A stretch of DNA of 64,000 bases from Indolivaga alginatilytica (lineage in GTDB: Bacteria > Bacteroidota > Bacteroidia > Bacteroidales > Dysgonomonadaceae), in contig NZ_QICL01000001.1 in NCBI RefSeq assembly GCF_003201355.1, positions 186,001 through 250,000 of the forward strand. Direction: 5' to 3'. Under the pieces are notes generated by a model. It saw only the letters and a program-made list of their open reading frames with translations. It searched no databases and was not told the DNA's origin. The position numbers and the translations under genes were made by a program. Shown here in pieces: positions 1-64,000 of the stretch. Numbering within the stretch: the stretch's first letter is position 1; each line of letters opens with the position of its first letter.

Positions 1-1262
1 AGAGTTACTTTTGCAGCTTCTTCCAAAGGTTGGCCCACAAGCACCAAATCTTCCTGACGATTACCTAAGCTGGCAATATCACCCCATGTACCTTGAATAA
101 GAAGAGCATCACCCGAATGTAATTTCTCTTTCTGCAAATCACTCATCTTATATTCATTATTGCGTTGAATACCTAGGATATTTACGTTAAACTCATCCCG
201 AAAGTGAGCATCTATAATGGTACGGTTCACCAGTTTAGAGTTGGGCATAATAAATACTTCGGCAATACCTATATCCTTAAAGTCGAAAATATCCTTTCCT
301 GCACCTTCTTTCTCTACCAAAGTCAATTCTTTTTCTTCGATAAAACGATTCAAATTACTTTTTTTACCGTAGCATACCAATATGTCTCCTCTTTCGATGA
401 CCGTATTTGGACCAGCAACAACCTCATTCACGCTTTTATTGAATCGAGATGCGTTTACAATCTTTTCAACAGTTACAACACTTATGTTATAAAGACTCGG
501 TATGGAAAGTTCTCTTAAGCTCTTGCCAACCATATCCGAATGTTCGGGAAGACTTAAATGTGTAAGCTTATGCAATTGATATTCATCGGCTAAATCATCC
601 AAAGTTTTGCCTTTTCTCTTTTCATCGCCATCTCTATCGTCTTTCGATAAAAAGATTTTGCTCAGAAAATAAAGAACTATTATTCCTATCCCTAAACAGA
701 TTAAACCCACTGGGGTAAAGGAGAAGAAGCTAAGAGCATCATATCCGTTTTTTTGTAATTCTTCGCTTATAATTAAGTTGGGAGGGGTAGCAATCAAAGT
801 TAATATACCCATACTACTCGCAAAAGCCAATGGCATAAGAAATCGACGTGGACTAATATTAGCACTCACCGCAATACTTACCACAATAGGCATCATCACC
901 GCCACAGTTCCCGTATTACTAACAAAAGCTCCGATAGAAGCTGTTACCAACATCACCAAAACAAATAATTTGCTCTCGCTATTGCCTGCCAGACGCAGTA
1001 TTTTAGAACTGATAAGCTTGGCAAGCCCTGTACGGAAGATTCCTCCTCCTACAATAAATAAGCCCACCATCATTAATACAATAGAACTAGAAAAGCCCGA
1101 CAAGGCCTCCACCGGAGTTATTATATTAGTAAGTACCAACGCCAGCAGTGCACACATTGCAACCAGGTCTGATCGTACTTTGCCACTCATAAAAAATGCT
1201 GATGATACAAAAAGTATAATCAGAGTGATATTCATCGGGGTAAAAATATCATTCAATGCCAT
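1..1262 (-). CDS. SLC13/DASS-type anion permease with TrkA-C (RCK_C) domains, 3' end missing
   Basis: The reading frame runs leftward from ATG at 1262 and leaves the window, so the C-terminus is missing. About 420 residues are visible. The N-terminal half is a set of hydrophobic helices containing the STGTVAVMMPIV and ATPPNLI segments, which match the SLC13/ArsB-like ion-transporter fold. A charged linker (KDDRDGDEKRKGK) follows, then two soluble repeats of the TrkA-C type, where LPEHSDMVGKSL and MPNSKLVNRTI begin each repeat. In bacteria this architecture belongs to SLC13-family permeases (sulfate, dicarboxylate or citrate). The substrate cannot be read from the sequence. It is divergent from grpE, with about 360 bases between the starts. 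Confidence 0.85.
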   Translation of the reverse strand, partial: MALNDIFTPMNITLIILFVSSAFFMSGKVRSDLVAMCALLALVLTNIITPVEALSGFSSSIVLMMVGLFIVGGGIFRTGLAKLISSKILRLAGNSESKLFVLVMLVTASIGAFVSNTGTVAVMMPIVVSIAVSANISPRRFLMPLAFASSMGILTLIATPPNLIISEELQKNGYDALSFFSFTPVGLICLGIGIIVLYFLSKIFLSKDDRDGDEKRKGKTLDDLADEYQLHKLTHLSLPEHSDMVGKSLRELSIPSLYNISVVTVEKIVNASRFNKSVNEVVAGPNTVIERGDILVCYGKKSNLNRFIEEKELTLVEKEGAGKDIFDFKDIGIAEVFIMPNSKLVNRTIIDAHFRDEFNVNILGIQRNNEYKMSDLQKEKLHSGDALLIQGTWGDIASLGNRQEDLVLVGQPLEEAAKVT

Positions 1263-1619
1263 AATTAATACCTGTTTATTTTCTAAATTAGTAATGTAAA
1301 ATAGTTATTGCTTATAATAATACAGATCCTGCTTTGGAATATCATAAATAACGAGACAAACCCTATCTCTATTTAAAGTAAACACTACAAGATCCGAAAC
1401 CTTCAATAACCAAAAAACTCTCCATGTTGAAAGTACACAAAGATAACAACTTTGTACGTGTCAGAGAAAGCCTGTAAACTTTAAATTTCGCTAAATTTTA
1501 TATCTTTGGCAAAGATTTTGTAAGAGTATATACAGAATGAAATAAAAGACCGAATTTGTTTACAAGCAAATACGCGTCTTAATTATGTATATAACAGTAG
1601 ATAGAAAGTAATATAAGAT
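1263..1619. other. Intergenic region between divergent permease and grpE
   Basis: About 357 bases without an ORF of note. It holds the grpE promoter described separately. No CIRCE-like inverted repeat was found, so heat regulation by HrcA is not suggested. Confidence 0.5.
1501..1508 (+). promoter_or_regulatory. Bacteroidota -7 box upstream of grpE
   Basis: TATCTTTG matches the Bacteroidota -7 consensus TAnnTTTG. It lies about 110 bases before the grpE start, leaving a long 5' leader. The -33 TTG element is not clear. Confidence 0.55.
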
Positions 1620-2165
1620 ATGAAGGATACTAATAAAAACGAAGAATTTGAGTCACTAGAGAATGATTTGAATATCGAAAATGTGACAAATGATCAGATT
1701 AATGATGTAAACGAAAACGAAGACAGTGCCAATCTGGCGGACGACTTGGAGAAAAAGTTTGAAGACCTGAACGATTCGTATTTACGTTTACATGCAGAGT
1801 TTGACAATTATCGCAGACGAACCATGAAAGAAAAAGCCGATTTATTGAAAACCGGTAATGAAAAAGCCATCATAGGAGTTCTGTCAATTGTGGATGATTT
1901 CGAAAGAGCACTACCCAATATTCCGGAAGACGCTAAAGAAGGAGTAGAGCTTATTTATAGCAAATTCCAAAACTTTTTAGCTCAAAACGGAGTAAAGGAA
2001 ATAGACTCGTTGGGCGAACTTTTCGACACCGATAAGCACGAAGCCATTACAACGATTCCGGCTCAGAGCGAAGATCAAAAAGACAAAATAATAGACTGTA
2101 TACAAAAAGGATACACACTGAACGACAAGGTGATCCGTTTCCCAAAAGTAATTGTTGCTAAATAA
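1620..2165 (+). CDS. grpE: GrpE nucleotide exchange factor
   Basis: The 181-residue protein is normal length for GrpE, the cochaperone that releases ADP from DnaK. The first 45 residues are acidic and low complexity. They are followed by a long coiled coil (LEKKFEDLNDSYLRLHAEFDNYRRRT) and the C-terminal beta-wing, which contains the family signature around GVKEIDSLGELFDTDKHEAI. It starts with ATG at 1620 and is followed 52 bases later by dnaJ on the same strand, the usual cochaperone pairing. dnaK is not in the window, as is common in this phylum. Confidence 0.97.
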   Translation: MKDTNKNEEFESLENDLNIENVTNDQINDVNENEDSANLADDLEKKFEDLNDSYLRLHAEFDNYRRRTMKEKADLLKTGNEKAIIGVLSIVDDFERALPNIPEDAKEGVELIYSKFQNFLAQNGVKEIDSLGELFDTDKHEAITTIPAQSEDQKDKIIDCIQKGYTLNDKVIRFPKVIVAK

Positions 2166-2217
2166 GGCTACAAACCTTATTACTATACGTAATACTATTA
2201 GGTAGAAAACTAAAAAA

Positions 2218-3363
2218 ATGGCGAAGAAAAGAGATTATTACGAAGTATTAGAGATTTCCAAGACTGCGACAATAACGGAAATAAAAAAAGCGTATAAAAA
2301 GAAAGCGATTCAATATCACCCCGACAAAAATCCGGGTAATACTGAAGCCGAAGATAAATTTAAAGAAGCAGCCGAAGCTTACGAGATATTGAGCGATGAG
2401 CAAAAACGTGCTAAATACGACAGATACGGACACGAAGCTCCCGGCGGTTTTGGAGGTCATGCAGGTGGAGGATTCTCTATGGATGACATCTTCTCACAAT
2501 TCGGCGATATCTTCGGAGGTCATTTTGGTGGTGGCTTTGGAGGAGGATTCGGCGGTGGCGGCGGAAGACGTGTCACCAGGGGTTCCGACCTACGTGTAAA
2601 AGTAAAACTTACGCTTAAGGAAATAGCAACAGGCGTAGAGAAAAAGATAAAGGTAAAGAAATACGTTGCTTGTCAACATTGTAATGGAAACGGATCTGAA
2701 AACGGAACCGCTTATACTACTTGTTCAACATGTAACGGCTCGGGAACACAAACCCGCATAGTAAATACTATGTTGGGACAGATGCAAACCCAAACTACCT
2801 GTTCGTCTTGTAATGGCGAAGGTAAGAATATCACGAAGAAATGTCCTCACTGTTCGGGTGAAGGTATTATAAGAGAAGAGGAAGTAATAACCATCAACAT
2901 TCCGGCAGGAGTTGCCGAAGGTATGCAACTATCGATGAGCGGAAAAGGTAATGCTGCCCGTCATGGAGGCGTGAACGGTGATTTACTGATTGTTGTAGAA
3001 GAAGAACCGCATCCGGAACTTCTGCGAGACGAAAACGATGTAGTTTATAATTTACTACTCAGCGTTTCAACAGCAGCTTTAGGTGGTAACATCGAAATAC
3101 CGACTATTGACGGAAAAGTGAAGGTAAAGATTGATCCGGGAACTCAACCCGGAAAAGTACTTCGCTTGAAAAACAAAGGTTTGCCTAGCGTTCATCGTTA
3201 TGGAACGGGCGATTTACTGATAAACATAAGCGTATATATACCCGAAAAGTTAGATGATGGTGAAAAGAATATCCTTTCGGGATTAGAAAATTCACCGAAT
3301 TTTCAGCCTAACAAATCGGTAAAAGATAAAATATTCAGCCATTTCAGACGTATGTTTGACTAA
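2218..3363 (+). CDS. dnaJ: Chaperone protein DnaJ
   Basis: Class I (type A) J-protein of 381 residues that stimulates DnaK ATPase and delivers substrates. Domains in order: a J domain (residues 4-70) with the HPD motif in QYHPDKNPG; a Gly/Phe-rich linker (about 78-118); a zinc domain with four CxxCxGxG repeats ([32 protein letters not shown]); then the C-terminal substrate-binding beta domains. All four zinc motifs are intact. It is probably co-transcribed with grpE and ends just before a strong hairpin. Confidence 0.98.
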
Positions 3364-3384
3364 GCATTCCGAATGATACAATAT

Positions 3385-3419
3385 AAACAGGGAGCATCTT
3401 TATTTGATGTTCCCTGTTT
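3385..3419 (+). terminator. Intrinsic terminator after dnaJ
   Basis: AAACAGGGAGCATC pairs with GATGTTCCCTGTTT (one mismatch) around a 7-nt loop, 22 bases after the dnaJ stop. The T-tract is short. Confidence 0.7.
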
Positions 3420-3775
3420 GCATTTACAGAACTTAATCGACTAATTTTGAAGTGCTAAATTCTTTTTTAATCAAAAAATTACAGCACAATATATATCTTT
3501 TATAATATTTCGCCAATTTAAAGTTAAACACTAGTTTTATAGAAAAAAAAGGATGTAATCGGCAGCCACACAAAAGAAAATAATTATCCTGACAGTTTGG
3601 ACATAATTTTAATAGACAAGTCTATTAAGTAATCTATTACAAGATGGTTGCAATAATCTGAAAACATTCTTCTTTTGACACATTAAACTTTTTTACATAA
3701 AACTACGTAAGTTGCCAATATATTATTTACTCTTTTTTGCTAATCGCATTATCGTTATTTTCCTGTAAAAAAGAC
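3420..3775. other. AT-rich intergenic region with no gene recognised
   Basis: No ORF of convincing length or composition is present on either strand. It lies immediately 3' (in leftward sense) of the leader remnant at 3776-3880, where a surface-protein gene would be expected by analogy with the intact leaders. It may be the decayed site of a lost gene. Confidence 0.4.
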
Positions 3776-3880
3776 AGTGGCATATAATCACTACACACCA
3801 CTGCTGGACATAGTTCTACTTAAATAAATCATTTATATGTACAAATTCAAAACGACAACAATAAAAACAAATCTGCTACA
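3776..3880 (-). repeat. Degenerate copy of the surface-protein leader element (third copy)
   Basis: Read on the minus strand, this stretch is recognisably homologous to the 3' part of the leaders at 47163-47300 (minus) and 36950-37055 (plus). It shares GCAGATTTGTTTTT, TTGTTGTCGTT, CTATGTCC and the hairpin with a 5-nt loop (ACAGTGGCATATA / TACACACCACTGC at 3774-3804). The GA tract and promoter half are absent, and no surface-protein gene follows it, so it is probably a relic. Confidence 0.6.
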
Positions 3881-3946
3881 ACATGATCAGCGAAACTATT
3901 TTGGTTGTTAGTATTGAGAGATATTATGAAATTAGTTAAAATCGTC

Positions 3947-4657
3947 TTACATCACAAAAAATGTTACAGTAGACACCATATGAGTAGTAGCAGAAGTAGT
4001 CCAACCTCCATAGATAGGTCTGACTGCAATTTCGAGATAATCACCCTTTTTACAGTCGGGAGCTACCAAGACCGTAGATAATGTAAAATAAGTACTCGCA
4101 GATGGTACTTGTGCATAATACTCCTGAGTATCTATTGCCGTTCCGTTTTTGTAAAAATAGAAATAAGCATTGGTCGACCCTCCATTTACTACTGTATCCG
4201 TTCTGCCCCACCATCGTATAAATACCAGGTAATTGCCCGATGCAGAGACTTTATATTGTGTACTTCCCAATAAATTGAGCTTAGTAGTTGTACTTTTCGC
4301 ATAGGTGGCTGCCGGCAATGCAATTTGCTGCCCCCCACTCGATTTCATTGTACCCCATGCGGCATAACCCGCCACATCAGATACTAGCACACGATTGTCT
4401 AATTGACCACCATCTACTACCCGCAAAGCAGTCTGCCCCGCAGGCACATTCAAATGCAACTGGGCTGTGGGAGAAGTAGTACCAAGTCCCACAAAGCCAC
4501 TCTCTTTTACAATGACATCGTCAGTTGTTGTGGTAGGGCTGTTCATTCCGGGATCGATATGAAAAATACCGCCCGGTTCTTTTATATTGATTCCCACCTG
4601 TGCATGGAGTAATGCACTTGCAAGTAATGCGATAGTTAATATTATATTAATTTTCAT
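3947..4657 (-). CDS. Secreted GINT-family surface protein, type A (triplet 1, third gene)
   Basis: A 236-residue protein with a Sec signal peptide (residues 1-19, ending LLHAQ) and no lipobox Cys. The mature N-terminus is QVGINIKEPGGIFHIDPG. DDVIVKESGFVGLGTTSPTAQLHLN follows in two short motifs, then the VLVSDVAGYAAW motif shared by all type A members, and a beta-rich C-terminal half containing FIRWWGRT. The C-terminus is a hydrophobic strand (VTFFVM) with no T9SS sorting domain visible. GxVGxGTTxPxAxLH motifs are common in fibre-like and S74-associated proteins, so an extracellular fibre or adhesin role is a guess. The gene starts 6 bases after the upstream paralogue's stop. Confidence 0.85.
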   Translation of the reverse strand: MKINIILTIALLASALLHAQVGINIKEPGGIFHIDPGMNSPTTTTDDVIVKESGFVGLGTTSPTAQLHLNVPAGQTALRVVDGGQLDNRVLVSDVAGYAAWGTMKSSGGQQIALPAATYAKSTTTKLNLLGSTQYKVSASGNYLVFIRWWGRTDTVVNGGSTNAYFYFYKNGTAIDTQEYYAQVPSASTYFTLSTVLVAPDCKKGDYLEIAVRPIYGGWTTSATTHMVSTVTFFVM

Positions 4658-4663
4658 TCTATT

Positions 4664-5416
4664 TTAAATTTTTAAAATAATGACCGTCGGGTTTAATTCT
4701 TTGCTTGTAGTATTTCCGATTGTCCAGCTATATTGTCCTGCCGGCATCGGAGTAGAGGGTGAAATATATAGTTTTAGCCACTTGTTTGCCGTAAAACTGC
4801 CGCGAAGGTAGCTTGTAAAAGAAAACGGAGCACCAGACTGGGGATATTTAATATAGTATTCTATATTATCTTTGTTGACATCCGCAGCATCGTTTGCAAC
4901 ATTATTCACACCTTCCTTTATATTAAGATACGCACTAATCAAGCCAAACGAAGTATTAGCAGTTCCCCACCAACGGAGCATCACAATATAGTTGCCCGAT
5001 TCGGGAAGTTGAACCGACAGTAAAAGAGCACTATATCCATTCAGATAATTGCGAAGCCCTCCCGTAAAGTTAACTACCTTAGTCCACGACGTGGGAGGCG
5101 TTAACCAGGTCATGTTACCATTAGCATCCTTACTACCCAGAATTTTACCATCCCCCTCGCTCCCATCTGCCAGGTGTATAGCCGGTAAACTGACTGTCGT
5201 TTCAATATGTAGTTTAGCCGTAGGAGATAGTACCCCCACTCCCACTTTACCGCTCTTGTCTATAACTACATCATCGGATACATTGCTGTTGGCTGATGTA
5301 TTTCCTTTTGCATCTACATGAAGCAATTGCTGCGGCGATTCGGTATTTATACCTATTTGAGCCAATAGCTGATAGCTCAGGCAGGCAAATGCCATTAAAA
5401 ATAAATATCTTTTCAT
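4664..5416 (-). CDS. Secreted GINT-family surface protein, type A (triplet 1, second gene)
   Basis: About 250 residues from ATG at 5416; an in-frame TTG four codons upstream is less likely. The signal peptide ends SYQLLAQ, followed by IGINTESPQQLLHVDAKGN, then DDVVIDKSGKVGVGVLSPTAKLHIE, the KILGSKDANGNMTW version of the shared motif, and a beta-rich domain with MLRWWGT. It has no Cys at the cleavage site and no recognisable sorting domain. The short gaps of 6 and 12 bases to its neighbours indicate one operon. Divergence is strong after about residue 90, so the N-terminal scaffold is conserved and the distal half varies. Confidence 0.85.
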   Translation of the reverse strand: MKRYLFLMAFACLSYQLLAQIGINTESPQQLLHVDAKGNTSANSNVSDDVVIDKSGKVGVGVLSPTAKLHIETTVSLPAIHLADGSEGDGKILGSKDANGNMTWLTPPTSWTKVVNFTGGLRNYLNGYSALLLSVQLPESGNYIVMLRWWGTANTSFGLISAYLNIKEGVNNVANDAADVNKDNIEYYIKYPQSGAPFSFTSYLRGSFTANKWLKLYISPSTPMPAGQYSWTIGNTTSKELNPTVIILKI

Positions 5417-5428
5417 TATTTTGTTCAA

Positions 5429-6196
5429 TTATATTCTATATACGGAAATACTCGGATTCCAGTTTGCATTCCAGGCATCGATCTCGCCGGTTTTCCAAGG
5501 ACCACCCACACCGACTTTTATATATACTTTCAGATAAGTTTCTACTGCAGCTTGTGATGATAAGGGTAAAGCGAAACAAAAAGGATATGAATTTTTATCA
5601 GTAGTCGCATTAGTAGATACATACGACTCGGCACTATCCTTTACATTGGGTTCATCGGCAGTCCACGCATTTCCTGAGCCGGTAGAACTAGCCAGATAAA
5701 AAACAGCAGCTGTTACCCCCGTACCATTTACCCCCCACGTTCTTCCCCACCAGCGAATAACAATCTGATAAAAACCATTAGCCGAAATGGGTATGGCTTT
5801 TACTAAATAAACGGTGCCAGCATTGAATGTTAGTACAGACCCTGTTATAGAATAGTTAGCCGCACTGGTCGACGGCATATCCATCCAGCTTGCATTTCCT
5901 TGTGTGTCTGACTTTAGAACTTTGTTTGTACCCTGCCCGCCATCCACAATACGAAGGGGCGAGTTAGTACCGGCTTTCACAATATCCAATTTTGCTTTGG
6001 GTAATAACGTTCCTATACCTATGTTACCCGAAGCATCTATCAGTACGTCGTCCGACGAATTGGTTGTACCCGAAGTATTCCCTTTAGGATCAATATGCAG
6101 TACACTACCGGTATATGCATTCTGCGTATTTATCCCAACCTGTGCCGGCAGAAATTGCATAATCGATATAAAAAAAATTAAAGTGTAAATTCTCAT
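5429..6196 (-). CDS. Secreted GINT-family surface protein, type A (triplet 1, first gene)
   Basis: About 255 residues from ATG at 6196; TTG at 6205 is the alternative. The signal peptide ends MQFLPAQ, followed by VGINTQNAYTGSVLHIDPKG, DDVLIDASGNIGIGTLLPKAKLDI and NKVLKSDTQGNASW. The C-terminal half is beta-rich and contains VIRWWGRTWG, ending in the hydrophobic strand SISVYRI. It is first in a three-gene leftward operon, with a -7 box 170 bases upstream. Function is unknown; extracellular location is inferred from the signal peptide. Confidence 0.85.
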   Translation of the reverse strand: MRIYTLIFFISIMQFLPAQVGINTQNAYTGSVLHIDPKGNTSGTTNSSDDVLIDASGNIGIGTLLPKAKLDIVKAGTNSPLRIVDGGQGTNKVLKSDTQGNASWMDMPSTSAANYSITGSVLTFNAGTVYLVKAIPISANGFYQIVIRWWGRTWGVNGTGVTAAVFYLASSTGSGNAWTADEPNVKDSAESYVSTNATTDKNSYPFCFALPLSSQAAVETYLKVYIKVGVGGPWKTGEIDAWNANWNPSISVYRI

Positions 6197-6365
6197 AATG
6201 CTCAAATTTTACGATAAGACAAGGCAGTGATTATAAACGTCAGAGCTCTGCAATAGAGAGAGTGTGTGTGAGTGTATGCACAATACCAAAATCCTATTCA
6301 AAAAAAACAGTTAGTCGCCAGTGTTGTCTAATTAATAAAAACGTTATTTTTTGTTGTATACGATG

Positions 6366-6373
6366 CAAAGGTA
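6366..6373 (-). promoter_or_regulatory. -7 box for surface-protein triplet 1
   Basis: TACCTTTG on the minus strand fits TAnnTTTG and predicts a 5' leader of about 160 bases before the start at 6196. Within that leader, 6255-6280 is a degenerate CT/CA dinucleotide stretch. Confidence 0.55.
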
Positions 6374-6490
6374 GTACCAGCCCAAAAGAGATAGTCTCAA
6401 CATCGCAGAATAGGGTATCAAAATCGCAAAAAAAGAATCCCAAAAACGCAAAACTATATATATAAGTAATTTAAATAGAAAAAAATAAGA

Positions 6491-6519
6491 GGAGCTTTGA
6501 AGAATAACTTCAAAGCCCC
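6491..6519 (-). terminator. Intrinsic terminator after the AraC/TPR regulator
   Basis: GGGGCTTTGAAG and CTTCAAAGCTCC form a stem with a 5-nt loop on the minus strand, followed by a T-rich run. It separates the regulator from surface-protein triplet 1. Confidence 0.7.
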
Positions 6520-6646
6520 CTTTGTATTTAACAAATAAATATATGATAAAATTAAAAAATTGGTCTAAATGAGACACCGACTGCATCTCCAATTCTAAAT
6601 CATACTGTGCCGGATTTCCCCAATATTTAGAAAAGATGTATGGATT

Positions 6647-8347
6647 TCATTTTTGGTTAGCAGCAATTTCCCTTATTTCTTTAGGAGTCAAATCGTACTT
6701 CTGCTTGAAAAGGCGGTAAAACGTACTTTTACTATTAAATCCAGAAGTAATATACACCTCGTCGATAGGTAAATCTATACTATACGATAAAAGACGGCGG
6801 GCATAGCAGAGCCGCATATCATTAATGTATTCCATAAAAGTCATCCCTGTATTTTCCTGTATTGCCTCTGTCAGGTACTGCCGGTTTGTTCCCAACTCCA
6901 AAGCCAGCGATTCCCTCGAAATATCGGGATCGAGAAAAGCCTCGCCAGTATACAAATGAGATTTTATTTTTTCAAATAAAGCTCGTTCCGGATTATTCTC
7001 CGGCGACTCTTCCGACAAAAGATCGACTTCTTTATTTGTATACCTATCCAAGTCTCTATATTGAGAAAATATAAGCTCATTCTTCTTTTTATTTTTCTTC
7101 GCATTCTGTACTTTTATCCAGAGTAATATTATCAGTAAAACACAAAGTAAGGATAAGGATATAATAATCATGCGGGTGTACCGGGCATTTAGTTCATTTT
7201 CTTTTTCCTGCATTTCCATTTGAAGTGTACTTCGCAACCTTTCAAGCTGTTTTGAAGTACTGGTCGATTTTATGGAATCCGAAAATTGGATAAGGGCACT
7301 CTTCAAAGCAAAAGCATTCTTATAATCGCCTTTGGCGAAAAGTATTTCGGATTTCAATTCCTGCGCAGCAATATAGTCTAGATTGGGCTGTTTATCCGGA
7401 ACTAAAGCCTCAAGATATTGAAATGCCCTTTCATAATTATGTTTTTTAAAATAATATTTCGATAACACCATATTAATAGCATTAACATACCTGTAGCTTG
7501 AATCTCCTACCTCTTCAACATAAGCCTGTGCTCTTTCCAATGGACACTCGGCTTCTTTGACTCGATCCAGATCTAATAAGCCTTCTGCTATCGCCAGATC
7601 ACCGATATAATTCACATTTTTTCTACTAGTCTCAGATAATTTCAGATTTTCAAGCCTGCTTTTATGTTCATAAGCGTATGATAATGCCAGCTCTTTTTTC
7701 TTCGCATAACTGGCGGCAATAGATTTCATAAGAATATGAAAGGTATATTCTCTTGAAATATCTTGCAAACTATCTACTTTTTGATAGGCTTCGGATGCTT
7801 TATCGAAGGATTCAAGAGCCTCATCGGATTTTCCTGAATACAAATAGATTTTACCCAATACTGAATAAACACTTGCTTGCTGGTAATAATCATTAGAATT
7901 CTGTATATCGTTTAATAGAGAGTAGATGTTCTTTAATGCCAACTCGTAACTCCCTTCTTCTATTAGATAATGAGCGAGGGACGACTCAGCCAGCACCTCA
8001 CCCTGCTTATAACCGGCTCTTTTGAAATACTTTTTAGCTTCTTCCAAAGCAAAAGGAACACTGTCTCGTTTTGATAATTCGAGCAAATAATAGTTAGACA
8101 AGTAATAATAGGCATTACCTGTATAGCGGTCATTCCCGAGCCTCAAAGACTCTTCCTTTAACTGACGGATATACCCAACACCTTTTTCGGTAGAGTTGTT
8201 CCATAAATAAGCCTGCTTTAGCTCTTCAAGCTTTCTTACATCCTCTTCGTTGCCTTTTTTATTGCAGGAAGTAGATAGTATTATCAATGTGATTATCGAA
8301 ATAATGTAAATAAACGGTTTAAAACCAAGAATTTTCTTGTTCCACAT
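6647..8347 (-). CDS. Membrane-anchored TPR/AraC-family transcriptional regulator
   Basis: I take ATG at 8347, giving about 566 residues. Upstream in-frame ATGs exist, but the -7 box at 8420-8427 places the RNA start near 8414, excluding the longest version. The N-terminus is a signal sequence with a Cys (LSTSCNKKG). About 350 residues of TPR-like helices follow, then one membrane helix (MIIISLSLLCVLLIILLWIK), a coiled linker and a C-terminal AraC-type double helix-turn-helix (SRESLALELGTNRQYLTEAI ... GFNSKSTFYRLFKQKY). In Bacteroidota such proteins sense something periplasmic and act on nearby genes. The adjacent surface-protein triplet is the obvious candidate target, but no binding site was identified. 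Confidence 0.85.
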   Translation of the reverse strand: MWNKKILGFKPFIYIISIITLIILSTSCNKKGNEEDVRKLEELKQAYLWNNSTEKGVGYIRQLKEESLRLGNDRYTGNAYYYLSNYYLLELSKRDSVPFALEEAKKYFKRAGYKQGEVLAESSLAHYLIEEGSYELALKNIYSLLNDIQNSNDYYQQASVYSVLGKIYLYSGKSDEALESFDKASEAYQKVDSLQDISREYTFHILMKSIAASYAKKKELALSYAYEHKSRLENLKLSETSRKNVNYIGDLAIAEGLLDLDRVKEAECPLERAQAYVEEVGDSSYRYVNAINMVLSKYYFKKHNYERAFQYLEALVPDKQPNLDYIAAQELKSEILFAKGDYKNAFALKSALIQFSDSIKSTSTSKQLERLRSTLQMEMQEKENELNARYTRMIIISLSLLCVLLIILLWIKVQNAKKNKKKNELIFSQYRDLDRYTNKEVDLLSEESPENNPERALFEKIKSHLYTGEAFLDPDISRESLALELGTNRQYLTEAIQENTGMTFMEYINDMRLCYARRLLSYSIDLPIDEVYITSGFNSKSTFYRLFKQKYDLTPKEIREIAANQK

Positions 8348-8419
8348 AAATTGGTTTAACATTTCAAGTTGTCTAAAATAGTTGTCTGAAAAATACATTC
8401 CCATGTATAATAGAAAGGG

Positions 8420-8427
8420 CAAAGGTA
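8420..8427 (-). promoter_or_regulatory. -7 box for the AraC/TPR regulator
   Basis: TACCTTTG on the minus strand. It overlaps the longest possible reading frame of the regulator, which argues for the start at 8347. Confidence 0.55.
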
Positions 8428-8506
8428 GAATAAAAAAGGAAATTGAGGAAAGAATAAAAGCTATTATTAGTTATTTGTTTTTAACAATCGCAAAAGCCCA
8501 AAAGTA

Positions 8507-8531
8507 AGGGAAGCCCTTTTCGGACTTCCCT
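8507..8531 (-). terminator. Intrinsic terminator after ispE
   Basis: On the minus strand AGGGAAGTCC pairs with GGGCTTCCCT around GAAAA, followed by a T-rich stretch, 25 bases after the ispE stop. Confidence 0.65.
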
Positions 8532-8555
8532 CCCTCTTATTCACAAACCTATACA

Positions 8556-9368
8556 TCATTCTTGCTCCCAGACATAGCAATCTGCAAAATGATGTTTAAG
8601 ATCCGTTTTTTTATTAAAGATAGCATATACCGACGATCCCGATCCCGACATCGAAGCATATACTGCTCCTAAAGCATACAATTTCAACTTGATTTGTTCT
8701 ATTGCAGGATGTTTTGTGAAAATACTTTTCTCAAAATCATTAACCATGCGGTTTTTCCATTCCGATACAGGTTGTTTAATAATCTCTTTCAGGGAAATCT
8801 CCGACTGAGCGGGATTCACCAATGCAAAAGCATCTTTAGTTGCCACATTGATATCAGGCTTGATAAGCATCAGATAATAACCTTCTAAAGATAATTCGAC
8901 CGGCTCTAATATCTCTCCTATCCCGCTTGCGAAAGATGGACGATTGGAAATGAAAAATGGGCAATCGGCACCCAACTGAGCAGCTAACGCCTCTAATTGA
9001 CCATTTGTAGCATCGAGCGAAAACTTCTTATTTAATAATTTCAGCATAAAAGCAGCATCGGAAGAGCCACCTCCGATTCCTGCAGCGAAAGGAATTTTCT
9101 TCAATAAATGAACATCCAGAAAAGGAATATCATAATGAGCTCTCATCAATTTCAGAGCTTTCATTACTAAATTCGTTTCAGGCGATGTTCCTGTTTTGAT
9201 TCCTGATTCGATAAAAGAATCCTTATCTTGTCGCTCAGATACAATAATTTCCAGAGCATCTTTTATCATTATCGGATAAAAAACGGTCTCCAGATTGTGG
9301 TATCCATCCTCCCTTTTCGAGACAATGTTTAAACCCAGATTAATCTTTGCGTTCGGAAAACAAATCAT
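8556..9368 (-). CDS. ispE: 4-diphosphocytidyl-2-C-methyl-D-erythritol kinase
   Basis: The 270-residue GHMP kinase phosphorylates CDP-methylerythritol in the non-mevalonate isoprenoid pathway. Visible signatures are the N-terminal FPNAKINLGLNIVSKREDGYHNLETVF block, the ATP-binding glycine loop PFAAGIGGGSSDAAF (about residues 90-104) and the C-terminal GSGSSVYAIF motif. Length is slightly short of the roughly 280 typical of the family but complete. It lies 17 bases after ddh on the same strand, so the two may be co-transcribed. Confidence 0.96.
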   Translation of the reverse strand: MICFPNAKINLGLNIVSKREDGYHNLETVFYPIMIKDALEIIVSERQDKDSFIESGIKTGTSPETNLVMKALKLMRAHYDIPFLDVHLLKKIPFAAGIGGGSSDAAFMLKLLNKKFSLDATNGQLEALAAQLGADCPFFISNRPSFASGIGEILEPVELSLEGYYLMLIKPDINVATKDAFALVNPAQSEISLKEIIKQPVSEWKNRMVNDFEKSIFTKHPAIEQIKLKLYALGAVYASMSGSGSSVYAIFNKKTDLKHHFADCYVWEQE

Positions 9369-9385
9369 AGTTTTTCAAGTAAATT

Positions 9386-10282
9386 TTATACAAGTTTCTT
9401 TATTAGAGATTCTCTCTCTCCGTAAATATAGTCAATAATTGGGACTTCGATCATAGTATATGCACCCGGAGCCTGTTTTAATGAAGCACGAGCTGAAGCA
9501 ACCAACACCTGTGCCGTTAATGCCGGGTTGTTAATTTTCATATTGAAATCTAACAGCTGATTCTGAGAATTACCCGAAACACCTTTACGCACCATGTTTA
9601 CACCATGTCCCATATCTTTCAGGCTATCCACACAATCGACCTGAGTTACGTGCGTTTCGTCATGTGCAAAATAATCATCGGCTTTAATAGCTGCTGCAAC
9701 ATCTGCAAATTTATGACCTTCTTCAACTTCTATATATACCATACGGCGATGAATGCTTGTTCCCAAAGGAATAGTCATAGACAGAGCTGCTTTTACACCC
9801 TTAATTGCTTTCACGGCTACCGTATGTCCCATACTCATACCCGGACCGAAGTTAGTATAGGTAACACCCTTAGGAGCCATAAATTCGAACATAGAGCGAA
9901 TCATTGAATCTGTACCCGGGTCCCATCCCGCAGAAATAATAGATACAGCTTTATATTCTTTGGCAGTTGCATCTAAACTACGGCGAAGGTCTACAATACC
10001 GCCATGAATATCATAACTGTCTACTGTATTAATACCCAATGCCAAGCATTCTTTCGCAAAACTCTCTACACTTCTGGTTGGCGTTGCAAGTATGGCTACA
10101 TCCACTTTACCCAATTCTTTCACACTTGCCACAACCTTATAATCTTTCAGTTCAACAGGAACATCATTAGGATTACGACGTACAATACCTGCCACTTCGA
10201 AATCAGGAGAACTCAAAATCGCATCCAATACGTATTTTCCAATATTTCCGTACCCTACGATAGCTGCTTTTATTTTACTCAT
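9386..10282 (-). CDS. ddh: meso-diaminopimelate D-dehydrogenase
   Basis: 298 residues. It makes meso-diaminopimelate directly from tetrahydrodipicolinate with NADPH, supplying peptidoglycan and lysine synthesis. The N-terminal Rossmann motif is AIVGYGNIGKYVLDAI, and GWDPGTDSMIRSMFEFMAPKG and GPGMSMGHTVAVKAIKG are family-diagnostic blocks of the substrate domain. This one-step branch is found in many Bacteroidales. Its position beside ispE has no obvious metabolic link. Confidence 0.95.
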   Translation of the reverse strand: MSKIKAAIVGYGNIGKYVLDAILSSPDFEVAGIVRRNPNDVPVELKDYKVVASVKELGKVDVAILATPTRSVESFAKECLALGINTVDSYDIHGGIVDLRRSLDATAKEYKAVSIISAGWDPGTDSMIRSMFEFMAPKGVTYTNFGPGMSMGHTVAVKAIKGVKAALSMTIPLGTSIHRRMVYIEVEEGHKFADVAAAIKADDYFAHDETHVTQVDCVDSLKDMGHGVNMVRKGVSGNSQNQLLDFNMKINNPALTAQVLVASARASLKQAPGAYTMIEVPIIDYIYGERESLIKKLV

Positions 10283-10456
10283 ATGTTATTTATTTTTATT
10301 AATTAGATTTGTATTTAGAAGATCTGAGAATATACATATTCATCGCCACGCAAAAATATATAAAATTAATGAATTCCTTTTCTCCTTTTTCCTTTGTTAA
10401 CAAGAGATTCTATAAAAAAAATTTACCTATATTCGTAGTTTATAAAAATTGCGATA

Positions 10457-11107
10457 ATGAAATTAAACATACCGAATTTTCCTGTATCCGAAATTGATTG
10501 TATTATATTCGACTTCGGCGGAGTTATTATGGACATCAACATTGGAAGAACGATAGCTGCTTTTTCCAACCTCCAGATCGAAGGGTTAGAGTCCGATGAT
10601 ATTATTTCTGCCCACAAGAAATTTTTACTCGATCTCGAATTAGGTCTTATAAGTCCGTCTCAGTTTATAGACGCTATTCACACCGACTACCCCGATGCAA
10701 AAAACGTATCTGAAAAACAAATATGGGATGCATGGAATGCTTTACTTCAACCCTACCTACCCGAACGAATTGCTCTACTCGAAAATATCAAAAAAAATTA
10801 TCGCACCTACTTACTCAGCAACACCAATTTCCCACATAGAGTCAAGTTTAAAGCAATGTACAGAAAACAATTCGGAGAAAACTTTGACGATCTGTTTATC
10901 AAGTGTTTCTACTCTGATGAGATGCATCTTAGAAAACCCGATCATGAGATATACAGACAGATGATGGCAGACATTCGCCAGAATCCTAAAAACACTCTTT
11001 TTATAGACGATAACGAACTTAACATTACCGAAGCACGGGCATTCGGACTACAAGCATATCATTTAACAGGAGGCGAAAGAATAACTGATTTATTTATTGC
11101 CGATTGA
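10457..11107 (+). CDS. HAD-superfamily hydrolase (IA-type phosphatase-like)
   Basis: 216 residues. Motif I is FDFGGVIMDI (the first Asp is the nucleophile position; the second is replaced by Gly, as in epoxide-hydrolase-like and YihX-like HADs). Motif II is LLSNTN, the motif III Lys lies in KPDHEIY, and motif IV is LFIDDNELNI. A helical cap follows motif I. Members of this subgroup include alpha-D-glucose-1-phosphate phosphatase YihX, but the substrate cannot be assigned here. It is a single gene divergent from ddh. Confidence 0.88.
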   Translation: MKLNIPNFPVSEIDCIIFDFGGVIMDINIGRTIAAFSNLQIEGLESDDIISAHKKFLLDLELGLISPSQFIDAIHTDYPDAKNVSEKQIWDAWNALLQPYLPERIALLENIKKNYRTYLLSNTNFPHRVKFKAMYRKQFGENFDDLFIKCFYSDEMHLRKPDHEIYRQMMADIRQNPKNTLFIDDNELNITEARAFGLQAYHLTGGERITDLFIAD

Positions 11108-11155
11108 GGTTTCAGCCCTTTTACATTACTTTGGTGTAGAGAGCTGAATCCATCT

Positions 11156-11200
11156 GTTCGCTCAGATACGACGGATACACAGGTCTGCCTCTACAAATAA
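11156..11200 (+). repeat. 45-nt dispersed repeat, copy 1
   Basis: Starts GTTCGCTCAGATACGACGG and ends with GGTCTGCCTCTACAAATAA. About 41 of 45 bases match the reverse complement of 13590-13634. It lies in the gap between two rightward genes. Confidence 0.8.
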
Positions 11201-11236
11201 AATATAGCATTCAATATTTTCATTTACTTATTCTAT

Positions 11237-11740
11237 ATGAAGAAACTTATTTTCTCGATATTTTTAATTTTTGCTACAAGCCAGATTATTTACGCTCAGG
11301 ATTTGAGTAATTGGGTATCGGGGTTATCGCTAAACGAAAATGCTCAATATCAACTGGTAGATAAAGCTATGCTCGAAGCAACTCTGGCAGCAGCAAAAGC
11401 AAGCGACTCCAGTGGTATGATTCCGACAAATACGCCTCCATTTATGGAGAAATTAGAATCCATAGATGTGATTAATCTGACAGAATGCTCCGCTGAGATA
11501 AAAAAATTATTCTTAAAAGATTTAGAAGAAATTAAAGATGAAAACGGCTACGAAACATTAGTGAATGTAGTTGATGGAGCCGATAAAGTACGTATCATAG
11601 CAAGAAAAGAAGGGACTGTAATTCCTCAAATATTTGTTTTTGCAATAGATATGGAGAATCTGGAAATTGTAATTGTGAGAATGACAGGCAGGATGAACGA
11701 ATCGGATATCGCCGACGTCATTAAGCAACAACAGCAATAA
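11237..11740 (+). CDS. Secreted DUF4252-family protein
   Basis: 167 residues with a Sec signal peptide (residues 1-20, ending IIYAQ). The rest resembles the DUF4252 family of Bacteroidota: a short helical N-terminus, then an alternating alpha/beta domain with FVFAIDMENLEIVIVRMTGRMNESDIADVI near the end. Function in the family is not established, although members often sit beside ECF sigma/anti-sigma genes, and such a pair is about 4 kb away here. It is followed by a strong convergent terminator. Confidence 0.75.
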   Translation: MKKLIFSIFLIFATSQIIYAQDLSNWVSGLSLNENAQYQLVDKAMLEATLAAAKASDSSGMIPTNTPPFMEKLESIDVINLTECSAEIKKLFLKDLEEIKDENGYETLVNVVDGADKVRIIARKEGTVIPQIFVFAIDMENLEIVIVRMTGRMNESDIADVIKQQQQ

Positions 11741-11772
11741 GCCTGTAACTCTTAGAAAATTAAATTTATAGC

Positions 11773-11822
11773 ACCATAACAACAAAGCTCTAATCCTGGG
11801 ATTAGAGCTTTGTTGTTATGGT
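11773..11822. terminator. Bidirectional terminator with a 24-bp perfect stem
   Basis: ACCATAACAACAAAGCTC begins the left arm, whose 24 bases are the exact complement of the right arm ending at 11822. The two arms are separated by only 2 bases. It lies between convergent genes ending at 11740 and 11837. Confidence 0.85.
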
Positions 11823-11836
11823 AGATTATATAAGTA

Positions 11837-12676
11837 TCAGTATAGAATTGACATATAAATACCCGCATACAGGTCATTACCCATTAAAGTCGGAAAGTTA
11901 TCGTTATTATATTGAATATTATAAGTAATTATGCTCGGTTTTGTCCCTTCAGTAATATTCGTTACAGTCTCTTTAATAACATTATTTGAATAATTGAAAA
12001 AGATACATCCATAATCATTTCTGTAATCTTTATTTCTATATGCATAGAAAGCATAAAACCAAAGCGGCATATCTAACCGGGATACAACGCCATATTTATC
12101 GTCGTACTCATAAGTGTAACTTGCCGTAGCTTCCGAAGTAATTTTATTGTAAACTGTTTGGTTCAACAGATTCTTAGTCGTTAAGTCATAAGTAAATATA
12201 GCGTAAGACTCTCCCTCCCTTATCTTTGTTATCTCTCCGTTACTTCCGGTATGAGAGTATACTCCTACATCCGTAATCTTTACAGGGATGCCGTCATTGT
12301 CCAATTCGATCTCTTGTTTGTATATACTAGAACTAGGCTCAGCCCATCGTTCGATAATAATTTTATTACCCTCTCTTGTAAATTCGGTGAGTGCGTGACC
12401 ATCTGCCACATTTTTATCCGCAGGAGAAACTGATATTGAAGACAATTCACCATTTTCGTATTTGAAGTCACAAATAGAACCTTTCTCTTCTTTTATCTGA
12501 TTGATTCGCTCCTCATAAGAGTAAGAAAAAAACACTCTTGAGTCATTACCGTCTTTGAGGCTGCTGGGTCTTCCGTTTACCCCTCCGGCATTATTATATT
12601 TGTCGTTATCACAACCTGACGTAACACCGACCAGAAATAAGAGCGTAAATAATAACTGGATTATTGTTCTTTTCAT
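11837..12676 (-). CDS. Lipoprotein, DUF4595-like
   Basis: 279 residues. The lipoprotein signal has Cys in VTSGCDNDKY (about residue 22). The body is a series of short beta-hairpins of the type ...FKYENGELSSISV, YTYEYDDKYGVVSRL and ITYNIQYNNDNFPTLM, resembling the YD-like repeats of DUF4595 lipoproteins of Bacteroidales. An envelope location is likely. The function is unknown. Confidence 0.65.
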   Translation of the reverse strand: MKRTIIQLLFTLLFLVGVTSGCDNDKYNNAGGVNGRPSSLKDGNDSRVFFSYSYEERINQIKEEKGSICDFKYENGELSSISVSPADKNVADGHALTEFTREGNKIIIERWAEPSSSIYKQEIELDNDGIPVKITDVGVYSHTGSNGEITKIREGESYAIFTYDLTTKNLLNQTVYNKITSEATASYTYEYDDKYGVVSRLDMPLWFYAFYAYRNKDYRNDYGCIFFNYSNNVIKETVTNITEGTKPSIITYNIQYNNDNFPTLMGNDLYAGIYMSILY

Positions 12677-12888
12677 CTCTTCTCAAATTTTCGGTTAAAT
12701 ATGCCTAAATGAAATACGAGTTAAAGATAAATAATTAAATAACATATAGGTTATAATAATCACTTTTTTTACTAGCTTAATATAACAAATACAAAATCGC
12801 TAAAATTCAGCCATTGGGTATATAACCAGCAGATAGTAAAAAGAGCTATTTCTGTCTGCGAAATAGTTGAGTTTAAAATTTGTATTTA

Positions 12889-13548
12889 TTATTCGTCTTT
12901 AAGGAATTCGTATAACCAAACCAAAGATTCGTAATCCTCACGGATAATATCTGCAAATACGGGAGAAAATACATCTTCATTCACAGGTAGATTTTTACCT
13001 ACATACAGATTCTTACGCTGTACCCATGTCTGAAAATACTCAGGCAGTTCACTGGGAATAAGACGCTTGTATTCATCCCCATACACCACAAAACCACGAT
13101 CAAGAATTTTCTGGGTTTGAGCCTGAAATTCTTTAGCATCATAAACAATACTATCACGCAGATTATCCATTGTTTTTTTCTTTGGGCCAAACAATCCCAT
13201 ACCATAAAAATACATATCGGCATTCAGTTCCATAAAGAAACCCGGTATATTTACCCAATCGGGCGTAGGAGCCTGAAAGCTCATCCAAAGGCAGGTTTTG
13301 TAGGGGTCTTTATTCTTCGAAAACCGAACATCCCGATAGATACGTGACAATACTCTATGCGGACGCAATTCGAATTGCGGATCTATATTGTACATCGTTG
13401 GAGTCAATGATGCGATAAGCTCCTTAAAAGGTTTTACCAATTCTTCTTCATAAACTGAACGATGCTCTTCGAACCACTCCTTGTAGTTATTCTCTTTCAG
13501 ATCGTTAAGAAATTGTATTGTTGCAGGTGTAAATCCATTAAAAGCCAT
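12889..13548 (-). CDS. DUF2461 domain-containing protein
   Basis: 219 residues from ATG at 13548. A longer frame to 13692 exists but runs through the dispersed repeat at 13590-13634 and into the rnhA end, so I reject it. The protein starts MAFNGFTPATIQFLNDLKEN and has the family blocks WFEEHRSVYEEELVKPFKEL, RIYRDVRFSKNKDPYKT and GFFMELNADMYFYGMGLFGP. DUF2461 (TIGR02453) proteins are widespread and uncharacterised. No signal peptide, so probably cytoplasmic. Confidence 0.85.
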   Translation of the reverse strand: MAFNGFTPATIQFLNDLKENNYKEWFEEHRSVYEEELVKPFKELIASLTPTMYNIDPQFELRPHRVLSRIYRDVRFSKNKDPYKTCLWMSFQAPTPDWVNIPGFFMELNADMYFYGMGLFGPKKKTMDNLRDSIVYDAKEFQAQTQKILDRGFVVYGDEYKRLIPSELPEYFQTWVQRKNLYVGKNLPVNEDVFSPVFADIIREDYESLVWLYEFLKDE

Positions 13549-13589
13549 AATTCGATTATTAAGTAATATAAAGTATTTAATGCTATATC

Positions 13590-13634
13590 TTATTTGTAGA
13601 GGCAGACCTGTGTACCCGTCGTATGTAAGCGAAC
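13590..13634 (-). repeat. 45-nt dispersed repeat, copy 2 (inverted)
   Basis: Reverse complement of the element at 11156-11200 with about four mismatches. It lies in the 130-base gap between rnhA and the DUF2461 gene. Confidence 0.8.
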
Positions 13635-13678
13635 ACATAGGTTCACTCCTACGCCAAATAATAGAAAGGTCCGAGGCC

Positions 13679-14305
13679 TTATTTTCGTCCAAAATCAGCA
13701 GGAATTTCGCCCCACTCTTTTGTCTCCCACTTTATAATTTTGGTAGTATACGTATTTTCTTTCAGCCATTTCTCGGCACGCTCTATCATATAGAACAAAG
13801 ATAGATTAACAGAAGTTTTCTCCAGTTTAGTTTTACACTTTTTCTCCTTTACCCATTTAATAGCATTGGCACTATCCGAATAAAGAGGCATAGCGAGTTT
13901 TTTTTGTTTCAATAAAGCCAGACCATGAACCAGAGCCAAAAATTCACCGACATTATTGGTTCCCTGCTCATAAGGCCCCTGATGAAATATTTGTTCACCG
14001 GTGAGCACATAGACTCCACGGTATTCCATTAATCCCGGATTACCGCTGCAAGCAGCATCTACTGCCAAGCTATCTTTTATTATAGCAGGATTGGATAGTA
14101 ATTTTTTGGGAGTTTCTTTTTTTGCCTGTTTGCCGACATACAGCCAAGGACTTTCATCGAAAGCCTTCTTAGCTTGTTCTAAAGAGGGGAAAGATTTATA
14201 TATTGCTCCATCGTAGCCCGAAACCTGAGCCTTACACTCATCCCATGAGTTATACACTCCGGGTGTGACGCCGTTCCATACTACGTAGAAGTTTTTTTTT
14301 GCCAT
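13679..14305 (-). CDS. rnhA: Ribonuclease H with N-terminal viroplasmin (RNA/DNA hybrid-binding) domain
   Basis: 208 residues. Residues 4-50 (FYVVWNGVTPGVYNSWDECKAQV...) are the caulimovirus viroplasmin-like hybrid-binding domain. The catalytic RNase H domain follows, with acidic residues in AVDAACSGNPG (Asp), NNVGEFLALVHG (Glu) and PLYSDSANAIKW (Asp). Architecture and length match the RNase H1 variant common in Bacteroidota. It cleaves RNA in RNA/DNA hybrids in the cytoplasm. A run of nine A occurs at codons 3-5. Confidence 0.93.
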   Translation of the reverse strand: MAKKNFYVVWNGVTPGVYNSWDECKAQVSGYDGAIYKSFPSLEQAKKAFDESPWLYVGKQAKKETPKKLLSNPAIIKDSLAVDAACSGNPGLMEYRGVYVLTGEQIFHQGPYEQGTNNVGEFLALVHGLALLKQKKLAMPLYSDSANAIKWVKEKKCKTKLEKTSVNLSLFYMIERAEKWLKENTYTTKIIKWETKEWGEIPADFGRK

Positions 14306-14347
14306 TGATAAAAGGAAGATGTTTAGAAAGCAAAGATAAGGATTTAT

Positions 14348-15619
14348 CTAAAACTGCACTTCTACATCTACACGTAAAGTTCCATATTTCCATTTCGGAC
14401 CGTTTTTCACAAGACGAACCGCTTCTCTATCTAAATCTTTACAAAGTCCTTTCTTTACATAAACATCTATGGGATTACCATTCTTATCGACTGATAATTG
14501 AACAATAACTTTGCCTTTCTTATTTTTACATTCACCGTCCTTAGGAAGGGTCACGTTTTCTTTCAAATATTTTTTATATTCCTTTTCACCTATCAGAGGT
14601 TCGGGTTGAGTTCTTTTTGCTGAACCCGATGTAAAGGATCTTGACGAATTTGCTTTGGGCTTATAATACGATTCACGGGAGATTGTTCTTTTAGTAGTTT
14701 CAACCTCATTCAGCTCAAGAGCATTTCCATCTAATTCATCAGCTCCTACCACTTCTATTTTATCGAATCCGGCTTCCTCTGCCAGAAGTCGAGCCTCACG
14801 CGAATCAACTTTGAGTGTAGAAGTCGCTTCGGTTTCTTTTGTGGTAGATATTTTTGGATCTTCGGCTATAGTCAATCCCATAACACGCGTATTTTTTCCT
14901 TTTTCATTTTGAGTGTTTACCTCCACACCTCTGCTTCGTGTAACTTCGGTTGTCTCTTTAGTAGTCCATGCATCTTTTAACTTGTCAGGCATAACTTGCT
15001 CTTTTCCTGTTTGGAGTCGTGAAACTTTAGCTTCTGCCAGAATAGAAGATGGTCCTTCCGCTATAAATATCTTTTTAGTCTCTTTAACAGGAGCGGACGA
15101 ATCGTCATCTGCTGATTCTTTTTTAAGATCAGCATAAACACCGGGTATATATAATGGAAGTACTTCTACCGGTTTGATTACCTCATCGAGATTGGCGATA
15201 GGCACAACCGATTCGACAGAAACATCCTGAGACGGATCGTTTTCGATCATCGCAGTAAGCTCTATCCTTCTTTGCTCTATATAATCTTCGGGGGCATATA
15301 GGTTTATATATGAATTCTCCTGTTCGTTGGCGAGTGCCATCGACGATTTATGATTCATCAATGCAAAATATCCGCTAAGCAGAGCTATGACGGCAACTGC
15401 AGCAACTGCAATCTTCCATGCTCCCGGTTGAGTTTCTCTTCTGGCAGTACGCGCAAGCACAGATGCTTGCATCCTTGCTATTCGATTGGCATGATTCCCT
15501 TGTATTGAATCATATCCTTCGATAGCTTCGGACAAGAAAGGATCACTCATCGCTTCGTGTTCTATTCGATGTGCGGCCTTCCCTCTGCGGACTCCTTGTA
15601 TGTAATCAAGAAACTTCAT
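14348..15619 (-). CDS. Anti-sigma-like membrane protein with C-terminal TonB-like domain
   Basis: 423 residues. The cytoplasmic N-terminus (residues 1-70) is short and helical, with ASDPFLSEAIEGYDSIQG-like features seen in Bacteroidota anti-sigma proteins (here AMSDPFLSEAIEGYD). One membrane helix follows (WKIAVAAVAVIALLSGYFALM), then a long low-complexity periplasmic linker rich in Thr, Lys and Glu. A TonB C-terminal-like domain (GEKEYKKYLKENVTLPKDG ... GKVIVQLSVDKNGNPIDVYVKKGLCKDLDREAVRLVK, in separate blocks) ends the protein. It overlaps the upstream sigma-factor gene by 14 bases, a strong sign of a sigma/anti-sigma pair. How it is triggered is not visible. Confidence 0.8.
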   Translation of the reverse strand: MKFLDYIQGVRRGKAAHRIEHEAMSDPFLSEAIEGYDSIQGNHANRIARMQASVLARTARRETQPGAWKIAVAAVAVIALLSGYFALMNHKSSMALANEQENSYINLYAPEDYIEQRRIELTAMIENDPSQDVSVESVVPIANLDEVIKPVEVLPLYIPGVYADLKKESADDDSSAPVKETKKIFIAEGPSSILAEAKVSRLQTGKEQVMPDKLKDAWTTKETTEVTRSRGVEVNTQNEKGKNTRVMGLTIAEDPKISTTKETEATSTLKVDSREARLLAEEAGFDKIEVVGADELDGNALELNEVETTKRTISRESYYKPKANSSRSFTSGSAKRTQPEPLIGEKEYKKYLKENVTLPKDGECKNKKGKVIVQLSVDKNGNPIDVYVKKGLCKDLDREAVRLVKNGPKWKYGTLRVDVEVQF

Positions 15620-16196
15620 TGTTCAGTCTGCTTTCTATACACAATTTTAAATTACGTTTACCATTTTGGATATAACTTTTAACGCTCTTAAGATCATACC
15701 CTGTTAGTGTGACAATATCGGCATAAGACATTTCTTCGTAAAAGAACTTGTCTATGGATATTCGTTGTGGTTCCGAGAGCTTAGCCATGCAATAATTTAA
15801 TGCATCTTCCTGCTCTTTTTCCACGTCTTCACTTAATAGAGTTAAAATTTGGTCAGATTCCATAACGCTAGAGTCGAAATCTACAATTATTTCTTTTTTA
15901 TTCTCTTTTAGGATATGGAAACAGTGATTTCGGACTACGCTATATAACCAAGTTTTAAATACTTTAATTTCGTAACCACTTACTCGGGGTAGTAGATTTT
16001 CGAAAATCTCCATCACAGCATCCTGCGACTGATCCTCGTTCTGTAAATACTTCAAACAGAGACCATACACCAACGGAATATACCTATTGTAAAGCTGCCC
16101 GAAAGACTCAGAATCCCCGGTCTCTCGGTATTGCTCCAACAGTTCCTCATCCGTATACTCAACAGATTTTTGCCTATTTAGTGTAAAAAATCTCAA
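15606..16196 (-). CDS. ECF-type RNA polymerase sigma factor
   Basis: Sigma-70 region 2 (YNRYIPLVYGLCLKYLQNEDQSQDAVMEIFENLL) and region 4 (LSEPQRISIDKFFYEEMSYADIVTLTGYDLKSVKSYIQNGKRNLK, in two helices) are clear. I place the start at TTG 16196 (LRFFTLNRQKSVEYTDEE), giving about 196 residues. The consensus -7 box at 16220-16227 lies inside the longer ATG frame that begins at 16316, and the extra N-terminal residues there are not family-like. If another promoter exists, the longer start is possible. It is translationally coupled to the downstream TonB-like anti-sigma gene and divergent from the vWA gene. Confidence 0.85.
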   Translation of the reverse strand: MRFFTLNRQKSVEYTDEELLEQYRETGDSESFGQLYNRYIPLVYGLCLKYLQNEDQSQDAVMEIFENLLPRVSGYEIKVFKTWLYSVVRNHCFHILKENKKEIIVDFDSSVMESDQILTLLSEDVEKEQEDALNYCMAKLSEPQRISIDKFFYEEMSYADIVTLTGYDLKSVKSYIQNGKRNLKLCIESRLNNEVS

Positions 16197-16219
16197 ATCT
16201 TGTCGTTTTATATAGTTGG

Positions 16220-16227
16220 CAAAGCTA
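16220..16227 (-). promoter_or_regulatory. -7 box of the sigma-factor operon
   Basis: TAGCTTTG on the minus strand, with TTGC of a -33 element 19 bases upstream. This is one of the best promoter matches in the window and decides the sigma-factor start. Confidence 0.65.
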
Positions 16228-16461
16228 CATGATTTTATAAAAGTTTGCAACGATAAAAAAAAAAAATGTTTCTTTTGTGGAATTAACAGTGACATCTTCT
16301 CTATAAAACAAGACATATAGCAATACTTTGATTACACAAAGTTTTTGATTCACTCTATGGCTTTTCTTATATTATCAGGGATTAGAGCCAATTAAAGGTC
16401 AAATTCCAAAAAACAAAAAGCATATACACACAAAAAAAGTTAAATCTAAAAATAAACAGCT

Positions 16462-18366
16462 ATGAAAACAAACACTAAGATCTTAGTAGCATTGCTTCTT
16501 CTATGCGTTTCGAGTATAATAAATGCTCAAAGCATCAAGATTACAGGAGTAATTACCGACCCTGCAAATGATCCTATTATTGGCTGTACGATATCAGAAA
16601 AAGGAACTAATAATCAAACAATGTCTGATATTGATGGAAATTACAGTATAACAGTCCAAGCCAATTCTACTATTGTATTCTCATATATAGGATATGTAAG
16701 CAAAGAAATAAAAGTAAAAATTCCCGAAAATATTAATATAACTCTGGAAGAGGATAGCCATATGTTATCTGAAACTGTAGTGATAGGCTTTAACTATGTA
16801 AAGAAAAAGGATGTAACCAGCGCTATGTCTACATCATCCGGAAGAAGACAGAAAGCAGGCAAGAGCAAACCCTCTGCTCCTCAAAAACCGTCTATAAGTA
16901 TATCTCAGAGTGATATGAAATCGACTCTGGAATACAATAAAAAGAATAAGAATGAAGAGTACGGAGCGTATGTCGAAAACAGTTTCAAATCTCCATTAGA
17001 CGAGGCACTATCAACACTTTCCATAGATGTAGATGCAGCCTCTTATACCAACTTCCGCAGGTATGTAAATCAAGGAGAATTTCCACCGAAAGATGCAATC
17101 AGAGTAGAGGAATTCATCAATTATTTTAAATATAAAAACGACGAGCCAACCACGAAAGACCCTGTAAAAGTGACAACCGAAGTGGGACAATGTCCATGGA
17201 ACGAACAACATCGCTTGGTGCGTATCGGAGTAAAAGCCAGAGAAACCGAAAAAGAAAACCTACCTCCAAGTAATCTGGTCTTTCTCATAGATGTATCTGG
17301 TTCAATGGCGGGAGCTACCCGACTTGATCTCGTAAAAAAGTCGATGAACCTTCTTGTTAATAATTTACGAAACACCGACAGAGTAGCCATAGTCGTATAT
17401 GCCAGTGAAGTGGGCGAAAAACTAGCCTCGACACCGGGTAGCGAAAAGCAAAAAATAAAAGAAGTGATCGACGGACTTGTAGCCTCAGGCTCTACCAACG
17501 GAGCAGGAGGCATTCAAAAAGCATACGAAATTGCCGAGAAAAACTTTATAAAAGGAGGCAATAACCGCATTATCCTTTGTACTGACGGTGATTTCAATGT
17601 AGGCGTATCGAGCAATGAAGGCTTGCAAGAACTAATCGAGAAGAAGAGAAAATCGGGCATATTTCTTTCTATACTCGGCTACGGCATGGGTAACTATAAA
17701 GACGCAAAGATGCAGATTCTTGCAGAAAAAGGAAACGGTAATGCATCATACATCGATAATATGCAGGAAGCCAACCGGGTGCTTGTTCAGGAATTTAGCG
17801 GAACTCTGTTTGCTGTAGCTAAAGATGTAAAACTACAAATAGAATTTAACCCTGCGCAGGTACAGGCATACAGGCTTATCGGGTACGAAAGCCGCATCCT
17901 TAATAAAGAGGATTTTAATGACGACACTAAAGATGCCGGAGAAATGGGAGTAGGACAAACGGTAACCGCCCTTTATGAAGTGATTCCCGTAGGAGTAAAA
18001 ACAAATAAACTGCCTAAAGTAGACAAGCTTAAATATCAAAAAGCAGCGAAATCGAATGAAAATATTATCCTTACGGATTCACCTGAGTTACTGACTGTAA
18101 AACTGAGATACAAAGAGCCAGACAAGGATAATAGCGTTAATATGGAATTGCCTGTTTTAGATAATAAAAAAAATGACGTATCTTCGGATATGCATTTTGC
18201 ATCGGCAGTAGCCATGTTTGCCCAGTTAATCAAAGATTCAGACTACAAAGGTGATGCTACTTACGACAAAGTAATATCGCTGGCTAAATCGGGATTGGAA
18301 AACGATCAGGAAGGCTATAAAGCCGAATTTATACGATTGATAGAGGTTACTAAAAATTTAAAATAA
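16462..18366 (+). CDS. vWA-domain protein with N-terminal carboxypeptidase-regulatory-like domain (YfbK-like)
   Basis: 634 residues. A signal peptide (1-22, ending INAQ) is followed by a CarboxypepD_reg-like beta sandwich (ITGVITDPANDPIIGCTISEKG). A Ser/Lys-rich linker leads to the YfbK N-terminal block (STLSIDVDAASYTNFRRYVNQGEFPPKDAIRVEEFINYF, in parts), then the vWA domain from about residue 270. The MIDAS motif DVSGSM is at about 277 and ILCTDGDFNVG supplies the distal Asp. The last 170 residues match DUF3520. The CarboxypepD_reg piece is normally found at the N-terminus of SusC-like proteins. It probably acts in the envelope. It is divergent from the sigma operon and may be a member of its regulon. 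Confidence 0.88.
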   Translation: MKTNTKILVALLLLCVSSIINAQSIKITGVITDPANDPIIGCTISEKGTNNQTMSDIDGNYSITVQANSTIVFSYIGYVSKEIKVKIPENINITLEEDSHMLSETVVIGFNYVKKKDVTSAMSTSSGRRQKAGKSKPSAPQKPSISISQSDMKSTLEYNKKNKNEEYGAYVENSFKSPLDEALSTLSIDVDAASYTNFRRYVNQGEFPPKDAIRVEEFINYFKYKNDEPTTKDPVKVTTEVGQCPWNEQHRLVRIGVKARETEKENLPPSNLVFLIDVSGSMAGATRLDLVKKSMNLLVNNLRNTDRVAIVVYASEVGEKLASTPGSEKQKIKEVIDGLVASGSTNGAGGIQKAYEIAEKNFIKGGNNRIILCTDGDFNVGVSSNEGLQELIEKKRKSGIFLSILGYGMGNYKDAKMQILAEKGNGNASYIDNMQEANRVLVQEFSGTLFAVAKDVKLQIEFNPAQVQAYRLIGYESRILNKEDFNDDTKDAGEMGVGQTVTALYEVIPVGVKTNKLPKVDKLKYQKAAKSNENIILTDSPELLTVKLRYKEPDKDNSVNMELPVLDNKKNDVSSDMHFASAVAMFAQLIKDSDYKGDATYDKVISLAKSGLENDQEGYKAEFIRLIEVTKNLK

Positions 18367-18379
18367 GGTCTGAGACCTT
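18365..18379. repeat. Junction palindrome, copy 1
   Basis: AAGGTCTGAGACCTT begins inside the TAA stop of the vWA gene and is followed by TTTATT, so it could act as a small terminator (6-bp stem, UGA loop). Confidence 0.75.
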
Positions 18380-18412
18380 TTTATTGACTCATAACAAATA
18401 AAAAAGATAAGT

Positions 18413-18784
18413 ATGAAATCGAAACTAGGTATAATATTGGTTTTACTGTGCGCTGTATCATTTTACATTTATGATCAAAAAGACATAAAAAAGACCAAGC
18501 AGTTAGAGAAGGAAACTCTCATTAGCGGTAAAATAGTAGATATTGCCAATGACGAGCCTATCCAAGGAGCTTCAATCGCCATACAAGGTACTAACCCTCA
18601 GTCTTTATCGAATGCCAATGGAGAATATGCTATCATGGCTCGAAAAGATCAGGAGCTAGTATTCAGACATGCACAATACAAGAGTATCACTATTGATGCT
18701 AAGGATGCTAAAACTATAAAAATGGAAGCTACGAATCCCGATGACGTAAAACGTATTCAGGACAATTTCGAGAAAACAGAATAA
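18413..18784 (+). CDS. Small membrane-anchored CarboxypepD_reg-like protein
   Basis: 123 residues. It has an N-terminal hydrophobic segment (LGIILVLLCAVSFYIY) and then one carboxypeptidase-regulatory-like beta-sandwich (LISGKIVDIANDEPIQGASIAIQGTNPQSLSNANGEYAI, in parts), similar to the first domain of the vWA protein just upstream. It has no vWA or other domain. It follows 47 bases after the vWA gene and is probably in the same transcription unit. Function unknown. Confidence 0.75.
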   Translation: MKSKLGIILVLLCAVSFYIYDQKDIKKTKQLEKETLISGKIVDIANDEPIQGASIAIQGTNPQSLSNANGEYAIMARKDQELVFRHAQYKSITIDAKDAKTIKMEATNPDDVKRIQDNFEKTE

Positions 18785-18808
18785 AATTTCAGACTTACTC
18801 AAAAATAA

Positions 18809-18840
18809 AAAGAGGCGGATCATTTACGATCTGCCTCTTT
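18809..18840. terminator. Bidirectional terminator between CarboxypepD_reg-like gene and arsM
   Basis: AAAGAGGCGGATC pairs with GATCTGCCTCTTT (one G-U or mismatch) around ATTTAC, with T-rich and A-rich flanks. It serves the convergent genes ending at 18784 and 18844. Confidence 0.8.
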
Positions 18841-18843
18841 CTT

Positions 18844-19656
18844 TTATGCTTTTACACCAGTCACGGTAATTGAATAAATACCTACATTTCCGGCTTTGTA
18901 TTTTATGATAGTTGCCTCATCTAGGTTTTCTTGTAAAACTTCGTCAGGAATCACAACTGTTTTTGTCCTTTCGATTTTGATATCAGTGAAATTAGCTTTT
19001 TCTATTTCTCCTAAATAATCTTCTTTTTGAATGGCACTTGCAATACAACCGGCATACATAGAAGCATTATCTGTAAACTCCTTTGGAAAAACACCGTTTA
19101 GCACCACGTCCGAAATACAGAAATGGCCTCCCGATTTTAGCACACGGTAAATTTCTTTAAAGATCTTATTCTTTTCGGGTAGCAAGTTCAACACACAATT
19201 ACTTACTACTACATCTGCTGTATTATCGGGTATAGGCATTTCCTCAATATCACCTTCCTTAAACTCAACATTTGTATAACCTCGTTTAGCTGCATTTTTC
19301 CGGGCTTTTTCTAGCATAGGTATAGAAAAATCAATACCGATGACTTTACCACTTTCACCCACTTCGGCTCTGGCAATAAAGCAATCATTGCCTGCACCCG
19401 ATCCCAAGTCGATAACTGTGTAGCCTTCTTTTAAGCCTGCATATTCAGTCGGTAATCCGCAACCAACACCTAAATCGGCATCCGCTTCGTAACCTTTCAA
19501 GTGACTGTAATCTTCACTCATTATAGTAAATACTTTTTTAGATGGTTTTGCCGGATTAGTACCGCATCCACAAGACGACTTCAATAAATCACCATTTAAA
19601 GCCAATTGGCTATATTGTTGTTTTACCAACTCTTTTTTATCTTTATTTGTTTCCAT
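18844..19656 (-). CDS. arsM: Arsenite methyltransferase
   Basis: 270 residues. A SAM-dependent methyltransferase of the ArsM type that methylates As(III). The SAM-binding motif is VIDLGSGAGNDCFIA (about residues 82-96). The arsenic-binding cysteines expected of ArsM are present in SSCGCGTNP, GVGCGLPTE, SNCVLNLLP and YAGCIASA. It lies 18 bases downstream of the acr3 gene, last in the ars operon. The methylated products may be volatilised or exported. Confidence 0.93.
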   Translation of the reverse strand: METNKDKKELVKQQYSQLALNGDLLKSSCGCGTNPAKPSKKVFTIMSEDYSHLKGYEADADLGVGCGLPTEYAGLKEGYTVIDLGSGAGNDCFIARAEVGESGKVIGIDFSIPMLEKARKNAAKRGYTNVEFKEGDIEEMPIPDNTADVVVSNCVLNLLPEKNKIFKEIYRVLKSGGHFCISDVVLNGVFPKEFTDNASMYAGCIASAIQKEDYLGEIEKANFTDIKIERTKTVVIPDEVLQENLDEATIIKYKAGNVGIYSITVTGVKA

Positions 19657-19674
19657 ATTTATATGTATTTCTTT

Positions 19675-20718
19675 TTATATGCTATTTGTATAATACTTCT
19701 TCTTTAACCATAGCGCAACATTTACCAAAACAATCAGCACAGGTACTTCAACCAAAGGCCCTATTACTCCTGCAAATGCTTGTCCGCTATGTAAACCAAA
19801 TACGCCAATAGCAACTGCTATCGCCAATTCGAAATTGTTTCCCGTAGCAGTAAAAGATATAGAGGCATTTTTGTCGTAAGGGGTTCCAACTGCCTTACTC
19901 GCAAAGAAGCTGATAAAGAACATCAATCCAAAATATATAATAAGCGGTATTGCTATATGCACTACATCCATAGGGATTTGAACTATTAACTCTCCTTTCA
20001 GACTGAACATAAGCACAATAGTCAATAATAGTGCTATTAATGTAATGGGAGATATGGCAGGAATAAACTTTTCGGTATACCATTTCTCACCTTTTAACTT
20101 CACCAATACCAATCGACTAAGTATACCCATCACAAAAGGAATACCTAAATATATACCCACCGTTTGAGCAATTGTGGTGATGGATATATCAACAATAGCA
20201 CCTTCAAGCCCCAACAATGGTGGCAATTGGGTAATAAACAGCCAAGCATAAAAACTATAAAAGAATACTTGAAAAATACTATTTAAAGCCACAAGCCCTG
20301 CTCCATATTCGGAGTTACCCTCCGCCAGATCATTCCACACTAAAACCATAGCTATACAACGAGCCAAGCCAATGAGAATTACACCCACCATATATTCGGG
20401 ATAATCGTGTAAAAATATTACAGCTAAACCAAACATCAACACAGGACCTATTATCCAATTAAGAATCAATGATGTTGTCAGTACCTTTACATTAGAAAAC
20501 ACCTTAGGTAATAACTTATAATTCACTTTGGCTAACGGCGGATACATCATCAATATAAGCCCGATAGCTAAAGGTATATTTGTGGTTCCACTCGAAAAGG
20601 AATCAATATATCCACTGAATGAAGGGATAAAATAACCCAGCCCCACCCCTATTGCCATAGCCATGAATATCCAGAGCGTTAGATTTTTGTTTAGGAAACC
20701 CATCTTTTTACTACTCAT
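19675..20718 (-). CDS. acr3: ACR3-family arsenite efflux transporter
   Basis: About 347 residues with ten predicted membrane helices, typical of ACR3 (also called arsB in annotations). The conserved Cys motif is in [19 protein letters not shown], and family blocks [18 protein letters not shown] and [20 protein letters not shown] are intact. It exports arsenite by proton antiport. I take ATG at 20718 rather than GTG at 20721. It overlaps arsC by 8 bases, indicating coupling. Confidence 0.94.
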
Positions 20719-21136
20719 CACTTTTTAATTTTGAGATATACAATTCATAAAATGCTTTCTTTATTTCGTCCCTCACCCTGATAAATTCGCTATTAATAAA
20801 CTCAGGTGTGCCAACAGCTTCCGAAGGATCATCAAAACCGATATGCAAACGGTGCTTTACTTTTCCGTTGAATGTGGGGCAGCTTTCGTTTGCCCCGCCG
20901 CAAACTGTTATTACATAATCCCATTCGTCATTCAGATATTTCTCAATACTATCAGAAGTATGATGCGAAATATCAATCCTAGCTTCCAGCATTACTTCTA
21001 CGGCTTTTGAATTAAGTTTTCCACTTGCTTTTGTTCCTGCCGAATATACTTCGAGCTTAGAGTCGAACGATTGAAGCCAACCGTGTGCCATTTGGCTACG
21101 ACAACTATTTCCTGTACAAAGAATCAATATTCTCAT
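20711..21136 (-). CDS. arsC: Arsenate reductase, thioredoxin-coupled type
   Basis: 141 residues of the low-molecular-weight phosphatase fold. The P-loop is [15 protein letters not shown], with the catalytic Cys at about residue 7. The second redox pair is in [13 protein letters not shown]. These three cysteines define the thioredoxin-dependent ArsC class, which reduces arsenate to arsenite for export by ACR3. It sits between arsR and acr3. Confidence 0.94.
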
Positions 21137-21206
21137 TTCGTTTTATATTTAAGCCCATAATTCGCAATTCGTAGAACAACGAACGTTAAGAGCAAATTTT
21201 TTAAGA

Positions 21207-21533
21207 TTAAGAACACTCGGTATCTAATTCAACATCTTTCAAGAAAGCTGAAAATAATGTTTGTGCCACAGTCCAATTTTCAAGATTTATGCAATACTTC
21301 ACAGTTGGTGGAGTAATTGTCCCTTGAATCAATCCTGCATCTTTCAACTCATTCAAGTGTTGTGAAAGAGTACTCTTGGCAATAGGTAATACTTCCGACA
21401 TATCACCATGAAAGCAACAAGACTGGTTTGCCAACATTTGCAGTATCGCAATTCGGATAGGATGCCCTAATGCTTTGGCAAATCTAGCCAACTGTTCCTG
21501 CTCCTTAGTTAATTCTTTTTTCGCCATAATCAT
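21207..21533 (-). CDS. arsR: ArsR-family repressor
   Basis: 108 residues with a winged helix-turn-helix (PIAKSTLSQHLNELKDAGLIQG). The Cys pair NQSCCFHGD lies just before the recognition helix, where the metalloid site of ArsR repressors is found, and another Cys is near the end. First gene of arsR-arsC-acr3-arsM. ATG at 21533 or at 21527 (MAKKEL) are both possible. Predicted to release DNA on binding As(III). Confidence 0.92.
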   Translation of the reverse strand: MIMAKKELTKEQEQLARFAKALGHPIRIAILQMLANQSCCFHGDMSEVLPIAKSTLSQHLNELKDAGLIQGTITPPTVKYCINLENWTVAQTLFSAFLKDVELDTECS

Positions 21534-21540
21534 TTATTCA

Positions 21541-21558
21541 GTTCGTAAATATACGAAC
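21541..21558. promoter_or_regulatory. Candidate ArsR operator overlapping the ars -7 region
   Basis: GTTCGTAAATATACGAAC has perfect 7-base arms (GTTCGTA/TACGAAC) separated by 4 bases. It lies just upstream of arsR and overlaps a weak -7 match (TATATTTA) on the minus strand. Confidence 0.65.
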
Positions 21559-21590
21559 AATATTTATATAACTATATATGAGAACAAAAA

Positions 21591-21642
21591 AAGTAAGAGA
21601 AAAATCTATAAACCTTACAGTTCTTTGATTTTTCTCTTACTT
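21591..21642 (-). terminator. Long-stem terminator after the fucosidase gene
   Basis: AAGTAAGAGAAAAATC and GATTTTTCTCTTACTT form a perfect 16-bp stem with a 20-nt loop. It lies downstream of the leftward fucosidase gene and upstream of arsR in plus-strand terms. Confidence 0.7.
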
Positions 21643-21689
21643 AAACGGGAGCAATATATGCTCCTATATCTATTCTATAAGATACAATC

Positions 21690-23759
21690 TTACTTTGTAA
21701 TAACACCCAATTCTGCTACAATATATTCTTTTGCAGTAGCTGTAGTTTGCAAAGGTTCAAGCTTTATAAATTTTGCCTCTACTGCTTTGTCAAACAGTAC
21801 ATCTTGCTTAATCGGATTGTTCTTTATGTTGTTGAAAGCTGCATTACTTTGCACCTTAGTCCAAACTTTGCCATCTAGGCTAGTATACAAATTGTACTTA
21901 TAAACATTATTAGCAGTTTCGCTTTTCAACGGATCGTATGAAAAACCTTTCAGAATAAGTTTATCACCCAAATCTACTACAACAGCTTCTTTGTCTTTAA
22001 TACTCACATACGAAGATGGATTACCGTCTACTATGCGAGCTGCATTATCAGTTGTTGGAGAAACAACAGACCACTTAGCTGGAGCAATATCAAATACTAC
22101 TGATACTACTTCGCTTTTAGTCTTACCTTCTTCTATAGTAGCAATAGCTTTTACCGAACCGCCTTCAACCAGTTTAAATGCGTCTTTATATACCTTAGAA
22201 GACGTTGTTGGCTCAGTGCCATCTGTTGTGTAATAAATTACAGGCTCGGGAGTAGCACACTTGATAGAAACAAGACCGTCTTCACTTCTTTGAATAACAG
22301 GAGTCGACAGCTTCTCAGGAGCAGCAAACAAACCTATCTTATTTAAAACAGGACATGCCAACGAATTTTGAATATTGATTCTCAACTTCTGTGTAGTAAT
22401 AGTAGGGAATCTCAATATACGTTTGTAACCGACCGTTGTAGCAGTGGTAATTTCTTCCCATTTATCACCATTGAGATACTCTACATTGAATTTCTGAATA
22501 CGTTGCCCTAACGGTATATATTCTTGGATCACCAATCGATTGAACGTTTTAGCCTGTCCCAAGTCTATTTCCAGCGAAGCAGTCATATCCTTGTCGTCGG
22601 TCGCCCAATAAGTATCGTAATTATCGTCCAGCAAATTAGCTGCTGCAAATTTAGAAGAATTACCTCTGGTTTTAGATGCTGATATTTTCGCACCTTTAGA
22701 TAAATCGTTACTGAATACCGATTCTACAGTCTGACGAAATTCCATCAAACGGGTAGAGTCATTCGGATGAATACGTCCTCTTCTATCAGGTGGTACATTC
22801 AATAACAGATTAGAATTTCTACCTACCGAAGTATAATAAATATCCATCAACTGATCTACACTCTTCACCCTATCGTTGGTAGAAGGGCTAAAGAACCATC
22901 CCGGACGAATAGATACATCCGTTTCGGCAGGAACCCAAGCAGCACCATGTATATTACCTATATTAAGCGTATCGGTAGGAGGTGCAGCCTTGCCCGGTCC
23001 GAATCCTTCGACATTCAATCTCGACCAGTTGGTTTCGCCCGCAACACCGCGTTCGTTACCCATCCATCGACAACCCGGACCTATATCGCTAAAGATAATA
23101 GCCTGAGGTTGGTTTTTATATACTACATCGTGAAACATTTTCCAGTCATATACTTGTTTCTTTCCGCCTTCATGTTCACCATTAGCACCATCAAACCATT
23201 GCTCGAATATAGGACCATAGTTCGATAAAACTTCGGTCAGTGTATTAGCAAATATCTGATTATATTCGGGAGTTCCGTATGCAGGGTGATTTTGATCCCA
23301 AGGTGAAAGATATACGCCAAATTTCAAGCCATACTCTTTACAAGCCTCCGATAACTCTTTCAGCAAATCGCCTTTACCATCTTTCCATAAGCTTTCGCGA
23401 ACGGTATGTGTACTGTATTCACTTGGCCATAAACAAAAACCATCGTGATGCTTAGCCGTCAAGATGATGGCTTTCATTCCCGCAGCTTTAGCGGTTGCAG
23501 CCCACTGGCGACAATCTACATCTGTCGGATTAAATACTTTGGGATCTTCTTTACCATTCCCCCACTCTACATCCGTAAATGTATTGGGTCCGAAATGAAT
23601 AAACATATAGTATTCCATTTTTTGCCATTCCATCTGATCGGCAGAAGGTAATACTCCATAAGGTTTAGGTGGATCGTCATTGGTACAGGATGAAAACATC
23701 CCACTCAATAGCAGACTTAACGAAAGCAGACCTGCCTGACAAGTTTTTGTAAGTTTCAT
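21690..23759 (-). CDS. GH29 alpha-L-fucosidase lipoprotein with F5/8 (CBM32-like) domain
   Basis: 689 residues. The lipoprotein signal ends LLSGMFSSCTNDD. Residues about 35-360 are a GH29 TIM barrel (WQKMEYYMFIHFGPNTFTD near the start). The nucleophile Asp is in EQWFDGANGEHEGG. An F5/8 type C-like sandwich follows (DDNYDTYWATDDKDMTASLEIDLG, in parts), then a chitobiase-type beta domain (PVIYYTTDGTEPTTSS) and a second F5/8-like module. It removes terminal fucose from glycans at the cell surface or in the periplasm. No SusC/SusD pair is adjacent, so it is not in a classic polysaccharide utilisation locus. Confidence 0.92.
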   Translation of the reverse strand: MKLTKTCQAGLLSLSLLLSGMFSSCTNDDPPKPYGVLPSADQMEWQKMEYYMFIHFGPNTFTDVEWGNGKEDPKVFNPTDVDCRQWAATAKAAGMKAIILTAKHHDGFCLWPSEYSTHTVRESLWKDGKGDLLKELSEACKEYGLKFGVYLSPWDQNHPAYGTPEYNQIFANTLTEVLSNYGPIFEQWFDGANGEHEGGKKQVYDWKMFHDVVYKNQPQAIIFSDIGPGCRWMGNERGVAGETNWSRLNVEGFGPGKAAPPTDTLNIGNIHGAAWVPAETDVSIRPGWFFSPSTNDRVKSVDQLMDIYYTSVGRNSNLLLNVPPDRRGRIHPNDSTRLMEFRQTVESVFSNDLSKGAKISASKTRGNSSKFAAANLLDDNYDTYWATDDKDMTASLEIDLGQAKTFNRLVIQEYIPLGQRIQKFNVEYLNGDKWEEITTATTVGYKRILRFPTITTQKLRINIQNSLACPVLNKIGLFAAPEKLSTPVIQRSEDGLVSIKCATPEPVIYYTTDGTEPTTSSKVYKDAFKLVEGGSVKAIATIEEGKTKSEVVSVVFDIAPAKWSVVSPTTDNAARIVDGNPSSYVSIKDKEAVVVDLGDKLILKGFSYDPLKSETANNVYKYNLYTSLDGKVWTKVQSNAAFNNIKNNPIKQDVLFDKAVEAKFIKLEPLQTTATAKEYIVAELGVITK

Positions 23760-23807
23760 TTTATCAGATTTTAGAATATAGTTAACAATTACAAATACAG
23801 TTGCAGC

Positions 23808-24368
23808 CTACCAGATCAATTCATTTTCGCCTACAATCATATCCATTTTTATATCTCTATCGTCAGCAGGTATCTGGTCTTTCAACTGAAAGTCGAAACA
23901 GACTCCTACTTTCGGAACTTTTATTTTAGCCAGAAAACGGTCATAATACCCCTTTCCCCGTCCCAACCGATTGCATTTCCGATCAAAAGCCGTTCCGGGT
24001 ACAATCACCATTCCTATTTTCGAGTAATCTGTAAAATCGTCTCCAATCGGTTCATCAACTCCTATTTTAGATTTCTCAAAAAGAGTATCTTCCTGCAATT
24101 TTCGGAATACCAGATTACCATCCTTCACAACGGGTAAATAGAAGTGTTTCTCCGATTTCCATTTTTCGATAAATGCCTGAGTAGACACCTCATCAGCCAT
24201 TGCATTATATATAAAGATGATAGAAGCATCTCTGAATGTTCCTGTAATTTCAAGTACCGAGAAAACTTCATCCGACATCAGAAGAAGTTCTTCAGAAGTG
24301 TATCGACGTTTCTCGTTTGCAATTTCTTTTCTTAATTTGTCCTTAGCGGAATCTATTCCCGATTTCAA
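23808..24368 (-). CDS. 5-formyltetrahydrofolate cyclo-ligase
   Basis: 186 residues, average length for the family. It converts 5-formyl-THF to 5,10-methenyl-THF with ATP. The family motif GRGKGYYDRFLA is intact and the N-terminal KDKLRKEIANEKRRY region matches. The only in-frame start is TTG at 24368: a stop lies 8 codons upstream and no ATG is available. It follows the S41 protease gene by 21 bases, with the junction palindrome between them, so the two are probably one unit. Confidence 0.93.
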   Translation of the reverse strand: MKSGIDSAKDKLRKEIANEKRRYTSEELLLMSDEVFSVLEITGTFRDASIIFIYNAMADEVSTQAFIEKWKSEKHFYLPVVKDGNLVFRKLQEDTLFEKSKIGVDEPIGDDFTDYSKIGMVIVPGTAFDRKCNRLGRGKGYYDRFLAKIKVPKVGVCFDFQLKDQIPADDRDIKMDMIVGENELIW

Positions 24369-24383
24369 TTGTATCTCAGTTTT

Positions 24384-24397
24384 AAGGTCTCAGACCC
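24384..24397. repeat. Junction palindrome, copy 2
   Basis: AAGGTCTCAGACCC overlaps the TGA stop of the S41 protease gene, which occupies 24390-24392. Confidence 0.7.
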
Positions 24398-26123
24398 AGT
24401 TGTTCATATCCATAGAAATTATAGAGATAGAAGGAGTCCTGTCTCTATAATATCCCATTATACTATTTTTCTTTACGTCTTTATAAGTCTGACCCTTAAT
24501 CGCTGCAGGCGTTGCTTTCTTTTCCTGTATAAGCTCTATTGCTTTTTTCAGAACAATATCATCTTGCAGAACAATAGAATAATAGCCTTCATCGCCAAAG
24601 AAATTTCTTACGATATTAGCTCTAAGCTGTAAGTTCAGCAGATTGCGACATTCTGTTACCAGATAAGGTCTGTAGCGAATTCCTTTTACATCTGCCAAAC
24701 TAATAAGATTAGTCAACAAAGGCTGATATGCAAGGTAAGCATCCATCTCCTGCCATGTTTTAAACTGCTCGAGACGCTGACGGTTTTTGTCTGTATATGT
24801 AAATGCATATTCATAAACAAGTCCGTTATTCATTACCGAGATATAATAGGAGTTGACTCCTATAGTATCACGCGGTATAAATACATCAGGCATGATACCT
24901 CCGTTTCCGTGTACCAGACGACCGGCTGCGGTATGAAATACAGGCTCGTTATCTTGCTTGATACTATCCTGAGAATCAAATTCACCTCTCAAATATCTGT
25001 TCATTAAATCCTGATTGTAATCACCTGATTTACCCAGTTCGTAGGGTTTCTGGATAGAACGTCCGGCAGGCGTATAATAACGGGCAATAGTCAATCTTAG
25101 AGCCGATCCGTCTACAAATTTCTGCTGACTTTGAACCAAGCCTTTTCCGAATGAACGGCGACCTACAATAAGCCCTCTGTCATTATCCTGAATAGCTCCT
25201 GCAAATACTTCACTAGCCGAAGCACTACCCTCATCCATCAGTACAATCAGTTGATCTTTTTTAGAAGTTCCCGATCCGTTTGCAAATGCATCTTCACGTT
25301 TAAATGCCCTGCCTTGGGTATAAACTATAAGTTCACCCTTATCAAGATATTCATTTACCATGTCGATAGCTGCCTGTAAATACCCTCCGGTATTTTGGCG
25401 TAAATCGATTATAAACGATTCGCTTCCTGCCTTTTTCAATTTAGAGATAGCCGAAATAAATTCCTGCGTAGTAGTACCTCCAAATTTGCTGATCTTGATA
25501 TATCCGATCTTTTCGGCAGGTTGATACGACATATCTACTGTGTTTACAGGTATATCGCCTCGTCGCACAGTTATATTTACAATTTTAGGATTGTCAAATC
25601 GTTTGATACCCAATTTTACATCCGTACCCTCGGCACCTCTTAAGTTGAGCATTACTTTATCGGTAGTCATTCCCTTACCTGCAAAAAGGCTGTCGTTAAC
25701 ATATACTATACGATCGCCCGGGCGAATTCCGGCTGCCTGAGAAGGTCCGCCGACAATTACACTTACTACCATAACTGTATCGTTACGTAACACAAATTGT
25801 ACGCCGACTCCTCCGAAATGACCTTCAAGATCATCGCCTGTCAACTCCATTTCCTTCGCCGTAAAATAGGTCGAATGAGGGTCGAGTTCGGCTAATAATC
25901 CGGGAATCGCTTTTTCTATTAATTCCTCTGTGTTTACCGTATCAACATAAGCTTCGTTAATATACTGCAATACAGCATCAAACTTATTTCCACCACTGAA
26001 AATTTTCTTCTGAGATGTGAATATCGAGAAACCATTACCTATGACAATGCCAATTACAATACCAAAAGCAATCCACAAGGGTAACCAAACAAAGTATCTT
26101 TTACTGCTAGATGTTGATCTCAT
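24390..26123 (-). CDS. S41-family C-terminal processing peptidase
   Basis: About 577 residues from ATG at 26123. One N-terminal membrane segment (YFVWLPLWIAFGIVIGIVIGNGF) is followed by a PDZ domain (about residues 90-170, GVGVQFVLRNDTVMVV... GIRPGDRIVYVND). The Ser/Lys protease core has the catalytic Ser in DEGSASASEVFAG and Lys in RRSFGKGLVQ. This is the periplasmic Ctp/Prc type that trims C-termini of envelope proteins. The C-terminal 150 residues are a helical extension seen in Bacteroidota members. Confidence 0.95.
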   Translation of the reverse strand: MRSTSSSKRYFVWLPLWIAFGIVIGIVIGNGFSIFTSQKKIFSGGNKFDAVLQYINEAYVDTVNTEELIEKAIPGLLAELDPHSTYFTAKEMELTGDDLEGHFGGVGVQFVLRNDTVMVVSVIVGGPSQAAGIRPGDRIVYVNDSLFAGKGMTTDKVMLNLRGAEGTDVKLGIKRFDNPKIVNITVRRGDIPVNTVDMSYQPAEKIGYIKISKFGGTTTQEFISAISKLKKAGSESFIIDLRQNTGGYLQAAIDMVNEYLDKGELIVYTQGRAFKREDAFANGSGTSKKDQLIVLMDEGSASASEVFAGAIQDNDRGLIVGRRSFGKGLVQSQQKFVDGSALRLTIARYYTPAGRSIQKPYELGKSGDYNQDLMNRYLRGEFDSQDSIKQDNEPVFHTAAGRLVHGNGGIMPDVFIPRDTIGVNSYYISVMNNGLVYEYAFTYTDKNRQRLEQFKTWQEMDAYLAYQPLLTNLISLADVKGIRYRPYLVTECRNLLNLQLRANIVRNFFGDEGYYSIVLQDDIVLKKAIELIQEKKATPAAIKGQTYKDVKKNSIMGYYRDRTPSISIISMDMNNWV

Positions 26124-26154
26124 TGAAATCAAGTATTATTATGTGTTGATATTT

Positions 26155-26169
26155 AAGGTCACAGACCTT
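26155..26169. repeat. Junction palindrome, copy 3
   Basis: AAGGTCACAGACCTT with one substitution in the loop region, followed by TTTTATT. It lies between the S41 start and the dCMP deaminase stop. Its T-tract faces the wrong way to terminate either gene. Confidence 0.65.
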
Positions 26170-26220
26170 TTTATTAATTGGAAAGTATAAATGCAACAAC
26201 TATTTTGTTGTACTAAATAC

Positions 26221-26670
26221 TTATAGTTCATTTATTATTATATTTTCTGTCAAATCCACAAAAGCGACATCAATACCTGCTCTTTCGAGAATCTCGCATC
26301 CGTCCATATTGTGATATTTATCGCTAAAGACCACTCTTTTTATTCCTGCTTGTATAATGAGTTTCGAACATTCCATACAAGGCGATGTGGTAACATACAT
26401 CGTAGCTCCCATACTGCTGTTGTGCGAACAGGCAACCTTGGTTATAGCATTGGCTTCGGCATGTAGAACATATGGCTTAGTCAAATAGTTTTCGTCTTCA
26501 CAAATATTTTCAAATCCGGCAGGAGTTCCATTATAGCCATCGGAAATTATCATTTTATCCTTTACTATAAGAGCGCCGACTTTACGTCTTTTACAATAAG
26601 AATTTTCTGCCCAAATCATCGCCATACGCAAATAACGATTATCCAACAATTGCTGCTTTTCAGTATCCAT
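26221..26670 (-). CDS. Deoxycytidylate (dCMP) deaminase
   Basis: 149 residues of the cytidine/deoxycytidylate deaminase fold, converting dCMP to dUMP for thymidylate synthesis. The zinc site is HAEANAI (His and catalytic Glu) and TSPCMECSKLII (two Cys). The N-terminal SDGYNGTPAG block is typical of dCMP deaminases and of ComEB. It may be co-transcribed with the S41 protease downstream. Confidence 0.93.
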   Translation of the reverse strand: MDTEKQQLLDNRYLRMAMIWAENSYCKRRKVGALIVKDKMIISDGYNGTPAGFENICEDENYLTKPYVLHAEANAITKVACSHNSSMGATMYVTTSPCMECSKLIIQAGIKRVVFSDKYHNMDGCEILERAGIDVAFVDLTENIIINEL

Positions 26671-26918
26671 GCCTTTCTTATCTAAAAAATATAAAAATTT
26701 TCAATTTCTACAAAAATACACAATTAAAGTTTATTTTAATAGGGAAACTCAATAAGTTATGCATAAATATTTAATAAAACCAGAGTCCTGTCAATTTTCG
26801 AGAGTACAATATTCTTCAAATTACAAAAATCATGAAAAATATATTCTTATAGTTGATTCCTCTGCAAAAAGCTGTAAATTCATCCTCCAATACTAATCTT
26901 AAAGTCAAATCAATAAAC

Positions 26919-26932
26919 AGGTCTGAGACCTT
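26919..26932. repeat. Junction palindrome, copy 4
   Basis: AGGTCTGAGACCTT preceded by CAATAAAC, in the divergent gap 15 bases before the creatininase-family gene. Confidence 0.7.
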
Positions 26933-26946
26933 AAATACGTATTATT

Positions 26947-27699
26947 ATGAATAAATTCGATATTCTATCCGCATCTTACAACGACATTAAAGACCAAAAA
27001 TACGATTATGCAGTGTTACCATGGGGAGCTACCGAACCTCACAACTACCATTTGCCTTATTTAACCGATTGTTATCTGGCATACGACACATCGCTGGATG
27101 CAGTAAAAAAGGCATATGAAAGAGCAGAGGTCAAAGGCATGATACTACCTCCTGTTCCTTTCGGTTCTCAAAATCCGGGACAATTCGACCTGCCCTTTTG
27201 TTTACATGGTCGTTACGAGACTCAAAAGGCAATACTGTCGGATATTGTTGCATCGCTTCACAGACAGAATATAAATAAGCTTATCATTGTAAATGGTCAT
27301 GGTGGAAACAGTTTCAAAAATATGATCCGCGATTTGGCAATAGATTATCCCGATTTTTTAATTGCTGCAACAGACTGGTTTAAAATAGTTCCGACTAAAG
27401 ATTTTTTTGAAGAAGCAGGAGATCATGCCGATGAACTCGAAACATCTGTTTTAATGCATTATCGCCCCGAATTGGTTAATCTCGAGATAGCAGGCAATGG
27501 CACATATACACCCTTCAAGACAAAAACTCTTCGTGAAGGTGTTGCATGGACTCCACGTAATTGGTCGAAAGTTTCGCAGGATACGGGTATCGGAAATCCG
27601 CATAAATCGACTGCCGAAAAGGGAAAAAAGTACGCAGAAGCTGTAACAGACAAACTGGCTACTTTATTTATAGAATTGATTAAAGAAGAGATGTATTAA
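26947..27699 (+). CDS. Creatininase-family amidohydrolase
   Basis: 250 residues. Metal-binding motifs of the creatininase fold are present: PWGATEPHNYHLPYLTDCYLA near the N-terminus (Glu, His, Asp), the NGHGGNSFK motif, and AGDHADELETSVLMHY in the second half. Family members hydrolyse creatinine, formamide in FAPy precursors (MftE/ArfB), or mycofactocin peptide. The neighbours do not indicate which, so the substrate is open. Confidence 0.87.
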   Translation: MNKFDILSASYNDIKDQKYDYAVLPWGATEPHNYHLPYLTDCYLAYDTSLDAVKKAYERAEVKGMILPPVPFGSQNPGQFDLPFCLHGRYETQKAILSDIVASLHRQNINKLIIVNGHGGNSFKNMIRDLAIDYPDFLIAATDWFKIVPTKDFFEEAGDHADELETSVLMHYRPELVNLEIAGNGTYTPFKTKTLREGVAWTPRNWSKVSQDTGIGNPHKSTAEKGKKYAEAVTDKLATLFIELIKEEMY

Positions 27700-27712
27700 A
27701 GTCTCAGACCTT
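27698..27712. repeat. Junction palindrome, copy 5
   Basis: AAAGTCTCAGACCTT overlaps the TAA stop of the creatininase-family gene and is followed by TTTCG. One arm base is changed. Confidence 0.65.
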
Positions 27713-27769
27713 TTTCGAGGCTACACCAAAGATGGCAGATATAGCACGTTAGCTATTTCTCAAAAATAG

Positions 27770-27801
27770 GAAACGATTCAAAAATACTTTTGAATCGTTT
27801 C
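27770..27801. terminator. Bidirectional terminator
   Basis: GAAACGATTCAAAA and TTTTGAATCGTTTC form a perfect 14-bp stem with a 4-base loop. It sits between the convergent creatininase and beta-helix genes. Confidence 0.75.
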
Positions 27802-27884
27802 TAGTTATAAGTAATCTAAAATAATCATTACACTCTTTTCAAATTATAACGAACTCTCGTTATTATACCCGCCAAAGCAATAAA

Positions 27885-27899
27885 AAGGTCTGAGACCTT
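27885..27899. repeat. Junction palindrome, copy 6
   Basis: AAGGTCTGAGACCTT, preceded by GCCAAAGCAATAAA, which is shared with the copy at 55256. It overlaps the TAA stop of the beta-helix gene (27898-27900, minus strand). Confidence 0.75.
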
Positions 27900-29370
27900 A
27901 TTTTCTCCATTCAAAGCATCCGATATCGGGTCCATCGTCACTGCGACGTGAAGTTCCTATCAAGTCGTCAGGCAGAGCCACTGCCTCTTGGCGTGATCCT
28001 TTGTTTATAGCGGGCGAATTTTCCGACAATTCGAAATTATAATAATAAAACAAACGGGGATCTTCTGCTGCTGTTTCCAACGAATAGATATACCTGAATT
28101 TAGGATCTACATTCCATACAGTGTTTACAAATTGCTCATTGTTCGATGCCGGAATCTTTATTAAACAGTTCTTGAAAAGATAGTTAAACGAGAAACCGTC
28201 CTTTTTTGCCAGAGACAGTTCCTGAGATCCATTCCCTGCAACAATCGTATTTATAAACGAAGTGTTCTCCAAAGGAAAGTCTACAACTTTACCGGACGCA
28301 TTCTCTCCCGTATTAGCCAGTAAAAGGGTACTTTTCCGAGGCAGCGTTATCCAGCTGCTATGCATATAATTGGCAATGGTACAATGTAAAAAATCGTAAT
28401 TCCCACCTAATAACCTTACCGTATAATTACCCGAATTAGCAAACAACGTATTCTTGGCCGTTATCTTACAGTTGACCGCCCAAAGGATTTCTTTAGTCGT
28501 ATTCTGCACAATGGTATTCATAAATGTAGCTTTTTGCCTGGTAGGATCTGATTCGTGAAAAAGAACACCATAAATACCATTACGGATTCTCACATTTTCG
28601 AAATTGTTATCATAACTATCGGCTGCTACTTCTATGCCATCCCATTGTCCGGGCACTCTATCGAAAGGTACATTACCCGATTGATACAGATTGTCCAAAC
28701 GATCTCCTCTAAAAACAACAGGCTCGGCTATTGTACCTACGGCATCCATGCGACCGTTAATTAACACCTTTGCTCCACTATGGAAAAACAGACGCACATT
28801 TTTCTTAATGCTCAGAGTCGCATTTTTTGCGATATACAGTGAATCGTATATAAGATAGGGCTTTACATCGGTGAGGGTGGTATCACGATCGATTCTTTTT
28901 CCTCTCCAAAGGATGACGTCCTGCCCTATTGCCTCCAATCTCACATATTGAGTCACGCCATTGAACTGAAAGCGTATCGAGTCGTCAATCAGCATAGGTT
29001 TACTATCGTCAAGGGGATTAACCGTCACCTCAACAAAAATATACATACTGTCTTTGCCTAAAATATCGACATTGTTTATTTTGTTACCACTCTCCCCGTC
29101 TACATTCATTCTGAATCCGGTATTGGCTGCATTCATCAACTCAACCGAATTGATGGTTAGTGCATTCTTATTCCGATTATAGATTTTCAAACGCCTGGTC
29201 GCAGTTCCGATAGTTGTAAAAACAGTATCGAATCGCAAAGTATCCATCGAAAATGATAATCTGAGATTACTATCGGTCGAAAAATTATCACCATTATCAC
29301 ACGAAAAAAACAAGGATAATGATGTAAACAAAGTTACAAATAATGCAAAATATTTATTGCTACGCTTCAT
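27898..29370 (-). CDS. Lipoprotein with right-handed parallel beta-helix
   Basis: About 490 residues from ATG at 29370. A longer frame to 29547 overlaps the DsbA-like gene and is rejected. The lipoprotein signal is LFTSLSLFFSCDNGD. Residues about 130-480 show repeated short beta strands with N-ladder features (GRMDAVGTIAEPVVFRGDRL, NNFENVRIRNGIYGVLF, TAKNTLFANSGNYTVRLLGG), typical of pectate-lyase-like parallel beta-helices. The C-terminus SPAINKGSRQEA...DIGCFEW is a block common to Bacteroidota surface beta-helix proteins. No catalytic residues can be assigned; it may bind or process polysaccharide. Confidence 0.82.
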   Translation of the reverse strand: MKRSNKYFALFVTLFTSLSLFFSCDNGDNFSTDSNLRLSFSMDTLRFDTVFTTIGTATRRLKIYNRNKNALTINSVELMNAANTGFRMNVDGESGNKINNVDILGKDSMYIFVEVTVNPLDDSKPMLIDDSIRFQFNGVTQYVRLEAIGQDVILWRGKRIDRDTTLTDVKPYLIYDSLYIAKNATLSIKKNVRLFFHSGAKVLINGRMDAVGTIAEPVVFRGDRLDNLYQSGNVPFDRVPGQWDGIEVAADSYDNNFENVRIRNGIYGVLFHESDPTRQKATFMNTIVQNTTKEILWAVNCKITAKNTLFANSGNYTVRLLGGNYDFLHCTIANYMHSSWITLPRKSTLLLANTGENASGKVVDFPLENTSFINTIVAGNGSQELSLAKKDGFSFNYLFKNCLIKIPASNNEQFVNTVWNVDPKFRYIYSLETAAEDPRLFYYYNFELSENSPAINKGSRQEAVALPDDLIGTSRRSDDGPDIGCFEWRK

Positions 29371-29386
29371 ATTCAACTGACTCTGA

Positions 29387-30118
29387 TTATATACTACACG
29401 TTCCATCGGGCGAACAGGCACGCCCCTTGCGTTTGTCGCCGCCTCCACCTTTGGATACACCGTTTTCTTTCCAGAAATTATAAGAGTTATGCAAAACCTC
29501 CATATACTCTTCCTCGGCAAGAGATCCTTGTATAATGTCCTTACCATTGAACAAGTAGAAAGGGATGTACTCCAGATTCAATTCATCTTCACTGAATCTT
29601 ATATCCGCTTCGATATCTACAACAAACTCATCGCCGTTCAACAAAGTCATTATTTCATCTTCCGGTAAGCCTACGCTTGTACCCAAACGTACTAAAGTAG
29701 CTTTATCGCTGATATCTTCACCATCCACAAAGTAAGCTTTGAACAGAACTTCTTCTGTTTCATCAGCCAGTTTATGTTTTTTTGCCAACTTTACCAAACG
29801 TAAAGCATCCGAGGTATTGGCGACTACTAATTTTTCGAAATGATAATCCAAGCCCACTTCTTTTGCCAAATCGACCAATCCCTGCAAGTCGGCTTTTACT
29901 TCTTCGATACTCGAACCATGCAATCCTGCAAAATATTCGTAATACGATTGTCCTAATGGTCTTTTGGGTAAATCGGGATTCAATTCATAACTGTGCCACA
30001 CCAACTCCACCTCATTTGCATGAGGAAATTTTGCCAGAGCATTTTCGAACTTACGTTTTCCTATATAACAATACGGACAAGCTATATCCGACCATATTTC
30101 AACTTTCATTTTTCCCAT
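29387..30118 (-). CDS. DsbA-family (FrnE-like) thiol oxidoreductase
   Basis: 243 residues of the thioredoxin/DsbA fold with a helical insertion. The N-terminal EIWSDIACPYCYIGKRKFENAL carries a CPYC active site. YELNPDLPKRPLG and the later SEDELNLEYIPFYLFNGKDIIQG block match the FrnE/2-hydroxychromene isomerase-like subfamily. There is no signal peptide, so it is probably cytoplasmic. MKVEIW at 30109 is an alternative start. It precedes the beta-helix lipoprotein by 16 bases. Confidence 0.9.
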   Translation of the reverse strand: MGKMKVEIWSDIACPYCYIGKRKFENALAKFPHANEVELVWHSYELNPDLPKRPLGQSYYEYFAGLHGSSIEEVKADLQGLVDLAKEVGLDYHFEKLVVANTSDALRLVKLAKKHKLADETEEVLFKAYFVDGEDISDKATLVRLGTSVGLPEDEIMTLLNGDEFVVDIEADIRFSEDELNLEYIPFYLFNGKDIIQGSLAEEEYMEVLHNSYNFWKENGVSKGGGGDKRKGRACSPDGTCSI

Positions 30119-30172
30119 AACACTTCTTTTTTGTGAATCGGATATTATTATATAAATACCAAATTCTGATTT

Positions 30173-31237
30173 TTAACCGATTAAATATTTGCTTTTAGGC
30201 AAATACGATAGAATCTTAATAACAACATAAGAGATTATAAAACAGCATATCGCAATTAATGGAATTTTGATCGCTGCACTTTCAAACATACCATCGAAAA
30301 GCGAATAAAAAACATTCAAAATCATAATATGCACCAAATACATTCCATAACTCATATTTGAGATACTTGTTATCAGGTTATTTATGGCGTTACTACTGCA
30401 ACTTCGAATATTCTTCAGAACAAGAAACAGTCCTAACGACATCATTCCGACATTAATAGTTTCGAATCCCCAAGACAGTTCTACTTCCCAAACCATCGGG
30501 TGAGTAGTTGCACGTTCGGCAAATACCAGATAAGTAATGGCATACCCGACTACAATAAGCAAACCTCCCACGGGCAAATGCCAGCTTTTCTTTTCCGACC
30601 AGAATTTCTTTATATAGAACGCCAAGAGTGCATATCCTAAAAATCCTGAGAAATAATAAAGCAACGGCGTCTGATTCCAGAAACATTCTCCCAAAACTTC
30701 GGGGAATACCTGATGTATATAAGGCAAACAAAGCGATACAAGCCATATTGACAGATAGAATTGAATGCTTTGCTTCGAAGCCGTATTAAGCCATGGCGAA
30801 ATAATGGGAAAGAACAAATACAACCCGATCAGCATATAAACATACCAGAGATGCCCAATCTCAACGCCGAAATTGACCGGAATTTTCAATATATTAATGA
30901 ACGCTGTATCTAACTCAACCTGCCCTCTGAAATACTGATAAAAAGCATACAAAGCACACCAGACGATAAAAGGAATAAGCACTCTTGTAAAACGTTTTTT
31001 CAGGAATGTACCTAATCCGTCTTTTACCGGCAGGATAAAATACCCGGTTATCATAACAAATAGTGGAACCGCTGTTCTACATAATGAGTTATAAATATTG
31101 ACCCAAAAGGAATCGTCACCACCCAGAAAAGCACCCTCTTCTCCAATATAAAAATACTCTCCGGCATGTACCTGTATAACCATATAGCAGGCGATAACCC
31201 TTAATAAGTCGAGTCCGAATACGCGTTGTTTGCCCAT
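30173..31237 (-). CDS. Acyltransferase family 3 membrane protein
   Basis: About 354 residues from ATG at 31237 (MGKQRVFGLDLLRVIACYM); TTG at 31276 is less likely. Roughly ten membrane helices. The first helix has the GLDLLRVIACYMVIQVHAGE block with the catalytic-type His of the acyltransferase-3 family. This family adds O-acetyl or other acyl groups to surface glycans, for instance WecH, OafA and NodX. The acceptor is unknown and no glycan-synthesis genes adjoin it. Confidence 0.88.
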   Translation of the reverse strand: MGKQRVFGLDLLRVIACYMVIQVHAGEYFYIGEEGAFLGGDDSFWVNIYNSLCRTAVPLFVMITGYFILPVKDGLGTFLKKRFTRVLIPFIVWCALYAFYQYFRGQVELDTAFINILKIPVNFGVEIGHLWYVYMLIGLYLFFPIISPWLNTASKQSIQFYLSIWLVSLCLPYIHQVFPEVLGECFWNQTPLLYYFSGFLGYALLAFYIKKFWSEKKSWHLPVGGLLIVVGYAITYLVFAERATTHPMVWEVELSWGFETINVGMMSLGLFLVLKNIRSCSSNAINNLITSISNMSYGMYLVHIMILNVFYSLFDGMFESAAIKIPLIAICCFIISYVVIKILSYLPKSKYLIG

Positions 31238-31401
31238 AATAAAGATTAAGATTCTATGATTTATTTCTATAGACAAATATAGGACAAAGTTTTCCTTGTC
31301 CTATACCTTATAATATATATTTTGCTCGTTTACAAGCCTAACACATTTCAGACACTCGTCAACAACATGTCTGCCCGAGCAATAAAAAAGGCTATGATCC
31401 T

Positions 31402-32862
31402 TTATTTCTTTTCAGGGATATTTTTCAAAACATCAAGCAATAATTTCCACCATTTATCTACCGATGGTATATTTATTTGCTCTGCCGGCGAATGGGCATC
31501 AGTAATAGTGGGTCCACAGGAAACCATATCCAAATGAGGATATTTTTCGAGAAACAAGCCACACTCCAAGCCGGCATGAATGGCTTTAACCTCGGGCTCT
31601 TTACCAAACAATTTCTTAAACGATTGCTCTGCAACTTTCAATATAGAAGAATTCGGGTTAGGCTTCCATCCGGGATATCCGTTTCCATGTTCCACTTTTG
31701 CTCCTGCTAATGTAAAGACGGCATTTATCATATCACCGGCATAGTTTTTCAGAGATTCTGTAGAACTGCGCTGACTTGTACAAATCACAATAGTATTACC
31801 TTCTGTCATCTTCACCGAAGCCAAATTGGTAGAAGCTTCAACCAGACCGGGTACATCCTGACTCATAGCCAATACACCATGAGGGCATGCACAAATAGCA
31901 TTCAACAATCCGCAAGTTGTTTTTTCGTCTATTATAGATTGAGGTTCATCCGTTGTTCCAATCAAAATCTGAACATTCGGATCAACCGCTTTCAATTCGT
32001 CTTCTATTTCAGAAATAAATACATTCAACAGAGTAACTACTCTGTCTTTATCGCCTACGGGAATACCAACTACAGCCGATGCTTCACGGGCAATAGCGTT
32101 ATGGAGATTACCTCCTTCTATTGAAGCCAAACGTATTTCCATTTTGCGAGAGATCGTCCACAAGAAACGGTTCAGTATTTTGTTGGCATTACCCAGTCCT
32201 TTATGTATCTCCGCACCTGAGTGACCGCCGTTCAGCCCTTTTACCTCCAGCTTAAACCAAAACTGATTCATCGGGGTTTCGAACTCTTCATACTTAAATG
32301 TAGCAGTAGTTATCTTACCTCCGGCACACCCGATATAAAGTTCTCCTTCTTCTTCGGTATCGAGATTGATAAGAATATCACCTGTCAGGAAATCTTTACC
32401 CAAAGCATAAGCACCCGTTAGTCCTGTCTCCTCATCTACTGTAAACAGACATTCCAATTTACCATGCCCTATATCGTCCGACGCCAATATAGCCAACGCA
32501 GCAGCTACACCCACACCGTTATCGGCACCCAATGTAGTACCTTTTGCTTTCAGCCAATCTCCATCTACATATGTTTCAATAGGATCGTTATCAAAATCGT
32601 GTACAGTACCACTGTTTTTTTCGCACACCATATCCACGTGCCCCTGAAGAATAACTGTCGGTAGATTTTCTTTACCCTTAGTTGCCGGCTTTGTGATAAG
32701 TACATTGCCAATTTCATCTTTTCTTACTTCAAGATTATGCTTCTTGGCAAAGTCCAGCAAATATGCTATTACCTTTCCCTCTTTTTTCGAAGGTCTGGGA
32801 ACTTGTGTCAATTCATAAAAATATTTCCACACAAGATGTGGCTCCAAATCATTTATAGTCAT
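31402..32862 (-). CDS. pepD: Aminoacyl-histidine dipeptidase (M20 family, PepD)
   Basis: 486 residues. Zinc ligands of the M20 fold are in LQGHVDMVCEKN (His, Asp), TLGADNGVGVAAAL (bridging Asp) and DEETGLTGAYALG (catalytic Glu and Glu), with the final His in CGPTITDAHSPAEQINI. Length and all five motifs match PepD (beta-alanyl-histidine dipeptidase/Xaa-His dipeptidase). It hydrolyses dipeptides in the cytoplasm. A lone gene with a degenerate palindrome in its 3' flank (31380-31404). Confidence 0.94.
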   Translation of the reverse strand: MTINDLEPHLVWKYFYELTQVPRPSKKEGKVIAYLLDFAKKHNLEVRKDEIGNVLITKPATKGKENLPTVILQGHVDMVCEKNSGTVHDFDNDPIETYVDGDWLKAKGTTLGADNGVGVAAALAILASDDIGHGKLECLFTVDEETGLTGAYALGKDFLTGDILINLDTEEEGELYIGCAGGKITTATFKYEEFETPMNQFWFKLEVKGLNGGHSGAEIHKGLGNANKILNRFLWTISRKMEIRLASIEGGNLHNAIAREASAVVGIPVGDKDRVVTLLNVFISEIEDELKAVDPNVQILIGTTDEPQSIIDEKTTCGLLNAICACPHGVLAMSQDVPGLVEASTNLASVKMTEGNTIVICTSQRSSTESLKNYAGDMINAVFTLAGAKVEHGNGYPGWKPNPNSSILKVAEQSFKKLFGKEPEVKAIHAGLECGLFLEKYPHLDMVSCGPTITDAHSPAEQINIPSVDKWWKLLLDVLKNIPEKK

Positions 32863-33020
32863 AACATGCTATTTATTAAAAATCCTTATATTATCCTTTA
32901 TATTAATAGATTGTCTATAGCAATACCAATCTTTATATTGTTTATCGCTTAAGCCTATTTAATTAAAAAAATCATCACAGACTTTACTCTATATAATTAA
33001 ACAAGCCTCATAATATCACT

Positions 33021-33719
33021 TTAATTGATCTTGTAAAATACTTTCCACTCCTCTACACTTCGAGGTCTGTCTCTATCATTCGGATAATATTTTTTTACAA
33101 GATTATACATTTCATCCGTCAAAAAAACAATTTGTCCATCATTACATTCATAGATTAAGTAAACTTGCTCTTTACTTCCCTGCAATTTTAGTTGATCATT
33201 AAGCATATTTGCAAAATTAATGAAAGCTATACCCCATGACTTTTCATCTATCTTACCTTCAAATGCAACATACTCCTTCTCATTTATTTTTATAGTATGT
33301 TTCCAATAATCGGGATTTTTCTTTTGCAGTTCTTCATATTCAACCTCACAGCCATATTCAAATATCAGATTTAGTCTGCTAAACGTATTCTCTACATGAT
33401 TTAAATATTGTATCAAACCTCCCGGCTCAAACAGATCTTCAGTATCAATATTGTAAAATCTATTATCAACAGATAACAATGAATTATCATAGAATCTTGC
33501 TCCAAAATATCTTAATTTATCATAAGATTGAATCATTTCCAACTTTGCACGATCTAATTCGACTAAGTCGGTAATATTAAAAAATCCGGCACGATCAAGT
33601 TCTTCTATGATAAATCGCCCCTCCTTATTTTCAGGATTTCGAATCTCATCCCTATTATATTGCGAATAGCAAGAAATCAGACCAGAAAGAAAAATGATTA
33701 TTAATATAGTTACTCTCAC
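33021..33719 (-). CDS. Exported protein of unknown function
   Basis: 232 residues starting with GTG at 33719; no in-frame ATG fits better. The signal-like N-terminus RVTILIIIFLSGLISCYSQ has a Cys at about residue 17, so a lipoprotein is possible. The rest is an acidic alpha/beta protein with no family I recognise. It is followed by a region of about 150 bases with no gene and is divergent from the ompH gene. Confidence 0.6.
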   Translation of the reverse strand: MRVTILIIIFLSGLISCYSQYNRDEIRNPENKEGRFIIEELDRAGFFNITDLVELDRAKLEMIQSYDKLRYFGARFYDNSLLSVDNRFYNIDTEDLFEPGGLIQYLNHVENTFSRLNLIFEYGCEVEYEELQKKNPDYWKHTIKINEKEYVAFEGKIDEKSWGIAFINFANMLNDQLKLQGSKEQVYLIYECNDGQIVFLTDEMYNLVKKYYPNDRDRPRSVEEWKVFYKIN

Positions 33720-34061
33720 AGCATTATTCTTTAATAAATCAAGTTGAAAAATTAAAAGTGCATATCAATTAAGGATATACCTACTATTGTTTATTTGTAT
33801 AGTATAAAAGTAAAGATATATAGAGGTATACACAAACTTTTTCACATCTTTTATACTTAGCAGGAATACCATATCAACTATTACGGCTATCTTTGTGCTG
33901 AAAATCCAAAATAGGATTCTCAATAATAGTATTTTCAACCTTATTCTTATTTATTATTGAATAAATGCGGTAAATTTAAAATTTGGTTCTATTTTTGCGA
34001 AATAATCAGTAAACAAATACTTGTAACAATATATTTTAGTCATCAACATTAAGTTACTTAT
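33720..34061. other. Divergent gap before ompH
   Basis: 342 bases without a gene. Two -7 matches on the plus strand, TATCTTTG at 33888 and TATTTTTG at 33990, could each drive the ompH-like gene; the second is nearer and leaves a leader of about 60 bases. Confidence 0.45.
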
Positions 34062-34670
34062 ATGAAAAATCTTTCTTTTGTGATAAATGGTATTTTAGCA
34101 GTTGCTATTATTATACTTTTTATCCTGTTCTTTAAAACGAAAACGACTACAGAGAACGCACCTTCTCTAAAATTCGAAAATGACACAACAGCGACTTTAC
34201 CGATTGCATATGTCAACATTGACAGTGTTTTGACAAACTATCAATATGCAAAAGAAGCGAGTGATGCACTGATGAAAAAAACGGAAACATCAAGAGCTTC
34301 AATCAATCAAAAGCAAAAACAGTTGGTGAGCGAACAGCAAGAATTTCAACGTAAATACCAAAATAACGCATTTCTAAGTCAAGAGCGTGCCGAACAAGAA
34401 GCCGCCCGTATACAAAAACTTGGAGCAGAATTGGAGCAAACGGCCGGCCGTTTGGATAATGAGTTGACTATGGAGCAGATCAGAGTAAACAACCAATTGG
34501 CTGACTCGGTTAGGCTGTGCATCAAAGAATTCAACAAGACTGCTAATTACCATATCATTTTTAGCAACTCGGGACTTGACAATGTGCTTTATGCAAAAGA
34601 AAAATACAACATTACCAACAAAGTAATAGAGTTGTTGAATGCAAGACATGCATCAGCTTCTAAAAAATAA
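34062..34670 (+). CDS. OmpH/Skp-family periplasmic chaperone-like protein
   Basis: 202 residues with an N-terminal hydrophobic segment (SFVINGILAVAIIILFILF) that probably anchors rather than being cleaved. IAYVNIDSVLTNYQYAKEASDAL opens the Skp core. Residues about 75-150 form a long charged coiled coil (QKQKQLVSEQQEFQRKYQNN...), and the C-terminal GLDNVLYAKEKYNITNKVIELLNA is typical. Skp escorts outer-membrane proteins through the periplasm. It is a solo gene, not in the bamA-skp-lpxD cluster, so this is probably a paralogue. Confidence 0.88.
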   Translation: MKNLSFVINGILAVAIIILFILFFKTKTTTENAPSLKFENDTTATLPIAYVNIDSVLTNYQYAKEASDALMKKTETSRASINQKQKQLVSEQQEFQRKYQNNAFLSQERAEQEAARIQKLGAELEQTAGRLDNELTMEQIRVNNQLADSVRLCIKEFNKTANYHIIFSNSGLDNVLYAKEKYNITNKVIELLNARHASASKK

Positions 34671-34692
34671 GAATTACACATTCCAGAATATA

Positions 34693-34726
34693 AAAAGAGG
34701 AATACATGAAAATGTGTTCCTCTTTT
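34693..34726. terminator. Bidirectional terminator between ompH-like gene and histidine kinase
   Basis: AAAAGAGGAATACAT pairs with ATGTGTTCCTCTTTT (one mismatch) with a GAAA loop. Serves convergent genes. Confidence 0.8.
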
Positions 34727-34753
34727 CGATTATATAAAATCAGTATAAACTTA

Positions 34754-35905
34754 CTAAATAACCTCTCTCTTCAGTTCTATTCTAAACGTAGTACCTACGC
34801 CGATTTCCGAACTCTTCACATAAATTTTTCCTTTGTGATAATCCTCTATGATTCTTTTCGCTAAAGACAAGCCCAATCCCCATCCCCGTTCTTTCGTCGT
34901 AAAACCGGGCGAAAATACACTTTTAAACATAGCCTTAGGCAATCCTTTTCCCGAGTCTGTTATATCAATACAAACCATCCCGTTTTTTTGAGACAGTTTA
35001 AAAACAATACGCCCTTGTCCCTCCATTGCATCCACCGCATTTTTGGTAAGATTCTCGATGACCCAGCTAAACAGCGAAGTACTAATCTTAGCATATAGAG
35101 GGTCACCCGGAATATCGAATTCAAATTTAACCTTCTTAGAAATACGTTTCTCCAAATAAGCAACCGATTGCATCATCTCCTCTCCCACTTCCCGGGTCTC
35201 AGGCGAGGGAGTAGACCCAATCTTAGAGAATCGATCGGCTACCACCTGCAACCGCATGACATCCTTCTCCATTTCATTCAATGTTGACACATCAGAAGTC
35301 TTGGTTTTCAGATATTCCACCCAAGCCAGCATAGAAGATATAGGAGTCCCAAGCTGATGAGCCGTTTCTTTGGATAACCCAACCCACAATTTATTCTGCT
35401 CGGCATTCTTCGTACTCAATAATGCCAGAAACGAAACACAAATAAAAAACGTCATCACCCCAATCTGGATAAAAGGATAATATTGCAGACGTTTTAATGT
35501 TGATGAATCGCCATAATAAACATATTGCTTAAAATTAGGAGATTCAATAACAATAGGAATATTCGCTTTTTTTAAATCAATCACCTGATCGGCCAAATAC
35601 TTCAAACTGTCATCCGAAGGAATATCTAAATTAGCATGCATCAAAACATTATTATCCTCATCACACAGTATGGCAGGAATCGTTTTATTGCTGGACAGAA
35701 TCTTCAAGGTAAGATCCAATTCGTCAACCCCATTGTTATCTGCTGCCCTCTGGAGGGCATCCGCCCACAACTCCATTTTTTGTCTTTCGTCTTTAGCCAT
35801 GTCACCGGCCATTTGATTCGATATAATAAGAAAACTAATAGCAATGGCTATTGCTATAGCAATAAATATATATTTAGCTAATACTTTTTTATCGAAAGAT
35901 CTCAT
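34754..35905 (-). CDS. Sensor histidine kinase
   Basis: 383 residues. Two membrane helices (YIFIAIAIAIAISFLIIS near residue 12 and FIQIGVMTFFICVSFLALLS near 147) enclose a periplasmic sensor of about 110 residues. The H-box is ETAHQLGTPISSMLAWVEYLK, with His at about residue 184; the N-box is WVIENLTKNAVDAMEG; G-boxes are DSGKGLPK and GWGLGLSLAKRIIEDYHKG. No response regulator is adjacent, so it is an orphan in this window. The HQLGTP form of the H-box is characteristic of Bacteroidota kinases. Confidence 0.92.
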   Translation of the reverse strand: MRSFDKKVLAKYIFIAIAIAIAISFLIISNQMAGDMAKDERQKMELWADALQRAADNNGVDELDLTLKILSSNKTIPAILCDEDNNVLMHANLDIPSDDSLKYLADQVIDLKKANIPIVIESPNFKQYVYYGDSSTLKRLQYYPFIQIGVMTFFICVSFLALLSTKNAEQNKLWVGLSKETAHQLGTPISSMLAWVEYLKTKTSDVSTLNEMEKDVMRLQVVADRFSKIGSTPSPETREVGEEMMQSVAYLEKRISKKVKFEFDIPGDPLYAKISTSLFSWVIENLTKNAVDAMEGQGRIVFKLSQKNGMVCIDITDSGKGLPKAMFKSVFSPGFTTKERGWGLGLSLAKRIIEDYHKGKIYVKSSEIGVGTTFRIELKREVI

Positions 35906-36030
35906 TTTCTTAAATTAAGTCAATTTTGAGATAGGAAAGGTACATAATCTTTATCAGATACTAAAATTAGAACAAAAACAATCCGATATATCATAATTTT
36001 GTTAATATATACTATATAATATCAAATTGA

Positions 36031-36061
36031 TTGGATTTAATCTCAGGATAACATATCTTTG
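36031..36061 (+). promoter_or_regulatory. Promoter of small RNA copy 1
   Basis: TTGG at 36031 and TATCTTTG at 36054, spaced by 19 bases, match the Bacteroidota -33/-7 promoter. The same elements with the same spacing precede the other two RNA copies. Confidence 0.8.
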
Positions 36062-36066
36062 AACTG

Positions 36067-36139
36067 TGTTTTTTCATGGTATTAGATTTTAAGGTTAACA
36101 ATGAAGATTGGTTGTCGGGATGACAACCTTTCCTTTTTT
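36067..36139 (+). ncRNA. Small RNA copy 1 (about 73 nt, intrinsic terminator)
   Basis: The RNA runs from just after the -7 box to a terminator hairpin. GGTTGTCGGGATGACAACC (36110-36128) is a 7-bp stem with a GGGAT loop, followed by TTTCCTTTTTT. The unpaired 5' part includes TTTTTTCATGGTATTAG and AAGGTTAACA. It is nearly identical to the copies at 36334 and 40216 and has no real ORF. This is a self-contained small-RNA gene. Its target and family are unknown; a possible pairing with ATGAAAAAA start codons is discussed in the findings. Confidence 0.75.
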
Positions 36140-36297
36140 AGATACACAATGACCAACACTATTGTATGTTATGTCATCATTCCCTTCAAAAAAGAAACAA
36201 TATCCCCGCATAAAGTCCTAGTAAATATTAAAATCACGCAACAAACAAGTAACAATATCACATTTTTGTTAAATATATTGATTTAACATTAAAAGGA

Positions 36298-36328
36298 TTG
36301 GATATAATCTCAAAATCGCATATCTTTG
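36298..36328 (+). promoter_or_regulatory. Promoter of small RNA copy 2
   Basis: TTGG at 36298 and TATCTTTG at 36321, spaced by 19 bases. Confidence 0.8.
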
Positions 36329-36333
36329 AAGTG

Positions 36334-36407
36334 TGTTTTTTCATGGTATTAGATTTTAAGGTTAACAATGAAGATTGGTTGTCGGGATGACAACCTTTCC
36401 TTTTTTT
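36334..36407 (+). ncRNA. Small RNA copy 2 (about 74 nt)
   Basis: Same module as copy 1, about 267 bases downstream in the same orientation. The transcript region differs by only one or two bases (GAAGTGTG against GAACTGTG near the 5' end). The terminator hairpin lies at 36377-36395 with a T-tract to 36407. Conservation of promoter, transcript and terminator while the flanks differ indicates selection on the RNA. Confidence 0.75.
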
Positions 36408-36636
36408 AGATACACAAGTCAGTTATTATTTTATTTTTTTCTATTCTATTAATTTCATAACTGCAGAATAAAATTGCCATGCAAGTGCACTCCTAAAAAA
36501 GATAGTATCCTTATAATTCTTTCGACGCATTCTCTAAATGGTAAATTCCAGAGACATTTGAACTATTAACACGACCTCTTTTGAGTCCTGATTACTAAAG
36601 TATCGGAAAAATGAAGCATTATTTAAAAATAATATA

Positions 36637-36644
36637 TACATTTG
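36637..36644 (+). promoter_or_regulatory. -7 box of leader L1
   Basis: TACATTTG. It and the following AATAACTCTTTAC block align with the -7 region of leader L2 (47625-47632, minus strand), which has TATATTTG and AATAACTCTTTAC. Confidence 0.6.
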
Positions 36645-36672
36645 CTCATGTAATAACTCTTTACATCACAAC

Positions 36673-37085
<413 letters not shown>

Positions 37086-37117
37086 AATAAACACCTAACA
37101 TAATTTAATTAACGACA

Positions 37118-37762
37118 ATGAAAAAAAATATTCTACTATTAGCCCTTACAGGCTTTATCGGTGCAGCACAGGCACAAGTCGGTATAAATACCGAAACTCC
37201 CAGAACCACTCTGCATGTCAATGCATCCAGTACAGCTGCCGGCACTGCCGAAGGAATTATGGCGCCGACACTCAGCAGGGCACAGCTTATCACCAAGGAT
37301 GTCCAGTACGGGATAAACCAGCGGGGAGCATTTATTTATATAACAGCTATCGACGGTACAGCAACCGCTAAAACCTCCAAGGTGACTGTTATCGGTTATT
37401 ACTACTTCGACGGTAGCCTCTGGCAGCCTTTCGACTATACGCCCGAAACGCTTTATCTGCCCTCTTTCAACCTGCCCATGACAGCTGTGGCAAACAATGT
37501 GACATACGATTTATACAATCAGGTCTATAAAAAGCAATTCACAAAGGCAGGCAATACCACTTGGGTAAGCAGCAATGCCTCGCTTACGCAGATACCCGAA
37601 GTATATGCCGCCAATCAGTTGGATTTTGTAGTCACCTACTACGATGCTTCTGTAATAACCATCAATAGCATATCGGCAGCAGGAGTTTTAAACTACAATG
37701 TGCTAAATGTGAATCCTACCGACAAATCGTTTATTAATATTGTTCTTGTCATAAAAAAATAA
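37118..37762 (+). CDS. Secreted GINT-family protein, type B
   Basis: 214 residues with signal peptide ending IGAAQAQ. The mature start VGINTETPRTTLHVNASS is shared with the type A family, but the body differs: GIMAPTLSRAQLITKDVQYG, then the GYYYFDGSLWQPF block found only in type B members (here, 39393 and 48100). The C-terminus INIVLVIKK is a beta strand. No Cys or sorting domain visible. It is followed 6 bases later by the propeller/PKD gene. The surface role is inferred. A (A)8 run follows its ATG. Confidence 0.85.
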   Translation: MKKNILLLALTGFIGAAQAQVGINTETPRTTLHVNASSTAAGTAEGIMAPTLSRAQLITKDVQYGINQRGAFIYITAIDGTATAKTSKVTVIGYYYFDGSLWQPFDYTPETLYLPSFNLPMTAVANNVTYDLYNQVYKKQFTKAGNTTWVSSNASLTQIPEVYAANQLDFVVTYYDASVITINSISAAGVLNYNVLNVNPTDKSFINIVLVIKK

Positions 37763-37768
37763 TAGAAT

Positions 37769-39358
37769 ATGCTTACTAAAAAAACAGTCATAGCCCTGTT
37801 GCTTTTAGCGGTTACTTTTAGTGTAACCGCCCAGAAGGAACAGAACAACTGGTTCTTCGGCTACAATGCAGGACTCACATGGAATACAACCCGCAGTTTT
37901 ACAGCGACCGGTATGCTCGGTGCTGCCAACACTACATTAACGGGCATACCTACCGTAGTGACAGACTCCAAGATGACAACTTACGAGGGATGTTTTTCCT
38001 TATCGGATGCCAATGGAAATTTATTGTTTTTTTCGGATGGAATAACTATCTGGGATAAAACAAAGGGACCAATGCTCGATGGAGGTACTTTGACGGGCAA
38101 TCCGTCCTCTGCGCAGTCGGGGGTGATACTCCCCTATCCCGGTAGCCTCACACGATATGTCGCTATAACTTTGGGATCACGCGATGCTAACAACCTGTCT
38201 TATACAATAGTCAACATGAGTCTTGGTACCGCAGGTCGCGGTGCTGTTGAAGTTAGCCCCATCAACAACAAAAACCAAGCCTTTACGGGACAATTGGGAA
38301 CACTGGGCGAAAGCGTAACAGCAGTAAGGCACTCAAACAAAAACGATTTCTGGGTTATTGCAGTAGGAAGGGCAGCCACCGCCACTACCACCGCCTTCAA
38401 TGTATGGAAAATAACAGAGGCGGCAGGAATCCAAAAAGCCCGCCACAGTGTAGCATCTGTTACACATACTACCACCGCAGTAGTTGGAGCAGACGGATAT
38501 ATAAAATTCACACAGGACGGGAAACGGTTTGTATGGATAAATTTCAATACACTGGCTTTCGTCTACGGGGATTTTAACCCTACTACCGGAATTATCAGTA
38601 ATCTGAAAGTACGTACAGGGGCAGGTCCAACTAACGGGCGTGGATATGGAATAGAGTTTTCGCCCAGCGGTAAATACTTATACCTGACATATGCTCCGGG
38701 GTCTACAAACCAGACCGGTGTAAACACAAGTATAGACATTTACGATACAGATGCCTTATGGGCAGCAAGCAACCCGAATACTGTCAACTATGTACGACGT
38801 TTTCTTCTCCCGACGGGCACTTCCGACGGTAAATCCGATTTATTTGCGGGAATACAATTGGGACCCGACAACAGAATGTATATATCGGCTTTTTTCACCT
38901 CTAATATATTTATTCTGCCCAACCCTGATACTCCTACAACAACCAGTCTCTACAAACTGACTAACGTATTGGGAGCAGGTGCTACTTCATATTGGGGTCT
39001 TCCTTCATTTGCAGCTCCGTGGTTTAAAATGCTGATTACTTTGCCCGAAAAAGCAGAATGCTGTTCGGAATATACGACCAATTTTCCTCTGACTATCGAA
39101 AACGGTATGGGATTCAGTGCAGTCACCCGAATAGTTATCGATTTTGGGGATGGTGCCCCCAACTCAACAACAACGATCAACAGCCCCACACTAGGCACAG
39201 CTATATATTCCTATAAATATAAAAAACCCGGCACATACACTATTACCGTTACCGCATACAATGCCTCCTCAGGTGTGGAGCTAACTCAAACGGCATCAGT
39301 AAAAGTGAATAGTTGTGCCCTAAAAGTAAATAAACATATCAGAAGTATAAACAACTGA
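37769..39358 (+). CDS. Large secreted beta-propeller/PKD-domain protein
   Basis: 529 residues with signal peptide ending FSVTAQ. The N-terminal block NNWFFGYNAGLTWN and GCFSLSDANGNLLFFSDGITIWD are typical of a Bacteroidota secreted family with a propeller-like repeat region (VAITLGSRDANNLSYTIVN, RHSNKNDFWVIAVG, FSPSGKYLYLTYAP). A PKD domain near the C-terminus has IDFGDGAPNS and YKYKKPGTYTITVTAYN. Relatives often end with a T9SS type B sorting domain. Here it ends VNSCALKVNKHIRSINN with no such domain. The large companion at 49275 ends in a similar motif, so it could be an alternative signal. It sits between two type B genes. Confidence 0.8.
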   Translation: MLTKKTVIALLLLAVTFSVTAQKEQNNWFFGYNAGLTWNTTRSFTATGMLGAANTTLTGIPTVVTDSKMTTYEGCFSLSDANGNLLFFSDGITIWDKTKGPMLDGGTLTGNPSSAQSGVILPYPGSLTRYVAITLGSRDANNLSYTIVNMSLGTAGRGAVEVSPINNKNQAFTGQLGTLGESVTAVRHSNKNDFWVIAVGRAATATTTAFNVWKITEAAGIQKARHSVASVTHTTTAVVGADGYIKFTQDGKRFVWINFNTLAFVYGDFNPTTGIISNLKVRTGAGPTNGRGYGIEFSPSGKYLYLTYAPGSTNQTGVNTSIDIYDTDALWAASNPNTVNYVRRFLLPTGTSDGKSDLFAGIQLGPDNRMYISAFFTSNIFILPNPDTPTTTSLYKLTNVLGAGATSYWGLPSFAAPWFKMLITLPEKAECCSEYTTNFPLTIENGMGFSAVTRIVIDFGDGAPNSTTTINSPTLGTAIYSYKYKKPGTYTITVTAYNASSGVELTQTASVKVNSCALKVNKHIRSINN

Positions 39359-39392
39359 CAAGTATCAAGCTCTCATTCTAACTTATACTGAA

Positions 39393-40055
39393 ATGAAACA
39401 TATTATATTTAAAACACTTAGCCTCGCATTGATATGGGCGTGTTGTATAACACTACAGGCACAAGCACAAGTAGGCATTATAACTACCGCCCCCAGATCT
39501 ACGCTGGATGTTACAGCACAACCGCTGGACGGCGGTATTACCGACGGCATTATAGCCCCTTTGCTCACACGGGCACAACTCATAGCTAAAGATGCTCAGT
39601 ATGGAACAAATCAGACCGATGCGATAGTATATATAACGACTATCGACGGAGTGGTTACAACCAAAACAGCTAAAGTCACTACAACCGGATATTATTTTTT
39701 TGACGGGAGTATATGGCAGAACATAGACCGCGCCGGGTCATATTTCTATTTACCTCCGTTTATACTTCCTACAACATCGGTGGGTGCAGGCAAAACTTTC
39801 GACCTTTATACAGGTGCATTCAGCAAACAGTTTAACCTGTCGGGAAATACACTCTATAAAACAAGCAACTCCATATTGCAGCAAATACCCTCAGCCCGGT
39901 ATACAGCAAACCAACTGGATTATGTGGTAACGTATTATGATACCGATATTATCAAAATCAACAGCATTTCTACAACAGGAATCATAAATTATGATGTACT
40001 GAGTACTGTATACGGACCGGCAGCGTTTATTAATGTGGTCGTAATTACAAAATAA
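39393..40055 (+). CDS. Secreted GINT-family protein, type B
   Basis: 220 residues. Signal peptide ends TLQAQAQ, followed by VGIITTAPRSTLDVTAQ (the usual Asn of GINT is replaced by Ile). GIIAPLLTRAQLIAKDAQYGTNQ and GYYFFDGSIWQ are the shared type B blocks. It ends with the strand INVVVITK. It follows the propeller gene by 34 bases and ends about 120 bases before small RNA copy 3. Sequence identity with 37118 is strongest in the first 120 residues. Confidence 0.85.
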   Translation: MKHIIFKTLSLALIWACCITLQAQAQVGIITTAPRSTLDVTAQPLDGGITDGIIAPLLTRAQLIAKDAQYGTNQTDAIVYITTIDGVVTTKTAKVTTTGYYFFDGSIWQNIDRAGSYFYLPPFILPTTSVGAGKTFDLYTGAFSKQFNLSGNTLYKTSNSILQQIPSARYTANQLDYVVTYYDTDIIKINSISTTGIINYDVLSTVYGPAAFINVVVITK

Positions 40056-40179
40056 ATAGTTAAAAGACTGTGTGGATGGGCTAGTACCACTCCTAAATTT
40101 AAATAAAATCTAAAATTACCCTATTAACAAGTCTCAACATTATATTTCTGTTAAAAACAGCCATTTAAAATTAAAAAAA

Positions 40180-40210
40180 TTGGTTTCAAATCTAAAACAG
40201 GATATCTTTG
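40180..40210 (+). promoter_or_regulatory. Promoter of small RNA copy 3
   Basis: TTGG at 40180 and TATCTTTG at 40203, spaced by 19 bases as in the other copies. Confidence 0.8.
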
Positions 40211-40215
40211 AACTG

Positions 40216-40283
40216 TGTTTTTCATGGTATTAGATTTTAAGGTTAACAATGAAGATTGGTTGTCGGGATGACAACCTTTTTTT
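40216..40283 (+). ncRNA. Small RNA copy 3 (about 68 nt)
   Basis: Same module as 36067 and 36334, with GGTTGTCGGGATGACAACC at 40258-40276 and a T-tract directly after. One T fewer in the TTTTTCATGG stretch and a shorter run after the hairpin are the only clear changes. It lies downstream of the L1/type B cassette, so that cassette is flanked by three RNA genes. Confidence 0.75.
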
Positions 40284-40400
40284 GCATACATAAGCACCTG
40301 TTTTTTTTGATATAGTACCTATTAAAGAAAATAAGACTACAGATTATACGATGCTTTTATCTATTAAAATATAGAAATAGATAAAATGGATTATTTCTCC

Positions 40401-40408
40401 TATTTTTG
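40401..40408 (+). promoter_or_regulatory. -7 box before the TonB-like gene
   Basis: TATTTTTG, about 124 bases before the start at 40532. Confidence 0.45.
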
Positions 40409-40531
40409 TGATTAAGTAGATTCTGAAAAATAAACCAATTCGGGATGTTCAGAAGAAAAATATCTAAAGCATTAAATACTTCGGAAGCAGCCATTATAAA
40501 ATCAAATGCAACAATAATAAAATTAATTAAG

Positions 40532-40969
40532 ATGAGACTACTTTGTCTATTTACTTTTTCACTAATCTGTTTTTATTCTTTTGGACAGATACCCGTAATG
40601 CAACAAAAAGAAGTTACCCAAGAAGATAAAGATAGCTTAGTCTTTACCTTATTCAACAGAGATAAGGCTGAATATATAGACGGCTATACAGAATTACACA
40701 AGTTTATCAGGGAAAATCTTCAATACCCCCCAAAAGCATTGCAAAAAAAACTGGAAACAAAAATAGCTATACATTTTATTGTGGCAAAAAACGGAACTTT
40801 ATCCGACTATAAATGCTACGAGCAAGAGTATCCCGACGCAGGTTTTAAAGAGGAGGCTATTAGAATTATAGAACTGACTAGCGGAAGATGGAATCCCGGT
40901 ACTTATGAAGGGCAACCCGTACGCTCAAGAGAAAGTGTTTACATTGATTTCAAATTGACTGATAAATAA
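40532..40969 (+). CDS. Exported TonB C-terminal-like protein
   Basis: 145 residues from ATG at 40532; an upstream in-frame ATG at 40445 adds a non-signal N-terminus and is disfavoured. The signal peptide is MRLLCLFTFSLICFYSFGQ. The rest is a TonB_C-type domain (LHKFIRENLQYPPKALQKK, KIAIHFIVAKNGTLSDYKC, WNPGTYEGQPVRSRESVYIDFKL). It lacks the usual transmembrane anchor and Pro-rich spacer, so it is not a standard TonB. In Bacteroidota such single-domain forms are common and uncharacterised. Confidence 0.78.
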   Translation: MRLLCLFTFSLICFYSFGQIPVMQQKEVTQEDKDSLVFTLFNRDKAEYIDGYTELHKFIRENLQYPPKALQKKLETKIAIHFIVAKNGTLSDYKCYEQEYPDAGFKEEAIRIIELTSGRWNPGTYEGQPVRSRESVYIDFKLTDK

Positions 40970-41211
40970 ATAAAAACCTGAAAAGTTACTTTAACATTTC
41001 AGGGAACCAATCTAATACAAGAATATAAAATGCAATTATATCCAATAACCATAACACATTCGTCTCTTTAGTACTTCAACCATATATACACTAAAAGCAC
41101 CAGTTTCAAGAAAGATACTGATAAAGAAAATCTTAGAAGAACTATTTCTCAAGAAACTTGTTTAATACTTATTATAAAACACATAAGTATTTTACAAATC
41201 AAGATTGCATT

Positions 41212-41580
41212 ATGAAAAAGTTTATTATTTCAGGTATTATGGTAGCTGCTCTTTTTATTTCAGCTAATACAGCATTGGCACAAGAGGTGAATAAACAAGA
41301 AGTAAAGAAAGAAAAGACAGCTCAGGATAAAGAGACAAGGAAAGACCGCAAAAAAGGAAAGAAAGACAAGAAAGAAAGAAGTTCTGAAAGCACAGAAGGC
41401 AAATCGGAAGGGAGAGAACGCAGTCGAAAAAACGGTGAGAGCAGATCGGAACGTACCACTCAAGGCAATGATAGCATATCCGAACGTAGAGGAGGACGCA
41501 ACTCTAAAGGCAACAAGAATAAATCGGAACGCAGAGAGCGTAACACCGAAAACAAAGAAACAAAAACTGAAACTAAATAA
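41212..41580 (+). CDS. Small secreted Lys/Arg/Glu-rich protein
   Basis: 122 residues from ATG at 41212 (MKKFIISGIMVAAL); a longer frame begins at 41158. The signal peptide ends ANTALAQ. Almost all the mature chain is charged and low complexity (KDRKKGKKDKKERSSEST, KSERRERNTEN), so it is probably disordered and strongly basic overall. I recognise no family. It could bind nucleic acid or polyanions outside the cell. A terminator follows. Confidence 0.65.
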   Translation: MKKFIISGIMVAALFISANTALAQEVNKQEVKKEKTAQDKETRKDRKKGKKDKKERSSESTEGKSEGRERSRKNGESRSERTTQGNDSISERRGGRNSKGNKNKSERRERNTENKETKTETK

Positions 41581-41621
41581 CTCTTCATTAGTTTCCGATA
41601 AAACAATATCTAAAACCCAAA

Positions 41622-41651
41622 AAGCTGATAATAGTAATTAATTATCAGCTT
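41622..41651 (+). terminator. Intrinsic terminator
   Basis: AAGCTGATAAT and ATTATCAGCTT (perfect 11-bp stem, 8-nt loop) followed by CTTTTTTTT, 41 bases after the Lys-rich gene. Confidence 0.85.
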
Positions 41652-41749
41652 CTTTTTTTTTACTACCATTACACATCAATAAAACCAATATCCTATAGAC
41701 AGATTCTTTTTTTATCTTAAAAATTTCTTCTCGTTCTAATTAATATTAC

Positions 41750-41757
41750 TAATTTTG
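41750..41757 (+). promoter_or_regulatory. -7 box before the methylmalonyl-CoA operon
   Basis: TAATTTTG matches TAnnTTTG and leaves a leader of about 35 bases before the start at 41796. Confidence 0.5.
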
Positions 41758-41795
41758 TAAACAATCTAAAATTACTAACTTTTTTATAAGAAATC

Positions 41796-42206
41796 ATGAA
41801 TATTTCGCACATCGAACATCTTGGTATTGCTGTAAAAAGTATCGAAGACAGTCTTCCTTACTACGAAGGCGTTTTAGGCTTAAAATGCTACAACATAGAA
41901 GTTGTAGAAGATCAAAAAGTAAAAACTGCTTTCTTCAAAGTCGGTCAGACTAAAATAGAACTACTTGAGCCTACAAGCCCAGACAGTACTATCGCAAAAT
42001 TCATCGAGAAAAAAGGAGAAGGTATCCACCACATTGCATTTTCAGTAGACAGCGTAGCTGCATCATTGGCTGAAGCAGAAAGTAAAGGTGTACAATTGAT
42101 AGACAAAGCTCCTCGTGCAGGTGCAGAAGGTCTTAACATTGCATTCCTTCACCCAAAATCAACTTGTAGTGTATTAACGGAGTTCTGCGAACACCCAAGC
42201 AAATAA
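41796..42206 (+). CDS. mce: Methylmalonyl-CoA epimerase
   Basis: 136 residues of the VOC (glyoxalase/bleomycin-resistance) fold. HIEHLGIAVKSIEDSLPYYEGVLGLK carries the first metal His. EKKGEGIHHIAFSVDSV carries the second, and the C-terminal STCSVLTEFCEHP the Glu. It interconverts the R and S forms of methylmalonyl-CoA in propionate production from succinate. It is the first gene of the cluster with mmdA-like and biotin-carrier genes, the usual arrangement in Bacteroidales. Confidence 0.95.
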   Translation: MNISHIEHLGIAVKSIEDSLPYYEGVLGLKCYNIEVVEDQKVKTAFFKVGQTKIELLEPTSPDSTIAKFIEKKGEGIHHIAFSVDSVAASLAEAESKGVQLIDKAPRAGAEGLNIAFLHPKSTCSVLTEFCEHPSK

Positions 42207-42336
42207 GATATACATTAGAAAGAGGCTTTACGATGTAAGGTCTTTTTTGCGTTATCCGATATAAGATAATACAAAAAACAATGTACTATTTTAAGCTTAA
42301 ACAGCTTATGCTGTTATGCTTGACAATGCACAAGAA

Positions 42337-42350
42337 AAGGTCTTAGACCT
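42337..42350. repeat. Junction palindrome, copy 7
   Basis: AAGGTCTTAGACCT, between mce and the carboxyltransferase gene and 43 bases before its start. Confidence 0.65.
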
Positions 42351-42392
42351 GACAAAAATCAGTATTAAATTTAAGAATCAAAATATAAAAAC

Positions 42393-43952
42393 ATGAGCCA
42401 ACTTGAAAAAGTAAAAGAGCTTATTGCACTTCGAGAAAAAGCACGCCTAGGTGGTGGTGAAAAAAGAATCGAAGCTCAACACGCAAAAGGAAAATACACT
42501 GCTCGCGAGCGTATCGCTATTGTACTTGACGAAGGAAGTTTCGAAGAGTTTGATATGTTTGTAGAACACCGTTGTACAAACTTTGGAATGGAGAAAACAA
42601 AATTCCTTGGTGACGGTGTAGTAACCGGATGTGGAACAATTGACGGACGTCTGGTTTACATCTTTGCACAAGACTTTACTGTAATAGCAGGTTCGTTGTC
42701 TGAAACATTGGCAATGAAAATCTGTAAAGTAATGGATATGGCAATGAAAGTGGGTGCGCCTTGTATTGGTATCAACGATTCGGGTGGTGCTCGTATTCAG
42801 GAAGGTATCAACGCATTAGCAGGTTATGCTGAGATTTTCCAACGCAATATCCTATCATCCGGGGTAATTCCTCAAATATCAGGAATTTTCGGACCATGTG
42901 CCGGAGGTGCTGTATATTCTCCAGCTCTTACCGATTTCAATATCATGACAGAAGGTACTTCTTATATGTTCCTTACAGGACCTAAAGTGGTAAAAACTGT
43001 TACCGGTGAAGACGTTACTCAAGAAGAACTAGGTGGTGCAAGCGTACACACAACAAAATCGGGTGTTGCTCACTTCTCAGTAGAAAACGAAGATGATGGT
43101 CTATCATTGATCCGTCACCTGATGAGTTTCCTTCCTTCTAATAACAGAGAAGAAACTCCTCGCAAGGAATGTACTGATCCAATCTCAAGAATGGATGACT
43201 TATTGAACGACATTATCCCTGACAATCCGAACAAAGCATACGATATGTATGAAGTAATCGGTTCATTGATCGATAGTGGAGAGTTCCTTGAAGTACATGC
43301 AGCATATGCTAAAAATATAATTATCGGTTTTGCTCGTTTCAACGGACAATCGGTGGGTATCGTAGCCAACCAGCCTAAATACATGGCCGGTGTGCTTGAT
43401 ATCAATGCATCTCGTAAAGCAGCACGTTTTGTGCGTTTCTGCGATGCTTTCAATATTCCTATCGTAACTTTAGTTGACGTACCCGGATTCCTTCCCGGAA
43501 CTGCACAAGAATATGGCGGTGTAATTGTACACGGTGCTAAACTTCTTTATGCTTACGGCGAAGCTACTGTACCTAAAGTAACAGTTACCCTACGTAAATC
43601 TTACGGAGGTTCTCATATCGTAATGAGTTGTAAACAACTTCGTGGCGATATCAACTACGCATGGCCAAGTGCAGAAATTGCAGTTATGGGTGCTGATGGT
43701 GCTGTGGAAGTATTGTATGCAAAAGAAATTAAGGCTGATCCGGATCCTGTAAAACAAGCGGAAGCTTATGCAGCGAAAAAAGATGAGTATAACAAATTGT
43801 TCTGTAATCCTTACAATGCTGCTCGTTACGGTTATATCGACGATGTAATCGAGCCCCGTAATACACGTTTCCGTGTAATCCGTGCATTGGAGCAATTGAG
43901 AACTAAACATCAGGTAAATCCAGCTAAAAAGCACGATAATTTACCTCTATAA
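42393..43952 (+). CDS. mmdA: Methylmalonyl-CoA decarboxylase/propionyl-CoA carboxylase carboxyltransferase subunit
   Basis: 519 residues of the biotin-dependent carboxyltransferase fold, two tandem crotonase-like halves. [17 protein letters not shown]-type oxyanion and CoA-binding blocks are present (here [16 protein letters not shown] and [20 protein letters not shown]). The second half has [25 protein letters not shown] and the C-terminal pattern. It transfers carboxyl between biotin and propionyl-CoA/methylmalonyl-CoA. In Bacteroidales the gene serves the succinate-to-propionate route. In the Na+-pumping decarboxylase the partner is an OadB-like subunit, which is not in this cluster. Confidence 0.94.
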
Positions 43953-43977
43953 TTTTCAACTGTAATACATAGAAATT

Positions 43978-44154
43978 ATGAGTGATAAAAATATACCCAC
44001 AGATGTATTAGCTGTTATAGCTATGGCTATATATGATTTTCAACATCAGCATGATGTAGAGAGTAATGTTCTGACCATTAAGCATGAATCTCAAGATCAT
44101 CTTCCTTGGGTTGACAGAAGCGCCAGTATGCTTCAAATGCCAATAAGAAAATAA
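43978..44154 (+). CDS. Small conserved protein between carboxyltransferase and biotin-carrier genes
   Basis: 58 residues from ATG at 43978, 25 bases after the carboxyltransferase gene. Helical N-terminus (VLAVIAMAIYDFQHQHDVESNVLTI) and the ending PWVDRSASMLQMPIRK. The position matches the small delta/gamma-type subunit of methylmalonyl-CoA or oxaloacetate decarboxylases, and the sequence resembles small proteins seen at this place in other Bacteroidales. There is no clear transmembrane helix, so it is not a normal OadG. Assignment rests on context. Confidence 0.65.
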   Translation: MSDKNIPTDVLAVIAMAIYDFQHQHDVESNVLTIKHESQDHLPWVDRSASMLQMPIRK

Positions 44155-44172
44155 AAATTAGAGAAATTTATC

Positions 44173-44619
44173 ATGAAACAATTCATATATAGAATTAACG
44201 GTCAAGACTATATAGTTGCCGTAAATAAATTAGAAAACTCTATTGCCCAAGTTGCAGTAAACGGAAGCAATTACGAGGTAGAATTAGTAAGTAATGAGGA
44301 GGAAGTTACACTAGTATCTCGTCCGGTAGCTAAAACAACTGCTGCACCTGCTCCTCAAAGAACAGCTACTGTATCGGCACCAACAAGTGCACCTGCCAAA
44401 GGCGGTGCTGGAGCTGTAAAATCTCCACTACCCGGTATTGTCGTTGCAATCAACGTTAATGTAGGTGACGAGGTAAAAAAAGGTCAAACAGTTGCCGTAC
44501 TTGAAGCTATGAAGATGGAAAATACCATTGCTGCACCTCAAGCAGGTAAAGTTACCTCTATCAGTGTAAACCCTGGAGACTCAGTTCTCGAAGGTGTTAC
44601 TATCCTGACTATCGAGTAA
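44173..44619 (+). CDS. Biotin carboxyl carrier protein (MmdC/OadC-like)
   Basis: 148 residues. An N-terminal beta-domain (KQFIYRINGQDYIVAVNKL) and a Pro/Ala/Thr linker precede the biotinyl domain. The biotin attachment motif is VLEAMKMENTI (Lys in MKM at about residue 116). The carboxylated biotin shuttles between the carboxyltransferase and its partners. It is the last gene of the unit and is followed by a strong terminator. Confidence 0.94.
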   Translation: MKQFIYRINGQDYIVAVNKLENSIAQVAVNGSNYEVELVSNEEEVTLVSRPVAKTTAAPAPQRTATVSAPTSAPAKGGAGAVKSPLPGIVVAINVNVGDEVKKGQTVAVLEAMKMENTIAAPQAGKVTSISVNPGDSVLEGVTILTIE

Positions 44620-44662
44620 AGGTCGCAAACTTTCTTATAACTCCATTCGGAGTATAATACAC

Positions 44663-44699
44663 AAAATCCCCCTTAGATAAATTTTCTAAGGGGGATTTT
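44663..44699. terminator. Intrinsic terminator, bidirectional
   Basis: AAAATCCCCCTTAGA and TTCTAAGGGGGATTTT form a 15-bp stem with a TAAATT-type loop. It ends the biotin-carrier operon and faces the leftward triplet whose last gene ends at 44726. Confidence 0.85.
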
Positions 44700-44725
44700 A
44701 TTTCTATTTGAGAAGATAAGATATT

Positions 44726-45511
44726 TTAATCTTGTAACTGAAAAGCAACAACCGCATCTTCGCCCCAACCTGCAAAATTACCAATAGTAAAAGGAATGCT
44801 CTGTTGTGTATTGCCTGCAATCACATAATAGCGTCTGGTGGCAGCTGTCTTATTATATATAATGGATGACCCCTCCACTGTAGCGAATACTTCATACCAG
44901 CCAACACCCATTATCGGAGTATATGACTGAACATCGGGACTAATTGTCAACGAAGGCAAGGTTGCTGCATCTGCAAATGATATTCTTAATCTATAAGTAA
45001 GAGGAACACTTCCTCCTGAAGTTTGAGGCAGTAAAAAAATAGAACTTACAAGCCATCTTCCGGGCGGAATATTAATGTAAGCACCTGTATAAACATACAC
45101 ATTGGTAACCGCAGCCAAATTAATATTCACACCGGCACCGGCAGGTAATACACCATTAATAGCCCCCGATGGCGAAGGATTAGCCCAAGTAGCATATCCA
45201 TTGCCATCAGAGGTGAGCATCCATCCTTGATTTTGACTGCCATCCCTCAACTTAAATCCAAGAACCGGATTACCTGCAACACCTCCTGTTACAATATCAA
45301 TTTTAGCTGTAGGAGTTAATGTACCCATACCCACATCTCCATTACTGGCAATGATAACATCATCTATAAAATTAATGGCTGTTGGAGATAATTGTGTATT
45401 ACCTTTTCCATCAATATGAAACACTCCTGTGGGAGTTTCCGTATTTACTCCTATTTGTGCATATATGGGAGTAATCCCAATTAATAGCAATAATAAATAT
45501 ATATATTTCAT
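44726..45511 (-). CDS. Secreted GINT-family surface protein, type A (triplet 2, third gene)
   Basis: About 261 residues from ATG at 45511; the longer frame to 45571 overlaps the previous gene. The signal peptide ends TPIYAQ, followed by IGVNTETPTGVFHIDGKGN. DDVIIASNGDVGMGTLTPTAKIDI and GWMLTSDGNGYATWANP are the shared motifs. The beta-rich distal half carries YINIPPGRWLVSSIFLLP, in place of the RWWGR block of triplet 1, and ends AVVAFQLQD. Last gene of the second leftward triplet. Confidence 0.85.
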   Translation of the reverse strand: MKYIYLLLLLIGITPIYAQIGVNTETPTGVFHIDGKGNTQLSPTAINFIDDVIIASNGDVGMGTLTPTAKIDIVTGGVAGNPVLGFKLRDGSQNQGWMLTSDGNGYATWANPSPSGAINGVLPAGAGVNINLAAVTNVYVYTGAYINIPPGRWLVSSIFLLPQTSGGSVPLTYRLRISFADAATLPSLTISPDVQSYTPIMGVGWYEVFATVEGSSIIYNKTAATRRYYVIAGNTQQSIPFTIGNFAGWGEDAVVAFQLQD

Positions 45512-45545
45512 GTTTTTCGATTTTATATTTAGAAGCCGTCTATAT

Positions 45546-46340
45546 TTAAGTACCCGACATTTGTAAAGCAAATATCAAATTATCTGGAAAGCCGGGATTG
45601 GCTCCTCCAAAATTTGTTACGGATAAACTTGCACCATCAGTTCCCGGATAATAGACATATCCAGCATAGTAGGTATACCGTTTTACAGCAGTAGTACTAT
45701 TTTTTATAACAATATATCCGGTCATTTTAGATAAATGCCCGCCTATAACCTGCCCCGAAATGTATTGACTGCCTTGTATATCTGCTGAGGGTTGGAATGT
45801 AGATCTCAACCAAGAATGCTCTCCGTTGCCAACTCCATTCACCTGTAAGGTCATAGTAATATGCACATACCATGTCCCGGGAGGCAGATCAATATATGAA
45901 GAGGTACTAAGAAAATCTGTACTGCTAGTCTTATTCAGAGGTATAGAAATACCTGTCCCCGTTAATTTTCCTAGTACAATAGGTACTGTTCCGGGAAATT
46001 GCCAAGATCCGTTTCCCTGAAAATCTGAAGTTAACACTCTATTTTGCTGCTCGCTTCCGTTTCTCAGCCTGATACCCTGTTTAAGTGTAGGCGTTAAGAT
46101 GTCTAATTTATACAGACCGGGCATTACTCCTATACCCATATTTCCATTTTGATCAATTATTACATCATTGCTCAGTTGTGCTGCTGTTGGTGCACCACTC
46201 GCGGCATTATCTCCTGCACCATCGATGTGAAATATCTTTTGGGAATTAATTGTATTTACTCCTACGCCCTGAGCATAGAGGATATTTAAATACAAAAATG
46301 CCATCAAGCCTACACATATTGCTGTTTTAATATATTTCAT
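45546..46340 (-). CDS. Secreted GINT-family surface protein, type A (triplet 2, second gene)
   Basis: 264 residues. Signal peptide ends NILYAQ, followed by GVGVNTINSQKIFHIDGAGD, DVIIDQNGNMGIGVMPGLYKLDIL and NRVLTSDFQGNGSWQFP. YIDLPPGTWYVHITMTLQ replaces the RWWG block, as in the other two genes of this triplet. The gap to the first gene is 16 bases. Residues after about 110 diverge strongly between paralogues. Confidence 0.85.
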   Translation of the reverse strand: MKYIKTAICVGLMAFLYLNILYAQGVGVNTINSQKIFHIDGAGDNAASGAPTAAQLSNDVIIDQNGNMGIGVMPGLYKLDILTPTLKQGIRLRNGSEQQNRVLTSDFQGNGSWQFPGTVPIVLGKLTGTGISIPLNKTSSTDFLSTSSYIDLPPGTWYVHITMTLQVNGVGNGEHSWLRSTFQPSADIQGSQYISGQVIGGHLSKMTGYIVIKNSTTAVKRYTYYAGYVYYPGTDGASLSVTNFGGANPGFPDNLIFALQMSGT

Positions 46341-46356
46341 TTTATAGTCTGTTTAA

Positions 46357-47157
46357 TTATTCACTTAATCTAAAAGCTACAATATTATTTTCGCCTGCAC
46401 TAGTACCTCCAAATCGAATTGTATAGGGCATAGATACATACCAGGTTACCATGCCTACTCGATAATAATATCTCTTAGAAGCAAGTGTCGAATTACGGAT
46501 TATCGTATATCCCGAAATAATACTGGGGATATTATACCATCCTTGTCCTGATATCTGACTTGCCAGTACGATATCGGGATCGAAATTTAGAATTGTTCCT
46601 AAAGGTGCATTACTCGAGTGAAATGTTGAACGCATCCAATATGCAGCTCTATTTCTGGCAACACTAGCATCAGCCAAAGGAACCTGCATAACCACACTTA
46701 CAAACCACTTACCGGGAGGTAAATCAATATAATCACCTGTAGGCATGGTTTTGGTAACCGGATTTGGATTAGATAATACAACATTGGGAATATAAACACT
46801 GACACCTGCTCCTAAGGTTGCCTTAACCGAAGCAGTGTAACTAGTCCAGGTTCCCACACCATTTACGTCAGATACCAATACAGCTGCTCCGGCTTCATTC
46901 CCATCTCTAAGCCTGAACATCGATCGACTGGCATCGGTCTGTAAAACATCAAGTTTCGCACTTGGAGTAATATTTCCTAATCCTACCCTTCCGGCAGAAG
47001 TTACTAGTACATCGTCTGAAATATTTACAGATCCATTGGTGTTTTTCTGCGGATCAACATGAAATACTCCCTGCGGATTCAAGGTATTTATTCCGACTTG
47101 CGCATGACACCAACCAATAGCAAATAAGCTAAGAATGAATATTAAGCGTTTCTTCAT
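46357..47157 (-). CDS. Secreted GINT-family surface protein, type A (triplet 2, first gene)
   Basis: About 266 residues from ATG at 47157; TTG at 47166 is the alternative. Signal peptide ends IGWCHAQ, followed by VGINTLNPQGVFHVDPQKNT, DDVLVTSAGRVGLGNITPSAKLDVL and AAVLVSDVNGVGTWTSY. Later YIDLPPGKWFVSVVMQVP. It is the first gene after leader L2. The possible stop of the L2 downstream frame (47163-47165) is only 5 bases before this ATG, an arrangement that would allow translational coupling when L2 is in frame. Confidence 0.85.
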   Translation of the reverse strand: MKKRLIFILSLFAIGWCHAQVGINTLNPQGVFHVDPQKNTNGSVNISDDVLVTSAGRVGLGNITPSAKLDVLQTDASRSMFRLRDGNEAGAAVLVSDVNGVGTWTSYTASVKATLGAGVSVYIPNVVLSNPNPVTKTMPTGDYIDLPPGKWFVSVVMQVPLADASVARNRAAYWMRSTFHSSNAPLGTILNFDPDIVLASQISGQGWYNIPSIISGYTIIRNSTLASKRYYYRVGMVTWYVSMPYTIRFGGTSAGENNIVAFRLSE

Positions 47158-47162
47158 TATTT

Positions 47163-47595
<433 letters not shown>

Positions 47596-47624
47596 TTTCT
47601 ACGTAAAGAGTTATTTTACAAGGG

Positions 47625-47632
47625 CAAATATA
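47625..47632 (-). promoter_or_regulatory. -7 box of leader L2
   Basis: TATATTTG on the minus strand, followed by the AATAACTCTTTAC block shared with L1. It places the RNA start about 25 bases upstream of the leader ATG. Confidence 0.6.
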
Positions 47633-48057
47633 ATAAAAGTTTGCATACAGTACTAACCATCGCCCTAAAAGATGAAGAATTATAGAGATAATTTCTTTTT
47701 GAGAATAGTATATTTGTTTATTTATAAATTCAGCCGCTTTATTCTATTTATCTTTATTGTTTCCTATCTCATTTTTCAGTTTTTCCTTCCTTTATCTTTC
47801 CTTATCAGTTAAAATCCATATAAATAGCCTTAAACAAAACCATTAAATAGTAATACCTACCCTATCATAACCTAAAAACAAGCTTTACAATAAAAAAAAA
47901 CCTATCCTTTAACTAATGGCATTTAGTAAACAGTAATGAGAAACCATAAGGCTTGAGCAGTCTAAAAAAGACTATCTGTTTCTCCTTTAGACAAATAATA
48001 ACATTTCCTACATATATTTTATCATTTACATTTACTAATATTTTAAAAATAATTATG
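47633..48057. other. Divergent AT-rich gap between L2 and the type B gene
   Basis: About 425 bases. No gene is supported: longer frames here have no signal, no motif and AT-rich composition. It holds upstream elements for both divergent transcripts. Confidence 0.45.
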
Positions 48058-48065
48058 TATTTTTG
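48058..48065 (+). promoter_or_regulatory. -7 box for the type B gene at 48100
   Basis: TATTTTTG, about 35 bases before ATG 48100. The bases just before the start read AACGACAACAATG. Confidence 0.5.
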
Positions 48066-48099
48066 GAACTTAGGATTTTGGACATTTAAAACGACAACA

Positions 48100-48765
48100 A
48101 TGAAAAGGATTTTATTATCTATACTAGGCTTCTCTAGTATAGGACTTTTACAGGCACAGATAGGTGTCAACACGGACACTCCTAAAAGCAGTTTGGACGT
48201 ACAAGCAACAACTACAGACGGCAGTACGGCTGACGGAATTTCAGCTCCACGACTAACCCTCAGTCAATTAGTCTCGAAAGATGCCAGATACTTAGCCGCT
48301 CAAACAGGAGCCTTGGTGTACGTAACAGATGCAACCTCTGCTGCCTCTGCTAAGACAAGAAATGTCACCGCACCCGGGTATTATTATTTTGACGGAACTC
48401 TCTGGCAAACTGTTGGTTCTGATCAAGGTTTGAGGTATTTCTACATGCCGGCAATTGCACTTTCAACCAACACTTCCGACCCCTCCTACAACACAAGCAC
48501 ACAAATATTTACAATAGATTTATATACAAAATATGCCGGACAATTTGGAATCCCGACTTCAGAAACTTCAGCTAAAAGCCCAAGTGCAACCTCGCTTCCT
48601 GTATTAATGAGTAATGAAATTGAATATCTTATTACCTATTACGACGATATTGTATATAAAGATATCACAATTAGTAACACCGGGGTATTAACATATAAAG
48701 TGCCAGCCTCACCTGCTACTACAGATAAAACCTTTATGAATATCTTATTTAAGATAAAAAGATAA
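48100..48765 (+). CDS. Secreted GINT-family protein, type B
   Basis: 221 residues from ATG at 48100; an in-frame extension to 47953 lacks a signal peptide and is rejected. Signal peptide ends IGLLQAQ, followed by IGVNTDTPKSSLDVQATTTDG. The shared type B blocks are GISAPRLTLSQLVSKDARY and GYYYFDGTLWQ. It ends MNILFKIKR. First gene of a three-gene rightward unit with 48796 and 49275, divergent from leader L2. Confidence 0.87.
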   Translation: MKRILLSILGFSSIGLLQAQIGVNTDTPKSSLDVQATTTDGSTADGISAPRLTLSQLVSKDARYLAAQTGALVYVTDATSAASAKTRNVTAPGYYYFDGTLWQTVGSDQGLRYFYMPAIALSTNTSDPSYNTSTQIFTIDLYTKYAGQFGIPTSETSAKSPSATSLPVLMSNEIEYLITYYDDIVYKDITISNTGVLTYKVPASPATTDKTFMNILFKIKR

Positions 48766-48795
48766 ATATTATCAAAATTAACCAATTATTAAATT

Positions 48796-49272
48796 ATGAA
48801 AATATTATATACAATCATATTAGCGTTATGTGCTATATATGCATATTCACAGGAAGGTCAGCAAAATAAAAATGACGGAGTATACCTCTTCCAAAAAGCA
48901 ACACTAACTACCTATAATTACAACTCCAAGGCGGAGATTAATACCCGCATTATCGAAGATGTTACCTTAATCGACAGTACGGATATATTTTTACAAAACA
49001 TAGTTCTGAAAGCAATTATATACAATGGAGTACTGTCATTCTGCATCTTACCCGACCATCGGGAATATGTAGTAAGAAACGAAGTAATATTAATTCCTGC
49101 AAAAGAAGGAGAAGAGCACGCAAAGAGTAATAATCCCAAAGAATTATTTCCATACACATCGTCATTCGATAACAATACACTAACTTTTACTTCCGAATAT
49201 TTATATGGCAATCCCACATATGAGTTTCCGCTCGAAAATAAATTAGCAATTATCCTTACCAAAGAAAAATAA
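48796..49272 (+). CDS. Small secreted protein of unknown function
   Basis: 158 residues. Signal peptide MKILYTIILALCAIYAYSQ. The rest is mostly beta, with QKATLTTYNYNSKAEINTRIIEDVTLID and a single Cys in LSFCILPDHREYV. No family recognised. It lies between a type B gene and the 978-residue protein, whose start is 2 bases after this stop, so all three are probably translated from one mRNA and may act together. Confidence 0.65.
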   Translation: MKILYTIILALCAIYAYSQEGQQNKNDGVYLFQKATLTTYNYNSKAEINTRIIEDVTLIDSTDIFLQNIVLKAIIYNGVLSFCILPDHREYVVRNEVILIPAKEGEEHAKSNNPKELFPYTSSFDNNTLTFTSEYLYGNPTYEFPLENKLAIILTKEK

Positions 49273-49274
49273 CT

Positions 49275-52211
49275 ATGAAACAACTATATTACAAAATTAT
49301 ATATCTGTGCTTATTTATATTTTCAGTTGGAAATATAACTGCTCAGGATTGCGACCTGAATTTCACAGTAAGCACCCAATCTACCGCTTCCACCTGTCAG
49401 GCTAACGGGACGATAACCGTAACTATGGGGGGTGATTTAAGTAATATCAGCCACGCACAATATGGGCTGACTTCTGCAAGTGGTTTTACCATCAACCCAC
49501 AAGAGAGCAATGTGCTCAGGAATATTCCGGCAGGCACTTACTCGGTGACAGTCAGAGCCTTTTGTCTTAAAAACACAGAATACAGTGTAGTAAAAACAGC
49601 TGCCAATATCACCGTAGGAGGCACCTATAAAGTTCCTGTAGCATCTTTTATTGCTTCATCCTCACGCAAATCTTACCCGGGATGTAAAACAGGTATTATC
49701 GCACTGGAGGTTCTGAACGGTAGTGGAAACTACACTTTTAATGTTGTAGAGGCACCCGAAGGGGTAACTAAGGGCACTGTGGTTCCCAACAGGAGTACAA
49801 ATTTGTATACACTCCCCGATCAGAATTATCCGGCAGGTAAATATGTGGTGACAGTATATGACGGCTGTTACACTGCTGCATGTAACTTTACTTTAGAAGA
49901 TGTAATAGGGTTCCCTACATTTGCCAACACATCTTATACGGGATTCACTCCTGTAACTACCGATGCCTCCTGCCATTCGGTTAATTGGTACGCATCGTCA
50001 GTGAGCTCCACAGCAAATCCCGACTATTACCGTTACTATCAGGATGGCATGTACGAAGTAGGTGCGGCTCCAACCGGTGGCGGTATGCCTACTGCTTGGA
50101 AAACATGGAATGCAGCTAATCTGATATCGGGCAATCTGTTATTAAATATATCCCCATATACTTATTCCGACTTTTTTTCACCAAAAGGTATATCTATATA
50201 CACGAGAATAAAAGGGTGCGAAACCAATTATACCAAACTGGACACTTATATGTATCAACCGTTATTAACTTCCAGTGTTACCCGAACTTGCGAAAACATA
50301 TCATATACCGTTCAACCTCAAGGAGCAAATTATTACGGATTATTGTGTTATCCTCTTTCTGTTTCTGTAAATAAAGGATCGGCAGTCGGGGAGGTGGTAA
50401 CTACCGGCTCTAATTTAGCATATCCTGCTTCGGTAAAATTTGCCGCAGATTACAATAGTGGCTATTATTATATAACTTTTACTGATAAAAATGGAGTGAA
50501 AGCATCAACAAATGTATCTAGTACCAGATCAACTTTTTCTCTTAGTTATACAGAGGACTATTGCAGTACCCAATATCGCCTGACTTACTCTACAACTAGT
50601 AACCCCTGTTATCCTGCCAATGTGACTATTAAGGACGAAGGCGGAGCTATTGTACACACTTATACACTCACTTCAAGTAATACCAGTGGTAGTTTTTATT
50701 TAGATTATGGTAAAAAATACTTTTTTGAGGGTGTATATCCGAATTCAACCACATCACCTACTTATACTTATGCAATACCCGCCAGAACCACAACTCTACC
50801 TAGTGCTTATAATTTGACACTTTATTATACCTCTAGTAATTATTGTACCGAAGACCAAGGACAATTAGTAGTCTCACCTACATCAGGCGTTTTTCCTATA
50901 GGTACAACATTCACGATAACGGGGCCTGCCGGATATACGACACAGACAGTGAAAACTACAAGTGCCTCAACTTCTTATTATATGCCTGTAACAAAGTTGC
51001 CTGCCGGAACTTACATTCTGAATGCTGTTAACGGCTGTGGTAATACCGATCCAAAAACAACTACCGTAACTCTTAACGGTGTATACAGTGGTAAAAAATT
51101 GGATTACAAATACGAAAACACTTGTGACGGAATGAAGGTTAGCCCGTTCGGTAATATAACCCTAAGGGGAGTTGATCAGCCAAGTACTACTTTCTATCGA
51201 TTGGTTAGTGGCCCTACAAGCGGTTATGACAAAACAGTAATTAAACCCGGTGAATCTGTTACTCTTGGTACAGACGGAACCTATGAGTTGGGAATTATGG
51301 TTGGCAGTACTGCCGATGCTTGTGTTATCAATAAAGTGACAATTATTTATACTAAACCAAGGATAACATTAGACGTAACAGGTACAGGTGGTTATGAATG
51401 TGTAGATAATCCTACCTCTATTATCCTTTTAAAAGCAACAAACGGCGTAACGCCTTATTACTTTGAGTTATGGAACGAGGATAATACGGTTAAAATAAAC
51501 CTTCCGGAAGCCAAATCGGTCAATGGGGAGCAGGTATCTTTTAAATATGGAAAAGGTAATGAGACTTATACGATACGTTTCAGAGACAATTGCTCCGGCG
51601 GTTTTCCTCAGAAAGTCACTATATCTGATTTACGTACCCCACGCATCGTTTATGCAACCAGTAAAGAAGTTTGTGCAGGTGCAACCATAGAACTAAAATG
51701 TATCACACTGGGCACTACAGAGTATAAATGGACAGGTCCTAATAATTGGAGTTCTGATAAGCAGAACCCTATAATCACCAATGCTCAGGCGAATATGTCA
51801 GGAGTGTACAAAGTTTCGGTGAAGCCCGAATTTTGCGGCGATCCGGTACTAGATCAGGTTGAGATTAAAGTTTATGAACCTCTGACAGCCGGAGTAATTA
51901 CAGCTAATCAGAAAATATGTGTACGGACAACACCCAAAGCACTAAGTTGTGCTGTTACAGGAGGTAGCGGCATATATACTTATCAGTGGCAATCGAGTCC
52001 CGATGGCATATCGGGTTGGTCAAATATACCCGGTGCTCCTAACACTGTACTTTATACACCTGCCAGTCAAGTTACAGCAAAAACATATTACTACCGTGTA
52101 ATAGTGACCGATGCTTGCGGAAGTATAACCAGTAATACGATGACAGTAGACTTCACATCTTGTTTTATCCCAGTGAATCCGCATATCAATGTAAGAACAA
52201 GCAAGAAATAA
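49275..52211 (+). CDS. Large secreted multi-module protein (SprB/Ig-like repeats)
   Basis: 978 residues with a signal peptide ending VGNITAQ. The chain is a series of beta-sandwich modules, each with paired Cys and a shared ending such as LRNIPAGTYSVTVRAFC, NYPAGKYVVTVYDGC and TKLPAGTYILNAVNGCG, the pattern of SprB-like repeats found in Bacteroidota surface proteins. Two Ig-like modules follow (NMSGVYKVSVKPEFCG, GSGIYTYQWQSSPDG). The end SCFIPVNPHINVRTSKK resembles the end of the propeller/PKD protein at 37769. No recognisable T9SS sorting domain. Function unknown; probably extracellular. It is the last gene before a terminator. Confidence 0.8.
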   Translation: MKQLYYKIIYLCLFIFSVGNITAQDCDLNFTVSTQSTASTCQANGTITVTMGGDLSNISHAQYGLTSASGFTINPQESNVLRNIPAGTYSVTVRAFCLKNTEYSVVKTAANITVGGTYKVPVASFIASSSRKSYPGCKTGIIALEVLNGSGNYTFNVVEAPEGVTKGTVVPNRSTNLYTLPDQNYPAGKYVVTVYDGCYTAACNFTLEDVIGFPTFANTSYTGFTPVTTDASCHSVNWYASSVSSTANPDYYRYYQDGMYEVGAAPTGGGMPTAWKTWNAANLISGNLLLNISPYTYSDFFSPKGISIYTRIKGCETNYTKLDTYMYQPLLTSSVTRTCENISYTVQPQGANYYGLLCYPLSVSVNKGSAVGEVVTTGSNLAYPASVKFAADYNSGYYYITFTDKNGVKASTNVSSTRSTFSLSYTEDYCSTQYRLTYSTTSNPCYPANVTIKDEGGAIVHTYTLTSSNTSGSFYLDYGKKYFFEGVYPNSTTSPTYTYAIPARTTTLPSAYNLTLYYTSSNYCTEDQGQLVVSPTSGVFPIGTTFTITGPAGYTTQTVKTTSASTSYYMPVTKLPAGTYILNAVNGCGNTDPKTTTVTLNGVYSGKKLDYKYENTCDGMKVSPFGNITLRGVDQPSTTFYRLVSGPTSGYDKTVIKPGESVTLGTDGTYELGIMVGSTADACVINKVTIIYTKPRITLDVTGTGGYECVDNPTSIILLKATNGVTPYYFELWNEDNTVKINLPEAKSVNGEQVSFKYGKGNETYTIRFRDNCSGGFPQKVTISDLRTPRIVYATSKEVCAGATIELKCITLGTTEYKWTGPNNWSSDKQNPIITNAQANMSGVYKVSVKPEFCGDPVLDQVEIKVYEPLTAGVITANQKICVRTTPKALSCAVTGGSGIYTYQWQSSPDGISGWSNIPGAPNTVLYTPASQVTAKTYYYRVIVTDACGSITSNTMTVDFTSCFIPVNPHINVRTSKK

Positions 52212-52226
52212 AATATCACTTTAAGC

Positions 52227-52265
52227 AAAAAAAGGGAAATGTCTTTCAGACATTTCCCTTTTTTA
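52227..52265 (+). terminator. Intrinsic terminator after the large multi-module gene
   Basis: AAAAAAGGGAAATGTCT pairs with AGACATTTCCCTTTTTT around TTC, a long perfect stem with a T-tract. Confidence 0.85.
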
Positions 52266-52463
52266 TTGAATTAAGAGCCTGTTTGTTATGATAAAGCGAT
52301 AATAAAATAATGCCACACCTTTGAATCGAAGTTTACTTAATATATCGAACACAGTATTGCCGCTTTTCTTTTGTCTGTTGCTATAGGTATGTCATACATC
52401 GCATCTAAAGTATAAAACGAAAACCGTATCTTTACATCCGAATTTTCAAGAAAACTTTCTCTA

Positions 52464-53030
52464 ATGACAAAACAAGATTGGAAACCGGGAACAATGGTAT
52501 ACCCTCTTCCTGCTGTGATGGTGAGCTGTGGCAACACACCCGAAGAATATAACATTATAACCATAAGCTGGACAGGAACAATATGTACCAATCCTGCCAT
52601 GTGTTACATATCGGTACGCCCCGAAAGACATTCGTATGACATTATAAAACGAAATATGGAGTTTGTGATAAATATCACAACCGAACAATTGGCATATGCT
52701 ACTGACTGGTGCGGTGTAAAGTCGGGAAAGAATGTAAATAAATTCGAGGAAATGAAACTCACAGCCGGAAAAGCGTCCGTAGTAAAAGCACCCATCATCG
52801 AAGAATCTCCACTATCGGTCGAATGCAGGGTAAAAGAAATTCTACCACTAGGCTCTCACCATATGTTTATTGCGGAAGTAGTAAATGTAAAAGCCGACGA
52901 AAGATACATCGACCCGGAAACAGGTAGATTCCAATTAGACAAAGCCGGAATAATGGCTTACTCTCATGGTTTTTACTATGCTTTGGCCGAAAAGATAGGT
53001 CGTTTTGGCTGGTCCGTAAAAAAGAAATAA
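52464..53030 (+). CDS. Flavin reductase family (FMN-binding) protein
   Basis: 188 residues of the split-barrel flavin reductase fold: PLPAVMVSCGNTPEEYNIITISWTGTICTNPAMCYISVRPERHSYDII (read in parts), ITTEQLAYATDWCGVKSGKNVNKFEE and the C-terminal GIMAYSHGFYYALAEKIGRFG. It probably reduces or binds FMN in the cytoplasm. Redox partner unknown. It is convergent with the DUF5723 gene, whose stop lies 12 bases away. Confidence 0.9.
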   Translation: MTKQDWKPGTMVYPLPAVMVSCGNTPEEYNIITISWTGTICTNPAMCYISVRPERHSYDIIKRNMEFVINITTEQLAYATDWCGVKSGKNVNKFEEMKLTAGKASVVKAPIIEESPLSVECRVKEILPLGSHHMFIAEVVNVKADERYIDPETGRFQLDKAGIMAYSHGFYYALAEKIGRFGWSVKKK

Positions 53031-53042
53031 AACCCCAAAAGA

Positions 53043-54500
53043 TTATTGTCTTCCACCAAAAGGTATCGATACACCCATCTGTAAATTTATGGCATGACTC
53101 GATGTAGGCAGCCATTGAGGCGATATACGAACAATACTATAATCACTTGCCAAAAAGAAATTTATGCCTCTCGTTGGAGCCACATGAACTGCTAAGCCAA
53201 ATGTTTTGAAAGCACTGTAAGCAAACGAATAGCTGAAGGTGGTTGCAAGCCATGGTTTCGGCATATAATTGGCTGATAAGGTGAACTCATTGGAGGTGAA
53301 ATACTTTCCGAAGCGGGTGGAATACAGAAAGCCTGCAGTCATTTTATCATCCCACACTTCATATTCCAAACCCACATTCATATTTGCCCTTAAAGTAGCC
53401 GTATAACCGCTGGTAACAGGATCTTCATGCAGGTTAACCGCCTGACGGAGATCATCCAGAGCGTGATCAAATATGTCGATTATGGATGTAGTCCCATCGT
53501 TGTGGGTAGTATAATCATTAGGCGAAACAATGACCTCGGTTTCGGGTGAGCTGAGTTGTACAAAATTACTTTTCGACCACGAAATAAATCCTAAATCATT
53601 TAAAGCATAAGATACTTTCAGCTTTCGAAGAAAATCAACGGATACATCTTTAAAATCATAAACGGCACCTATATCAAGCCCCAAACCAAACCCGGGAATA
53701 TTGAAATCTCCGAAATCAAAACCATCAAAATCCTGTTTGTCAGGGTTATATTCATTTTCCTCATACCGCCCTTTTATACCGGGTGCCGCCCCCCTTAATA
53801 TAACCTGCGATTTTGCCCGCCAGAATTCACTTCCAGCCGTGATATTCAAGCTCTTTGCATCCAGATCGAGATACGATATCCCCAAAAGAAGCTTTCCCCG
53901 AGCACCTAATGTCAGGCTATTATTTAAGAATGTACGGGAGTTGGTCACACCAATTTCCCCAAAAACACTACCGGCAAGGCTTATATTCGAAAGATCGTGC
54001 GTAACTGTTTCATTTTCTTTAAACCCGACTTTCAATAATTCGAATACCGATTTAGGCACATTCGAATCGGCGTTGGCTCTTATACCAAAATCGAAATTCC
54101 AATACGAATCGCCTCTAAAAAACCCTGCGGAGAAAATACTAAAAGCCAGATTTGTTGTTATATAATTATCGGTCGAAATATTTGATAATGCCTGGCTCTC
54201 AGATATCTGGGCATGCATAAATGTTACACGTTCGCCATTCAGCGGAAAAGTCAGATTTTCCATATTAAACGTATTGGTTCGTGCATCCAAATAGATATTA
54301 GATAAAAAAGGCACACCAATATACCCGTGCTCGGGTCTCAAAGCAGCGTTAAGAGCGGTACGTGTATAAGACGTTTTCATAAAATAGGAAGAGCGGGTCG
54401 ATTGTGCAAAACCATCCGGAGACAAGATGCAACCTATTATAATTGCAACCGAAACGCTAAAAAGAGATCGTAATTTCATTTTGTTCCTTGGATTTTTCAT
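53043..54500 (-). CDS. DUF5723-family outer-membrane beta-barrel protein
   Basis: 485 residues with a signal peptide (MKLRSLFSVSVAIIIGC ... GFAQ). The mature protein is a series of amphipathic beta strands with Gly/aromatic turns, for example GVPFLSNIYLDARTNTF, FGIRANADSNVP and TTFSYSFAYSAFKTFGLAVHV, and ends in GVSIPFGGRQ. Layout and N-terminal block fit DUF5723. The ATG overlaps the stop of the lipoprotein gene by one base, so the pair is translationally coupled. Function unknown. Confidence 0.8.
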   Translation of the reverse strand: MKNPRNKMKLRSLFSVSVAIIIGCILSPDGFAQSTRSSYFMKTSYTRTALNAALRPEHGYIGVPFLSNIYLDARTNTFNMENLTFPLNGERVTFMHAQISESQALSNISTDNYITTNLAFSIFSAGFFRGDSYWNFDFGIRANADSNVPKSVFELLKVGFKENETVTHDLSNISLAGSVFGEIGVTNSRTFLNNSLTLGARGKLLLGISYLDLDAKSLNITAGSEFWRAKSQVILRGAAPGIKGRYEENEYNPDKQDFDGFDFGDFNIPGFGLGLDIGAVYDFKDVSVDFLRKLKVSYALNDLGFISWSKSNFVQLSSPETEVIVSPNDYTTHNDGTTSIIDIFDHALDDLRQAVNLHEDPVTSGYTATLRANMNVGLEYEVWDDKMTAGFLYSTRFGKYFTSNEFTLSANYMPKPWLATTFSYSFAYSAFKTFGLAVHVAPTRGINFFLASDYSIVRISPQWLPTSSHAINLQMGVSIPFGGRQ

Positions 54501-55099
54501 TAAAGTTCAAGTTGTATACCTCCCGCAAAAAGGATTACCCTCCTCAGATAAATATAATCCTGTCGTGTAAAATTAATTGCCGCAACCCTTATTCCGAATA
54601 TAAAATGTAAATCCCGTGCATTCTTCATATACTTCATATACTCGGGTCCTATTCTCACTTCGAAATTCTGATTCTTAGCGGATACTATTCTTTGAGAAGG
54701 AATCTTTACAAACTCATTTTTGGTTTTGTCTGCATCAATTATATCAAGCAATACCTCTATTTCCAATCCCGACTCTTGCGGCATCACCATTGCATCCAGC
54801 TTAGCCGAAATCACAACGCCACTCGACCCTTCGAAGAAGAACCTGTCGATAGTATTCTGATCAAATAAACCACGTATAGTATCACTTAATGCAACTCTTG
54901 CTCCTATTACAATTTCCGGAGGAATTGACGGAAGAAAATTCACATAAATAGTATCAAAACCTCCGAGCGGAACCGGCGGAACATTCAACTCAATATTTGT
55001 ATTCAGCTTATCCGAATCATATTCTTTATCTACGCACGATTGCATAAATAAAAACAGAATACCGATTCCGATTATATTATAGATTAATGATTTGTTCAT
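54500..55099 (-). CDS. Lipoprotein paired with DUF5723 barrel
   Basis: 199 residues. The lipoprotein signal ends LFLFMQSCVDKEYD. It continues with YDSDKLNTNIELNVPPVPLGGFDTIYVNF and later beta-rich segments. I recognise no named family. Its stop codon overlaps the ATG of the barrel gene, so it is probably its partner at the outer membrane. Confidence 0.65.
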   Translation of the reverse strand: MNKSLIYNIIGIGILFLFMQSCVDKEYDSDKLNTNIELNVPPVPLGGFDTIYVNFLPSIPPEIVIGARVALSDTIRGLFDQNTIDRFFFEGSSGVVISAKLDAMVMPQESGLEIEVLLDIIDADKTKNEFVKIPSQRIVSAKNQNFEVRIGPEYMKYMKNARDLHFIFGIRVAAINFTRQDYIYLRRVILFAGGIQLEL

Positions 55100-55255
55100 A
55101 CTCCGGGTTTTAGTTTATGTAAAAAAGCTGCAAGAGCCTACTTGCATAATAAGTAAGCCTGCTTAGTTAGCCATTTGTTAGTAATGTAAATATTCAATGC
55201 AATGGTTTGTCACTATAACTACCTTTGGTTGTTACGACTAGCCAAAGCAATAAAC

Positions 55256-55269
55256 AGATCCGAGACCTT
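55256..55269. repeat. Junction palindrome, copy 8
   Basis: AGATCCGAGACCTT, preceded by GCCAAAGCAATAAAC, which matches the flank of the copy at 27885. Confidence 0.65.
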
Positions 55270-55320
55270 AGTTGTTAAGATGCAAAAATACATCTTTTTG
55301 TTTATTAACAATCTTTAAAC

Positions 55321-55929
55321 CTATAATGTTTTCAGGTCAGATATCATTATGCAGATTTCATCTTCGAGATCAATCATGGCATTTATCAGATAAATTTTCG
55401 AGAAAGACGATAAATCATCCACGCTAATATCTGTTTCTCTGATAATTCCCTTCCCTAGAAGATATTGACGCTTGGTTCCTCCCAACAAATAACTTTTGGG
55501 AGTGAAAAAACCTTTACTATTCCTGAAAACAACATTCGCAAAAGAGGTATCGGCAATCAATCCGTTTTTGACAATAAGAATATCATCACCGGTTGCTTTT
55601 CGCGAAAAGAGTGTATTTAGAGCACTTCTGTCCGCCGATTTGTAAGTATAGTCAATCGCATTACCCTCAACAAGAGTCAAACTCGATATTCTGCGGAACA
55701 CATACGGCTCAAATTCTATAGAAACGATTTGCGAACCGTATGTAACCCGACATTTCACCAATCCCACCTTCAAAGCCTCGGGAATCATATCTTCCAACAA
55801 TTTCAATACAGGAGCCGAACCGAAAAAATGCATTGCAGTTCTATTTAACCGGGCTATATGCAAAGGCAGATTGTAAAAAACACCATCCTTTACTTTTATG
55901 GACTCTACAAATAATAAAGGTTTATTCAT
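55321..55929 (-). CDS. pabC: 4-amino-4-deoxychorismate lyase (aminotransferase class IV)
   Basis: 202 residues of the PLP fold-type IV. YNLPLHIARLNRTAMHFFGS and LIADTSFANVVFR are family blocks, with Lys in ALNTLFSRK-type and SYLLGGTKRQYLLG segments. It eliminates pyruvate from aminodeoxychorismate to make p-aminobenzoate for folate. It is shorter than the roughly 270-residue E. coli enzyme. The 4-base overlap with pabB supports the assignment. Confidence 0.87.
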   Translation of the reverse strand: MNKPLLFVESIKVKDGVFYNLPLHIARLNRTAMHFFGSAPVLKLLEDMIPEALKVGLVKCRVTYGSQIVSIEFEPYVFRRISSLTLVEGNAIDYTYKSADRSALNTLFSRKATGDDILIVKNGLIADTSFANVVFRNSKGFFTPKSYLLGGTKRQYLLGKGIIRETDISVDDLSSFSKIYLINAMIDLEDEICIMISDLKTL

Positions 55930-56906
55930 ATAAACGGGAAATATATTTTATTCAAAACTTCCTGATATTCATCGCTGCATTTACTATAAGCGGTAATTCC
56001 TCCGCCGCTTCTAAAGTACATCTGCCTATCGGTTTGCTCTATAAAACGGATCAGTACGGCAGAGTCTAAAGCCGTACCATCATAATATCCGAAAATACCT
56101 GTATAGTACCCCCTATCCTCTCCTTCTGCCGATCGTATTAAATCGACAGTTGCAGTTTTGGGAGCACCCGAAATAGATCCGGCAGGCAACAATTTAAACA
56201 GGATATCTCCCAGATGCGAATGATAATCAGCAGGCAGATCTCCCATGATTTCGGAACTTACTTGCAGAATCTCCTTATTCCTGCTCCTTATCCGATCTAT
56301 ATATCTGAATCTCTCTACACGAACATGATCGGCGACTATACTCAAATCGTTACGAATAAGATCAACTATAGTATTATGTTCGGCCGTTTCCTTAAAATCA
56401 TTGAGAATAATCTGTTCGGCATTCTCAATACCTGCATCAATAGTACCTTTCATCGGATTGGATGATATGCGCCCGTCTGCTATCCTCACAAAGCGTTCGG
56501 GCGAAAAGCAGACAAAACGATCGGGCATATACAACTGATAAGGAGCCTTACTTCGGTCGAAGATATCTTGCAGCGAAATATTAGTTGCAATGGGTGTCTT
56601 AACAGTCAGGTTAGTTAAGAACGAATCGCCTCGCCTCAACCCTTTATGCACAATATCAAATTTATGTTGATATTCACTTTCGGAAATAGGCGTATACGTA
56701 AGGTCGGCAGATACATTACTAACCTCATCCGTTTTTTTATTACCGATCCCTTTTAGCTGAAACAATAAATCGTTTTGTAGCAAAGGATTTTCAATAAAAA
56801 AACCTTCCGACATTTCATAATTGATACCAAATAAAAAGGGCTCATTTGCAGAACCTGCTTCATTCATTTTAAGACGAATATCATCTGTATCTCTATAGAA
56901 TTGCAT
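55926..56906 (-). CDS. pabB: Aminodeoxychorismate synthase component I, short form
   Basis: 326 residues of the chorismate-binding fold. YELYMPDRFVCFSPERFVRIADGRISSNPMKGTIDAG (in parts) and LLPAGSISGAPKTATVDLIRSAEGEDRGYYTGIFGYYDG are PabB/TrpE motifs. It lacks the N-terminal non-catalytic domain of E. coli PabB (453 residues). It makes aminodeoxychorismate from chorismate with a PabA glutaminase, which is not in this window. Confidence 0.92.
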   Translation of the reverse strand: MQFYRDTDDIRLKMNEAGSANEPFLFGINYEMSEGFFIENPLLQNDLLFQLKGIGNKKTDEVSNVSADLTYTPISESEYQHKFDIVHKGLRRGDSFLTNLTVKTPIATNISLQDIFDRSKAPYQLYMPDRFVCFSPERFVRIADGRISSNPMKGTIDAGIENAEQIILNDFKETAEHNTIVDLIRNDLSIVADHVRVERFRYIDRIRSRNKEILQVSSEIMGDLPADYHSHLGDILFKLLPAGSISGAPKTATVDLIRSAEGEDRGYYTGIFGYYDGTALDSAVLIRFIEQTDRQMYFRSGGGITAYSKCSDEYQEVLNKIYFPFI

Positions 56907-56930
56907 CCTTATCGAATTTAAAAGAAAAAG

Positions 56931-56962
56931 AAACTGTTCGTATATAACAACAAACAGTTTCC
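56931..56962 (-). terminator. Intrinsic terminator after the PepSY-like gene
   Basis: On the minus strand GAAACTGTT pairs with AACAGTTTC around a loop, followed by TTTTTCTTTT. It lies about 25 bases upstream of pabB. Confidence 0.75.
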
Positions 56963-56988
56963 GTTCTCTTTATGGGTAATACTTTTTA

Positions 56989-57462
56989 TTACTTCTTGCT
57001 CAGGAATTTTCCTGTCGAATCGAAAAGTAAATCTATATTGTTATTTAAATCGACTTCGTAGCCACCCGAAACCAATTTATCTATTTCCACCACTTTCGCA
57101 TCTGCATAATTGGTAGTCAGGTACTCTTGCGTAATTGCGGGTAATAATTTCACAACCGTTTGAGGAATTGCATTTGTAGCATGCTCTACACTCACCCAAT
57201 CGCCATTCTTTTTAAAATCAATTTCGTAACCGCCGCTAAGATAAACCATATAATAAGTGCCGTCAGATTCGGCTGTATATCTTTCCTTAGTCTGGCTCAC
57301 TACGATATCTGCGCCAAAGTGTGCAGTTACAAATGCTTTACATTCGGATGGCAAGCTGCTATAATCGATAATAAAATCTTCCGAATCATCATCTTCCGTA
57401 CATGCATTGAATGCAAATAGCGCAATAAATAATAGTAAACTTGCTTTTAATAACTTTTTCAT
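56989..57462 (-). CDS. PepSY-like (DUF2874) lipoprotein
   Basis: 157 residues. Lipoprotein signal ends LFAFNACTEDD. Two beta-lactamase-inhibitor-like/PepSY-like repeats follow: LPSECKAFVTAHFGADIVVSQTKE ... YEIDFKKNGDWVSVE and LPAITQEYLTTNYADAKVVEIDKL ... YEVDLNNNIDLLFDSTGKFL. It probably binds small ligands or inhibits peptidases in the periplasm; this is a family-level inference. Confidence 0.82.
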   Translation of the reverse strand: MKKLLKASLLLFIALFAFNACTEDDDSEDFIIDYSSLPSECKAFVTAHFGADIVVSQTKERYTAESDGTYYMVYLSGGYEIDFKKNGDWVSVEHATNAIPQTVVKLLPAITQEYLTTNYADAKVVEIDKLVSGGYEVDLNNNIDLLFDSTGKFLSKK

Positions 57463-57514
57463 ATCATAAATAATTTAGAACGTTGTGTCAATCGTTATAT
57501 TCACTTGTATTTCT

Positions 57515-58759
57515 TTATTCAAATTTAATCGATTTGGCAGGAGATATCCGTGCAATAAGGTACGACGGGCCTATCATCATTGCCATCGATATCACCAATG
57601 CTCCCACATTAATAAGAATTATATACCAGACATTCAGATAAACAGGCATTTCTGATACATAATAAGTTGCAGGATCGAGTTTTATAATACCAAACAGTTT
57701 CTGCAAAATACAAATACCCAAAGCTATCACGTTACCCCATAGCATCCCTTTCAGAATAAGGAAAGACGATATGTAAAGAAACACCTTCTGTATTCTGAAA
57801 TTACGTGCCCCCAATGCTTTAAGAATACCAATCATATTGGTACGTTCGAGTATGATAATGAGCAAACCCGATATCATGGTAAAACCCGATACGGCCAGCA
57901 TCAGTATGATGATTACCCAGACATTCATATCAAGCAAACTAAGCCAGCTAAAAATCATAGGATTCAATTCCTCTATCGAACGGGTATACAGAGAGTTTCC
58001 ATCCCCATCGTGAGCACCTGCCATTTCATAAAACAAGTCGTTCTTTATTTCAGTCAGCCTGTCATAATCCTTTACCGTCAGTTCGATACCGCTTACCTGA
58101 TTCCTTCCCCAGCCATTCAAACGCTGTACCAAAGCTATATCGGTGACAATAAAAAGCTTATCGTAATCTTCGAAATTGGTACTGTATATACCTGATATTA
58201 CAAACTTACGGGCTTTTATCGGGTCTTGTATAAAGTAAGTGACAAAACTGTCGCCCAGTTTCAATTGCAGCCTGTCGGCAATATATTTCGATATAATCGT
58301 CTGGTTCACGGTAGACGTATCCGATTTATGCAGGATATCGCCTTCTATCATATTTTGTCTGAAGAAAGTCCAGTCATAATCGTTGCCTACGCCTTTAAGA
58401 ACCACTCCCTGAAAATCGCTGTCTGTTTTGATAATACCGGGAATATTTGCAAAAACTTCGATATGTTTTATATCCGAATTATTTTCCAACGCCACCGCCA
58501 GACTATCGGTCATGCGAACGGGCTGAACCTCGTACGACATATTATTCCCGAAATTGGTCAGCTGAATATGCGAACCGAAGCCAACCACTTTATCCCGTAT
58601 TTCTTTCTTGAAACCAACCACAATACATACCGACAATACCATTGCCGCCAGCCCCAAAGCAATTCCCGCAACTGCTATCCTGATAGCCGGAGACGATACC
58701 TTTTGCCTGATACCTCCTCCGAAATATATTTTTCGGGCTATAAATAATTCTAAGTTCAA
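57515..58759 (-). CDS. ABC transporter permease, LolC/LolE-type (FtsX family)
   Basis: 414 residues. N-terminal FIARKIYFGG and a signal-anchor helix (IAVAGIALGLAAMVLSVCIVVGF), a large periplasmic domain, then three more membrane helices typical of the FtsX/MacB core, with NMIGILKALGARNFRIQKVFLYISSFLILKGMLWGNVIAL (in parts). The start is TTG at 58759: a stop lies 4 codons upstream, no ATG exists, and the -7 box at 58790-58797 is in place. It probably releases lipoproteins from the inner membrane with a LolD ATPase located elsewhere. Confidence 0.9.
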   Translation of the reverse strand: MNLELFIARKIYFGGGIRQKVSSPAIRIAVAGIALGLAAMVLSVCIVVGFKKEIRDKVVGFGSHIQLTNFGNNMSYEVQPVRMTDSLAVALENNSDIKHIEVFANIPGIIKTDSDFQGVVLKGVGNDYDWTFFRQNMIEGDILHKSDTSTVNQTIISKYIADRLQLKLGDSFVTYFIQDPIKARKFVISGIYSTNFEDYDKLFIVTDIALVQRLNGWGRNQVSGIELTVKDYDRLTEIKNDLFYEMAGAHDGDGNSLYTRSIEELNPMIFSWLSLLDMNVWVIIILMLAVSGFTMISGLLIIILERTNMIGILKALGARNFRIQKVFLYISSFLILKGMLWGNVIALGICILQKLFGIIKLDPATYYVSEMPVYLNVWYIILINVGALVISMAMMIGPSYLIARISPAKSIKFE

Positions 58760-58789
58760 AATATACTATTGAATAAATTTTTACTGAAA

Positions 58790-58797
58790 CAAAGGTA
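58790..58797 (-). promoter_or_regulatory. -7 box for the LolC/E-type gene
   Basis: TACCTTTG on the minus strand. It leaves a leader of about 25 bases and supports the TTG start. Confidence 0.6.
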
Positions 58798-59184
58798 TAA
58801 ATTATCCTTAATAATAGATAACGATAAAGCCCGAAAACTATTATCATCCGGTTCAAGCTCTTAGCTGTAATATACGTATACTGTCTTATAACATATACTA
58901 CCGGCAACCCATTACCTCAGGCTATATGATAAACGTACGTAATTACACTGAACTTAATGCGAAACAATACTATTTATTTCCTCTCGAAAAAAAGTAGTCA
59001 AAATGCGTAATATTTATAGGCATAGATAGTATTGATATAAGAATTAATAAGAAAAACGCCCCTCTAACAATAAAACATAAATAACTGTTAACTAAAACAT
59101 TGATAAAAAAATAAAACACCATACAAATTCCGAGCCAAAGTATATAAATAATCTAAATTCGATTTTTTAGCAAGGAAATAACTT
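58798..59184. other. AT-rich intergenic gap before triplet 3
   Basis: About 390 bases without a gene or a repeat I can support. It separates the divergent permease from the rightward triplet. Confidence 0.45.
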
Positions 59185-59192
59185 TATCTTTG
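59185..59192 (+). promoter_or_regulatory. -7 box of surface-protein triplet 3
   Basis: TATCTTTG followed by a leader of about 170 bases before the start at 59370. The leader is not similar to L1 and L2 and has no GA tract. Confidence 0.6.
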
Positions 59193-59369
59193 TGTCATAT
59201 TTAAACAATAACAAAAACAACAACGAATATACTATGATTCCGAGCTTCTGAGAAAGCTGAAAATCACCTTATTTAATACACTTGCTGTATCTAAATAACG
59301 ACCGACTGACCCAACAGGCATCAGACAACGAGAAAACAACGACGAAAATAACTAAGAGCAATTATCATT

Positions 59370-60230
59370 ATGAATAAATCTATTAGGTACGGGGTATTAT
59401 CACCTCTCTATTTAGCTTCGATTCTCATTTTGTCAGCTCAGGTTGGCATTAACACAAAAAATCCTCAGGGAATATTCCATGTGGATGCACGTTCCACTCT
59501 GGCTTTAACCAATCCGGAGACAGGTATCCCCGATGCAATTCAGGAAAGTGACGATTTCATTATCACCCCCGAAGGCAATGTAGGAGTCGGAACCATTACA
59601 CCCAAGACCAAACTGGATATCAACGGGCAAATAGCAATCCCATACAAGTCAGCCTCAGGTGTATACATAAAGGATTATATGCTACAATCCGATGCTACGG
59701 GTCTGGCATCATGGACGGAATCTTATTCGCTCCCCCTTTATCGTACCGAAATCACTGTGGACAGGACAAAAGCAAAAACCTTCCAATTACTGGAAAATGA
59801 ACCTAACGCCAGAGTAATTGCACCAGGCGGCATCGGAGTATCATTAGGCACATCTTATGCGGGAGTGGTAGATCTCGAATCGACATACATATCGAGCCAG
59901 CCAACCTTTACGTTCCTAAAAGATGCATTATATCTGGTAACCGTAAAGCAAAGAACGTCCGACGCTGCAAATAACGATTTGGCAGCATACGGAGACTTTA
60001 TGCTTGCCGAAGTGGTAGACAATACAAATTCGAAAGAGTTTATATCCAAAATACCCATAAGAGAGGGTGCAGCCGGATCTGCTTTTCTGCTAAAGGTAAC
60101 AAATGCACCTAAAGTATACAGATGGTATATCTCCCTGCAAAATGCAACGGGCATAAACTGGTTTGCAACAGCTCCCCTCACCGCCCATGTACAGTTTGAT
60201 GTTACCTATTTGTATTTACGCAATCTCTGA
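59370..60230 (+). CDS. Secreted GINT-family surface protein, type A (triplet 3, first gene)
   Basis: 286 residues, the longest type A member. Signal peptide ends LILSAQ, followed by VGINTKNPQGIFHVDARST, DDFIITPEGNVGVGTITPKTKLDIN and DYMLQSDATGLASWTES. The distal half (TFLKDALYLVTVKQRTSD ... VQFDVTYLYLRNL) is beta-rich and has no RWWGR block. First of three rightward genes with gaps of 83 and 10 bases. Confidence 0.85.
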   Translation: MNKSIRYGVLSPLYLASILILSAQVGINTKNPQGIFHVDARSTLALTNPETGIPDAIQESDDFIITPEGNVGVGTITPKTKLDINGQIAIPYKSASGVYIKDYMLQSDATGLASWTESYSLPLYRTEITVDRTKAKTFQLLENEPNARVIAPGGIGVSLGTSYAGVVDLESTYISSQPTFTFLKDALYLVTVKQRTSDAANNDLAAYGDFMLAEVVDNTNSKEFISKIPIREGAAGSAFLLKVTNAPKVYRWYISLQNATGINWFATAPLTAHVQFDVTYLYLRNL

Positions 60231-60313
60231 GGTCACAATCTTTTAAAAAGCAACAAACAAAGACTATTAAAACGATAACAGATAGTAATAAATAGTTGAA
60301 ACAATTTATTAAT

Positions 60314-61081
60314 ATGAAAATAAATCTATCCTGCATACTTGTTTTATTGATTATCTATTTATGCCCTTTGGCAGCACAAATCGGCGTAAACCTCGAAAAT
60401 CCGGAAGCACTTTTTCATCTCGACAGTAAAAAGAATAATGCTACCGCAACCGCTACCACTAAATACCTCGATGATGTTATCATAGACAATAACGGAAATC
60501 TGGTAATCGGTGCAAAGGCCGCAGTAGCGGGTGCTAAAGTAACCGTCACAGGTGAATCGGGATCTAAAGGTGTACTAAAGATAGTGGACGGAACTCAGGG
60601 AGAAGGCTACATCCTGCATGGCAACAACGAGGGTGTGGGAGACTGGGTCAACTTCAAAACTTTCCCATTCAACAAGTACTGTATCTGGACTTTGCAGAAT
60701 ACTGCATTTAGTTTCTCCTCCATCGGTAAAAAATCAAATCTTACAGGTACGGCATCTATCGATTACAACGAAATTACAGGAGCGAGTACCGCCTCTTCGG
60801 CAATTACAATGCCAAAAGGACGATACCTCATTCTTGCAGCGGGCGAAATAGAATCGACCAAGGAAAATGCAATACTTCACTTACTCGTAAACGGAACGGA
60901 AACCAATAAGGTGTATTATTCCGATTATGTAAACGGAAGTATCTTTTATCAGGACTTATCGCAACAGTCTGCAATAAGCCTGCAATGGGAAGCGGTCGAT
61001 ACAAACAATATATATTATGCAGCCCCTCCGTTTCAGAAACCGTATAAGTATTCACTGACATTTATCCGTATCAAAGACTAA
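60314..61081 (+). CDS. Secreted GINT-family surface protein, type A (triplet 3, second gene)
   Basis: About 255 residues from ATG at 60314; an in-frame TTG at 60296 is less likely. Signal peptide ends CPLAAQ, followed by IGVNLENPEALFHLDSKKN, DDVIIDNNGNLVIGAKAAVAGAKV (a loosened form of the GxVGIGTxxP motif) and GYILHGNNEGVGDWVNF. Distal beta domain ends SLTFIRIKD. The weaker motifs suggest it is drifting from the rest. Confidence 0.83.
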   Translation: MKINLSCILVLLIIYLCPLAAQIGVNLENPEALFHLDSKKNNATATATTKYLDDVIIDNNGNLVIGAKAAVAGAKVTVTGESGSKGVLKIVDGTQGEGYILHGNNEGVGDWVNFKTFPFNKYCIWTLQNTAFSFSSIGKKSNLTGTASIDYNEITGASTASSAITMPKGRYLILAAGEIESTKENAILHLLVNGTETNKVYYSDYVNGSIFYQDLSQQSAISLQWEAVDTNNIYYAAPPFQKPYKYSLTFIRIKD

Positions 61082-61091
61082 AAAACAGTAT

Positions 61092-61934
61092 ATGAAAAAA
61101 TATCTTTATATAACTATACTCTTCATCACATCACTCAACCTCTCAGCTCAGATTGGCATAAATATTGCCAGCCCGAAAAACGGACTAAATATACATGTAG
61201 ATCCCAACGGAGATACTACGGCCTCGTCAACTAACAGTTCGGACGATGTGGTTATCGACAGCGACGGTAAAATGGGAATAGGCACAACCACCCCAGAGGC
61301 AAAACTTCATATTCAGAACGGCAAAATAAGACTCAGGGGAGGTAATCCGCGGGAAGACAGATTCCTTTTTTCTTCGAACGAAGAAGGTTTAGCCGAATGG
61401 AGATACTTTTCGATGGCAGGATACAGGGTTTCGGAATGGCAGGTAGAGGTTCAGACCAACAATATAACCACAACTCCCGTTCCGATCAATGGCAGTTCGA
61501 CTTTCCTTTCGAATGAAATCGGACTCACTACCAAAAACAACGGAGGTACTCTGGTGCTTCCCGCCCGTTTTACCAGCTCGGGTTATGCAGGTTACTTTGT
61601 CATCGTTACAGCCGACGTAGAAGATGTACGCGAATACGGAAAATTACTTTTCACCACGGGTGGAACTGCTACCAACAGCTACCATACAAGACCCGAAATA
61701 ACAACTCAGGATTACTTTGTGTATTCCGATTACCTGTCGGCACGTGTTTGGTACGTCAAATTCTCGGGCAATTACCCTGCCGAGGTCAGCCTCAGTTTTC
61801 AGGCAACGGACGTCAGCAGCGACCCCAAGAAATCGATACCCTATCTCGACCCTCTACCTTACACTAAACCGTCGGGTATAAAAATCTGGGCAAAGCTGCA
61901 AATCATAGAAATGCAAGGTCGTACATCCATGTAA
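61092..61934 (+). CDS. Secreted GINT-family surface protein, type A (triplet 3, third gene)
   Basis: 280 residues. Signal peptide ends LNLSAQ, followed by IGINIASPKNGLNIHVDPNG, DDVVIDSDGKMGIGTTTPEAKLHI and DRFLFSSNEEGLAEWRYF. The C-terminal part (IKIWAKLQIIEMQGRTSM) is hydrophobic strand then a short polar tail. The last gene of the third triplet; the repeat at 61969 lies just after it. Confidence 0.85.
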   Translation: MKKYLYITILFITSLNLSAQIGINIASPKNGLNIHVDPNGDTTASSTNSSDDVVIDSDGKMGIGTTTPEAKLHIQNGKIRLRGGNPREDRFLFSSNEEGLAEWRYFSMAGYRVSEWQVEVQTNNITTTPVPINGSSTFLSNEIGLTTKNNGGTLVLPARFTSSGYAGYFVIVTADVEDVREYGKLLFTTGGTATNSYHTRPEITTQDYFVYSDYLSARVWYVKFSGNYPAEVSLSFQATDVSSDPKKSIPYLDPLPYTKPSGIKIWAKLQIIEMQGRTSM

Positions 61935-61968
61935 AAAAGAGGGGGATACCGAAAAAGAACTATTTATT

Positions 61969-62059
61969 TTAACCGCAAAGGAGCAAAGAACGCCAAGATA
62001 TTTTTTGTTATGTACAGATTTCAAACAGACAATAGCGTCCTTCGTACCTTTGCGGTTAA
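61969..62059. repeat. Palindromic repeat element (about 91 nt)
   Basis: TTAACCGCAAAGGAGCAAAG at the left and its partner ending CCTTTGCGGTTAA at the right are inverted, with about 21 of 25 matching bases at the ends. AACCGCAAAGG-type ends are, from memory, common in intergenic repeats of several bacterial phyla. It may act as a structured 3' end for triplet 3. Confidence 0.7.
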
Positions 62060-62112
62060 TAAGTATTGCAGAAAACAGATAGTGTTTTGCAATGCCAATC
62101 GACATTAATATT

Positions 62113-62349
62113 TCATTCAAGCACATCCGCTATATATATTTCGGCAATTTCCAGATTTATTTCAGTAGTCAGTTTTGCATATTGCACAATCAACGGAATA
62201 TTTAGGTAATCCTCATCAGTTTGCGGCTCCATACTTTTCAGGTATTCTAATTTTGCTGCAATGCTTTCTACCTTTTGGCGAAACAACAAAATTTCGGGAG
62301 TTTCTTTCGTCCTGTAAAGTTTATTTAAAATATTCTCCAGCATTTTCAT
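62113..62349 (-). CDS. Small conserved-looking protein of unknown function
   Basis: 78 residues, no signal peptide, mostly helical and charged (EILLFRQKVESIAAKLEYLKS, LTTEINLEIAEIYIADVLE). Codon use and amino-acid composition fit a real coding gene, and the start ATG at 62349 is plausible. It is convergent with triplet 3 and divergent from the XRE gene 167 bases away. No family recognised. Confidence 0.55.
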   Translation of the reverse strand: MKMLENILNKLYRTKETPEILLFRQKVESIAAKLEYLKSMEPQTDEDYLNIPLIVQYAKLTTEINLEIAEIYIADVLE

Positions 62350-62515
62350 TCTGTTATGTTAATTTTGAAACAAAAATAAAAGAGTATCAGCACGTATAAA
62401 AACACTGCTGATTGTAAAGCACAAAATTAGGGGAGTAAAATACGCTCCGTGATTTAGGTTATTTTTGTATATTTGAAAAATAAAAAATTAGAAAAAACAG
62501 CTATAGATATAGAAT

Positions 62516-62935
62516 ATGAATACATCTTTCGAAACGAAAAAGAGAAATGACGGATATAGCGTCAAGCGCCTACGTGAAATACTAGGTGTGAAGCAAGAAG
62601 ATTTAGCCGATAAACTGCAAGTATCACAACAGACAATTTCAAAGATCGAGCAAAAAGATATTTTGGAAGATGAACTTTTAAACAATATCGCAAAAGCTCT
62701 AAATGTTTCTGTAGAAGCAATTAAAAACTTTAGCGATGAGGCTGCTATTAATATTATAGCAAATACATTTCAAGATGAAGCCGTAAGCTATGCCATTCAT
62801 TACAAGTGTACCTTTAATCCTTTGGATAAAGTTATAGAACTATACGATGGAAAAATTGAACTACTTGAACGTATGCTGAAAGCAGAACAAGAAAAAGTGA
62901 ATATCTTGGAACAGATGCTCAAAGACAAAAAATGA
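62516..62935 (+). CDS. XRE-family transcriptional regulator with coiled-coil tail
   Basis: 139 residues. Residues 13-75 form a Cro/CI helix-turn-helix (VKRLREILGVKQEDLADKLQ ... TISKIEQKDILEDELLNNIAKALNVS). After a linker, the last 40 residues are a coiled coil (KIELLERMLKAEQEKVNILEQML). This is a one-component regulator common in Bacteroidota and usually chromosomal. No adjacent toxin gene was seen, although the tail resembles antitoxin-like dimerisation segments. Target unknown. Confidence 0.82.
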   Translation: MNTSFETKKRNDGYSVKRLREILGVKQEDLADKLQVSQQTISKIEQKDILEDELLNNIAKALNVSVEAIKNFSDEAAINIIANTFQDEAVSYAIHYKCTFNPLDKVIELYDGKIELLERMLKAEQEKVNILEQMLKDKK

Positions 62936-62997
62936 TGCTCATACACATTAACTAATAATGCGAATCAGTAATTGGATTATATAAAACGCTCTTTTTT

Positions 62998-63410
62998 TAC
63001 TGACGCACCTCTATCGAGGTTTGTCTTTCATTTTGCCTTGATGCAAAACGAAACAAAAGATCAAGACTGTGCCTCTTGCCCGACCCGATAGGTGTTTGAA
63101 AGCGAAAACAAAAAACTACTTTTGACTTTGATTTCTTTTTGTTTTTTACGCTTTCCTCCCACATCGGGTACCCCGTGCAACCGTCAAGGTCGGAGAGCCT
63201 GACGGGCGTAAGCAAAGCCGACGTTTACTTCGGGGGTGAGGTATCCGTTCAACGAAGCTGTCGTTAAGAATAAAATACAAAAGTCCGACAGGACGGCTTA
63301 TTTTATTCCGATGGCAAGTTGCTAACGGATCACCACCGTAAGTGGTCGGCAAAAGACTTTTTGGTTCCTTTTGCGGCTTTGGGCAAAAGGAACACAAACA
63401 ATCTTTGATT
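62998..63410. repeat. GC-richer structured intergenic element (about 410 nt)
   Basis: Composition is visibly richer in G and C than the surrounding AT-rich DNA. Local hairpins include ACCTC/GAGGT around TATC near 63006, GTCC/GGAC around GACA near 63285, and ACCAC/GTGGT around CGTAA near 63331. The left part has TTTTGCCTTGATGCAAAACG; the right end has TTTTGCGGCTTTGGGCAAAA, two features that from memory recur in many Bacteroidota intergenic repeats. No credible ORF. Boundaries are approximate. Confidence 0.55.
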
Positions 63411-63494
63411 GTGCGTAGGAAATTAATAGCTTAAAAGAGAGTTCATTACTGACAATTCAACTACTGATTCCAATTAATCACATATACCGACCAC

Positions 63495-63962
63495 ATGCCA
63501 CTAACCGTTAATACAAATAGGCTCAGATCATTAATCTGCGCTCTATTCTTTTGCTTTATCCTCCTGCCAGCCTATTCTCAGGAAGCAGATCAGTTCGATA
63601 TCAATTCTCTGGAAAGTATTTTATTAGAATCATTACCTACACAAGACAGAGTTATTGATGATCCCGAAGATTTTGAACTTTTATATGACGATTTACATAT
63701 TGCCGAGATATTCACAACCAACGATCTGAAAGACCTTATTGATACTCAACTCGATAAAGTATTGGAAATGGAAAAAGAAATATGTACTCAAATGTTAGAA
63801 AGCGAAGAACTGACAGCCACCATATCCACAGGAACATACTCCGTTTCTTTTGAAGATGCAGAATGGATAAAAAAAGGTATCTATTTCACCGTAGCAGGAC
63901 TAGTCCGTACCATGATCGATCTCACTCAGGAAAAAGATAAGGAAACATCGGAAGAGATATAA
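63495..63962 (+). CDS. Small exported protein of unknown function
   Basis: 155 residues. Signal peptide is LRSLICALFFCFILLPAYSQ (about residues 10-29). The mature protein is acidic and helical (DQFDINSLESILLESLPTQD, NDLKDLIDTQLDKVLEMEKEICTQMLES), followed by TISTGTYSVSFEDAEWIKKG. No family recognised. Complete, ending at TAA 63960-63962 near the window edge. Confidence 0.6.
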   Translation: MPLTVNTNRLRSLICALFFCFILLPAYSQEADQFDINSLESILLESLPTQDRVIDDPEDFELLYDDLHIAEIFTTNDLKDLIDTQLDKVLEMEKEICTQMLESEELTATISTGTYSVSFEDAEWIKKGIYFTVAGLVRTMIDLTQEKDKETSEEI

Positions 63963-64000
63963 TCGAAAAAAGAAACCACAAAAAGCAGGATATGGGAATA

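Follow-up and report, generated by a model that had tools for sequence, protein, structure and literature searches.

FopS has been described as a "family of paralogous sRNAs" of Bacteroides thetaiotaomicron, published in 2025 in Nat Commun (PMC11697453). According to that report, B. thetaiotaomicron has 14 FopS RNAs, whose seed, R1', base-pairs to SusC mRNAs at their start region and so prevents translation; RbpB, an RRM protein, works against this effect, and bile salts raise FopS levels. The same authors leave open the transcriptional regulator that drives FopS and the reason for the many copies. Another B. thetaiotaomicron sRNA, GibS (PMC7366714), has its R1 seed in common with FopS, as stated in PMC11697453, but differs from it in its PM2 promoter, its second seed (R2), and its presence as a single gene. 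MasB, also an sRNA of B. thetaiotaomicron, is activated by the regulator Cur, a link that has experimental support (PMC10994844); it is a different RNA and is likened to FopS at the level of the regulator only.

We analyzed a 64,000-nucleotide stretch of the Indolivaga alginatilytica genome (contig NZ_QICL01000001.1, positions 186,001 to 250,000), here called the window. Its host belongs to the Dysgonomonadaceae, whereas the conservation described in PMC11697453 concerns the Bacteroidaceae. An Rfam cmscan of the whole window at the gathering threshold gave three matches, all to RF04319 (BTncRNA_FopS), each covering the full 71 positions with both ends of the model matched and, against a gathering score of 56, scoring far beyond chance (Table 1). 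The likeness to paralogous small-RNA families of Bacteroides, which the first-pass annotation had noted without committing itself to an identity, was thus borne out for all three copies. The Rfam scan that it had proposed detected these three FopS matches only, with no cold-shock leader or other housekeeping element and no further family above the gathering threshold in the window. A housekeeping RNA or a riboswitch was dropped as a reading, since RF04319 alone reached the Rfam threshold within the window. Judged by sequence, the three copies are ordinary members of FopS, known in their identity and new to the family as members.

Table 1. Coordinates of the FopS genes and associated features in the window.
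Feature	Position	Strand	Details
Alpha-L-fucosidase-like gene	21693..23759	-	Pfam Alpha_L_fucos; predicted FopS duplex of -26.2 kcal/mol
Sensor histidine kinase, left synteny anchor (outside the RNA)	34754..35905	-	Pfam HATPase_c; tblastn synteny
FopS copy 1 promoter	36031..36061	+	TTGG 36031-36034, N19, TATCTTTG 36054-36061; sigma-ABfr type
FopS copy 1	36066..36142	+	Rfam RF04319, 72.9 bits; invariant 5' seed, then hairpin 36110-36128 and T-run
Terminator arms GGTTGTC/GACAACC, copy 1	36110-36116/36122-36128	+	
FopS copy 2 promoter	36298..36328	+	TTGG 36298-36301, N19, TATCTTTG 36321-36328
FopS copy 2	36333..36410	+	Rfam RF04319, 73.5 bits
Terminator arms GGTTGTC/GACAACC, copy 2	36377-36383/36389-36395	+	
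FopS copy 3 promoter	40180..40210	+	TTGG 40180-40183, N19, TATCTTTG 40203-40210
FopS copy 3	40215..40286	+	Rfam RF04319, 78.6 bits
Terminator arms GGTTGTC/GACAACC, copy 3	40258-40264/40270-40276	+	
Right synteny anchor: genes for a 136-aa protein and a carboxyl transferase	41796..43952	+	Pfam Carboxyl_trans for 42393-43952

Direct reading of the sequence reproduced every motif and coordinate of the TTGG-N19-TATCTTTG promoters and the GGTTGTC/GACAACC terminators that had been annotated for two copies, together with their spacing of 267 bases; the third copy, placed at 40180 to 40283, was likewise found there with the same promoter, body, and terminator. All three window copies have the canonical TAnnTTTG, which is the -7 consensus of sigma-ABfr promoters (PMC7366714). 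The RNA starts used here are presumed ones, based on the Rfam model and on the family as published; sequence cannot show transcription. Copies 1 and 2 agree at all 63 positions that run from the presumed start through the terminator hairpin, and the sole difference of copy 3 in the body is a first T-run shorter by one T. In ungapped comparison, the flanks showed 58 to 60% identity over the 60 bases lying 40 to 100 upstream and 35 to 37% over the 60 bases downstream, and the body is, by these figures, much more conserved than its flanks. The corresponding claim of the first-pass annotation, that the transcript is far more conserved than its surroundings, therefore held for body versus flanks, but the conserved block is not confined to the transcript and extends into the promoter and some upstream DNA: 126-nt units that include these parts have 91% and 67% identity to copy 1.

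Comparison of 56 distinct FopS RNAs from several families, the window's included, gave 26 invariant alignment columns, nearly all of them in positions 4 to 29, i.e., in the seed, where variation was limited to one G/A position and a T indel (the R1' bases in this check follow the text description in PMC11697453). In the terminator stem, 4 of the 7 pairs have changed on both sides, and 96.9% of the cells are paired, versus 93.4% in shuffles, none of 500 of which reached as high a value; this count is conservative, as three rows with replacement stems are out of register in the alignment. Such replacement stems, e.g., GGAGTC/GACTCC and GGAGTAC/GTACTCC, stand in place of GGTTGTC/GACAACC in other families. 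The folds of the window copies are no more stable than those of shuffled sequences (z of -0.5, -0.5, and -1.0); in the minimum-energy fold, the terminator is formed and the 5' stretch with the seed is partly paired. A divergent FopS-like RNA, whose seed region has CATAATAGTATTAGATTT and whose terminator differs, was also seen in eight genomes, one copy being found per genome (L058, L059, L061, L062, L063, L064, L065, and L066), with Rfam scores of 50 to 58 bits, around the cut-off.

These data bear on three other explanations. A dispersed DNA repeat, that is, a small mobile or palindromic element mimicking an RNA gene, would fit the many near-identical copies, some of them on phage (3) and plasmid (10) records, and the frequent coincidence of contig ends with FopS copies. 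We nevertheless consider it very unlikely given the promoter and terminator on each window copy, the flanks that differ between copies, the compensatory changes in the stem, and the complementarity of the seed to SusC start regions. The phage records with FopS-like sequences are MT836368, MT836359, and PQ571285 (Bacteroides phage BX-TP2), beside ten plasmid records. A GibS-type RNA, from the related GlcNAc-induced sRNA group characterized by the PM2 promoter and the second seed R2, would explain the seed shared with FopS, but the promoters in the window are of the canonical TAnnTTTG type, and the copies match the FopS model at both ends and are many, whereas the single gibS gene described in B. 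thetaiotaomicron has a PM2 promoter; this origin is hardly credible. The third explanation, a small protein gene, builds on the seed ATG, from which 15 codons can be read in the window copies (MVLDFKVNNEDWLSG). Among 102 distinct FopS copies, collected with 75 bases upstream by way of Rfam matches (the exact core was required, which left out divergent copies), the exact peptide is present in 7, but the seed ATG is missing in 33, and the T-run indel alters the frame and the peptide in others. Since the frame is not kept across the 102 copies, and the family's authors excluded sORFs for FopS in B. thetaiotaomicron (PMC11697453), the small protein reading was dropped as extremely improbable.

Predicted targets were sought first among the SusC genes, for which the genome has at least 56 model matches (56 of 106 candidates scored). 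Duplexes formed by FopS positions 1 to 40 averaged -18.9 kcal/mol over the start regions of 53 SusC genes (the farthest in-frame ATG served as the start codon; a piece of an interrupted gene and two matches below the cut-off were set aside) versus -12.6 kcal/mol with 155 other genes (161 less six ORFs of >850 aa). The Mann-Whitney p value for this difference is 4e-17, with SusC paralogues not independent of one another and accessibility ignored. None of 100 dinucleotide-shuffled RNAs matched FopS in the SusC mean or in the difference between SusC and other genes, and the predicted duplex spans the A of the start codon in all 53 SusC genes. A whole-genome search for the seed complement, allowing up to 3 mismatches, gave 14 matches, compared with 2 for a reversed and 2 for a permuted pattern. 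Eight of the 14 are the FopS genes themselves, and no SusC gene is among the other six. In five of these six, the ATG lies exactly at the start of an ORF, encoding, by Pfam, a GH88 hydrolase, a heparinase II/III-like protein, a LacI-type regulator, a short-chain dehydrogenase, and an MFS transporter, most of them genes for sugar utilization; the sixth, on contig C54, is off the start codon. The duplexes of the five start-codon matches beat 299 to 300 of 300 shuffles, and that of the LacI-type gene (-34.6 kcal/mol) was the strongest among those energy-tested against shuffles. Within the window, the start of the fucosidase-like gene (Table 1), selected as the best, has the best predicted FopS pairing among the 155 non-SusC genes sampled, and none of 300 shuffles was as low.

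As a whole, the observations are, with high confidence, best explained by three FopS sRNA genes of about 70 nt, each with its own promoter and terminator, whose seed would block the translation of SusC and other sugar-use genes. From its sigma-ABfr-type promoter to its Rho-independent terminator, each gene would give an RNA of about 70 nt, the invariant 5' end of which (GTGTTTTTCATGGTATTAGATTT...) would serve as a seed for pairing with SusC and other sugar-use mRNAs at their start codon and immediately upstream of it, so that translation initiation would be blocked. An RRM protein (RbpB in Bacteroides) would probably relieve this block, and the genome has genes for two RRM_1 proteins. Family membership, promoter and terminator, seed invariance, compensatory stem changes, and specific complementarity to SusC starts were computed here; translational repression and its antagonism by RbpB, which others demonstrated in B. 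thetaiotaomicron alone, would by analogy also operate in the host of the window. The likeness to B. thetaiotaomicron FopS comprises the 71-position model match, the R1/R1' seed, the sigma-ABfr promoter, the terminator hairpin, the multicopy state, and SusC start regions as predicted targets. FopS most likely switches off sugar-uptake genes.

The genome carries at least eight FopS copies above the cut-off, i.e., at least five beyond the window; this is a lower bound, with 150 of 973 first-look candidates scored. Among 31 relatives, 23 had a match at E 0.001 and 21 a match above the cut-off, and FopS was above the cut-off in all 19 searched genomes of the window's own family. An order-wide draw of 148 genomes gave FopS matches at E 0.001 in 35 and above the cut-off in 28, extending FopS to many further genera.

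The window copies form a tandem array at a histidine-kinase/carboxyl-transferase locus. By tblastn, the histidine kinase, which is 92% identical to a Dysgonomonas sp. HGC4 protein, flanks the array on its left side in each of the three relatives compared (G001, G004, and G005), and the carboxyl-transferase-side genes lie beside the arrays of G001 and G005. The syntenic locus, between kinase and carboxyl transferase in both of these relatives, holds three copies 243 to 254 bases apart in G001 and two in G005; in G004, a single copy lies next to the kinase. The 4,681 bases at 36437 to 41117 of the window have 183 bases in their place in G005. The simplest reading of this arrangement is that copy 3 was parted from copy 2 by genes inserted at 36.8 to 40.1 kb into a single tandem array, the alternative being that copy 3 arose by a separate duplication. 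Copy 3 is probably part of one array with copies 1 and 2. The tandem copies most likely provide dosage. Clustered or tandem copies were found elsewhere as well, e.g., in G003:C2, G056:C1, and G164:C6.

Some features of the array region are recorded here in their own right. The ORFs at 36831 to 40055, between copies 2 and 3, are missing from the same place in G005; they include a PKD-domain protein (37769 to 39358), and the ORFs at 37118 to 37762 and 39393 to 40055 have 3' ends that are alike. An (AG)17 microsatellite (36756 to 36789) lies just upstream of them. The promoters of copies 1 and 2 contain a GATT...AATC inverted repeat that resembled an operator; this reading was dropped, as the repeat is not conserved in the orthologs from G001 and G005.

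Beyond the window, the FopS promoters are not uniform. TAnnTTTG is present in 92 of the 102 copies, and 6 of the 10 copies without it have AACTTT-N13-16-GTTTA/GTTAA in common, three of them in this genome (G000:C28, C8, and C15; L002, L003, and L005) and three in G001 (L029 twice and L035). These promoters resemble those of ECF sigma factors (GAACTT / CGTT), and they are possibly of the ECF type. A strict ECF-like pattern occurs at two places in the genome, both of them FopS, and a wider regulon was not found with it. For noncanonical promoters, TGTT at -10 is described in the BtModulome paper. In this genome, the canonical -7 box is missing in 3 of 8 FopS copies and a Cur-type palindrome is present in 1 of 8, whereas in B. 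thetaiotaomicron the 14 copies are described as having canonical promoters, with no strong subdiversification (PMC11697453). Copies elsewhere in the genome with different promoters most likely separate input signals.

The palindrome, ATGTT-N4-AACAT in its perfect form, was found in 27 of the 102 FopS promoters (200 shuffled sets had a mean of 0.09 and a maximum of 2), always over the -33 box, with its center 27.5 to 31.5 bases upstream of the presumed start. The 27 copies come from 17 genomes of six families, many of them being orthologous and not independent. The palindrome agrees with the motif wwwTATGTTnTAnAACATAwww, predicted for the carbohydrate master regulator BT4338, later named Cur (Ravcheev et al., PMC3878776). 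The palindrome of the Cur regulon, TATGTTnTAnAACATA, was sought at the three window promoters, and none of them has a perfect ATGTT-N4-AACAT; one other FopS copy of the same genome, G000:C19:23082, has the palindrome at 23047 to 23063 (L001, L151). When ATGTTnTAnAACAT-N4-34-TAnnTTTG was searched in 61 relatives, there were 126 matches among those listed, versus 2 for the reversed control. The gap between palindrome and TAnnTTTG was two-peaked among the matches listed, with 51 at 8 to 12 and 48 at 33 to 34, the latter peak sitting at the edge of the allowed range. The 51 short-gap matches among those listed comprise 33 FopS copies (17 known before plus 16), 17 non-FopS sites, and one left apart. 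In the genome of the window, a stricter Cur-type pattern gave 4 matches, versus 2 for the reversed control.

Two further occurrences of the palindrome precede genes that were named by eye. One stricter match besides FopS lies upstream of a hexosaminidase-like gene, and in several genomes the short-gap palindrome also precedes a small lipoprotein-like gene (MKKVLLF.. or similar; L347, L351, L353, L356, L359, L365, L370, and L373).

The short gap would place a CRP-type protein on the stretch that RNA polymerase has to occupy, and, going by CRP in general, repression would be favored. Since the palindrome covers the -33 box, the FopS copies that carry it would be repressed by Cur when sugars run out, which would free transporter mRNAs. 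In E. coli, the sRNA Spot 42, itself under CRP, is a case of a catabolite regulator placed over an sRNA that represses sugar-uptake genes, and we infer by analogy that Cur may act on FopS as CRP does on Spot 42; the two are likened by working mode, not by sequence, FopS being multicopy and having Cur as its candidate regulator. Counting against repression are the sRNAs BTnc140, BTnc195, and BTnc364 of B. thetaiotaomicron, which lie near Cur sites and rise in carbon limitation (PMC10294740), and the activation of MasB by Cur (PMC10994844). These three names are absent from the main text of PMC11697453 and of PMC10861873; if one of them were FopS, Cur activation would be favored over repression. 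The genome of the window encodes two HTH_Crp_2 proteins above the family cut-off, with a matching palindrome at neither locus, so that neither was assigned as the Cur orthologue.

In the open-licence literature, PMC11697453 was the only paper found on the FopS family in Bacteroides, no paper was found on Spot 42 with Bacteroides and Cur, and, by title, none was found on Dysgonomonas sRNA. The main text of PMC11697453 has no occurrence of Cur, Crp, Spot 42, or BT4338. What may be new is the split promoters and the Cur-type operator in part of the FopS family, outside the window. We tentatively propose, as a possibility still somewhat doubtful, that near-identical FopS RNAs stand behind plain sigma-ABfr, Cur-site sigma-ABfr, or ECF-like promoters, so that sugar status and envelope stress would meet on SusC translation, and that repression by Cur would form a coherent feed-forward loop evolved apart from CRP/Spot 42. 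The work places a published sRNA family of gut Bacteroides, including its SusC targeting, in a Dysgonomonadaceae genome; the promoter classes offer a testable reason for the many FopS copies, and the palindrome gives a named candidate regulator of FopS, Cur.
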